Of a stretch of 31,416 bases of DNA, positions 1 through 31,416 are shown piece by piece (the first letter of the stretch is position 1; every line of letters starts with the position of its first letter). A model generated the notes under the pieces. The model made no database searches and was not told the DNA's origin. It saw only the letters and a program-made list of their open reading frames with translations. Source of the DNA: a virus; the IMG/VR virus record IMGVR_UViG_3300034106_004564, positions 1 to 31,416 of that record; one strand, written 5' to 3'. The translations under genes were made by a program, and so were the position numbers.

Positions 1-57
1 AGGGAGAACGTCTTCTCCGCTTTTTGCTACATATCCGACGTGCATGCTGTTGGTCAT
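1..57 (-). CDS. Start of a phage structural-module gene, cut by the window edge
   Basis: The first 19 codons of a leftward gene are visible (MTNSMHVGYVAKSGEDVLP), and the frame runs open to the window edge. Its ATG at 55-57 overlaps the TGA stop of the lysozyme-like gene at 57-59 (TGATG arrangement), the usual sign of translational coupling in this operon. The fragment is too short to assign a family. Its place downstream of the capsid, connector and lysozyme genes suggests another virion gene, which is inference only. Confidence 0.55.
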   Translation of the reverse strand, partial: MTNSMHVGYVAKSGEDVLP

Positions 58-920
58 CAGCTCATACCAAAACCAAAGTTCTGAGGAGTGCTTGCAGCGC
101 CAGCAATTGCACTGGCCATGTCAGCAACGCTTAAATTGCTACGTCGACCAAGAGCTAAGGTTCGCATAAAATCCATCGGATCAACAGATTTTTTTTGATC
201 TTCGTATGGTAAATAGACGTTGAAAACAATTCCTCCTGGAGTTTGCATTTGCCGCGCAGAAATTTCTTGGGGCTTTGCTGGTTCTTGCTGCTGCTGTTGC
301 TGTGGAGCTCCTGCAAGAGGATCTCCAAGTGTTTTTATTGCTTCTTTATAGAGAGATCCGCCGGGTTTAAACTTAGGAAGAGAAGAGCTAACAGAAGTTC
401 CAAAAGAATCTTTTGCATTAAGTGAAACATTTGGATTGCCGCCCAAGACAGTGGCATATGCTTTTGCAATCCCCATGCCAGGTTTATAGCCGCGCTGTTG
501 AAAATATTTTTCAACGTAAGGAAGTTGCTCAGAAATAGTCATTGGTTTATCTGGTAAACCAACTTCTTTTCTTGCTCCAGGGCCAAACTGGATTAAGCCA
601 CGATATTGACCGCCTGCTCCACCCCAGACGTTCGGCCGGAACCCAGATTCTTGGTGAACCAATGCACCAAATTCATACGGATCTAATCCCAGACGTTCGG
701 CTGATTTAAATACAGCTTGACGGTCTGCTGATTGTAATGTTCCGATGCGTCCGGGTGCCATGACTGATACAGCTGATGAGGATTTAGCGGAAGCTGTTGC
801 TGAGCATAAGTCGAGTGCCAACAGCAACGTCAGCGGGGCCAGGAAGTGCTTGGATAAACTCAGCGCCTTCCCGATTAAACCGATACCTCGCTTGTTCAGG
901 ATTTCGGTAATTGGGGACAT
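57..920 (-). CDS. Virion lysozyme / transglycosylase-like protein
   Basis: A 287-residue protein. Residues 70-165 resemble the lysozyme-like (SLT transglycosylase) fold. An alpha-helical start is followed by LVHQESGF with a candidate catalytic Glu91, then YRGLIQFGP at about 107-114, which matches the G-L-x-Q-F/I-G-P pattern of this superfamily. A poly-Gln/Pro linker follows near residue 206, then a domain I do not recognise. Such proteins degrade peptidoglycan during genome entry or lysis. From the ATG at 920, the N terminus has the form of a signal peptide or membrane anchor: basic region, hydrophobic LAPLTLLLALDL, then ATASA before a possible cleavage site. That stretch overlaps the end of the upstream gene by 137 bases in another frame. 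An alternative ATG at 761 (MAPGRIG) would remove both overlap and signal, and neither start has a clear Shine-Dalgarno. The enzyme family is fairly likely; the start is uncertain. Confidence 0.72.
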   Translation of the reverse strand: MSPITEILNKRGIGLIGKALSLSKHFLAPLTLLLALDLCSATASAKSSSAVSVMAPGRIGTLQSADRQAVFKSAERLGLDPYEFGALVHQESGFRPNVWGGAGGQYRGLIQFGPGARKEVGLPDKPMTISEQLPYVEKYFQQRGYKPGMGIAKAYATVLGGNPNVSLNAKDSFGTSVSSSLPKFKPGGSLYKEAIKTLGDPLAGAPQQQQQQEPAKPQEISARQMQTPGGIVFNVYLPYEDQKKSVDPMDFMRTLALGRRSNLSVADMASAIAGAASTPQNFGFGMS

Positions 921-1263
921 AAAGATGAAGGGCTAGTCGATCCGTCTCGTATAGATAAATTGCCGTCCAGGTTTTTAGCGTGTCCCTAAAATCAGAAGTT
1001 GCAATCGTACGATCAACGTCACCAGCGATGCTTTCAATACGATTACGAGGAACGGTGTTATTGTTCACGCTACCTGTCATGTCTGTGCGTTTTTCAGCCT
1101 CATCGCACCGACCGACCTGTTCGACAATCTTGCTATACCAGAACGAATCTGGGATGTTGTTGACAGCTTCCTCTAGCCGCGCTTGGTCACCAGCGGGGAT
1201 GGATGTAGTGTTGTACCCCAGGTGCCAGCGGACCTTTGATTTAAGGAAGGTATCGAGTTGCAT
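784..1263 (-). CDS. Unknown head-module protein (possible connector or head-completion protein)
   Basis: A 159-residue protein of mixed helix-forming composition, starting MQLDTFLKSKVRWHLGY and rich in Arg, Asp and Asn. I do not recognise a family. It lies between a helix-hairpin-helix protein and a lysozyme-like protein, downstream of the capsid genes. Its length (about 160 residues) and position fit a head-tail connector or head-completion protein, but no motif supports this. The ATG at 1263 has no good Shine-Dalgarno; the leader is A-rich. Its last 45 codons overlap the first codons of the lysozyme-like gene in a different frame. The C-terminal end looks like ordinary folded protein (GPADVAVGTRLMLSNSFR), so I keep the full length. 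Confidence 0.7.
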   Translation of the reverse strand: MQLDTFLKSKVRWHLGYNTTSIPAGDQARLEEAVNNIPDSFWYSKIVEQVGRCDEAEKRTDMTGSVNNNTVPRNRIESIAGDVDRTIATSDFRDTLKTWTAIYLYETDRLALHLYVPNYRNPEQARYRFNREGAEFIQALPGPADVAVGTRLMLSNSFR

Positions 1264-1337
1264 TAGTTTTTGTTAATGCGTTTTTGGGTATCGCAGGCTA
1301 TAGCTATACCCAGTAACACACTAGCACGCGCAAATTA

Positions 1338-1778
1338 TCACTCTACGCGGACAAGATTTTCTTTAAAAATCTCATCCCAATCGACGCGTTTAATTGATCG
1401 GAGTTGCTCTAACTTCTGGAAACGTTCAGCTGGCAACGACGTTTGCAAGTCTTTAATGTCACGGGCTGTCTTAAGTCCGACGCCAGGTAGAGAGTCTGCA
1501 ATCTGCCGTGCAGTTGCTGTGTTGATATTGATGCGGACATCAAGAGGGAAAGTTTCCCGTGTTGTTGGCTTGGCTGGACGAACGCCTTCAGCTTCAAGCT
1601 GAGCAGTTAAACGTTCTTCCGTCCGAATTTTTTCGTTGGTGGCTTCAAGATGAGGCGTCAAGTCGTTTTCTTCGACATAGATAACCTCATCTTGAGAGTC
1701 CACACACATTAAGACACCGTCTCCGTGTTTAGAAACAACTTCAACGAGTCCGCCAGTCAGTTTGTATTGGTAGAGCAT
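1338..1778 (-). CDS. Helix-hairpin-helix (ComEA-like) protein in the head module
   Basis: A 146-residue protein. Residues 1-50 form a predicted small beta-rich domain (MLYQYKLTGGLVEVV...VLMCVDSQDEVIYV). Residues 55-75 are charged helix. From about residue 80, the sequence ININTATARQIADSLPGVG followed by KTARDI is a typical ComEA/photosystem II PsbU-type helix-hairpin-helix, with the N-T-A-x-x-x-x-x-L-P-G-V-G pattern. This motif normally contacts the DNA backbone non-specifically. In a virion operon it could touch the packaged genome at the portal exit or act as a completion protein; both are inferences. Start ATG at 1778; only a weak GGA lies upstream. Confidence 0.75.
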   Translation of the reverse strand: MLYQYKLTGGLVEVVSKHGDGVLMCVDSQDEVIYVEENDLTPHLEATNEKIRTEERLTAQLEAEGVRPAKPTTRETFPLDVRININTATARQIADSLPGVGLKTARDIKDLQTSLPAERFQKLEQLRSIKRVDWDEIFKENLVRVE

Positions 1779-1835
1779 TCCATAGGAGTGACAACTACCA
1801 ATACAATACCAACATTAACCTTGTTGCGCTACTGA

Positions 1836-2642
1836 TCAGATGTCGTCGCCACCCACTTGGGAAGCAAAGTCAATCAGACCCTCAATGTCACGCCAAGATA
1901 CAGCAGCCTGTGGGCGGATGTAGTTCACGCGGCACACAAGGTAGCCTGCACGTCCAGCATCAAAATCAGTTTGGCTGATGAAGATACCGGCGCCGTTTAC
2001 CGTTGTGGAGGTGATGGCAGTGGTGTTGAACACCTTGAAGGTGGTGTCCGAAGTTACTTTGTACATCATGCTGTTGGCAAGGTCGCCAGCAACAATTGTG
2101 CTAGTAACGCTGGACGGGAAGGGAAGACCAGCAGCCGTACCGCCAGACAGGCCCTGAGTAAACAGGGAGCTGGCAGCAGTGATGCTTGATGTAGCAGCGG
2201 CAAGACCGTTCAGCTGAGTAGCGGGAATACCAAAAGGTACGCCAGCGTTGTTAGGACCAAGAACCAGCAGCTCGGAAGTGGTACCACCAATGTTGGCGGT
2301 CACAGGATCAGCAGGGAAACCGGTAACTGTGTAGTCTTGGGCCACAGCAATCGACGCGCCTACGATGTAGGAAGGACGAGCCGAAGAGGCCGGTACCACA
2401 AGAGAGGTGCGGTTGTCGCGCACACGGTCGTCAGGACGACGATCCGGGGAAGGCACGGTGATGTCAAAGCTCTTGAAGTTAGCCCTGTCAGCAACAAGGT
2501 TGTTGATCCTGACGTAACCAATAGTTTCGTAAGCTTCAACACCTGGCCAACCAAACACACCCTCGCCGTTGTAACCGGAGAGGCGGTTAACCTGGTTGCC
2601 TGGCTGCAGAATTGCGCCAGCGTTTGATTTATAAGTAGCCAT
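1836..2642 (-). CDS. Probable second structural (capsid-associated) protein
   Basis: A 268-residue protein of low charge with many Gly, Thr, Ser, Val and Ala residues, the composition of a beta-rich phage capsid decoration, head fibre or minor capsid protein. It starts MATYKSNAGAILQPGNQVNR and shows no enzymatic motif. It sits directly downstream of the capsid gene, 14 bases after its stop, and has the strongest Shine-Dalgarno in the module (GAGGAGGT), suggesting abundant expression. High expression and position favour a decoration or second capsid protein. The exact role cannot be read from sequence, and I recognise no named family. Confidence 0.75.
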   Translation of the reverse strand: MATYKSNAGAILQPGNQVNRLSGYNGEGVFGWPGVEAYETIGYVRINNLVADRANFKSFDITVPSPDRRPDDRVRDNRTSLVVPASSARPSYIVGASIAVAQDYTVTGFPADPVTANIGGTTSELLVLGPNNAGVPFGIPATQLNGLAAATSSITAASSLFTQGLSGGTAAGLPFPSSVTSTIVAGDLANSMMYKVTSDTTFKVFNTTAITSTTVNGAGIFISQTDFDAGRAGYLVCRVNYIRPQAAVSWRDIEGLIDFASQVGGDDI

Positions 2643-2650
2643 TGTTAGTT

Positions 2651-2658
2651 ACCTCCTC
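2651..2658 (-). promoter_or_regulatory. Strong Shine-Dalgarno of the second structural gene
   Basis: On the minus strand GAGGAGGT lies 8 bases before the ATG at 2642, and its first two bases belong to the capsid gene's stop codon (TGA at 2657-2659). Overlap of ribosome binding site and upstream stop suggests coupled, high-level translation of both structural genes. Confidence 0.8.
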
Positions 2659-3796
2659 AAACGATGGTGAAAGCTGCGGTGACGAAGTCCTTGTTCAGGT
2701 TGGCAAAGCCAGCGTACAGCTGCCAAATCAGAATGATAAAGCGGCTGAAGTCATCGTTGTTGTTGATGAGAACCTGAGCGTTGGGGCCACCGATGCCCAC
2801 GCCAACGGCCTGAGGACCGAAGAACAGAGCAGGAGGGGTGTTGTGAGACACAGCGCCGAGACCGTCGCCAGTGTCCACAGTGATGGACTTGTCAGCAAAG
2901 TTGGTGGACTCGAAGAAACGCACGCCTTCAAAGACAAAGCCAGAAGGCATGATCGGTTCACCAGCCACGAATTGAGCTTGGCCGTACTGACCGCCGCCAT
3001 AGATGGAGGCGTTGGGAGCCATGGCACCCATAAGGGGGTTAGGCTGGCCCATGCCAGGGTAACGAGCTACTTCACGGAAGCCTTGGTCAGCACGCAGATC
3101 CTTCATGAAGGAGGGATCAGCAATGCAGCGGTAGTAACCATCAGCAAAGACGGGCACGTTGCGCTTACGGAGTTGCTTGACAACTTCCAGAAGGTCGGTC
3201 TTAACATTGAACTTATAGCGCTCAGAGGCATACTCAGTAGCGGAATAAGCAGTCAGCGTGGTAGAGCCAGTCCTGATCTTACCGTTGGGGTAGTAGTAAC
3301 CACCTTGGGTGTCAGAAGAGGCACCACGAGCTTCCGATTTCGAAAACTCATCAAGGAACACACGATCGCGCCAGCGGCGATAGTCATCCAGCAGGGTCAG
3401 CGAACCAATGGACTGGTGGAACATGTTAAGGTTCCCGGTGTCCAGCAGCAGACGCTGAGCGGTCATCAGAGTCTCACGAGCAATTTTGAAAGTGCTCGGG
3501 AGGTTGGAGTTGTTCGGGTCGGCAGGACCAGTGTACTCACGCAGAGAGACGAGCACTTTGTCCTTAACGATGGAGCGGCTATTAGCCGTGCCAATCGTTT
3601 GGTCTTGGGTACGCTCACGCTGAGTTTTGGTGCCGGGGTTGCCCCAGAAACGGTACCGGTCTAACTGAACAGTTTGACCAGGCTGTTTAGTGAAGTCGTG
3701 GACAACAACAGGCTCGGCTGCCATTTCCACAATATAAGCCGGGTGGGGACGGTACAGCTCCGCGCCCAACAGCTTGGGAAAATCGTTCTCCTGATC
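2657..3796 (-). CDS. Major capsid protein, downstream (main) exon
   Basis: About 380 residues, from GDQENDFPKLLGAELYRPH to the C terminus AAFTIV. Features typical of an HK97-fold capsid protein include an N-terminal extended arm (QPGQTVQLDRYRFW), a long helix with RETLMTAQRLLLDTG, a Phe/Tyr-rich middle (ADGYYRCIADPSFMKDL) and a late stretch APNASIYGGGQYGQAQF. The segment GEPIMPSGFVFEGVRFFES resembles the capsid domain common to several cyanophage and marine phage capsids; this family judgement is from memory. The gene has no normal start in this exon. An in-frame TTG occurs at 3769, but the frame stays open to 3826, inside a group I intron core. The true N terminus is the short exon at 4634-4717, joined by splicing. 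The exact 3' splice site is not resolved and lies roughly at 3790-3812. It forms the icosahedral shell. Confidence 0.85.
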   Translation of the reverse strand, partial: DQENDFPKLLGAELYRPHPAYIVEMAAEPVVVHDFTKQPGQTVQLDRYRFWGNPGTKTQRERTQDQTIGTANSRSIVKDKVLVSLREYTGPADPNNSNLPSTFKIARETLMTAQRLLLDTGNLNMFHQSIGSLTLLDDYRRWRDRVFLDEFSKSEARGASSDTQGGYYYPNGKIRTGSTTLTAYSATEYASERYKFNVKTDLLEVVKQLRKRNVPVFADGYYRCIADPSFMKDLRADQGFREVARYPGMGQPNPLMGAMAPNASIYGGGQYGQAQFVAGEPIMPSGFVFEGVRFFESTNFADKSITVDTGDGLGAVSHNTPPALFFGPQAVGVGIGGPNAQVLINNNDDFSRFIILIWQLYAGFANLNKDFVTAAFTIV

Positions 3797-4010
3797 TCCA
3801 GTCTCCTGAAGGGGTGGACTATCTCTTCACCCTGTAAGGGTGCCGGGCGCTAATGGCGTATTACGAATGAAGCGTCATTCACCGCCTAGTCTCTGCACCT
3901 TCCAACTACGTACTTAGTTGGCTTGGCTCAGGATTACCCTCGACTTGACGTTAGGGCTTCCCTGAATTCACCCGGTTTTCACTGATCAGTTGCCTGATCA
4001 GGCGACAACG

Positions 4011-4039
4011 TTGACTACTCAGCTAAGGCGTGTTAGGAT
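4011..4039 (+). promoter_or_regulatory. Sigma70-like promoter of the intron endonuclease
   Basis: A -35 element TTGACT (4011-4016), a 17-base spacer and a -10 element TAGGAT (4034-4039) lie 26 bases before the ATG at 4065. The spacing is ideal, five of six bases match the -35 consensus and four of six the -10. The promoter faces away from capsid transcription, allowing independent expression. Confidence 0.45.
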
Positions 4040-4064
4040 TGGAATCAAGTTGTTTTTATACAAC

Positions 4065-4595
4065 ATGGAACCAAAACTTGTTCCTGGATTTGAAAACCTT
4101 TACTTGAGCTTTTCTGGGACTCCTTATCAAAAAATCAATGAAGACTTTGTTGAATTAAAGGTCAGCTCATCAAGCATGTACGACAGGGTTTCTGTTCTTA
4201 AAAATGAAAAGAAAGAAAGGCACCATGTACACGTTCTTATGGCTGTGACATTTTTAGATTTAGATTTAGCTTTACACGGAACCGGAAGTGCTTCTCTTCA
4301 AGTTGATCACAAAGACGGAAACAAAAGAAACAATTCTCTTGAAAACCTTGAAGTTGTTACAAAAAGAGAGAATTACGATAGGGCGTTAAAAGCTGGGTGC
4401 TACTCTAAAAATGGTTACGCCAGTAAAGGTAGGCCAAAGAAAACATTAAGAAAGTTTTCGGAGGATGACATTGTGCAGATTAAAGAAATGAGATCAGCCG
4501 GTCTTTCTTATAGAAAAATTGCTGCTTACTTTAACTGCAATCACTTGGCCATTTATCAAATCTTAAAAGGAAAAACCTATCAGGATCTGAGTTAG
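4065..4595 (+). CDS. HNH homing endonuclease in the capsid intron, antisense to the host gene
   Basis: A 176-residue protein when started at the ATG at 4065; the longer reading frame from 3990 would run through the intron P3 strand and is less likely. Residues 6-35 (PGFENLYLSFSG) match the NUMOD4-like DNA-contact motif. The HNH nuclease core follows: RHHVHVLMA at about 52-60 with the first His pair, then the metal-site motif DHKDGNKRNN (81-90) and NLEVV (94-98). The C-terminal 45 residues form a helix-turn-helix (EDDIVQIKEMR, GLSYRKIAAYF). Such enzymes cut intronless alleles of the host gene to spread the intron. Its orientation opposite to the intron and capsid is unusual. It is A/T-rich compared with the flanking capsid codons, consistent with separate origin. 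HNH assignment is firm; homing function is inference from location. Confidence 0.9.
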   Translation: MEPKLVPGFENLYLSFSGTPYQKINEDFVELKVSSSSMYDRVSVLKNEKKERHHVHVLMAVTFLDLDLALHGTGSASLQVDHKDGNKRNNSLENLEVVTKRENYDRALKAGCYSKNGYASKGRPKKTLRKFSEDDIVQIKEMRSAGLSYRKIAAYFNCNHLAIYQILKGKTYQDLS

Positions 4596-4633
4596 CTATC
4601 GATAAACATGTTGGTAATTCAGCGTAAGTTTTA

Positions 4634-4717
4634 GCTGAAACCAGGATCTGGAGGATCCTTGGGTACAGTAGTTTCCGGTTTCCCGTAACCGCTGCTTGCC
4701 TGGAACTTCCGTCCCAT
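4634..4717 (-). CDS. Major capsid protein, short first exon
   Basis: An ATG at 4717 opens MGRKFQASSGYGKPETTVPK followed by DPPDPGF; an in-frame TAA at 4631-4633 closes it just inside the intron. The main capsid exon lacks a plausible start and begins in group I intron RNA, so this short segment, in the right place and orientation, is the obvious first exon encoding about 26-28 residues. A candidate 5' splice site lies after GGTTT at about 4639. Only a weak purine stretch (AAAGGG) lies about 20 bases upstream. The end coordinate is provisional. Confidence 0.65.
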
Positions 4718-4761
4718 TGAAAAAATTATAGCAACCCTTTATCAATCCAGATTATTTAAGT

Positions 4762-5025
4762 TCAGTAGTTGACCATCTGCGGAGCATTGTGACCGGCAAG
4801 CATATTACCTGCTGTATATGACGTTGGCGCCATTGTACCGGTTGCTCGATAAGGATTGACGTAACCATCTGCTGGTTGCAGTGAGATAAAAGGAGCTTGC
4901 ACTTCAGGGTTAATTCCAGCGGTAGCACTCATCATGCCAAGGGATGCTCCTGGATCTTCCTGTTGTGCAGTTTTTTTACGACCTTTTGATTTGCTAATTG
5001 CTTTTTTTGCTTTTGCTTTGTCCAT
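4762..5025 (-). CDS. Small unknown protein upstream of capsid
   Basis: An 87-residue protein with a very basic N terminus (MDKAKAKKAISKSKGRKKTA) followed by a Pro/Ala/Gly/Met-rich, probably disordered remainder ending HNAPQMVNY. No family recognised. Its ATG overlaps the TGA of the upstream gene (CGCTGATGG), and AAGG lies 13 bases before it. Lys-rich tails of this sort often contact DNA or the capsid interior. Its position between scaffold-like and capsid genes suggests an internal or assembly protein, which is inference. Confidence 0.65.
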   Translation of the reverse strand: MDKAKAKKAISKSKGRKKTAQQEDPGASLGMMSATAGINPEVQAPFISLQPADGYVNPYRATGTMAPTSYTAGNMLAGHNAPQMVNY

Positions 5026-5462
5026 CAGCGGTTACCTTTCTTTTGGGGAGCGGGAGGCATAATACCCATGGGAAGTTGTCCACGCATAGGCATCATTCGA
5101 GACATCATCATTTGCTCACTGGCGAGCATCTGATCTTGTGTAATTTCTGTTGCTTTAACATTACGATCTGTAAACAAACCATGTTGTGGCAACGGAGATC
5201 CTGGAAGGTTTAACTTTAGGTAGGCAGCATCCAGGTTTTGTGCCATTGGAGGTTGCGGAGCACGAGGATCACCAACACCGGTTCCGTCACTCATCATTCG
5301 CACAGCAGCAAAATGATCTGTGTTACCTGCTTGAACCTGCTGTGCAAGATCGTAACCACCAAAACCAACCAATGAAGGTGAGCCAATTGGTCCGCCAGCT
5401 GTGCCAATACTGGCCAAGAACTGTTGCGTCCTGGCACCCACACTGGCTTTTTTTGATGCCAT
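5025..5462 (-). CDS. Unknown virion-module protein, Met/Pro-rich tail
   Basis: A 145-residue protein. The first 60 residues are small and polar with Gly-rich turns (GTAGGPIGSPSLVGFGGYDL). The C-terminal third is rich in Met and Gln (EQMMMSRMMPMRGQLPMGIM) and ends basic (APQKKGNR). No family recognised. It follows a hairpin terminator-like element, has no Shine-Dalgarno, and is translationally coupled to the next small gene by a one-base overlap. A scaffold- or capsid-associated role is possible from position only. Confidence 0.65.
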   Translation of the reverse strand: MASKKASVGARTQQFLASIGTAGGPIGSPSLVGFGGYDLAQQVQAGNTDHFAAVRMMSDGTGVGDPRAPQPPMAQNLDAAYLKLNLPGSPLPQHGLFTDRNVKATEITQDQMLASEQMMMSRMMPMRGQLPMGIMPPAPQKKGNR

Positions 5463-5474
5463 TTTTTTAGAAAC

Positions 5475-5500
5475 AAAAACGGGGCAGCTATTGCTACCCC
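5475..5500 (-). terminator. Intrinsic terminator-like hairpin between scaffold and pre-capsid genes
   Basis: On the minus strand GGGGTAGC, loop AATA, GCTGCCCC (one T-G pair) is followed by GTTTTTGTTT. The 8-bp stem plus T-rich tract fits a Rho-independent terminator. It sits inside the structural operon, so it may only partly stop transcription. Confidence 0.6.
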
Positions 5501-5555
5501 TTATTTTACAGTTACTATGTTTTCTAATAAACGGATTATATCAACAATCCGAGTA

Positions 5556-6557
5556 TCACTCCATCACCATCAGCTTCTGACGGAAAGCATCGGGAGATGC
5601 CATGTTCAGATAGCGCCAGGCATTGGAAGGATCACGTTCGGCCAGAGCACCAAAATTGTTCCAGAAGTCGGCTGGGTTGCCTTGTGCTTGAGGCTGCGGA
5701 GGAGCAGGCATCTCAGGGCGCTGAGGAGCCACAGGGCGCTGGAACTGTTGACCAACGGCTTGAGGGGCACGGCTGTAACCAATCTCTTCGTCAGGCACCG
5801 GATAGGGGCCATTTTCACCGAAGAACTCACAGGTGTAGTCAGCCAGAACATCCGGATCGGTCAGGATGGTCTCATAGGAGCGGTGCTCGTTAGAGAGTTC
5901 CTGGAGCAGGCCAACAGCTTCAGTGAGCTGCTGGTTGGTAGCAATCAGAGCATCTTCTAACTGGCACGCATAGCTATTGAGAATAGCCGGCACGTCAGCA
6001 CCGAAGTGATCAATGACCTGAAGACTAGCTTCGCTTACCCCGCTTGCGCGGAGTTGGTCCGGGCTGATTTCCTGCGAAGTTTGGGAATAACCGTTGGAGT
6101 AAGCCTGGTTGTTGTTGATCCCAGGCATAGAGGTCGGCATCCCCGCGTTGTTGTACTGGGGAACCGGTTGGGAATTGTAGTTGACCGGTGCGACTTGTTG
6201 GTTCGCGCTCGATTGTTGACCCTGGAACGGGAATTGGACGGGCGAACTCAGGAGCCCCACTACCCGGTTGAATGCCTCCTTGTAAGGATTCTCCGATTGC
6301 GGTGCTGTTTGTTGGGGCGCCAGGGATTCCTGGTGGTAGTACGGTGTAGGGCTGGATTGGTAGTTGCTGACCCCCATCTGGGCCTGCATTTGCGGGGCTG
6401 GGGCCACCGCTTGCTGGTAAGGCGCCACCCATTGGGGAGACGTTGCCACCGCCGGGGCCTGAGCCGCCGTCTGTGCTACCGGAGCCGCGTAGCTGATCGG
6501 CTGGGTCTGGGATACTTGGGGTACCGATTGGATCGGCGCTGCGGTATCGGCCTGCAT
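5556..6557 (-). CDS. Scaffold-like protein overlapping the portal gene
   Basis: A 333-residue protein. Residues 1-165 are Pro/Gln/Ala-rich and low complexity (SYAAPVAQTAAQ, QQVAPVNYNSQP). Residues 165-250 are predicted helical and acidic (QEISPDQLRASGVSEASLQ, QLTEAVGLLQELSNEHRSY). The C-terminal part ends with NPADFWNNFGALAERDPSNA. Acidic, coiled-coil-prone proteins between portal and capsid are typically scaffolds, so this is a positional and compositional call. Its ATG at 6557 has a good Shine-Dalgarno (AGAGGT, six bases upstream), located inside the portal coding sequence. The first 533 bases are shared with the end of the portal gene in another frame; in both proteins the shared part is disordered-looking. 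Confidence 0.75.
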   Translation of the reverse strand: MQADTAAPIQSVPQVSQTQPISYAAPVAQTAAQAPAVATSPQWVAPYQQAVAPAPQMQAQMGVSNYQSSPTPYYHQESLAPQQTAPQSENPYKEAFNRVVGLLSSPVQFPFQGQQSSANQQVAPVNYNSQPVPQYNNAGMPTSMPGINNNQAYSNGYSQTSQEISPDQLRASGVSEASLQVIDHFGADVPAILNSYACQLEDALIATNQQLTEAVGLLQELSNEHRSYETILTDPDVLADYTCEFFGENGPYPVPDEEIGYSRAPQAVGQQFQRPVAPQRPEMPAPPQPQAQGNPADFWNNFGALAERDPSNAWRYLNMASPDAFRQKLMVME

Positions 6558-8292
6558 AGGTTACCTCTTTTTGTAGGCTTTCGAGAGTTCGGTAAAGGAA
6601 GGGAGTGAGATCTAATCTCGGATCCGCAGCCATCGGAAGATTGGGTTGCTGCGGATGTGGTGTTCGCATCTCTTGATTGATTAGATCAATAAATGCGGAG
6701 TAGGCCCTCTGTACTTCCCCTACCATTCGGAATGGGAAACCGGAGAGCATTCCCGCGATTTCGTCATCCGTTTTTGAAGGGAATAAATACTTCAGTGCTT
6801 CAATGCTATCAACACCTAATTCTTGTAGGTTACGAGTAAAGATAGATTGGTTTAATTTGTCCTGTGCAGTATCTTCATAAACGGGTCCCATCCAGCGCCA
6901 GTTAACTACCCGATCCCCGTCTGGTGCTAATCCAAGAACGCCATCAGGTACTTCTTTTGTTTCCAGGGCAGTGTCAATAGCTTTTTGAAGTTTTTTTTCA
7001 TACGTTGCTTTTTGTTTGTCGTATTTAATTTGCGCAGCTTCGTCATTAGGATCTTCCGGAGGAGCCGGATATTTGATGCCGGAGGCGTACGCCAAAGACT
7101 TACGGAAAATCTGTTCCTCCTGGAAGATCATTAATTCAAAACACTTGCACACTCCATAGGTATAAAGTTGTAAGCATTTTTTCTTTGCAGTAGCACTTAC
7201 GCGTCCATAAGCTGATTTAATCTCCGTAGCTGTTACATTTGTAATGCTAAGGTCATCGATACCACCTAAAGCAAGCCGGATCTCATTACGAAGTTGTTCG
7301 GAATACCGAGCTTGATCAGAGCTAACAGCATTGGGAGTAATGAAGCCAACACGATCAGTTGGCTCCAGGTTTGCAATGACTCGTGGTACACGCATGCCAC
7401 TACCTGGACGCCCAATGTATCCAGGAGCCTGGCGACTTACGTTGTCTTGTTTGTACGTTGAACTTGAAAGAAAGAAGTCTGATTGGAATCCAGATTGACT
7501 GGAAATGCTGGGTCTCTGCGCAACATCATTGTCTTGGCTTTCAATAATGTCTTGCTTGGGGCGAGAAGAAAGAAGAGTAGGGTTGCCAAAGAATGAAAGG
7601 TTTGCTCTGATATTTTTAACCATTTCATCGTGAGCAAGAATTTGATTGGATAACCACTCAAATTCACCTACACCTTCTGTGCCAAAAGCATCGGGATTGT
7701 TAAAGACTTCAATGCAAGGAATAAATTCCATTGTATTGATTACAGTCTTTTTTTCGGTTATACCAAACTCCATGTTTGGCATGTCGAATGTAATTTCTTG
7801 TTCGCTGTGGAACTCTTCGATTTCTGTAGCGGTAATGCGAAGCCGCATGTAACGCTTATCCGTATTTAAACCAACACCCTGGAAGCCACGCGAAGCTTTA
7901 ACTTTGTACGGATAGATGATGATAACTTCTTCTAGTTCACCTTCTGGAGAGTAATAGGTTCGATACGCGTCTTTATCAAACCAATAAAGGCGGTACGTTT
8001 TTTTGGTAGGACGTATGTAGAAAAGACCTTTTCCGTAGCACAAGAATCGATCCCAAATGGAATCGAGCCTGGCATCGAGCTTGTTAAATTTGATGACTTG
8101 TTGAATGAAGTCAAACCGTTGAGTACCGAAATTATCTTGCTGCGGATAAAACTCAACTCCCTGACGCACCCCAAACATTTTCATTTGGGATAGGTGCGCA
8201 TTAACCAGCATGGTGTCAGCCGTGCCGGTACCATCGCGGTTTACGACGGCTTTGAGGATAGCGTCGAGTGCGGATTTACTACTATCGCTCAT
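6025..8292 (-). CDS. Portal protein
   Basis: A 755-residue protein, the dodecameric channel at one capsid vertex through which DNA is packaged. Residues 1-130 contain alternating helices and aromatic strands (DSIWDRFLCYGKGLFYIRP). Residues 200-260 hold FEWLSNQILAHDEMVKNIRANLSF, the long helix region seen in large phage portals. Residues 330-345 contain RYSEQLRNEIRLALGGIDDL, then TATEIKSAYGRVSATAKK, the usual stem/clip region pattern. It follows the terminase, as portals normally do. Beyond about residue 570 the tail becomes Pro/Gly/Gln-rich and overlaps the scaffold-like gene by 533 bases. The ATG at 8292 has only a weak ribosome site (AAGCAG). Portal assignment rests on order, length and overall pattern. 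Confidence 0.82.
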   Translation of the reverse strand: MSDSSKSALDAILKAVVNRDGTGTADTMLVNAHLSQMKMFGVRQGVEFYPQQDNFGTQRFDFIQQVIKFNKLDARLDSIWDRFLCYGKGLFYIRPTKKTYRLYWFDKDAYRTYYSPEGELEEVIIIYPYKVKASRGFQGVGLNTDKRYMRLRITATEIEEFHSEQEITFDMPNMEFGITEKKTVINTMEFIPCIEVFNNPDAFGTEGVGEFEWLSNQILAHDEMVKNIRANLSFFGNPTLLSSRPKQDIIESQDNDVAQRPSISSQSGFQSDFFLSSSTYKQDNVSRQAPGYIGRPGSGMRVPRVIANLEPTDRVGFITPNAVSSDQARYSEQLRNEIRLALGGIDDLSITNVTATEIKSAYGRVSATAKKKCLQLYTYGVCKCFELMIFQEEQIFRKSLAYASGIKYPAPPEDPNDEAAQIKYDKQKATYEKKLQKAIDTALETKEVPDGVLGLAPDGDRVVNWRWMGPVYEDTAQDKLNQSIFTRNLQELGVDSIEALKYLFPSKTDDEIAGMLSGFPFRMVGEVQRAYSAFIDLINQEMRTPHPQQPNLPMAADPRLDLTPFLYRTLESLQKEVTYAGRYRSADPIGTPSIPDPADQLRGSGSTDGGSGPGGGNVSPMGGALPASGGPSPANAGPDGGQQLPIQPYTVLPPGIPGAPTNSTAIGESLQGGIQPGSGAPEFARPIPVPGSTIEREPTSRTGQLQFPTGSPVQQRGDADLYAWDQQQPGLLQRLFPNFAGNQPGPTPRKRGKRS

Positions 8293-8310
8293 TGCTGCTT
8301 AAGAGTCAGA

Positions 8311-8493
8311 TTATTCTTCAATATCGTAGCCAGCGGAAAGCCGTTTGAGTGTGATGATGTCATCTTCAACCTCAACTTCAAACCTTTCATTTGGTTGAAG
8401 GGCCATGTCGTGGCACAGCTCATCAGGAAGAGGAATGACTGCAGAACCGTAAGCGTCTTGCTCCAGTTCTACATTGTAATAGCTGGTAGACAT
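8311..8493 (-). CDS. AbrB/MazE-like swapped-hairpin peptide
   Basis: A 60-residue acidic protein. The pattern AVIPLPDELCHDMALQPN followed by ERFEVEVEDDIITLKRL matches the swapped-hairpin AbrB/MazE fold: an IP-x-x-L helix, the L-x-P-x-(D/E) turn and closing VEVE/ITLK strands. This fold normally dimerises and binds DNA, as transition-state regulators or antitoxins. No toxin gene is adjacent. It sits between terminase and portal, 18 bases before the portal start; no Shine-Dalgarno is seen. It may be a regulator encoded in the late operon, or the fold may be reused as an assembly factor. Unusually acidic for a DNA binder. Confidence 0.7.
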   Translation of the reverse strand: MSTSYYNVELEQDAYGSAVIPLPDELCHDMALQPNERFEVEVEDDIITLKRLSAGYDIEE

Positions 8494-8522
8494 TGTGAAG
8501 GTGATTTCTTTAGTTTAAATCG

Positions 8523-10985
8523 TCAATACTCTAACTGCAGTGCGCCTCTGGTCATTAAGCCAGTGCACAGCCAAATTAAAGCGTCAACGCAGTCGTCATG
8601 AGAGCTTACACCAAAGTTTACGATCTCATCTGTTAAAGCGCCAAATCTGCGAAACCTGTTAAAGATGATTTTACGCTGCTCAAACAAACCCATGATTCCT
8701 CTAAACCGCGCAACTTTATCCCCACGGAAACCTTTTACTGCATGCCAGTTCATGTTGTAAAGCCCGTGTTCGCCTAAACAAATTCGTTTAAAGTCTGCCT
8801 CCAGGGATGCTTGGTATGCGACGGCTTCTGACCAAATGTCAACGTGGCTTCCTGTTGGGAAGTATTGATTCTTATCTTTGTGGATAACGCCCCATTCTTC
8901 CATCATTTCCATTAAGGCTTCTAGTTTTTCTAGGTTGCCCATAATCCGGAGACGTTTGGAATCAATGATATGAATCTTGTCTCCGACACGCCCACCCATT
9001 ACAAAAACGGTGTAGTCATTACGTTCTCGTACACCAGCAGAAAGATCGACGCCAACGCCAAGGGTGTCGAATTGTGTAGCGATGTTTCCTTTAACAATCA
9101 AATCTGGCGAAAGAGACAGCTCGCTGGTTTGAACAATTTGGTTTTGATACTGAAAGCTGAATGCAATAGGAGCTTGGCGACGCCTGTCTTGCAGGTATTC
9201 CAATGACCACATTTCGGGCCAGTATGATTCTTCGTCTCCGTGCTCATCTACGGTAATTGCTGATTGAACAATTTGGACCCAATCATTAGCTGGAGTAAAG
9301 GTACTGTTATGAATATCATCGTGCCGGAAACGCGTGCCAAGGCAGATAGCACGTCCGCCTTCAAACATAGTAGGAACAATAACTGAGTTCCAGTTATCTT
9401 CCATTGCTGATCGGATGTCGCGGTTTTTAATATCGTCGGCACTCTTGATAGCATCATCGATAATACAATTTGCTACACAATATCCACTTTTCCCCGCAAA
9501 GAAGTTATGGTTTTCTGATTTTGTTTCAAGGTCATAGACGTATTCCGGTTCAACGCAAGTTCTTGAAATAGAGGCAATGGTAACTCCAGGATCTTTGCTT
9601 TCTCCGCTAACTGGTGATACCCCACATGGCATTGCCTGCACAAGGTAATTAAATTCGTTAGCACGTTGTTTTTCGGATTGGCATCGATGTGATGAACTAC
9701 CAAATTGCTTCGGTTTGCTTGCTGTTTTACAGTCAACATGCGTTCCTGCGTATTGCAAAGTGCGCACTGCATATTGTCGCGTTGCAGAACAGCTTGACGC
9801 AAATCCGGTCGATTTGGTCTGCTGTTGCCGTGTTTCCAACGTGGGTTTGTTTTTCCACGCATTTTTTTGGAATGCGCCTTGGTAGCGCAAGCTTTTGAAC
9901 AACACTGACGCAAATAATTGTTTGGCCGAAAAAGTGTTAAACACTCCGGGCAAATTTTTGAATTCAGTGTTTGTTTTGCTAGTCCCGCACAACTCTTTGA
10001 GCACCAAAACATTTTGGCTTTGCTTTTGCGTAACATTTGCCTCCAGTTGGTGTTCACCTGGAATTCTTGCCAACACTGCGGGCAAACTGTTTTGATCTGA
10101 ATATTGCAAGCAATTGGAAATTTCAATAAGTCGGTCATTGACCTGAAGATCGTTGGCTGCAATAATTCCGCGTCCGGGGATATAAAAAGGGTGTTCCGGG
10201 GTTGCCCGTAGGAAATCTCCACAGCTTGTTTCCACGTGGATAAACCGGTTGGCAAGGCGGCGAGACACTCCGCGTATTCCAGACCACTCAAGGCAACCAG
10301 TTCTAGGGTTGAGGGTTGGAACTTGATAATTTCCTGGTGCTTGATAAATGTCATGGATAGGCACAGGCCCACGTTGGGTATGGACAAGTGTATCACCTGT
10401 CAGGCACAAATGGGAACGCTTAGAGGTCACAGCACCTTTAAGGCCAGCACAACAAACAGTGAATTCTTCTTCACCGGTTGATTTAATGCCTGCAAATTTC
10501 CAATCAATACTCCAATACTCGTTAGAGTTAATTCCTTTGGCAATTTTTACCATTGGAAAAACTTCTTTGTATGCTTTGCTTTCTTCAATAATTCGTTTAA
10601 TGGCCGCGCTTTTGGGACGGGCAACATCAACGGTGTATGAAATATAGAGAATTTTTAACGGTTTTTTGTGCAGAGCGTGAACACCAACTGCCCAAGCAGT
10701 ATAGAGACCTAAGATTGTTGACTTTGCTGAGCCGCGAGGTGCCAGGATGTCGATGTTTGGTCCACCAATGCCGATTAAACATTCAGTGCTTTCGTTAGTA
10801 CAGAGATAACGGTGCCATTCTTTGTGATGTCGTGCTGGTGGTTTGTCACCTACAACGTCACAAAAATAAGCAAAATCTGTACGTGCTCTTTCTATGTCAA
10901 TATCTGTTGTTTTTTTAACAACGCGTTGCTGTGCTGCTGCACGAGCAGTACGACGGTAAACGGAATAAATGCTAGTGCCTGCCAT
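8523..10985 (-). CDS. terL: Terminase large subunit, intein-containing
   Basis: An 820-residue precursor; removing the 313-residue intein leaves a 507-residue terminase. The packaging ATPase has Walker A APRGSAKST (82-90). The Walker B strand is split: SHL ends the first extein and CIIDDAIKS begins the second, so the catalytic acid pair lies just after the intein. Coupling motif LGTRFRHDD is near 549-556. The C-terminal RNase H-like nuclease shows VGVDLSAG (about 644-651, first Asp at 647) and the late acidic cluster SSHDDCVDALIW (794-805). It cuts concatemeric DNA and drives it through the portal. Start ATG at 10985, 24 bases after the upstream gene ends; no strong Shine-Dalgarno. Without protein splicing the ATPase would be inactive, so intein removal is required. 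Confidence 0.93.
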   Translation of the reverse strand: MAGTSIYSVYRRTARAAAQQRVVKKTTDIDIERARTDFAYFCDVVGDKPPARHHKEWHRYLCTNESTECLIGIGGPNIDILAPRGSAKSTILGLYTAWAVGVHALHKKPLKILYISYTVDVARPKSAAIKRIIEESKAYKEVFPMVKIAKGINSNEYWSIDWKFAGIKSTGEEEFTVCCAGLKGAVTSKRSHLCLTGDTLVHTQRGPVPIHDIYQAPGNYQVPTLNPRTGCLEWSGIRGVSRRLANRFIHVETSCGDFLRATPEHPFYIPGRGIIAANDLQVNDRLIEISNCLQYSDQNSLPAVLARIPGEHQLEANVTQKQSQNVLVLKELCGTSKTNTEFKNLPGVFNTFSAKQLFASVLFKSLRYQGAFQKNAWKNKPTLETRQQQTKSTGFASSCSATRQYAVRTLQYAGTHVDCKTASKPKQFGSSSHRCQSEKQRANEFNYLVQAMPCGVSPVSGESKDPGVTIASISRTCVEPEYVYDLETKSENHNFFAGKSGYCVANCIIDDAIKSADDIKNRDIRSAMEDNWNSVIVPTMFEGGRAICLGTRFRHDDIHNSTFTPANDWVQIVQSAITVDEHGDEESYWPEMWSLEYLQDRRRQAPIAFSFQYQNQIVQTSELSLSPDLIVKGNIATQFDTLGVGVDLSAGVRERNDYTVFVMGGRVGDKIHIIDSKRLRIMGNLEKLEALMEMMEEWGVIHKDKNQYFPTGSHVDIWSEAVAYQASLEADFKRICLGEHGLYNMNWHAVKGFRGDKVARFRGIMGLFEQRKIIFNRFRRFGALTDEIVNFGVSSHDDCVDALIWLCTGLMTRGALQLEY
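9468..10406 (-). mobile_element. Intein inserted at the Walker B motif of the terminase
   Basis: Precursor residues 194-506. Block A is CLTGDTLVHTQRGPVPIHD with the nucleophilic Cys194. Block B is TPEHPFY with the conserved T-x-x-H (262-265), followed by LQVNDRL. Block F is VYDLETKSENHNFFA (483-497). Block G is GYCVAN with terminal Asn506 and +1 Cys507. The penultimate His common before the terminal Asn is replaced by Ala505. Residues about 291-470 have no LAGLIDADG or other recognised domain and read like an out-of-frame translation; that DNA encodes an HNH endonuclease in another frame. Insertion in a conserved catalytic motif is typical for inteins. Confidence 0.92.
9473..10138 (-). CDS. 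HNH endonuclease nested in the intein in an alternative frame
   Basis: A 221-residue protein on the same strand as the terminase but in a different frame. The whole frame is open from 10396; I chose the ATG at 10138 because the codons before it are the intein's splicing blocks read out of frame, and AGG lies just upstream (TTCAGGTCAATG). From this start, treble-clef-like zinc pairs occur at about 19-22 (CPQC) with 46/50, and 63-66 (CPEC) with 79-84. A KTNPRWKHG segment follows at about 96-104, then the HNH core: CALC (125-128), VVHHIDANPKNN (147-158) and LCRQCH (166-171). This is a classical Cys4-type HNH. It stops five bases before the intein ends. It would cut intein-free terminase genes. 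The nested frame is seen directly; its expression is not. Confidence 0.85.
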   Translation of the reverse strand: MTDLLKFPIACNIQIKTVCPQCWQEFQVNTNWRQMLRKSKAKMFWCSKSCAGLAKQTLNSKICPECLTLFRPNNYLRQCCSKACATKAHSKKMRGKTNPRWKHGNSRPNRPDLRQAVLQRDNMQCALCNTQERMLTVKQQANRSNLVVHHIDANPKNNVLTNLITLCRQCHVGYHQLAEKAKILELPLPLFQELALNRNTSMTLKQNQKTITSLRGKVDIV

Positions 10986-11009
10986 GCCCGTAGCATAGCG
11001 TACTAATCC

Positions 11010-11495
11010 TCAGGATTCTTCTGACAAGATTTTGGTCCAAACACCCATAGAAGCTTCCTGGAGAGGACCTTCAATGGGATCATCTCGAAAGATGGATAAC
11101 ATTTCACGCAATGCTCGGTCTGCGCCAGCAAGGATTAAACCTTGTTTATCAAGCAAAACCTTTTCGTCGTTCAGTTGTTTAATTGAGCCACGCAGTTCTT
11201 TTTGGAGCATTGCAATTCTCGACGTGCCCATATCTTGTTTAACCATGCCCATGTCAATGGCATCGCGTAGCTTGGCAATGTCACTTTGCATAGAATCAAT
11301 TTCGTCTTCTAAGATAGCGTTAAAGTTTCGTTTTTTGTATTCGTTTTGCGACCACTCATTGCACTCTACAATGCTACCTGTAAACCCGAGAAAACGGGCA
11401 TACAGGTACATTTGAATTGGAGAAGATGTACGTTTACAAAATGCAAGAAAGGATTCGCGGTCTTTGTCGGTTAAACTTTGAATCCAGGTTTTCAT
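11010..11495 (-). CDS. Putative terminase small subunit
   Basis: A 161-residue, largely helical protein. Residues 7-60 (TDKDRESFLAFCKRTSSPIQ, FLGFTGSIVECNEW) could form a helix-turn-helix DNA-recognition domain. Residues 60-130 are a strong coiled-coil candidate (EDEIDSMQSDIAKLRDAID, IAMLQKELRGSIKQL). It starts with an ATGA overlap with the upstream repeat protein and ends 24 bases before the terminase large subunit. Small terminases are typically this size, with an N-terminal DNA-binding domain and oligomerising coiled coil. Family identity is inferred from architecture and position; I see no diagnostic signature. Confidence 0.6.
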   Translation of the reverse strand: MKTWIQSLTDKDRESFLAFCKRTSSPIQMYLYARFLGFTGSIVECNEWSQNEYKKRNFNAILEDEIDSMQSDIAKLRDAIDMGMVKQDMGTSRIAMLQKELRGSIKQLNDEKVLLDKQGLILAGADRALREMLSIFRDDPIEGPLQEASMGVWTKILSEES

Positions 11496-12802
11496 GCACG
11501 GTATTGGCGTTGCGCCTGTTCGTAATCTCTGTTCTCTTTATAGCGCCTAAACATCTCTTGTTGCAAATCAGTTGTGCGTTGTTCGCTGCCGCTGGTTTGG
11601 ATTCCTTTACGCTGCTCTTCTCCGGAAACGCGAGTAGTTGCACGTTCTTGTTCGCCACGAGCACCAACCAAGCGTTCTTCACCAACATAACGTTCAGCTT
11701 GTGTTGCACGTTCTTGTGCTCCACGAGCACCAACTAAACGCTCCTCACCGCCATAACGTTCAGCTTGTGTTGCACGCTCTTGTGCTCCGGATTCCCTAAG
11801 CAATCCAGTTTCTCCTAAGTACCGTTCTGCTTGGGTTTGACGTTGCTGCGCTCCAGTAGCCCCAATTAAACGTTCTTCACCGGTGTACCTTTGAGCCTGT
11901 GTTTGACGTTCTTGTTCGCCGGCTGCTGCATAACCTAAACGTTGTTGCTCGCCAGTAACGCCAATTGTGGCACGTTCTTGCGTTCCACGGGCACCGACCA
12001 ATCGTTCTTCGCCACCATAACGTTCAGCTTGAGTTGCACGCTCTTGTGTTCCAGATTCTCTAAGCAGTCCGGTTTCTCCTAGGTAACGTTCTGCTTGGGT
12101 TGCACGTTGTTGTGAACCTGTTGCACCAATTAAACGTTCTTCGCCGCCATAACGTTCAGCTTGTGTTGCACGCTCTTGCGCACCAGAAACGCCGATTGTT
12201 GCACGCTGTTGTTCACCTGTTGCACCAATTAAACCGGTTTCACCAGCATATCTTTGAGCTTGGGTTGCACGCTGTTGTTCACCTGTTGCACCAATTAAAC
12301 CGGTTTCACCAGCATATCTTTGAGTTTGGGTTGCACGTTCTTGCTCCCCAGCTGCTGCATAGCCGAGACGTTGTTGCTCACCTGTGGTTCCGATTGTGGC
12401 ACGTTCTTGCGCTCCACGAGCACCGACCAATCGTTCTTCGCCGCCATAACGTTCAGCTTGTGTTGCACGCTCTTGTGCACCAGCAGTTTCTAAGCCAGTT
12501 CGATATTGTTGGCCTGTTGCACCAATAGTTGCACGTTCTTGTTCGCCAGCGGTAGCTGTTGTTAAACGTTGTTCGGCGCCGGCACTTTGAGTTCGCCTGA
12601 TGTCTTGACCGGTAAAAAACTCACTGTTAGTGCGATCAAGTTGGGCGCCTAACTCCATGTTTAAGCGTTGTTGCGCTGCCGCTACTTCATCAAGCGCACT
12701 TTGCGTACGTACAGCTTGAGTTGGTGTAGGAGTAACCGTTGGAGGAGGCGGCGGCGGATTATAAACGACGTTTGGGGGCGGCGGTGATGATGGTGATCCC
12801 AT
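11492..12802 (-). CDS. Virion-module protein built of 11-residue repeats
   Basis: A 436-residue protein. Residues 1-35 are Pro/Ser-rich (PSSPPPPNVVYNPPPPPP). From about residue 75 to 410 it consists of 11-residue units, often paired as 22, of two types: xQERATQAERY with GGEERLVGARG, and xQERATIGxTG or EQQRLGYAAAG. The C-terminal 28 residues are distinct (EMFRRYKENRDYEQAQRQYR). An 11-residue period is the signature of long right-handed helical or coiled-coil structures, seen in fibres and surface-adhering helices. Strong charge and few hydrophobics argue for a long solvent-exposed or membrane-lying helix. No family recognised. A TATAAT sequence lies 15-20 bases before the start, with no convincing -35. 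Confidence 0.8.
   Translation of the reverse strand: MGSPSSPPPPNVVYNPPPPPPTVTPTPTQAVRTQSALDEVAAAQQRLNMELGAQLDRTNSEFFTGQDIRRTQSAGAEQRLTTATAGEQERATIGATGQQYRTGLETAGAQERATQAERYGGEERLVGARGAQERATIGTTGEQQRLGYAAAGEQERATQTQRYAGETGLIGATGEQQRATQAQRYAGETGLIGATGEQQRATIGVSGAQERATQAERYGGEERLIGATGSQQRATQAERYLGETGLLRESGTQERATQAERYGGEERLVGARGTQERATIGVTGEQQRLGYAAAGEQERQTQAQRYTGEERLIGATGAQQRQTQAERYLGETGLLRESGAQERATQAERYGGEERLVGARGAQERATQAERYVGEERLVGARGEQERATTRVSGEEQRKGIQTSGSEQRTTDLQQEMFRRYKENRDYEQAQRQYRA
11573..12580 (-). repeat. 33/66-bp in-frame tandem repeats
   Basis: DNA repeats encode the 11-residue units of the surrounding gene. Near-identical 60-70-base copies recur: GCTTGTGTTGCACG followed by TCTTG with a conserved ACGTT spacing on the plus strand, and two adjacent copies around 12207-12340 are almost identical over more than 60 bases. 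Units of 33 and 66 bases alternate, which points to growth by unequal recombination. Confidence 0.9.
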
Positions 12803-12830
12803 TGTCAGTTAGTCTTTTAATGTATTATAA

Positions 12831-13463
12831 TCAGGCTGCTCTACCGCGTGGAGCAAGACCTTGAGCGTTTGCCATGGCAGCTCTGTAAGCAGCGTTAGAG
12901 ACGGCATCAAGTTCAGTAGCAAATCCAGCAGAAGCTTGTGCTAGTTGATTTTGAGCGCTTGCTGCACGAGCCGCAACCGCAGAAGGGCTTTGCTCACGAA
13001 TATTTAACCCTTGGGATCCGTAAGCAAGATCCATTGCACGCGTTTTCTGTGCAGTATCTAAAACACGTTTTTGAAGCGGGTCAAGCATTGCAAGGTTGTA
13101 AGCGTAATCATCTGCGCGTTGTTCACGTGCGAGAGCCCTGTATTTATCGTAAAGGCGATCAAGATTGGTTTCGCTAATTGGGCTTGCCGGGTCTGAATAA
13201 GTTGGGGGAGTTAAAACGTTAGAAGAAGGTTCTGCCCCAGGTGAATTAATACCGAAGTTTGCATATTGCCCAAGGTCAACAGCTTTACCGGTTGTAAAAT
13301 CAATTCCTTTAAAGGAAGGAAGTTGCGTTTTTGATGGTAGTTGTTTGTATTCAGAGTAGTCTGGTGCAGCTCCTGTTGCAATTCCAGGAAAGTATTTTTT
13401 CCAGGCAGCGCTACTACCAAGCCTGGAAGTGATTGCTTCAAACGGCGTGGAGAAGTCTGCCAT
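12831..13463 (-). CDS. Unknown virion-module protein, Ala-rich helical C terminus
   Basis: A 210-residue protein. The N-terminal 90 residues are mixed and Pro-containing (AWKKYFPGIATGAAPDYSEY). Residues 110-205 are a long helix rich in Ala, Gln and Arg (LDRLYDKYRALAREQRADDY, ATELDAVSNAAYRAAMANAQ). No family recognised. Two bases separate it from the upstream Gly/Ala-rich gene. Ala-rich helices of this type occur in internal virion proteins released with DNA; that is analogy only. It ends 28 bases before the 11-residue repeat gene. Confidence 0.65.
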   Translation of the reverse strand: MADFSTPFEAITSRLGSSAAWKKYFPGIATGAAPDYSEYKQLPSKTQLPSFKGIDFTTGKAVDLGQYANFGINSPGAEPSSNVLTPPTYSDPASPISETNLDRLYDKYRALAREQRADDYAYNLAMLDPLQKRVLDTAQKTRAMDLAYGSQGLNIREQSPSAVAARAASAQNQLAQASAGFATELDAVSNAAYRAAMANAQGLAPRGRAA

Positions 13464-13465
13464 TA

Positions 13466-14269
13466 TCAGAGATAACGATATTGGGTGCCAGCAATTTGAC
13501 CGATGTTAGCTAGTGCTTGTCCGGCTTGTGCACCAGCAATTTGTTGGCCTTGCAGTTGCATCTGGGATTGAGTGGCCAACATGGTGCTTAATTGTGCAGC
13601 AGCAGCATTGCGTTGCATGTCACGTTGCTTAACAGCATCACTGGCTTGCAGTTGATAGTTTGCAAGACTGCGGATATTTTGATTGTTAATGTCTTGAAGC
13701 TGTTTTTGATATTGGAGATTAGCTTGCCAAGGGCCCAGGGGGTTTTGTTGCTCAATAAGACCGGGATAGCCGTATTGACTAATTTGTGGTACAGCACCGG
13801 TTTGATACTGCGGACCAGCACCCATTTCTTCTGGGTTAAAAGTTGCTGTGCGCCCTAGTCCAGCGGCACCGAGAGCGGCTTTGCCTGCACCACCAGCAAC
13901 GCTTGCAGCTGGACCCGATGCAGCGCCTGCTAAGCCGCCAATAAGAGGCACTGCTGCGGCTGCGCCAGCGAGGGGAATTCCGATTTTAGCGGCGTTGCCA
14001 AGTGTGGACATTAACTGTCCTGTTTGGGTACCGGCAAACGCTGCTCCCGCCGGTCCTGTCAAAGGAACAGCAAATCGTCCTGCTGCTTTTTCTGTAACAC
14101 TTTTAATTCCTTTGCTGCCAAGGCCGCCTCCAAAATAACCAAGACCGCCACCAAGCGCAGCTTTACCTAAATCACCTTCTCTTAGGCCAGGGGCTGCACC
14201 CATTGCAGCGGTTACGTACGGAAGCGCTTGCATAGCAAACCTTCCAGCACCAAGTAAAGCAGGCAGCAT
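13466..14269 (-). CDS. Gly/Ala-rich hydrophobic virion protein (possible ejection protein)
   Basis: A 267-residue protein. Residues 1-150 are almost entirely Gly, Ala, Leu and Pro with several possible membrane stretches (IPLAGAAAAVPLIGGLAGAA). Residues 165-260 are Gln/Asn-rich helix (LQYQKQLQDINNQNIRSLAN). A membrane-inserting N-terminal half and polar helical C-terminal half resemble the architecture of pore-forming ejection proteins of short-tailed phages, but no family is recognised. The gene lies in a run of similar proteins. ATG at 14269; the A/T-rich leader lacks a strong Shine-Dalgarno (AGAGGA lies about 8 bases upstream and may serve). Confidence 0.65.
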   Translation of the reverse strand: MLPALLGAGRFAMQALPYVTAAMGAAPGLREGDLGKAALGGGLGYFGGGLGSKGIKSVTEKAAGRFAVPLTGPAGAAFAGTQTGQLMSTLGNAAKIGIPLAGAAAAVPLIGGLAGAASGPAASVAGGAGKAALGAAGLGRTATFNPEEMGAGPQYQTGAVPQISQYGYPGLIEQQNPLGPWQANLQYQKQLQDINNQNIRSLANYQLQASDAVKQRDMQRNAAAAQLSTMLATQSQMQLQGQQIAGAQAGQALANIGQIAGTQYRYL

Positions 14270-14310
14270 GATTTAAATCCTCTTGTTTGTTATTTTAAAT
14301 GAGATACGCT

Positions 14311-14730
14311 TTAGCCAAACCAAGGTGCAGCACCACCTGCAATTGCTCCTGCAGGTCCGCCAGTTAAGAAACCGCCGACACCGCCGATTATAGATTGACC
14401 AATGGTTTCACCAAATCCTTTTTTACCAGGTGTACCTGGAATGTACATTGGTGCTTGTTGTTGCGGGTAAACAACATTTAATTCCGGAGACAAGTTAAAC
14501 GCACCTCCAGACATAGAGTTTCCAAAAGAAGGTCCGTTTTCCCAATTCCTGTATTTGTTATTATTGTCAGCGGAACGACTTTTTAAAAACCCAGAAGCTA
14601 GATCAAAAGCTTGTTTCCATTTGTTGCCGCTGTCCCCAGAAGAGTATTTATAGTTTGACGAACCAAAGTCTCCTGTGAATCCTCCTTTGGGCTTGTAGAT
14701 ATAATCGTCAGTAAAGAAACTGCTAGCCAT
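14311..14730 (-). CDS. Small virion protein with Gly-zipper C terminus
   Basis: A 139-residue protein. The first 95 residues are Ser/Asn/Tyr/Gly-rich and probably disordered (TGDFGSSNYKYSSGDSGNKW). The end is a glycine-zipper-like hydrophobic segment (IIGGVGGFLTGGPAGAIAGG), closing with APWFG. Such segments insert into or oligomerise within membranes. No family recognised. The ATG at 14730 follows the end of the upstream gene by one base, so translation is probably coupled. Confidence 0.65.
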   Translation of the reverse strand: MASSFFTDDYIYKPKGGFTGDFGSSNYKYSSGDSGNKWKQAFDLASGFLKSRSADNNNKYRNWENGPSFGNSMSGGAFNLSPELNVVYPQQQAPMYIPGTPGKKGFGETIGQSIIGGVGGFLTGGPAGAIAGGAAPWFG

Positions 14731-14731
14731 C

Positions 14732-16459
14732 TTATTTTACGTAAGGAGTTAATTGTTGCCAGTTTTGTGCGTTGGGTTGGCCCAGGGCTTGGGCAGCTTC
14801 TTGGAAAGATCCGTGTTTATGCTTTAAGTATTCTATTGGATCTTCTTTTTTAACACGACGCTCTGCTGCTTTTTGAAAAAGTTTTTTGGCAGCATAAGCG
14901 GTGCCAATAGCAGCAACGGTTCCAGCTACTGCAAGTCCTGCAATTGTTGCAGTGCTTGGAGCTGTGATACTAGTTGGACGATAAGTAGAACGGAGTTCAC
15001 CTTGTAGTTCAGAAGCCGCTGTGCTTAACTCACCTGTTTTTCTTTTCGCGCGGCTTAAACGTTCTTGAAGAACCATATGCTCTTCTGGGATGTTAAGAAG
15101 ATTGAGTTTTTCTTTTGCCCCAGAGATTAAGCTTTCTTTCCGTTGTTTTAAACCTGCAATTTTACTTTCTAAATAGTTGATGTTTTCTGCGCTGTCGCTA
15201 AAAGAAATTGAGGGTTCTAATTTATGTACCACTTGCCGTTTGTATGATTCAGCTGCGTGACGTTCTGTTTTAGTACGCTTAACTCCCATGCCGCCCTGTT
15301 CTGCTGGCGCTGCCATCATGGCTTCTACACCAGGGTCGTCCATTGTTTTGGGGATTTCTCCTTTTGCACGACCTAATGCATACTCGTATTTTGGAAGAAC
15401 GTTATCAATCTTTCTAAGCTGTGTTCTTGTTTGCAAAGCTTGTTTGTGAACAAGCAGCGATGCTTGATCATTTGGATCTGGACCGTACTGCTCAAGGGTG
15501 CGTACACCTTTTGATTTCATTTCACCTTCAACACGTTTGACAATTTGTTTTGTTTGTAGAAGGCGTTTTTCTACGGGCTCCAGCTTGGTTTCTAACGCTG
15601 CACGTTCTGCTACAGTTTCTGGGCTGTAGTCAACGCCTTTCATGATCCTGGCTTCTTTTACATCCTGAGGAAGTGCTTTGTAAGCGGCAGCAGCAGTGCC
15701 TAGTCCAGCAACTGTACCAAGCAAGCCACTGGCTGTAACAGGAAAGCCTTTAACACGGATCTCAGGATCATTAAGACCTTTGGCTGTGCCGCGAAGCAAC
15801 CCGCCAATAGTTGTAAAAGATTGTCCTTCAGGATCGATTGAAACAAGCTGGCCAGGTTTTGGCTTTGCTTGTTGGTAGCGACGGTATTGAGAATAAGTAG
15901 ATGGAGCTACATCAGGTCTTTCTTCTTTGAAATCTTGGTAAGACAGGAGCTGGCTGCGCTGACCTAATCCGTAACGAAGTCCAATTTCCAGGGGGATGGA
16001 CTGAGGTGTTTTTCCTGTTGGATCTTCTTCTTTTGATTTTGGTGCAACAGCTTTGTAGCCAGCTGGACGTAGACCTTGAGATAGAGGTCCGCGCACTCCG
16101 CTTAACGACATTAAAGCAATGGGCGCTGCAGCCGTTAAGACGGCTCCAGTAACTGGATCAACACCAGCTTTTTGGGAGATAGTTTTACCAAGTTCCCCTG
16201 CCATTCGCGGAACATTGGTATATTTCCAAACAGAACCTAGTGTTTTATTTGTCAGTACATCTGCTACGGCTGTAGCTGCTGCTTTTGCAGGTTCTTTGAC
16301 TGCCGATTGAACTGTATTAACAATGTTACCTAGATTGCTTCCGTATCCGTATTTACTTGTATACAAACCCCCGCGCAACTCTTGTGCAGCATCAGAAAGA
16401 AATTTTCCTGCTGCAGTTAAGCTATTTGTAAGATAGTTGGGGTTTGAGTTTAAGTTCAT
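14732..16459 (-). CDS. Large helical virion-module protein with C-terminal membrane segment
   Basis: A 575-residue protein. Two hydrophobic stretches occur in the N-terminal half (GAVLTAAAPIALMSL near 105-119 and a Gly/Ala-rich one near 240-255, ASGLLGTVAGLGTAAAAY). A coiled-coil-rich middle (residues 285-460) has LEPVEKRLLQTKQIVKRVEG and ESKIAGLKQRKESLISGAKE. A clear membrane span lies near 515-535 (ATIAGLAVAGTVAAIGTAYA). No enzymatic motif. The mix of coiled coil and membrane spans suggests an internal virion or DNA-ejection protein, inferred. It shares a base with the upstream gene's stop. Confidence 0.65.
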   Translation of the reverse strand: MNLNSNPNYLTNSLTAAGKFLSDAAQELRGGLYTSKYGYGSNLGNIVNTVQSAVKEPAKAAATAVADVLTNKTLGSVWKYTNVPRMAGELGKTISQKAGVDPVTGAVLTAAAPIALMSLSGVRGPLSQGLRPAGYKAVAPKSKEEDPTGKTPQSIPLEIGLRYGLGQRSQLLSYQDFKEERPDVAPSTYSQYRRYQQAKPKPGQLVSIDPEGQSFTTIGGLLRGTAKGLNDPEIRVKGFPVTASGLLGTVAGLGTAAAAYKALPQDVKEARIMKGVDYSPETVAERAALETKLEPVEKRLLQTKQIVKRVEGEMKSKGVRTLEQYGPDPNDQASLLVHKQALQTRTQLRKIDNVLPKYEYALGRAKGEIPKTMDDPGVEAMMAAPAEQGGMGVKRTKTERHAAESYKRQVVHKLEPSISFSDSAENINYLESKIAGLKQRKESLISGAKEKLNLLNIPEEHMVLQERLSRAKRKTGELSTAASELQGELRSTYRPTSITAPSTATIAGLAVAGTVAAIGTAYAAKKLFQKAAERRVKKEDPIEYLKHKHGSFQEAAQALGQPNAQNWQQLTPYVK

Positions 16460-16989
16460 TACCTCAAGATGTTGCGAACCATTTCATTTGCAGTAGTGGA
16501 CGCATCTTTTGAGCTGTGGTGATACATGAAAGTTGGCGGACTATAGTTACGCGCGTATGCTAATTGAATTTGGTTGTTAACTCTTTGCTGTTCTTCAGCA
16601 GCATGCATTTGCTGCATTGCATACAACTGATGAAAGTCAGCATGGTTTTCTTGGGTAATTTCAGGTTCAATTTGATTTGCAAATTGAGCTGCTGCTGCGC
16701 TACCTAAAATACCACCGGTTGTTGCAGCAGCAAACGCAGGCGTACCAATAGATTGCAATGCTCCAGAAACAGGAACATTTACAGCTGAGTGAACGCCAGC
16801 GTGAATTAGAGATTGAGGAATTGATTGGGCAGGACGTTGACCAACCATCCGAGGAACGATTTGTTGTGCAGCAGCACCTAACGCAGCTTCAGTCCCGATT
16901 GCTTTTCCAATCTGTTTAAGACTGGCGGGATCAGTAAAATATTGCTTTAGGGCACTGCCAGCTGTGCGGATTGATTGCGGAATGTTCAT
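16459..16989 (-). CDS. Small Ala-rich virion-module protein
   Basis: A 176-residue protein with an Ala/Gly hydrophobic stretch at about 90-112 (IGTPAFAAATTGGILGSAAA) between amphipathic helices. Residues 115-150 are Gln/His-rich helix (HQLYAMQQMHAAEEQQRVNN). No family recognised. Its start overlaps the preceding gene by four bases (ATGA type) and its stop touches the next gene. It resembles its neighbours in composition and may be part of the same complex. Confidence 0.6.
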   Translation of the reverse strand: MNIPQSIRTAGSALKQYFTDPASLKQIGKAIGTEAALGAAAQQIVPRMVGQRPAQSIPQSLIHAGVHSAVNVPVSGALQSIGTPAFAAATTGGILGSAAAAQFANQIEPEITQENHADFHQLYAMQQMHAAEEQQRVNNQIQLAYARNYSPPTFMYHHSSKDASTTANEMVRNILR

Positions 16990-17435
16990 CCGATTTGCGT
17001 TCCTGATTCTCCGGGGAATTTACTTGCAGTTTGCGGACTTCTTTCGGAAGATCCTGCAGTAGCGTCTTGTGAGGAGATATACCTAAGTTTATCTGGACCT
17101 ACCCTATCTTCTTCTGAAATTAAACCTCTTTCAACACCTTGGAGATAGCGATTTAAAAAACCTTGTGCAAGAGTGTTGTCTGCTGGATCTTTAAAGTTGG
17201 GTTGATTTGTTCTTGATGCGTTATCAATCTTTACTTGAGATTGATCTGCAATGTCTTGAAAAAATCCGTTACCATAAAAACCTTTGTAGTCAGGGTTTTT
17301 ATCTAGCTTACTTGCAAATGCGTTTTTAAATTGAACAGAAGCGTTTGGCCCCAGGGTTCCAGCATCTGGGTGGAAGCCAGCTCTCCAAGCTTGGTCAGGA
17401 GGAGACGTGTAATCTTTTGAGAACGGTTGTCTCAC
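16986..17435 (-). CDS. Unknown soluble virion-module protein
   Basis: A 149-residue polar protein without hydrophobic segments (FSKDYTSPPDQAWRAGFHPD; NPDYKGFYGNGFFQDIADQS). Aromatic and Gly-rich N-terminal half, acidic helical centre (FLNRYLQGVERGLISEEDRV) and a Ser-rich end. No family recognised. Both ends overlap neighbours by four bases, so it is translated as part of the operon. Presence in this run suggests a virion or assembly component. Confidence 0.6.
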   Translation of the reverse strand: MRQPFSKDYTSPPDQAWRAGFHPDAGTLGPNASVQFKNAFASKLDKNPDYKGFYGNGFFQDIADQSQVKIDNASRTNQPNFKDPADNTLAQGFLNRYLQGVERGLISEEDRVGPDKLRYISSQDATAGSSERSPQTASKFPGESGTQIG

Positions 17436-17632
17436 TGTTCTTTTTTCTTGCGGAGTTTGCTTAAAGTTTTAGCAAGATTTGCTTGACGAACAGTTTTTTC
17501 GTCGTGTTTTTCTGGGTTAGCAGACACCTCGGCTGCGTATTCTTTAACGCTTTTGCCAGCTGCTTCTGCTTTTTTGGTAAAAGCGCCAGGGTGTTTAATG
17601 GCGCCCTGAATCCATTTCTTATCTTCAGCCAT
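17432..17632 (-). CDS. Small basic phage protein (KWIQGAIKHPGAF type)
   Basis: A 66-residue, Lys-rich helical protein. The sequence KWIQGAIKHPGAFTKKAEAA, then a KSVKEYAAEV helix and RQANLAKTLSKLRKK, matches a short widespread phage protein pattern (W-I-x-x-A-I-K-x-P-G-A-L/F ... R-A-x-L-A-x-T-L) that I recall from many tailed phages near structural genes; its function is not known to me. The strongly basic ends suggest contact with DNA. Four-base overlap with the next gene. Confidence 0.75.
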   Translation of the reverse strand: MAEDKKWIQGAIKHPGAFTKKAEAAGKSVKEYAAEVSANPEKHDEKTVRQANLAKTLSKLRKKKEQ

Positions 17633-17641
17633 GGTTGGTAA

Positions 17642-18037
17642 TCAGAAAGGAAGAGAGTTTACTCTTTTAGCAATGCTGGCGGCAATTTGCATTTCAGGTA
17701 CAAACGTAGAAGACCGTTCAAAACGCCTTACTTTGTCTGCAGCTTTTTGCGGAAGCCAAGCTTTGGCCATTTCAAAGGCTAAAGTTTTTACTTCGCTAGG
17801 AGTCAGTTTACCATCGGCAACAGTCTGGACGGCAAGTTCAAAAGCTGTATCAACTTGAGATCCTCTCCAGCCGTGAAGGTTTTGGTCGAGGATTGGGTCA
17901 ATGATGTTGTAAGCTTTTTGGACTAGCGGGCCGTAACGAAGCAGTAACCTTGCTCCTCTGGTTTTATTGATTTGCATAGTCAAACCAGTAGCTGCAGCAC
18001 CGATAGCAGCCGCAATGATGGGTTCCAGTAATTCCAT
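17642..18037 (-). CDS. Membrane-anchored small protein, possible holin-like
   Basis: A 131-residue protein with one N-terminal membrane span (LEPIIAAAIGAAATGLTM, residues 3-20) and a basic cytoplasmic or lumenal region containing VQTVADGKLTPSEVKTLAFE. One N-terminal span followed by an amphipathic helical domain resembles holins of the LL-H type. It also resembles other membrane-tethered virion proteins, and the neighbours here are virion genes. I give holin only as a possibility. ATG at 18037 without strong Shine-Dalgarno. Confidence 0.6.
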   Translation of the reverse strand: MELLEPIIAAAIGAAATGLTMQINKTRGARLLLRYGPLVQKAYNIIDPILDQNLHGWRGSQVDTAFELAVQTVADGKLTPSEVKTLAFEMAKAWLPQKAADKVRRFERSSTFVPEMQIAASIAKRVNSLPF

Positions 18038-18076
18038 GACAACCTCTATTTGTTTTTAATTTAGCAGAAGGTGCTA

Positions 18077-21000
18077 TCAGAAAAGCGACGGTTGGTAGGC
18101 TGCTGCTTTGGAAAGAGCTTTCTGCATTGCCGTCCGTAAATTTTTGCCGGGGCGGGTGCCCATGTATTGCTCAGTAGCAACAGCTTCTTCCAGTGCTGGA
18201 GTAGAGCGAATTTGCGGTGCTACGCCTGCGCCAGGGATTGTTAGTTGTTGGGGCCGCCAATCGTCACGCTGAGTAAAAATTGTAGACGGTGCTTCAAGTT
18301 CAATTGTTTGAGACGCTCCTCTAGTACCTGGCCCAACTTGAGTGTAGCGAGGACCTCTTTCTTCAGGTAATTGTTTAAGTGCTTCTGCAGATGCAATTAA
18401 AGATGCAATTTTTGTTTGACGTTCAGAAGGAGTTAGGTTGGCAGGTTTGTTTGCATATTTAGTTGCGGTTGGGCGTTCTAAAGCTTTTTCAGAATAAATT
18501 AAACCTTCGGGGGTAACTCTTTCTGGGAACTGTTGAGCAAGCATAGTGCGTTCAGACGGGTCAAAAGAACGTGGGTCAATTACATCAGAGCTAACGCCTT
18601 TAAAAGTACGACCTTCTTTTCCCATGATGCGTTGTGGTTCAACTGCAGTACCGCGTACAGGTGTAACAGATCCTGCAGCTAACATCTTTTCTGTAACCGT
18701 ATTAGGGTGCATTAATTCCCCTGTATCAACATGACGGTAAAGGAAAGGAGTTGCTTCTAATTCACTGCCGCTAGAAAAAGAAAGTCCGGATCCACCTGGG
18801 TCGCTTTCCAGTGCTTCACGGCGTCGTCCAACGCCACCAACTTCTTGGCGGCCAGCGCCACCAGCTGCACGCATGCGATACAACTCAGGGGTTGCAACTG
18901 CTTTTTCAGCCGGAACAGCAGACATGCCTACAACATCGCCAGTTGTTTGGCTGACAATAGGAACCATTTTTGTTCCTTGTTGAATTTCCTCTGGGATGGA
19001 GAAAAGAACAGGCATATCTTTTGCTCGGTTTAAACGAGTTGTTGCTTCAGTCCAATCACTGTGCGCATCCATTAAAACTTGTCGTTGCGCTTGAGGAAGT
19101 TGATTGAACATGTTGTTTGTAATTTTGTCAGTCGGTTCTTTTCCAAACTGCTTTAAAATCCCTGCTTTTACATTGTTTAGTGTAGTTTGTTTGCCAATTG
19201 CAATATTTTCAAGAGCTTGAACTTGCGTCGGGTTTGTTGTCATAAACTCATTTGCGTTAGGTTCGCCAGCGCCAACAACACCGAATGGTTTAAAGAAACT
19301 TTTTGTTGGAACAGTTTCGCCGCCAGGGAGTGTGACATTTAAAGGAAGCGCACGTTGTCCAGCCGCTTCTAACAGCTTAGGATCTTCTGTGATGTCGTAC
19401 AGACCTGTAACTTGTTTTAAGAAAGTAAGTGCACGCGGGTCTGTTTCGGCTTCAAGTCCAGCTGCTTTGCGTTGTTGAGGTGTGCCTTCAATTTGCATTT
19501 TGAGTGCAGCAAGTTGTGGCGCTGCTTCTGCTAAACGTTCTTGCCTTGCAATTTCACGTTGTTGTTTTGCTTGCTCGACCCAACCAGCTTTTCCTCCCAA
19601 GTAACCTTGAACTTTGCCGAGAACGCTTTGTTCGCCAGCGGTAACAACACGTGGATCAATTGTGCTCGATTGACGCCAAATTTCACTTGCAGGAGCATAT
19701 TCTTCTCCGCTTAACAGAGAAGAGTAACGACCTTCGGGATAAACTCCTTGTGCTTCACGTGTTGCAATAGCAGCTTCAATATCTCGTGCGCCAGCTAGAC
19801 GTGTAACTTTGGGTGTCAAGAATGCGCCCGTAATGTCACGTTGTTCTGCGGGACCTATTTCACCTGGATAAAATTGTTGTTCAACTGTAGCTGTTTCCCG
19901 ACTTGGACCTTCACCTTGGATACGGACTAAACTGCGTCCGCCTAATTTAGGTGCAGGTACTTCCCCGTGGTGAACAATTCGACCGGAGCCAGAATAGCCG
20001 ATGTTTCTTGCGGGAATGTCTAATTGTTCTTTGACTGTTGGGTTTAAATCTGATGTTTGTTGAGAAGGAGAATAAGTAGGAACAGCAGGGGTGTACTCAC
20101 CAGTCCAAGGATCTGGAGTTGTATGCAGTAAAGAATATTGTTCTGTACTGGGACCAAGTTTTGGTGCTGGGGGTGCTTGATAGACTCCTGCTTGTTCTGG
20201 CGTTACACCTGCTTCTTTAGAACGCAGAGCCATAAGTGTTGCGCCTACACCAGGGATTTCCATCTGGTACGGTTCACTGCTGCGGATAGATTCAGCTGCA
20301 CGTTGAAGTTGCGCAGTAGCTGCTTGACGCCGTGCCTCTTGTACGGTTTCAGTTGCTGGCATTGCATTTTCATACTCAGCCAGTGCAGCACTGCGGAACC
20401 CTGTTTCCCTTGGAGTAAACGTTTGGGATGTAGAAATAATTTCACTTTCCGTTACAGGTTTAACGCCAGTGGAAGCAGTTGTTGTTGGGACAGTTGCTTT
20501 TTCTGGTGTACCGACGTTTGCTCCTTTTGCTGCTTGCAATTCTTGCATAGCATTGGGAATTTGTTCTTGTTGATACCGTTGACTAGTTGTAGGTGGTGTT
20601 ACGTCACCTGTGTTATGAATGGTTTCATTATCAACGGAACGCGAAACCCCTAGTCCCCCTAAGAAGTCCGAAATACGGTTTCCAATATTAGAAGCTTGAT
20701 GCTGTGCAGTATCAATAGCGCCACGAACAGCTTGCCGTGCTTCAGGACGAGTAGCAAGGATTGCACCACCAGCAACTACACCAGTTGCAAGTGCGGCTCG
20801 GCCCAGGTTACGAACTAAGTTGTTGCTGCGGGCATTATCTTCCCGCATATCACGTTGTTGGTTGTCATAATGCTCCCCGGTCATTGTATTGTCCAAGGTG
20901 CCAGCAACTTTAGGAACGTTGTTGTCTGGAGTTACTGGAGAATGTAGAACAGAGTTATTATCTGCAAACTGCGCAGAAACAGGTTGATCGAATACAATTC

Positions 21001-21163
21001 GGCCACCGACGCGTGAACCAGGAGCATTTGCACCGGTCTTGCCCAGGTTTTTAACAAAATCGTAGGCATGCGGCGCCGCAGCCATCTTTTCTTCTGGCGT
21101 TTGCGGATATTTATTGCCTGTAGCGGATGCCCAGAGAGCAAAATCCCTTGGAGAGACGGGCAT
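18077..21163 (-). CDS. Giant virion-module protein (1028 residues), first gene of the leftward operon
   Basis: The largest protein in the window. Residues 1-115 are polar. Residues about 113-140 hold a membrane-like helix (NLGRAALATGVVAGGAILAT). The rest is long, polar, low in Cys, with Glu/Gln/Arg-rich segments (KQQREIARQERLAEAAPQL) and many Pro-containing linkers. No catalytic motif recognised. Size, composition and company with Gly/Ala-rich membrane proteins suggest a large internal virion or ejection protein, comparable in size to the large inner-core proteins of short-tailed phages; no homology is claimed. It is first in the operon, downstream of a TATATATAAAG promoter-like site, with no Shine-Dalgarno. 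Confidence 0.7.
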   Translation of the reverse strand: MPVSPRDFALWASATGNKYPQTPEEKMAAAPHAYDFVKNLGKTGANAPGSRVGGRIVFDQPVSAQFADNNSVLHSPVTPDNNVPKVAGTLDNTMTGEHYDNQQRDMREDNARSNNLVRNLGRAALATGVVAGGAILATRPEARQAVRGAIDTAQHQASNIGNRISDFLGGLGVSRSVDNETIHNTGDVTPPTTSQRYQQEQIPNAMQELQAAKGANVGTPEKATVPTTTASTGVKPVTESEIISTSQTFTPRETGFRSAALAEYENAMPATETVQEARRQAATAQLQRAAESIRSSEPYQMEIPGVGATLMALRSKEAGVTPEQAGVYQAPPAPKLGPSTEQYSLLHTTPDPWTGEYTPAVPTYSPSQQTSDLNPTVKEQLDIPARNIGYSGSGRIVHHGEVPAPKLGGRSLVRIQGEGPSRETATVEQQFYPGEIGPAEQRDITGAFLTPKVTRLAGARDIEAAIATREAQGVYPEGRYSSLLSGEEYAPASEIWRQSSTIDPRVVTAGEQSVLGKVQGYLGGKAGWVEQAKQQREIARQERLAEAAPQLAALKMQIEGTPQQRKAAGLEAETDPRALTFLKQVTGLYDITEDPKLLEAAGQRALPLNVTLPGGETVPTKSFFKPFGVVGAGEPNANEFMTTNPTQVQALENIAIGKQTTLNNVKAGILKQFGKEPTDKITNNMFNQLPQAQRQVLMDAHSDWTEATTRLNRAKDMPVLFSIPEEIQQGTKMVPIVSQTTGDVVGMSAVPAEKAVATPELYRMRAAGGAGRQEVGGVGRRREALESDPGGSGLSFSSGSELEATPFLYRHVDTGELMHPNTVTEKMLAAGSVTPVRGTAVEPQRIMGKEGRTFKGVSSDVIDPRSFDPSERTMLAQQFPERVTPEGLIYSEKALERPTATKYANKPANLTPSERQTKIASLIASAEALKQLPEERGPRYTQVGPGTRGASQTIELEAPSTIFTQRDDWRPQQLTIPGAGVAPQIRSTPALEEAVATEQYMGTRPGKNLRTAMQKALSKAAAYQPSLF

Positions 21164-21174
21164 TTGACCAAAAT

Positions 21175-21189
21175 ACTTTATATATAACC
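21175..21189 (-). promoter_or_regulatory. Candidate promoter of the leftward virion operon
   Basis: Minus strand GGTTATATATAAAGT lies about 12-26 bases upstream of the first leftward ATG (21163). It resembles the GGTTTATATATAGA sequence near 31201 at the other end of the early block. No consensus -35 sits at the right distance, so it may be an extended -10 or a phage-specific element. Confidence 0.35.
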
Positions 21190-21391
21190 GATTTTAAGCG
21201 TTCTGAACACGTTAAAACGCAGTTAGAACCCTACTGCCGCCTAAAAACAGCCAAAATTGGGTAAAAATTGCGGCAGCCATCAGACAACAACAGCTGCTGG
21301 GAGGCGGCTGAAGGAAAAAAAGAAAGGTATGAGACTACGTTGAGGTTGGGTCGGAGGTAACAGCCGCAGAGGTAGTTCAAGCGGTGGCGTT
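21190..21391. other. Divergent intergenic region with inverted repeats
   Basis: No gene seen. It holds CTGCCGC (21234-21240) and its complement GCGGCAG (21270-21276), 7-bp arms around an A-rich 29-base loop, and a partly symmetrical GTTCTGAAC-to-GTTAGAAC stretch near 21210-21230. It separates the leftward virion operon from the rightward small-gene block, so regulatory sites for both are expected here. Confidence 0.5.
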
Positions 21392-21700
21392 GTGTTGGAT
21401 TTTAATCCAATGACCTCCATCAAACCCGCTCCCTGGCCCCGTGACTACGCACGCTTTGAAGCCCTGCCTTGCATCCACTCCATCCTCAAGGGCGCCCGTG
21501 ATGGCGTCGAAGGGGTCGGCATCTTGACCCGCTACGACTGGCTTCCCGAAGGCGTAGACAGCGGGCGATCTTCCACAGGTTGCCAATCGCCTTGGGTCGG
21601 CACCGACACTTGGGGCGACACCTGGATCGAAGCCCGCGCCAACTGGATCAGAGAAGTTGCGCCGCTCCTTCTGCCCGCCCCTCGCTCCGGCTACTTCTGA
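21392..21700 (+). CDS. Unknown small protein of higher G+C than its neighbours
   Basis: A frame of 102 codons from a GTG; an ATG at 21410 (MTSIKPAPWPRDYARF) is an equally possible start. The protein is Trp/Arg/Pro-rich (DTWGDTWIEARANWIREVAP) with no family I recognise. Codons are markedly richer in G and C than the surrounding genes, suggesting recent acquisition or a host origin. A long open frame exists on the opposite strand too, as expected from high G+C, so coding status is only moderately supported. A strong GC hairpin follows the stop. Confidence 0.45.
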   Translation: MLDFNPMTSIKPAPWPRDYARFEALPCIHSILKGARDGVEGVGILTRYDWLPEGVDSGRSSTGCQSPWVGTDTWGDTWIEARANWIREVAPLLLPAPRSGYF

Positions 21701-21708
21701 CACTCACC

Positions 21709-21726
21709 GGGCCGCTTCGGCGGCCA
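21709..21726 (+). terminator. GC-rich UUCG hairpin after the first rightward gene
   Basis: GGCCGC, tetraloop TTCG, GCGGCC form a perfect 6-bp stem ten bases after the stop. A T-run is lacking, so it may be a 3'-end stabiliser rather than a classic terminator. Confidence 0.5.
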
Positions 21727-22110
21727 CTCCCTCCATACCCCCGGTCCGGCAGCTTGACATGCTGTCGCTGATGAGCCTGTCACTCCTATACCATACCTAA
21801 TCCACCCTGAAACACCCTGTCAGCATCCTCACACTACTTTCATGGGTACAAACCCCTGTACTCCCCTTCAAATCCCTTCCAACGCAAGGCTTCTCAGTCT
21901 TGACGCCTGATATTTAGTGGGGGTCGATTTTCAACCGGCAGAGCCTGTGGAAACATTTTGACAGCGTTTCCCAACCTTAATGCATGTATGCCTAATGCAC
22001 TCTTTAGTTAATTGCGGAACGCGCTTACACAATTAACACCGATGATTGCCTCCAGGGCTAACAGCCTTAGATGCAGTCTTCATGACTGTGTACTTTACGG
22101 AGTAACCCCC
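21727..22110 (+). promoter_or_regulatory. Intergenic region with candidate promoter/operator
   Basis: I see no gene over about 380 bases; only ORFs under 25 codons. It includes GGAAAC (about 21950) and GTTTCC (about 21967), an 11-base-spaced inverted repeat that contains TTGACA, a perfect -35 hexamer. No good -10 lies at 16-18 bases (TGCATG at 17), so promoter function is uncertain. The inverted repeat overlapping a -35 would suit an operator. Confidence 0.3.
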
Positions 22111-22347
22111 GTGCACAACTTCTATCCCTCTGAAGACATCTTCTTTGCGACCGAAGCCGCTGCTCAAGCAGCAGCTGAGAACACCGTACAAGAGCTGTAC
22201 CGACGAGCAGGAGAACAGCGCAGCGTAGCTGTAGGCATTGCAAGTGTAGTAGTTACCGGCACAGCCGTAGCTGCTATTGCAGCCTGGAAATCACCTATGG
22301 GCCGCAAAGTCCGTAACAAGATCGCAAACGCGATCAAAGCTGAGTAA
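22111..22347 (+). CDS. Small single-span membrane protein
   Basis: A 78-residue protein. I chose GTG at 22111 because GGAG lies eight bases upstream and the product starts sensibly (VHNFYPSEDIFF); the frame is open further upstream without a ribosome site. An Ala/Glu-rich amphipathic helix precedes one membrane span (VAVGIASVVVTGTAVAAIAA) and a basic tail (GRKVRNKIANAIKAE). No family recognised. The last codons GCT GAG and stop lie within a folded RNA element. Confidence 0.65.
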   Translation: MHNFYPSEDIFFATEAAAQAAAENTVQELYRRAGEQRSVAVGIASVVVTGTAVAAIAAWKSPMGRKVRNKIANAIKAE

Positions 22348-22391
22348 CCGCAAGGTTGGCGTAAGCCGGGGGATCAAATCCCCCACTCAGC
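22339..22391 (+). ncRNA. Miniature cloverleaf-like RNA structure at a gene end
   Basis: Fifty-three bases fold on paper with none unpaired outside loops. GCTGAGT (22339-22345) pairs with ACTCAGC (22385-22391) as a 7-bp acceptor-like stem. AACC-GCAA-GGTT and GGC-GTAA-GCC are two hairpins with GNRA tetraloops. GGGGG-ATCAAAT-CCCCC is a 5-bp stem with 7-nt loop, exactly T-arm geometry and close to the TTCAAAT loop consensus. An unpaired A follows at 22392, but no CCA. D- and anticodon-arm positions are far too small for a tRNA. It overlaps the stop codon of the preceding gene. Confidence 0.65.
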
Positions 22392-22440
22392 ATTGCCTGC
22401 AATTCAGCAGGCACTTTCGCACACACCACCAAGCGTCGCC

Positions 22441-22704
22441 ATGACCGAAGCTGCTGTGTATAACAAGCTCCAGGATCTTCGCCTGCTTGCCAGGCGTGAT
22501 TCCACTCTCCGTTCACCCCAGGTGGATGCAGAATTGGAGCAGTTCCGCCTCCAGTTCTTCGCTGCTTTTGAGCAGTGGATGGATGGCATGCGTGAACTCG
22601 ATCTCACACCGTTCATTGTAACGGCTGATCGGATAATCACCGGGAACCGTGAGCTGCTTAAGTGGCTCAAGAATGAGATTGAGCAAGAAATCAATCTCGG
22701 CTGA
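22441..22704 (+). CDS. Small helical protein, unknown
   Basis: An 87-residue, mostly helical protein (MTEAAVYNKLQDLRLLARRD; ELEQFRLQFFAAFEQWMDGM) ending KWLKNEIEQEINLG. The ATG at 22441 follows a CA-rich leader without Shine-Dalgarno; the longer frame from 22393 would begin in the preceding RNA's flank. No membrane segment or family recognised. The stop TGA lies in a second folded RNA element. Confidence 0.65.
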   Translation: MTEAAVYNKLQDLRLLARRDSTLRSPQVDAELEQFRLQFFAAFEQWMDGMRELDLTPFIVTADRIITGNRELLKWLKNEIEQEINLG

Positions 22705-22746
22705 GCTGTAGACAGCCAGGGGAGGTGCAATTCCTCCCTCTCAGCA
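22700..22746 (+). ncRNA. Second tRNA-like 3' structure
   Basis: GCTGAG (22700-22705) pairs with CTCAGC (22740-22745), the same stem as the element 360 bases upstream. Inside are a small hairpin CTG-TAGA-CAG, a CCA linker and a T-arm-like hairpin GGGAGG-TGCAATT-CCTCCC with a 7-nt loop. It again contains the stop codon of the preceding gene. Shared stem sequence and loop size suggest one family; no CCA end. Confidence 0.5.
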
Positions 22747-22784
22747 TTTCATCAATAACAGCCTAAGAAATAGTTCTATTCAAT

Positions 22785-22800
22785 TTAACGATTACTTTAT
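22785..22800 (+). promoter_or_regulatory. Shared AT-rich element upstream of SSB
   Basis: TTAACGATTACTTTAT occurs here, 69 bases before the SSB start, and recurs with one change at 29885-29900. The upstream TAAGAAATAGTTC also resembles a stretch at 29249. In this AT-rich DNA the match could be chance, so promoter status is weak. Confidence 0.25.
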
Positions 22801-22868
22801 ATTTCCATACATTTAATTGCCCAATCGCAGCCTGGGCTTGGATGCTGCATGTCCTTTGAACAACGACC

Positions 22869-23285
22869 ATGTCTGCAGTCAACAACGGAACCATCGTCGG
22901 TACCATCGTGTCCGACATCAACCAGCGCACTCCTAACGATTCGCTGGCAATCACTGAGTTCCGAGTAGCACCGCTCGATAACAGGGAGCAAGACTCCCCA
23001 ATCCCTGTCACCGCTTACAACGGTGTCGGTGAGAACATCAAGCAGCGTTACAACAAAGGTGACACTGTCGCTCTGGATGTCCGCCTGCGCTACAACACTT
23101 GGCAAACGCCGGAAGGTGAGCCTCGCGGTCGCATGGAGGTGATTGTCACCTCTTCTACCACTGTCCGCCTCGGTCAAATCTCCACGGCACAACGGGCCGC
23201 AGAAGCTGCAGAGCAATCTGCAGTTGAATCAAAGTCCGTTGCCAGGAAGAAGGCTGAGCCGACTCTGGAGGAAGTTCCGTTCTGA
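22869..23285 (+). CDS. ssb: Single-stranded DNA-binding protein
   Basis: A 138-residue OB-fold protein. The start NNGTIVGTIVSDINQRTPND, then LAITEFRVAP and IPVTAYNGVGENIKQRYNKG followed by DTVALDVRLRYNTWQTPEGE, follows the SSB strand order, with the typical x-V-x-A-x-G pattern replaced by VTAYNGVGE. The tail after residue 110 is charged and ends with EEVPF, matching the acidic PF-ended tip of bacterial SSBs that recruits replication partners. It coats single-stranded DNA during phage replication. ATG at 22869 follows GAACAACGACC, without Shine-Dalgarno. A terminator or attenuator follows. Confidence 0.85.
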   Translation: MSAVNNGTIVGTIVSDINQRTPNDSLAITEFRVAPLDNREQDSPIPVTAYNGVGENIKQRYNKGDTVALDVRLRYNTWQTPEGEPRGRMEVIVTSSTTVRLGQISTAQRAAEAAEQSAVESKSVARKKAEPTLEEVPF

Positions 23286-23302
23286 TTGACGGTTACTTGA
23301 AA

Positions 23303-23356
23303 GGGAGTTATAAGTTGCGTTTCACACACTGAAACGGGAGTTATAACTCCTTTTTT
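23303..23356 (+). terminator. Terminator with competing stem after ssb
   Basis: GGAGT-TATA-ACTCC (23337-23350) followed by TTTTTT is an intrinsic terminator. A second hairpin GTTTCA-CACAC-TGAAAC lies just before it. An upstream copy of GGGAGTTATAA (23303-23313) can instead pair over ten bases with TTATAACTCC, which would break the terminator stem. Confidence 0.65.
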
Positions 23357-23416
23357 GTAGCCCTCATGGCAACAACACCCACTTACACCCGCTTCGACCA
23401 CTGCCGGTGAATCCTA

Positions 23417-23536
23417 ATGATTGGCTATAAACAAATCACAAAGTCTGAGTTTTACAAGCGAGGTGGATTCTCTAATTCACGCTGCGTCAGAACTCAACGT
23501 GGAAAATGCTGGGCCTATTTTTACAGAATCACCTGA
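23417..23536 (+). CDS. 39-residue basic protein
   Basis: A short frame MIGYKQITKSEFYKRGGFSN followed by a Cys/Arg/Tyr-rich end (RCVRTQRGKCWAYFYRIT). Aromatic and basic composition, even codon use and position between two terminators (23303-23356 and 23547-23565) argue for a real small gene. The fold looks like a small beta-hairpin with possible nucleic-acid contact, but no family is recognised. No Shine-Dalgarno upstream (CCGGTGAATCCTA). Confidence 0.5.
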   Translation: MIGYKQITKSEFYKRGGFSNSRCVRTQRGKCWAYFYRIT

Positions 23537-23546
23537 TTTCTGCACT

Positions 23547-23565
23547 AAGGGGCTTCGGCCCTTTT
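23547..23565 (+). terminator. UUCG-capped intrinsic terminator
   Basis: AAGGGGC, loop TTCG, GCCCTT with trailing T's form a 7-bp stem including one G-T pair, eleven bases after the 39-residue gene's stop. Confidence 0.7.
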
Positions 23566-23607
23566 CTGCAGGATTCAACATCCTGCTTCACTTTTGATTC
23601 CAACGCC

Positions 23608-23883
23608 ATGAAAATGATTCTTGATCAACAAGAAATTGACGATGCGTGCAATCTTTTCGATGTTAGCAAACAAGATTACCACTTGTCGGTAGACCCAGAA
23701 CTACCTCATGCAATTTATTTTCATTGGACTGCCACTGCTCAAGAACTAGCAAGGATGATTAAACAACAACTTGGATGTGTTGATGTAGATATTGAAGGTC
23801 AATGGACTGATCTTCAAGATGTCGAGGATCATTACACATTCAGCCGGCTAGTTCCTTGCCGCTACATCCTTACAACCACTTGA
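23608..23883 (+). CDS. Unknown 91-residue protein
   Basis: Starts at the ATG at 23608 (MKMILDQQEIDDACNLFDVS), 43 bases beyond a terminator; the frame from 23506 would run through that hairpin and is rejected. Acidic alpha/beta protein with ELPHAIYFHWTATAQELARM and a Cys-Val-Asp-Val strand (GCVDVDIEGQW). No family recognised; no membrane segment. The leader is CA-rich (TTCCAACGCC). Confidence 0.65.
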   Translation: MKMILDQQEIDDACNLFDVSKQDYHLSVDPELPHAIYFHWTATAQELARMIKQQLGCVDVDIEGQWTDLQDVEDHYTFSRLVPCRYILTTT

Positions 23884-23899
23884 TTTTTGCTTGTAAACT

Positions 23900-24109
23900 A
23901 TGTCTGCTATCAAGAACTGCACTGTTCTTGTTTGGAACAATTTGATTGACAGCTATCATCCTGATTCTGAATCTGCAAAGCAACGTGCAGCAACCATTGC
24001 TAGTCAATGGCGCATACACGTTGACTGCGGTTCAGATTGTCCCAGACCACATCTTGAAGTAATGAGTGCTGCTCAGTACATCAAGAACCAACACACCTTT
24101 GACTTCTGA
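23900..24109 (+). CDS. Unknown 69-residue protein
   Basis: MSAIKNCTVLVWNNLIDSYH followed by an Arg/Ala helix and a Cys/His-containing centre (HVDCGSDCPRPH), which may bind metal but has too few ligands to be sure. Ends KNQHTFDF. No family recognised. One base separates its stop from the next ATG. Confidence 0.6.
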   Translation: MSAIKNCTVLVWNNLIDSYHPDSESAKQRAATIASQWRIHVDCGSDCPRPHLEVMSAAQYIKNQHTFDF

Positions 24110-24110
24110 C

Positions 24111-24353
24111 ATGCGCAAACTTGTTTCTGCTGCAGCAATTGCTTCGATTGCTGCAATCACCTGGCAACGACTGAGTGATCAACAACGTCAATCTGTTGTT
24201 GATGCAGTAAAAGTTGGTAGACGCAAGCTTGCTAATTACGTTGCTCCTCAAGAAGATCTTGGAGATCTAACCAACTGCGTAGATCCGGAAATCCTGGGGA
24301 TACTTACAGTTGAACTCCAGAAAGAAGAGGAAGCTCAAACTAAATCTGAGTAG
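24111..24353 (+). CDS. Small protein with hydrophobic N terminus
   Basis: An 80-residue protein. MRKLVSAAAIASIAAITWQR reads as a short membrane anchor or signal-like helix. A basic helix (DQQRQSVVDAVKVGRRKLAN) and an acidic tail (ELQKEEEAQTKSE) follow. The plan resembles the membrane protein at 22111-22347, with orientation of parts reversed, but sequence identity is not evident. Its stop starts a terminator stem. Confidence 0.6.
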   Translation: MRKLVSAAAIASIAAITWQRLSDQQRQSVVDAVKVGRRKLANYVAPQEDLGDLTNCVDPEILGILTVELQKEEEAQTKSE

Positions 24354-24370
24354 GTTTTACCTGCTTTTTT
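24350..24370 (+). terminator. Intrinsic terminator
   Basis: GTAGG-TTTTA-CCTGC followed by TTTTTT. The stem begins at the stop codon of the preceding gene. Confidence 0.65.
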
Positions 24371-24394
24371 GTTCACCCACCACCACCACTAACC

Positions 24395-24625
24395 ATGCGC
24401 CAAGACACTTCGTTTCTGTACCGCAAAGAAGATAGTGGCTACCTAGTCACTATTCGTGGCGACTTTGCAGAAATGACCAAAGTTAACTGCAAACAACATC
24501 GATCCGAATACATCCGATTAGAAGCACCCATTGAAGTGATTCGAGATTCGGTCTCTAAACTCACTAAGCAAGGTTACAAGCTCTGCATCTCTCTTGATCT
24601 GGACTGGCGTAAGCTTGCTGCATGA
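24395..24625 (+). CDS. Unknown 76-residue protein
   Basis: A basic alpha/beta protein: MRQDTSFLYRKEDSGYLVTI, RGDFAEMTKVNCKQHR, then a helix (IEVIRDSVSKLTKQGYKLCI) and terminal strand with DLDWRKLAA. No family recognised. ATG follows CACCACCACTAACC, a CA-rich leader without Shine-Dalgarno. GC-rich hairpins follow the stop. Confidence 0.6.
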   Translation: MRQDTSFLYRKEDSGYLVTIRGDFAEMTKVNCKQHRSEYIRLEAPIEVIRDSVSKLTKQGYKLCISLDLDWRKLAA

Positions 24626-24659
24626 GGACGAAACCAGGGGGCTCCAGGGCTCTCTGGTC

Positions 24660-24677
24660 GGCCACTCAATAGTGGCC
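24660..24677 (+). terminator. Perfect 7-bp hairpin between small genes
   Basis: GGCCACT-CAAT-AGTGGCC, preceded by a second possible stem (CCAG to CTGG, about 24634-24656). No T-run follows; probably a 3'-end stabiliser or processing site. Confidence 0.5.
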
Positions 24678-24703
24678 CTGAAGAATCCTTTGCACCTAAC
24701 AGA

Positions 24704-24961
24704 ATGTCTCTTTCCAGAAAATTGATCAACACTTCTAGCAACCGCAAAGAAATTATCTGTATTTACACAGCAATTTCACTCGGTACTAGCATCGGTCTTC
24801 TTGCTTGCATTCTTTTAAACAATGTATTGAACAACCACGTTATGAGAACGTGCAATACAAAGTTGAATCAGATTGTCACGTTAAATACAGTCATAGGTGA
24901 CAGTTATGGCTGTGTTTCCAAGATGGTTCTTCATGGTCCTCCTGCTCCTCTGAAGCCGTGA
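24704..24961 (+). CDS. Small membrane protein
   Basis: An 85-residue protein with one clear span (IICIYTAISLGTSIGLLACI, about 17-36) flanked by basic residues at the N terminus (SLSRKLINTSSNRK). The remainder contains Cys and Thr/Asn. No family recognised. It ends in a GTGA overlap with the next gene. Confidence 0.6.
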   Translation: MSLSRKLINTSSNRKEIICIYTAISLGTSIGLLACILLNNVLNNHVMRTCNTKLNQIVTLNTVIGDSYGCVSKMVLHGPPAPLKP

Positions 24962-25233
24962 ACAGTCCTGACCACGAGCAACTTGCTCAAGAAGATATGG
25001 TTTTTCCTTGGCTTGCATCTGCTTCCATGTCTGACTATTCATTCCACGAACAGCAGCACACCGCTGATTATCTTGATGCCATGGCTGATCGTATATACGA
25101 ATTGGAAGAAGCCATGCGTGAAGCAGAACAAGATGGTTGGACAGGCGTTTTCAATGATGAAATATCAAATGAAGAACGCTACGCATGTGACCATTACAAC
25201 GAGAGGTATGTAATCCATGATCCACGAAACTAA
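24958..25233 (+). CDS. Unknown acidic protein
   Basis: A 91-residue acidic helical protein with GTG start overlapping the previous stop (GTGA); an ATG at 24997 (MVFPWLAS) is an alternative. The helix QQHTADYLDAMADRIYELEE and acidic NDEISNEERYACDHYNERYV are notable. No family recognised. Coupled translation with the membrane protein upstream. Confidence 0.6.
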   Translation: MNSPDHEQLAQEDMVFPWLASASMSDYSFHEQQHTADYLDAMADRIYELEEAMREAEQDGWTGVFNDEISNEERYACDHYNERYVIHDPRN

Positions 25234-25684
25234 TCGCCAGGTGTGGGATGAAGATCCAATCATCCTGCTAATCACTTTCCTGTCCATTGCAATCACACTC
25301 ATAGGAGAAGCAATCCAATGCGCACTTACCCTCCATACGCCAAAAGCGAAGTCGTCAGACGTTACATCAGTCTCTACCAGATGTACGAAGACTTCGAAAG
25401 CAAAGAGCCAACCACAGTCTGCCTCTACGAGTGCGGAATGTATTACGGTGGGCCTGAAGAAGGAGGTTGGTACTACGAACGTGGCTTCCCAGTCCGCACA
25501 GTCTGCGTCTTCAACAAAAAGCAGGCAATCAAAGAAGCCATCGACCTCGAAGCCTACGCCAGGTCGGAGATCGGTGAAGACACAGACTACCTCGGTTGGG
25601 CAACCTATCGGGTTTGCTACGACGACAAATACGCCACGTCGTATCCAGAAGTCCGGCCTCGCTATGAGTGACGGACAACAGTAA
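25217..25684 (+). CDS. Possible membrane protein overlapping two genes
   Basis: An ATG inside the end of the preceding gene opens MIHETNRQVWDEDPIILLIT with a good membrane span (ILLITFLSIAITLIGEAI). After about residue 40 the frame runs across the whole next gene as a Ser/Thr/Lys-rich sequence, the look of an out-of-frame translation. Either the N-terminal segment is the only meaningful part or the frame is chance. It fills the 84 bases otherwise unassigned between two genes. Confidence 0.25.
   Translation: MIHETNRQVWDEDPIILLITFLSIAITLIGEAIQCALTLHTPKAKSSDVTSVSTRCTKTSKAKSQPQSASTSAECITVGLKKEVGTTNVASQSAQSASSTKSRQSKKPSTSKPTPGRRSVKTQTTSVGQPIGFATTTNTPRRIQKSGLAMSDGQQ
25318..25671 (+). CDS. Phage protein with YYGGPEEGGW motif, unknown function
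   Basis: A 117-residue soluble protein starting MRTYPPYAKSEVVRRYISLY. The segment CGMYYGGPEEGGWYYERGFP is a motif I recall from many phage hypothetical proteins (G-G-P-E-E-G-G-W), function unknown to me. The rest is aromatic and charged (KKQAIKEAIDLEAYARSEIG). GGAG lies eleven bases before the ATG (GGAGAAGCAATCC). A strong terminator follows. Confidence 0.75.
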   Translation: MRTYPPYAKSEVVRRYISLYQMYEDFESKEPTTVCLYECGMYYGGPEEGGWYYERGFPVRTVCVFNKKQAIKEAIDLEAYARSEIGEDTDYLGWATYRVCYDDKYATSYPEVRPRYE

Positions 25685-25690
25685 ACATGT

Positions 25691-25735
25691 ACTACCCCGG
25701 AAATGAGTTAAACCACTCACGACCGGGGTAGTTTT
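25691..25735 (+). terminator. Long hairpin terminator, probably serving both strands
   Basis: ACTACCCCGG (25691-25700) pairs with CCGGGGTAGT (25723-25732), enclosing a second stem TGAGT/ACTCA, followed by T's. It lies between two convergent genes: the one ending at 25671 and the minus-strand small gene ending at 25735. Confidence 0.8.
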
Positions 25736-25875
25736 CAGTACATCTGTACTAACCCTGCTTTATTCTCTTGCTTTGCATCTACAACAGTTTGTTGAATCGC
25801 AACAAATTGCTTGTTTTGCTCGCGTTTCTGTGTACGCTTAAACGTGACTAGGTACGTCACAAGTGCCGGAGTCAT
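25735..25875 (-). CDS. 46-residue minus-strand protein within the rightward block
   Basis: Reads MTPALVTYLVTFKRTQKREQ followed by a Gln/Lys-rich helix (FVAIQQTVVDAKQENKAGL). A short hydrophobic N terminus then a basic amphipathic helix suggests membrane-surface association. GAGG lies eight bases before the ATG (TTGAGGACAGAGC), a better Shine-Dalgarno than most rightward genes have. It converges on the terminator at 25691-25735. No family recognised. Confidence 0.5.
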   Translation of the reverse strand: MTPALVTYLVTFKRTQKREQNKQFVAIQQTVVDAKQENKAGLVQMY

Positions 25876-25891
25876 GCTCTGTCCTCAATTC

Positions 25892-25907
25892 TGTAGCAAT
25901 TACTACA
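25892..25907. promoter_or_regulatory. Candidate operator between divergent genes
   Basis: TGTAG-CAATTA-CTACA is an inverted repeat with 5-bp arms in the 103-base region between the minus-strand small gene and the rightward gene starting at 25979. Such placement would suit control of both. Confidence 0.3.
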
Positions 25908-25978
25908 ATAGCAGACAAAGAGACAAGAGGTAGTTCAAGAGGATACAGTCAACAACTTCACTTTCACCACCACACACT

Positions 25979-26314
25979 ATGAGCCTTCCAAACGGCATCC
26001 TTTCAATCGAGAAAGTTTATCTCGATGAAGACGGAGACATTGTTGTCGAAGCAGTTATCGAAAATATGGGTAAGATAACCAGTCCTCAAACTCTGTATGA
26101 CATGGCAGAATATGCTCCAGGTCTCTGCAGAACGCACGTATACAAGGAAAGTGTTCCTCCAGGTATTGAAATTGAGGACAAAGAAGAAGTTCTGAAAGGT
26201 ATCATCGATCGTTACAACTTGTTGGTTCACCAAGAGTGGGAATCTGTTGACGTCGATGATTCAGATAAATGCCTGGATGACTACACTCCGTCCGAATCCA
26301 AAATGTTCTTTTGA
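25979..26314 (+). CDS. Unknown acidic protein
   Basis: A 111-residue acidic protein (MSLPNGILSIEKVYLDEDGD; VDVDDSDKCLDDYTPSESKM). N-terminal beta-strands, then helices including DKEEVLKGIIDRYNLLVHQE. High Asp/Glu resembles small phage proteins that mimic DNA or inhibit host enzymes, a speculation only. Leader CACCACCACACACT without Shine-Dalgarno. Confidence 0.65.
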   Translation: MSLPNGILSIEKVYLDEDGDIVVEAVIENMGKITSPQTLYDMAEYAPGLCRTHVYKESVPPGIEIEDKEEVLKGIIDRYNLLVHQEWESVDVDDSDKCLDDYTPSESKMFF

Positions 26315-26334
26315 TCTCAAACTGCATAAACACA

Positions 26335-26622
26335 ATGCCAAACTCACTTCAGTTCAACTCAGTTACACCTCGTCCTGTTCCTGATTGCATCCGGTTTTCT
26401 CTCATTAAAGAAGAATTGAATGCAATGCTTCAGCGCCAGGAGAAACTTCCTATTGACGTAGGAGATCATCATTTCATCAATCTTCTCGTTAATATTCTTG
26501 AGCAGATTGAAGAGTACGAAAACTATGAACCAAGTGATGAAGAAATCCTTGGTGAACCTCCTATCTCTGCTCATGAAAGATGGACCGCTGCTCACGCTGA
26601 GCACATAAAGCTCCACTCTTGA
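26335..26622 (+). CDS. Unknown acidic helical protein
   Basis: A 95-residue protein from the ATG at 26335 (MPNSLQFNSVTPRPVPDCIR); the frame from 26311 begins with TTG and is less likely. Helix (INLLVNILEQIEEYENYEPS) and His-containing end (HERWTAAHAEHIKLHS). No family recognised. Leader is CA-rich. Confidence 0.65.
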   Translation: MPNSLQFNSVTPRPVPDCIRFSLIKEELNAMLQRQEKLPIDVGDHHFINLLVNILEQIEEYENYEPSDEEILGEPPISAHERWTAAHAEHIKLHS

Positions 26623-26655
26623 CTAACTACAACAACTAACACACTCAACAACACC

Positions 26656-26838
26656 ATGAACTCTCTTACCCTCTTTGATAAAATCCATCTTGCAGAATGT
26701 GCAGCAAGACGTGCAAACATTCACTTCATGAACAATGAAAGATTTGACAGTGAATACGACACTGTCCGTCTTTGGAAAATGCACAACACTTACAACATGA
26801 AAGTGCAGAATACAGTAATCACTTACAACGCAAACTGA
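26656..26838 (+). CDS. Unknown 60-residue protein
   Basis: MNSLTLFDKIHLAECAARRA, then a polar helix and terminal strands (NMKVQNTVITYNAN). No family recognised. Leader CACTCAACAACACC has no Shine-Dalgarno. Two bases separate its stop from the next ATG. Confidence 0.6.
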   Translation: MNSLTLFDKIHLAECAARRANIHFMNNERFDSEYDTVRLWKMHNTYNMKVQNTVITYNAN

Positions 26839-26840
26839 TT

Positions 26841-27077
26841 ATGACACCAAAAGAATACCAACGGAACGCGCGTTTTAATTATTTAGCAAAGTATGATCAT
26901 TTTGCTAAACCAGATGACTTCATTGAAGTAACCGAATGGTACAACGGTGAAGGCTTTGATGTACAACTCAGCACCAGCGCTGGTGAACAACGTATGTCAT
27001 TTAGCTGGGGTGAATACCAAGCATTAAAAGCAACCCTTGGTGACTGGGCTGAAAACAATCTGGAGGATGAAGAATGA
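26841..27077 (+). CDS. Unknown 78-residue protein
   Basis: MTPKEYQRNARFNYLAKYDH, then DDFIEVTEWYNGEGFDVQLS and FSWGEYQALKATLGDW: a helix followed by an antiparallel beta sheet, common for phage small proteins with no known function. GGAGGATGA near its end provides the Shine-Dalgarno for the next gene, whose ATG overlaps this stop. Confidence 0.65.
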   Translation: MTPKEYQRNARFNYLAKYDHFAKPDDFIEVTEWYNGEGFDVQLSTSAGEQRMSFSWGEYQALKATLGDWAENNLEDEE

Positions 27078-27430
27078 CTAATCAACAACATCCCATCACC
27101 CCACCGCAGGAGCTGGTGGAGCAGTGGGTGGGCGGCGCCTACCTATCAGATGTGCACCACAACGAAGAAGATTTGGCGTACGAACAGTACATCGCTGCAC
27201 GTGCTGCCCAATGGGCTGCTGACCAGGAACTGGAGGCGTGCTGTGAGTGGCTGGAGCAAAACCAAGGGCGCTGGGAAATCCCCATGGCTCTGCGTGATGC
27301 CCGCCGCCCCAAGCCGCCGAGCTTGAAGAAGCATGCGCTGTCAGAAGTTGCTGCTGCTGTAGCAGGTGGCAACATCACGCCCGAACGTGGAGCAATTATC
27401 CGTGTAGCACTGGAGGCGCTTCCTGAATAA
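27074..27430 (+). CDS. Cyanobacterial/cyanophage-type small protein (HPITPPQELVEQW)
   Basis: A 118-residue protein starting MTNQQHPITPPQELVEQWVG, with AARAAQWAADQELEACCEWL, RDARRPKPPSLKKHALSEV and ending IRVALEALPE. From memory, this layout is common in hypothetical proteins of Synechococcus and its phages; function unknown to me. It is Ala/Glu/Trp-rich and helical. Strong Shine-Dalgarno (GGAGGA, seven bases upstream) in the coupled overlap. It is more G+C-rich than the preceding gene and begins a four-gene coupled run to 28523. Confidence 0.75.
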   Translation: MTNQQHPITPPQELVEQWVGGAYLSDVHHNEEDLAYEQYIAARAAQWAADQELEACCEWLEQNQGRWEIPMALRDARRPKPPSLKKHALSEVAAAVAGGNITPERGAIIRVALEALPE

Positions 27431-27681
27431 CTGAACTGTCGCCACAAGCGCAGGCGGTGCTGGATGCTGCTTTCTCTGCCTATTGGTCTGCCGAACAGGA
27501 GGCCCCCAACGACGAAGGGATGATTGCCGCCGCCGCCCTGCGAGCTGCTGCGGATCAGGTGGTGCCGGAGGAGCCGCTCCATTATGGAGATCAGCGCTGG
27601 ATGTTTGAGCGCGATGCCCGCCAGGCTTGCCGCAAGAAGTTCCTCGCCATCGCCGCCGAGCTAGAGGGTGGCAATGACTGA
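27427..27681 (+). CDS. Cyanobacterial-type small protein with a lost or unusual start codon
   Basis: The first usual start is GTG at 27457 (VLDAAFSAYW). Upstream in frame the sequence continues ATA ACT GAA CTG TCG CCA CAA GCG CAG GCG, reading (I)TELSPQAQA before VLDAAF, which looks like the natural N terminus of this family. In coupled genes of this run the start is ATGACT overlapping a TGA stop; here a G-to-A change would give ATAACT and a TAA stop. Centre and end (ALRAAADQVVPEEPL; FLAIAAELEGGND) also match a cyanophage/cyanobacterial hypothetical family from memory. The product may start at ATA, GTG or by reinitiation. Confidence 0.6.
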   Translation: MTELSPQAQAVLDAAFSAYWSAEQEAPNDEGMIAAAALRAAADQVVPEEPLHYGDQRWMFERDARQACRKKFLAIAAELEGGND

Positions 27682-28354
27682 CGCCATTATGCTTACCAAA
27701 AACACCAATCAACTTCGCCAACAAGTAGCAGCTCACGTTGCTGCTGACTCCATCGCTCAAGGCATTTACTGGGACGAAGGCAACAAACGCGGTTGCTTTA
27801 TTGGGTGCTTGGCGCACTCTGACGATCCAGAGATTAACGAGCAAACCTATGGCTTGCCTGTAATGGTGCAGCGTATTGCTGAGTCGATCTTTGAAGCGTT
27901 GCCTGCCTATGAAGCCGAAGCATTTTTTGCGGCATTGCCTGATGCGGTTGGTTGTGATGGCAAAGACTTAAGCAAAGTCGGCTGGCAGTTCTTGGCTGCT
28001 GAGCTGCGGGCACTGCCTGCGCAACCTGCTGAGATCCAGGTAGTTATTGATCCTGTTATTGCAGGTATGGATCTGCTTGCCAGTGGTCAGGAATGGGCTG
28101 ATGCTGCTGATGCTGCTGCTGCTGCTGCTGATGCTGCTGCTGATGCTGCTCGTGCTGCTGCTCGTGCTGCTCGTGCTGCTGCTGCTGATGCTGATGCTGC
28201 TGCTGATGCTGCTGCTGCTAATGCTGCTCGTGCTGCTTGGGATGCTGTTGCTTGGGCTGCTGATGCTGCTGCTGATGCTGCTCGTCGTCGGCAACGTGAC
28301 ACTCTGCTGGCTCTGATTAGCCAAGCGCCAGTAATGGAGGTAAGCAATGACTGA
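27674..28354 (+). CDS. Protein with long Ala-rich repeat tail
   Basis: A 226-residue protein from ATG 27674, overlapping the previous stop by eight bases. Residues 1-135 look folded (HVAADSIAQGIYWDEGNKRG; CFIGCLAHSDDP; FEALPAYEAEAFFAALPDAV). Residues about 142-205 are an Ala-dominated helix with Asp and Arg at intervals (DAAADAARAAARAARAAA). The run is encoded almost only by GCT, GAT and CGT. Such Ala/Asp/Arg stretches occur in cyanobacterial hypothetical proteins. The N-terminal domain is not recognised. Terminal MEVSND carries the GGAGG for the next gene. Confidence 0.7.
   Translation: MTDAIMLTKNTNQLRQQVAAHVAADSIAQGIYWDEGNKRGCFIGCLAHSDDPEINEQTYGLPVMVQRIAESIFEALPAYEAEAFFAALPDAVGCDGKDLSKVGWQFLAAELRALPAQPAEIQVVIDPVIAGMDLLASGQEWADAADAAAAAADAAADAARAAARAARAAAADADAAADAAAANAARAAWDAVAWAADAAADAARRRQRDTLLALISQAPVMEVSND
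28099..28290 (+). repeat. GCT-rich trinucleotide repeat tract
   Basis: About 190 bases built from GCT with interspersed GAT and CGT codons, encoding the Ala-rich tail of the surrounding gene. Unbroken GCT runs of four or more units suggest slippage-driven expansion. All reading frames on both strands remain open here, so overlapping ORFs are artefacts. Confidence 0.9.
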
Positions 28355-28523
28355 AAATCAATCCAAAGTAACAATTAAATACTTTGCAAAAGACGATCCT
28401 TCTATGCGTACGCAAGATCACAAATCAATGCGTACAGCTGTTGCTGTAGCAAATCTTTTACTTGCATATGGAGGTTACACAATTATTTCAATTGAAATGG
28501 TTGATCAACATGACAATGTCTGA
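28347..28523 (+). CDS. Unknown 58-residue protein
   Basis: MTENQSKVTIKYFAKDDPSM, then RTAVAVANLLLAYGGYTIIS and IEMVDQHDNV. A beta-alpha-beta plan typical of tiny phage proteins; no family recognised. A strong Shine-Dalgarno (GGAGG, six bases before the ATG) lies in the end of the previous gene, whose TGA overlaps this start. Confidence 0.65.
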   Translation: MTENQSKVTIKYFAKDDPSMRTQDHKSMRTAVAVANLLLAYGGYTIISIEMVDQHDNV

Positions 28524-28950
28524 TTACCAGCAACAACTTTTCATTTATCGTAACCGCAACAAAAATCTCGTCCGTAAAGCAATGAACAATCTTGATTGGG
28601 AAGCAAACAACAACTCTTCCGACCTTGCAAACCAAAACAAGTACAGCATGGAACAACTTAAAGCCATGCAACTTGTTGCACGCATGAAAGAAGCAGCGGA
28701 CAATGTTGGTGCTGGTTTTGTTGGCGGCTTTATCACACCATCAGGTCAACGTTTTATGATGTCTAACGTTGATGCCGATGATGTTCAGAACCAAGCAATC
28801 ATGGCGCAGCTGGATGCAATTCATCACGCAACAGAGGCATCGCAAACCTCAGACGACTCATTGAGTTTCTTTGATGCATTTCAAAACAATCTCAGAATCG
28901 TTGAAACCGAAGACGGCGTTCAAATTATCATTGAAGCTACAGACGAATAA
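28510..28950 (+). CDS. Unknown helical protein
   Basis: About 146 residues from ATG 28510 (MTMSDYQQQLFIYRNRNKNL); ATG 28516 is equally possible. The first third is Gln/Asn/Arg-rich helix, followed by QLKAMQLVARMKEAADNVGA, a Gly/Phe turn (GFVGGFITPSGQRFM) and an acidic end (VETEDGVQIIIEATDE). No family recognised. The frame from 28462 would overlap the previous gene further and is rejected. Confidence 0.65.
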   Translation: MTMSDYQQQLFIYRNRNKNLVRKAMNNLDWEANNNSSDLANQNKYSMEQLKAMQLVARMKEAADNVGAGFVGGFITPSGQRFMMSNVDADDVQNQAIMAQLDAIHHATEASQTSDDSLSFFDAFQNNLRIVETEDGVQIIIEATDE

Positions 28951-29006
28951 AGAGAAGTGGCTTACAGTAAACTGCAGTGAACTTGTACACCTGGAGCATC
29001 CAAACC

Positions 29007-29246
29007 ATGTCCAAAACTCAAGCAACAACCTACGAAACAATCGTCACCAAGCTTGAATTGATTCTCAACACGCTTGATGACCTAATGGAAGATCCTCTTT
29101 TCATGGATACAATCCATGGAGAGCAGGAATTGAGTCTTGACCTTTACTACGAACTGATGGACACAATCATCACTCAGTTCAAACCACAGGAAACCACAAC
29201 AGCGTACCGTCCTCTGCTTGTTGACGACAGCTACGACGCAGAATAA
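29007..29246 (+). CDS. Unknown acidic helical protein
   Basis: A 79-residue protein from ATG 29007: MSKTQATTYETIVTKLELIL, LDDLMEDPLFMDTIHGEQ, ELMDTIITQFKPQETTTAYR. Amphipathic acidic helices suggest an oligomer or partner-binding protein. No family recognised. Leader GAGCATCCAAACC lacks a strong Shine-Dalgarno. Confidence 0.6.
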   Translation: MSKTQATTYETIVTKLELILNTLDDLMEDPLFMDTIHGEQELSLDLYYELMDTIITQFKPQETTTAYRPLLVDDSYDAE

Positions 29247-29260
29247 AACATAAGAAATAG

Positions 29261-29277
29261 CTCATAGTCATTATGAG
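29261..29277 (+). other. Hairpin/inverted repeat in intergenic space
   Basis: CTCATA-GTCAT-TATGAG forms a perfect 6-bp stem in the 110 bases between two small genes. No T-run follows on the plus strand, so an operator or processing site is as likely as a terminator. Confidence 0.4.
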
Positions 29278-29356
29278 TTAACCTTAAACGTGGCATCAGT
29301 AGGGAAGCCGCTCAACTGTGTAAGTCCACGACCAACGTCCACACAACAGTCAAACC

Positions 29357-29566
29357 ATGTTCAATCCTTTCCTCACTGAAGGACAGCTTCAGTTGATGAT
29401 CAACCGCGAGATCACCAACGCTATTCGCTCTCAATCATCTCTCCCAATGCCTGGTCCAACAGGCTTTAATTCCCACTACGGCTGCACTCCACCTGCTCCA
29501 GGTGCACAGCCTCTGATCACAGCTGCTCTTGGTCAGCTTCTGGTTAACGCAATCAGAAAGTTCTGA
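29357..29566 (+). CDS. Unknown 69-residue protein
   Basis: MFNPFLTEGQLQLMINREIT, a Pro/Gly-rich centre (LPMPGPTGFNSHYGCTPPAP) and a hydrophobic C-terminal helix (LITAALGQLLVNAIRKF). The end could be membrane-interacting. No family recognised. Leader is CA-rich (CACACAACAGTCAAACC). Confidence 0.55.
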   Translation: MFNPFLTEGQLQLMINREITNAIRSQSSLPMPGPTGFNSHYGCTPPAPGAQPLITAALGQLLVNAIRKF

Positions 29567-29573
29567 TCAGACA

Positions 29574-29843
29574 ATGGTGTACCGCAGTAAGTCACACCAC
29601 TATTACAAACCAAATCCTAAGTTTGATAGAACGCGTAAATTCTGGCAAGTTTATCGTGGTATCAAGTGGGTAGTAGGAATCATCTATGATTCATGCTCCG
29701 TTATCTTGATCCTGATGAGTTTTGACAAAGTTTACAAGTTTAAGAGTTGGCGTGTCATTAAACCGTGGCAAATTGCCAAACTTATCGAAAAGATTCCCAA
29801 GTTGTTCCGCAGTCTGCGGCATCAAATGACGTATGGAATCTAA
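29574..29843 (+). CDS. Basic membrane protein
   Basis: An 89-residue protein from ATG 29574 (MVYRSKSHHYYKPNPKFDRT). Strongly basic N terminus, one hydrophobic segment (WVVGIIYDSCSVILILMSF, about 33-51) and a second basic half (KPWQIAKLIEKIPKLFRSLR). Fits a membrane-tethered nucleic-acid or membrane-disrupting peptide, unproven. The frame from 29529 would overlap the previous gene. Confidence 0.6.
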   Translation: MVYRSKSHHYYKPNPKFDRTRKFWQVYRGIKWVVGIIYDSCSVILILMSFDKVYKFKSWRVIKPWQIAKLIEKIPKLFRSLRHQMTYGI

Positions 29844-29898
29844 AACCTGTCAAACTTTTCACTACACAAACCTATAAGCAACTCTTAACAATTACTTT

Positions 29899-30048
29899 AT
29901 GATTTCTGATGAGAGCTGTTGCTACGCTTGGTGTCCAAAACCCAGTGCTAGCAATGGTTCTCATCTTTACAAGTCGTTGCACAAGTACAGATTTATACCT
30001 CTCATAATGAAGTGCGGACAATATAAAGCAGATGGAAAGCACCGGTAG
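29899..30048 (+). CDS. 49-residue Cys-containing protein
   Basis: MISDESCCYAWCPKPSASNG followed by basic residues and IMKCGQYKADGKHR. Four Cys suggest a metal site or disulfides. Its ATG lies at the end of an AT-rich motif shared with 22785-22800. No Shine-Dalgarno. Coding is plausible because a second small frame starts just before its stop. Confidence 0.4.
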   Translation: MISDESCCYAWCPKPSASNGSHLYKSLHKYRFIPLIMKCGQYKADGKHR

Positions 30049-30199
30049 CACCAACGGAAAACTGGCTTGGGCAGTACTTGCTCACACACCAACTGGACGT
30101 AGTGAAGTCATCAAAGTAACAGATCATGAAGATGCCGATCGAACAGTCCAAGACAACCCATCAGCTTTCTACAAGTCCGGACCATTCATTGTTGCTTAG
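30032..30199 (+). CDS. Unknown 55-residue protein
   Basis: MESTGSTNGKLAWAVLAHTP, then GRSEVIKVTDHEDADRTVQD and FYKSGPFIVA. Compact beta-alpha-beta composition; no family recognised. It overlaps the preceding 49-residue frame by 17 bases, and its AT-poor codons read naturally. No clear Shine-Dalgarno (CAGATGGAAAGC context). Confidence 0.5.
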   Translation: MESTGSTNGKLAWAVLAHTPTGRSEVIKVTDHEDADRTVQDNPSAFYKSGPFIVA

Positions 30200-30260
30200 C
30201 GTTGGCGCAGATCAAAGGGTCAACCAATCTGCTAGTATCATCCAAGCAACAAAACACTCA

Positions 30261-30467
30261 ATGCAGCTGCCAGTCACCAACTACGTGGTCATGCTTCACC
30301 ACCACGATGTCGGAACATTTGCTCCTGCATTCCCCAACCTGGATGAAGCAGAAGAATTCTCCAATGCAATGCGTCTAATCACCAATGACGTAGCAGTCAG
30401 TGAGCCAGTTCCTGTTGCCGCCAGGCAAGCAATCAACTTCAGCACAGCAATCAAAAGCAATTGCTGA
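30261..30467 (+). CDS. Unknown 68-residue protein
   Basis: From ATG 30261: MQLPVTNYVVMLHHHDVGTF, FPNLDEAEEFSNAMRLITND, then a Val/Ala/Pro-rich end. The longer frame from 30126 covers the previous gene out of frame and is rejected. No family recognised. A strong terminator follows. Confidence 0.6.
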   Translation: MQLPVTNYVVMLHHHDVGTFAPAFPNLDEAEEFSNAMRLITNDVAVSEPVPVAARQAINFSTAIKSNC

Positions 30468-30491
30468 AAAGTTAATAACATCCTGAGAATA

Positions 30492-30521
30492 CGTGCTATC
30501 GTTTCGGTAGCACGATTTTTT
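30492..30521 (+). terminator. Strong intrinsic terminator
   Basis: CGTGCTATC, loop GTTTC, GGTAGCACG (one T-G pair), then ATTTTTT. A 9-bp stem with a run of six T's ends just before the next gene, separating the RHH-like pair from the small-gene run. Confidence 0.85.
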
Positions 30522-30525
30522 ATGC

Positions 30526-30777
30526 ATGGCTATCGTCGTCAGTGTGTCAGTACCGGAAGCACTCCACGTCCGCTGGAAAGAATCTGGGCTCGACATCAGT
30601 CCGTCCGCACTATTCCAAACAGCACTTGAAACTGAACTCAATAAAACAAACCAACACCTGGTCTATTGGAGTTCACGTGCACTCAACGCTGAAAAAAAAC
30701 TTAAGACAATCGCTCAACTGATCAGTGCAAACGATAAAGAAGTCAAGAAGTTCCTGTTGTTTGATTCTGATCGTTGA
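30526..30777 (+). CDS. Ribbon-helix-helix-like regulator
   Basis: An 83-residue protein. IVVSVSVPEALHVRWKESGL followed by DISPSALFQTALETEL matches the ribbon-helix-helix pattern: alternating strand, P-E-x-L-x-x-x-W helix, S-x-S-A-L/x-x-x-A helix. A coiled-coil tail follows (SSRALNAEKKLKTIAQLISA). These dimeric proteins bind operators through the N-terminal strand. It lies just after a terminator and before a repeat-rich, promoter-like region, suggesting control of the latter. Start ATG 30526 within GCATGGC, no Shine-Dalgarno. Confidence 0.7.
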   Translation: MAIVVSVSVPEALHVRWKESGLDISPSALFQTALETELNKTNQHLVYWSSRALNAEKKLKTIAQLISANDKEVKKFLLFDSDR

Positions 30778-30812
30778 GCAGCAATAGAATAAAATCATCC
30801 ATCTGCAAAGTC

Positions 30813-31013
30813 ATGGAAGATCTAAATAAGAATATTCGTCATTACCATCCCATTGAGTTGACGAACACACAGCGACTGGAAACAGCTGCATTGATGGATC
30901 AACTGAGAGATGCAGGAATCCTTCCTAAAAACATCAATCTTGGTCGATTCATCAATGAATGCTACTCCAGGGGTTTGAACGATTACAGAAAAGATCTCAG
31001 CTGTTTCGACTAA
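30813..31013 (+). CDS. Small possible DNA-binding protein next to the RHH gene
   Basis: A 66-residue protein from ATG 30813 (MEDLNKNIRHYHPIELTNTQ). The helix ETAALMDQLRDAGILPKNIN and the end LGRFINECYSRGLNDYRKDL resemble the second half of a ribbon-helix-helix protein, without a clear strand. Could be a partner or paralogue of the preceding regulator. No family recognised with certainty. Its stop lies in a direct repeat. Confidence 0.6.
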   Translation: MEDLNKNIRHYHPIELTNTQRLETAALMDQLRDAGILPKNINLGRFINECYSRGLNDYRKDLSCFD

Positions 31014-31067
31014 TGTTGCGACTAACAGCAAAAAATCTCTATCACCTCGACTAATGTGACGACTACC
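31006..31067 (+). repeat. Direct repeat of about 21 bases, 41-base period
   Basis: TCGACTAATGTTGCGACTAAC (31006-31026) and TCGACTAATGTGACGACTACC (31047-31067) share 17 or more of 21 positions; each contains two CGACTA(A/C) half-repeats. The first copy includes the stop of the preceding gene. Repeated half-sites suggest a protein-binding array. Confidence 0.55.
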
Positions 31068-31207
31068 AAAAAGAATCCTTAAGACAAACCAAAGAATCAG
31101 TTATACAATCAATTCCATTTGTATCAAGGGTAGATCTATGTACCTCTGTGCAAGTGGAATTTTACGTATAAATCAACCCAAGTTAAGTCCGCCGCCAGGG
31201 GTTTATA

Positions 31208-31253
31208 TATAGATAGAACTTAATACTGTTACTTATAGATAGAACTGAATAGT
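31208..31253 (+). repeat. Tandem 20-bp direct repeat, 26-base period
   Basis: TATAGATAGAACT followed by (T/G)AATA(C/G)T occurs at 31208-31227 and 31234-31253, 18 of 20 identical. A third partial copy TATAGATTA lies at about 31270. One helical turn and a half between copies suits dimer operators or tandem promoters. Confidence 0.65.
31221..31243 (+). promoter_or_regulatory. Sequence resembling a T7-type phage promoter
   Basis: The 23 bases start TAATAC and continue with TATAG at the T7 spacing and a final AGA. By my count 15 of 23 positions match the T7 consensus; the mismatches fall in the central block that differs between phage polymerases. No phage RNA polymerase gene is in the window. 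The AT-rich context makes chance possible. Confidence 0.3.
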
Positions 31254-31416
31254 ATCTCTCTTTCATCTATAGATTAAAAATGGCGCATGGAAAAAGGCCA
31301 AGGGCACCACCCCTTGACCCAAACCATTGAACACACACACATGCTTGGTCGTCCAACCATGCACACTTGCAATCTAGCAAGGATCAGCTAGGGTGGTCAA
31401 GCAATCGGGTCAACCG

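What the first reader, a model, noticed from the sequence alone, without database searches (positions are those of the whole stretch)
9468..10406. HNH endonuclease gene nested out of frame inside a terminase intein
The intein has normal N- and C-terminal splicing blocks, but its central 180 residues match nothing. The same DNA in another frame on the same strand encodes a clean Cys4-type HNH endonuclease of about 221 residues that begins right after block B (ATG at 10138 with AGG upstream) and ends five bases before the intein does. Normally a homing endonuclease is fused in frame within its intein. Here the intein linker seems to have been made by reading an inserted endonuclease gene in another frame, so two genes are kept open over about 560 bases and the nuclease can be made independently of the terminase.
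Basis: partly seen in the sequence, partly recalled or inferred. Interest (0 to 1): 0.92.

Follow-up and report, generated by a model that had tools for sequence, protein, structure and literature searches.

The report
Nuclease gene hidden inside an intein
In a cyanophage-like virus, the gene for a DNA-cutting enzyme lies in a shifted reading frame inside a self-splicing insert (intein) of the DNA-packaging gene; the same dual-coded arrangement is kept in more than 80 other phage sequences, and its close kin occur as split inteins, so it looks like a real, mobile, two-in-one element and not a sequencing error.

Summary
The window's large terminase (TerL, 8523-10985, -) carries a 313-aa intein just before Walker B; an HNH endonuclease ORF (ATG 10138, stop ending at 9473) lies in the +1 frame inside it. 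Over 80 viral contigs, including Synechococcus phage S-EIV1 and Gordonia phage Clown, share this, with no stop in the TerL frame, where 8-24 are expected. The HNH frame is constrained (omega-like 0.2-0.3); the intein linker is not (0.9-1.4) and is predicted disordered between two well-modelled Hint halves. The intein looks mobile: empty alleles 98.8% identical exist, and inteins diverge less than exteins at 4-fold sites. Six contigs in one HNH subclade have a split form: N-half, HNH gene and C-half separate, 21-43 stops in the TerL frame; four keep both halves in one frame. Out-of-frame HNHs are known from a non-intein methylase insert (ShiLan, 2025), and an unread preprint on actinophage inteins may describe something similar. 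I call it a new variant of a known kind. Homing, splicing and separate translation are inferred, not shown.

The parts
8523..10985 (-). Large terminase subunit (TerL) gene, 820 codons, interrupted by the intein before Walker B
9468..10406 (-). Intein, 313 aa; Cys1, block B TPEH, block F, ends VAN before Cys+1 of the C-extein
10107..10406 (-). N-terminal half of the Hint splicing domain (intein aa 1-100)
   Evidence: AF2 pLDDT 91-98; PDB intein matches
9597..10088 (-). Intein linker (aa 107-270): no amino-acid constraint, predicted disordered; it is the HNH gene read in the TerL frame
9468..9596 (-). C-terminal half of the Hint splicing domain (intein aa 271-313, blocks F and G), also encoding the HNH C-terminal tail in +1
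   Evidence: AF2 pLDDT 86-96
9473..10138 (-). HNH endonuclease ORF, 221 aa, +1 frame relative to TerL; probable start ATG 10138, stop TAG 9473-9475
9887..10084 (-). Zinc-finger-like part of the HNH protein (C19, C22, C46, C50, C63, C66, C80, C84)
   Evidence: alignments A1 and A6: all Cys invariant or, for C50, nearly so in 38 relatives
9614..9694 (-). HNH catalytic motif (H149 H150 ... N158, N162, C167, C170, H175)
   Evidence: invariant or nearly invariant in 38 relatives; Pfam HNH

Best explanation
This is a mobile intein whose homing endonuclease is not fused in frame but encoded as a separate gene in the +1 frame of the intein's own DNA. Translated in the TerL frame, the DNA gives a Hint splicing domain with a long unstructured linker, which should excise itself and restore TerL (inferred). 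Translated from an internal start just after block B, the same mRNA should give a free zinc-finger HNH endonuclease (inferred), which would cut intein-free terL genes near the Walker B codons so that repair copies the element in (inferred from sequence footprints of transfer). Selection acts on the HNH sequence in one frame and, in the other, on the two splicing blocks plus absence of stops (shown by the sequence comparisons).
For: +1 nesting with zero TerL-frame stops in over 80 contigs and in two isolates (S-EIV1, Clown); never +2, and never in frame at this site. Expected stops 14-24 (Clown 8), observed 0 in 11 of 11 loci tested. Substitutions fall on TerL codon position 3 in exteins ([11,4,80], window vs L087) but on position 1, which is HNH position 3, in the overlap ([48,12,11]). 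Omega-like 0.20-0.30 for HNH and 0.92-1.36 for the linker over 10 close pairs. Zinc-ligand and catalytic columns invariant in 38 HNHs at 26-90% identity to the window; the linker has no invariant residue. AF2: Hint halves pLDDT 86-98, linker below 50; Foldseek to mini-inteins. Mobility: empty allele L017 differs from the window's exteins at 18 of 1521 nt; 4-fold divergence 60% in exteins vs 22% in intein (window/L087, P=3e-6) and 48% vs 12% (L006/L007, P=1e-5), with lower divergence in the 3' flank of L006/L007. HNH and splicing-domain distances correlate, partial r 0.62 given exteins. HNH alone is broken or deleted in L123, L144, L146, L190 while the intein frame stays open. Control: ordinary P-loop inteins in the same gene have 24-35 stops in the other frames.
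Against: No protein or activity data. The start codon is not strongly conserved in the window's subgroup (ATG, CTG or TTG in one column, weak or no SD); only the S-EIV1 subgroup has a largely conserved TTG with an AGGG/GGGG about 6 nt upstream. The penultimate intein residue is Ala, not His, so splicing efficiency is uncertain. The 4-fold comparison uses the region upstream of the assumed HNH start, but the +1 frame is partly open there too, which could lower divergence. The omega values are a simple counting estimate that ignores multiple hits.
Confidence: 0.84

Rival explanations
1. The two frames come from compensating sequencing or assembly frameshifts; the real gene is an ordinary in-frame HNH intein.
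For: Single metagenomic contig; no reads available.
Against: The identical +1 arrangement is in two isolates and over 80 independently assembled contigs, with the splicing blocks always in the TerL frame and HNH always in +1.
Confidence: 0.01
2. The HNH is not translated on its own but is reached by programmed +1 frameshifting from the intein frame, giving an N-extein-splicing-half-HNH fusion.
For: The +1 frame is open from near the intein start in many loci; fewer +1 stops than expected in the N domain in some (0-1 seen vs 1.8-4.4 expected; P 0.005-0.4).
Against: In L139 the +1 frame opens only at intein nt ~199, inside the splicing domain, with ATG 9 nt later; L145 opens directly at ATGATG. 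S-EIV1-group loci have an internal TTG with SD-like spacing. The HNH is a separate gene in split relatives. No slippery site was searched for systematically.
Confidence: 0.12
3. Dead passenger: the HNH ORF is a recently inserted relic that will decay.
For: HNH is broken or deleted in L123, L144, L146, L190.
Against: HNH omega-like 0.2-0.3 and invariant catalytic columns across deep divergence.
Confidence: 0.04
4. The HNH helps TerL package DNA (as HNH proteins next to some terminases do) and is kept for the phage's benefit, not for homing.
For: HNH proteins of packaging machines are known (Kala et al. 2014, cited in PMC10448857); the element nearly always sits in or between parts of terL.
Against: Near-identical phages lack it (L014-L017), and it moves between diverged terL genes.
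Confidence: 0.08

Closest known systems
ShiLan domain and the Pacc40 insertion (Arsenault, Gosselin and Gogarten 2025, PMC11855218)
   Same: An HNH gene read out of frame inside an insertion that stays open in the host gene's frame; sporadic, mobile distribution in phages.
   Different: ShiLan sits in a DNA methylase, has no splicing domain or intein fold, and is in the third frame. Here a full Hint splicing domain surrounds the HNH, the host gene is TerL, and the frame is always +1.
Actinobacteriophage inteins with 'non-canonical architecture' (Gosselin et al., bioRxiv 10.1101/2025.01.02.630785; title only, as cited in PMC11855218)
   Same: May include inteins with overlapping frames: PMC11855218 cites it for overlapping frames being frequent in actinophages. 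Clown is an actinophage.
   Different: Could not be read. Cyanophage and environmental phages, the dual-frame tests and the nested/split series are outside what its title covers.
Canonical bifunctional inteins (TerL inteins of mycobacteriophages, Kelley et al. 2016, PMC5050341)
   Same: Intein in the TerL ATPase domain; one of their sites (TerL1-e) is also at Walker B.
   Different: Where endonuclease activity was tested there, the endonuclease was in-frame LAGLIDADG. Here it is an HNH in another frame.
Fractured genes / split inteins with an endonuclease gene between the halves (Dassa et al. 2009, seen only as a citation; details from my own knowledge)
   Same: Relatives L191, L251, L252, L253, L256, L266 have this order at the same TerL site.
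   Different: The window is one continuous ORF with cis splicing; its HNH overlaps the intein in place of separating its halves.

Membership tests
Intein (class 1 Hint) | Cys1 nucleophile, block B TxxH, terminal Asn, Cys/Ser/Thr +1 | tested here: met
   C1, T69, H72, N313 invariant in 39 relatives; C+1 follows in the sequence
Intein (class 1 Hint) | Hint fold | tested here: met
   AF2 model and Foldseek to DnaB, DnaX, NrdJ-1 inteins, E down to 7e-7
Intein (class 1 Hint) | Penultimate His in block G (common, not universal, so not decisive) | tested here: not met
   Window ends ...CVAN; S-EIV1 ...VLN; Clown and most distant ones ...HN
Intein (class 1 Hint) | Extein homologues without the insert | tested here: met
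   L014-L020 with 1521-nt uninterrupted terL, 18-67 nt differences
Intein (class 1 Hint) | Protein splicing | not testable with these tools
   Needs expression
Bifunctional intein with fused homing endonuclease | Endonuclease in frame with the splicing blocks | tested here: not met
   HNH in +1 in every TerL-intein relative of this family that is unsplit
HNH homing endonuclease | HNH motif with metal and zinc ligands | tested here: met
   PF01844 above cutoff; H149, H150, N162, C125, C128, C167, C170 invariant
HNH homing endonuclease | Cuts the empty site and promotes its own transfer | not testable with these tools
   Only transfer footprints seen
ShiLan-type out-of-frame HNH insertion | HNH gene out of frame in an ORF-preserving insertion | tested here: met
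ShiLan-type out-of-frame HNH insertion | No detectable splicing domain | tested here: not met
   Intein_splicing domain present; L212 in a C5 methylase is the ShiLan-like case here
Fractured gene with split intein | Host gene and intein in two separate ORFs | tested here: not met
   Window is a single ORF; the feature is met in six relatives

The most novel reading that the evidence does not exclude
Out-of-frame nesting is a stable architecture and a route to natural split inteins: once the endonuclease is made from its own frame and the C-half gains its own start, the linker no longer has to stay open, stops accumulate, and the continuous intein becomes a fractured gene with the endonuclease between trans-splicing halves.
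Probability: 0.45. Interest if true: 0.86.

Novelty: new variant of a known kind. Interest (0 to 1): 0.74.

Why it matters
It separates the two functions of a bifunctional intein in an unusual way: splicing and homing share DNA but not protein. It means that inteins classed as having an 'unknown' or empty linker may hide a nuclease in another frame, so alternative frames should be scanned. It gives a natural series (nested, HNH-decayed, split) that makes the origin of split inteins, and how dual-coded genes survive for long times, directly testable. The phage Clown on Gordonia is an isolate in which it can be tested.

Tried and rejected
Sequencing error or broken copy: rejected by relatives. 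In-frame HNH relatives at this site: none found (in-frame HNH inteins occur in other genes, L234 DNA polymerase III alpha and L295). Recoded stops in L191: rejected, its TerL frame holds 25 TAA, 10 TAG and 4 TGA. Host-genome copies: two scans of genome contigs found no relative. L055 looked like a terL with a short insert but is an inteinless terL followed downstream by another HNH-like ORF and a terL-end repeat. SD evidence for the window's own start: weak. The NTG conservation at the HNH start is partly explained by intein coding, so I do not count it. Trees leave the direction nested-to-split weakly supported (three free-standing rows, L268-L270, were mislabelled nested and corrected in 107); they are quick searches with many weak branches. 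Dassa 2009, Gorbalenya 1998 and the 2025 preprint are not held.

Full report
What is there. The window is a 31,416-base virus record. On the minus strand TerL (8523-10985, 820 aa) carries an insert at 9468-10406 between ...KRSHL and CIIDD..., just before Walker B. Read in frame the insert is an intein: it starts with Cys, has a TPEH block B, a VYDLET...NHNFFA block F and ends VAN before Cys. In the +1 frame the same DNA encodes a zinc-finger HNH protein of 221 aa, ATG 10138 to TAG ending at 9473, five bases before the intein end.

Is it chance? Keeping the HNH protein and choosing synonymous codons by local usage gives 17.6 expected stops in the TerL frame; none is present. The same holds in ten other loci (expected 8-24, observed 0), while the third frame has 9-24 stops. 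Ordinary in-frame inteins in the P-loop of two of the same terminases (L009, L101; LAGLIDADG found in L009) have 24-35 stops in either other frame.

Is it a one-off? No. A tblastn search of phage genomes finds the HNH inside the terminases of Synechococcus phage S-EIV1 and Gordonia phage Clown, both with the HNH in +1 of the TerL frame. Alignment-based scans of IMG/VR give about 60 loci in the first scan, about 17 more in the second and about a dozen in the last, all +1, all with zero TerL-frame stops in the HNH region; one of the first set, L133, is a contig-edge fragment that says little. Every enclosing ORF that I tested by profile, except L212, is a terminase large subunit or carries terminase and intein domains. 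Most of the next-closest HNHs (L148 onwards, L192 onwards) are free-standing, with many stops in both other frames, so the jump is sharp. L201 and its copies carry a +1 nested HNH in an intein at a different TerL site, upstream of Walker A.

What selection sees. Between window and L087, extein differences fall on codon positions 1/2/3 as 11/4/80, but in the overlap as 48/12/11 in the TerL frame, i.e. on the third position of the HNH frame. Over ten close pairs, counting single changes, the HNH frame gives an omega-like ratio of 0.20-0.30 and the linker 0.92-1.36; changes making stops are depleted in both frames. The zinc and catalytic residues are invariant or nearly so in 38 HNHs; the 39 aligned inteins share only splicing-block residues as invariants. 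AlphaFold2 models intein residues 1-100 and 271-313 well (block means 86-98) and leaves 107-270 below 50; the two halves match solved mini-inteins. The HNH models at mean pLDDT 79, except its last 18 residues, which are the block F/G DNA read in +1; its fold matches in PDB are HNH nucleases at E about 0.01 only.

Mobility. Near-identical terL genes exist without the intein (L017: 18 differences in 1521 nt). At 4-fold sites window and L087 differ at 60% in exteins but 22% in the intein N domain (P=3e-6); L006 and L007 at 48% vs 12% (P=1e-5), with reduced divergence in the first ~100 nt of the 3' flank, as co-conversion would leave. HNH and splicing domain distances correlate beyond what the exteins explain (partial r 0.62). 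This fits an element that homes as a unit. Cutting itself is inferred.

Decay. L123 has a stop in the HNH frame, and L144, L146 and L190 have lost much of the HNH by deletions that keep the intein frame. So nuclease and intein are separable units, as the homing cycle predicts.

Translation of the HNH. In most S-EIV1-group loci a TTG at intein nt ~277 follows an AGGG/GGGG block by about 6 nt. In the window's group the start column is ATG, CTG or TTG without a good SD. In L139 the +1 frame opens only inside the splicing domain, 9 nt before an ATG. Internal initiation is the simplest reading; +1 frameshifting is not excluded.

The split state. The closest apparently free-standing HNH, L191, lies between a TerL ORF that ends in an intein N-half and an ORF that begins with the intein C-half, at the same TerL site; the TerL frame between them has dozens of stops of all three kinds. 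A scan with its subclade finds five more (L251, L252, L253, L256, L266), among nested sisters (L138, L145, L189, L254, L259-L265). In four of the six the halves are still in one frame with the HNH in +1, as in the nested form; in two they have drifted. Going from nested to split needs only a start for the C-half; the reverse needs removal of 21-43 stops. Trees place most split forms in or next to one nested subclade but with weak support and unsettled rooting. I therefore rate nested-to-split as plausible but unproven.

Comparison with the known. Out-of-frame HNHs were described in 2025 in the ShiLan methylase insertion, which has no splicing domain; L212 here is such a case. A preprint by the same group on actinobacteriophage inteins with non-canonical architecture is cited there but is not held; it may already describe the Clown type. 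Kelley et al. 2016 describe TerL inteins, one site at Walker B, and in-frame LAGLIDADG in those tested for cleavage. I found no held paper describing a nested HNH in a TerL intein, its wide spread in cyanophage-like and environmental phages, or the link to split inteins. Hence a new variant of a known kind.

Noticed in passing
L191 2526-5156; L251, L252, L253, L256, L266: Split-intein terL with the HNH gene between the halves, close kin of the nested form.
   Followed up: partly
L201 3448-6135 (also L247, L248): A +1 nested HNH in an intein at a second TerL site, upstream of Walker A.
   Followed up: partly
L212 170-1750: C5 DNA methylase ORF with a 184-aa HNH in +1 and no intein domain: a ShiLan-like insertion.
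   Followed up: no
L009 1228-4833, L101, L146: Same terL gene also carries an ordinary intein in the P-loop (LAGLIDADG in L009 by Pfam), so two inteins of different architecture in one gene.
   Followed up: partly
L136 2923-6516: Terminase with a second Hint domain near its C-terminal end.
   Followed up: no
L055 after 6521: An inteinless terL followed by an HNH-like ORF and a repeat of the terL C-terminal codons: possible free-standing HNH invasion at the terL end.
   Followed up: no
window 11492-12802: A 436-aa protein made of degenerate repeats (AQERATQAERYGGEERLVGARG), next to terL.
   Followed up: no
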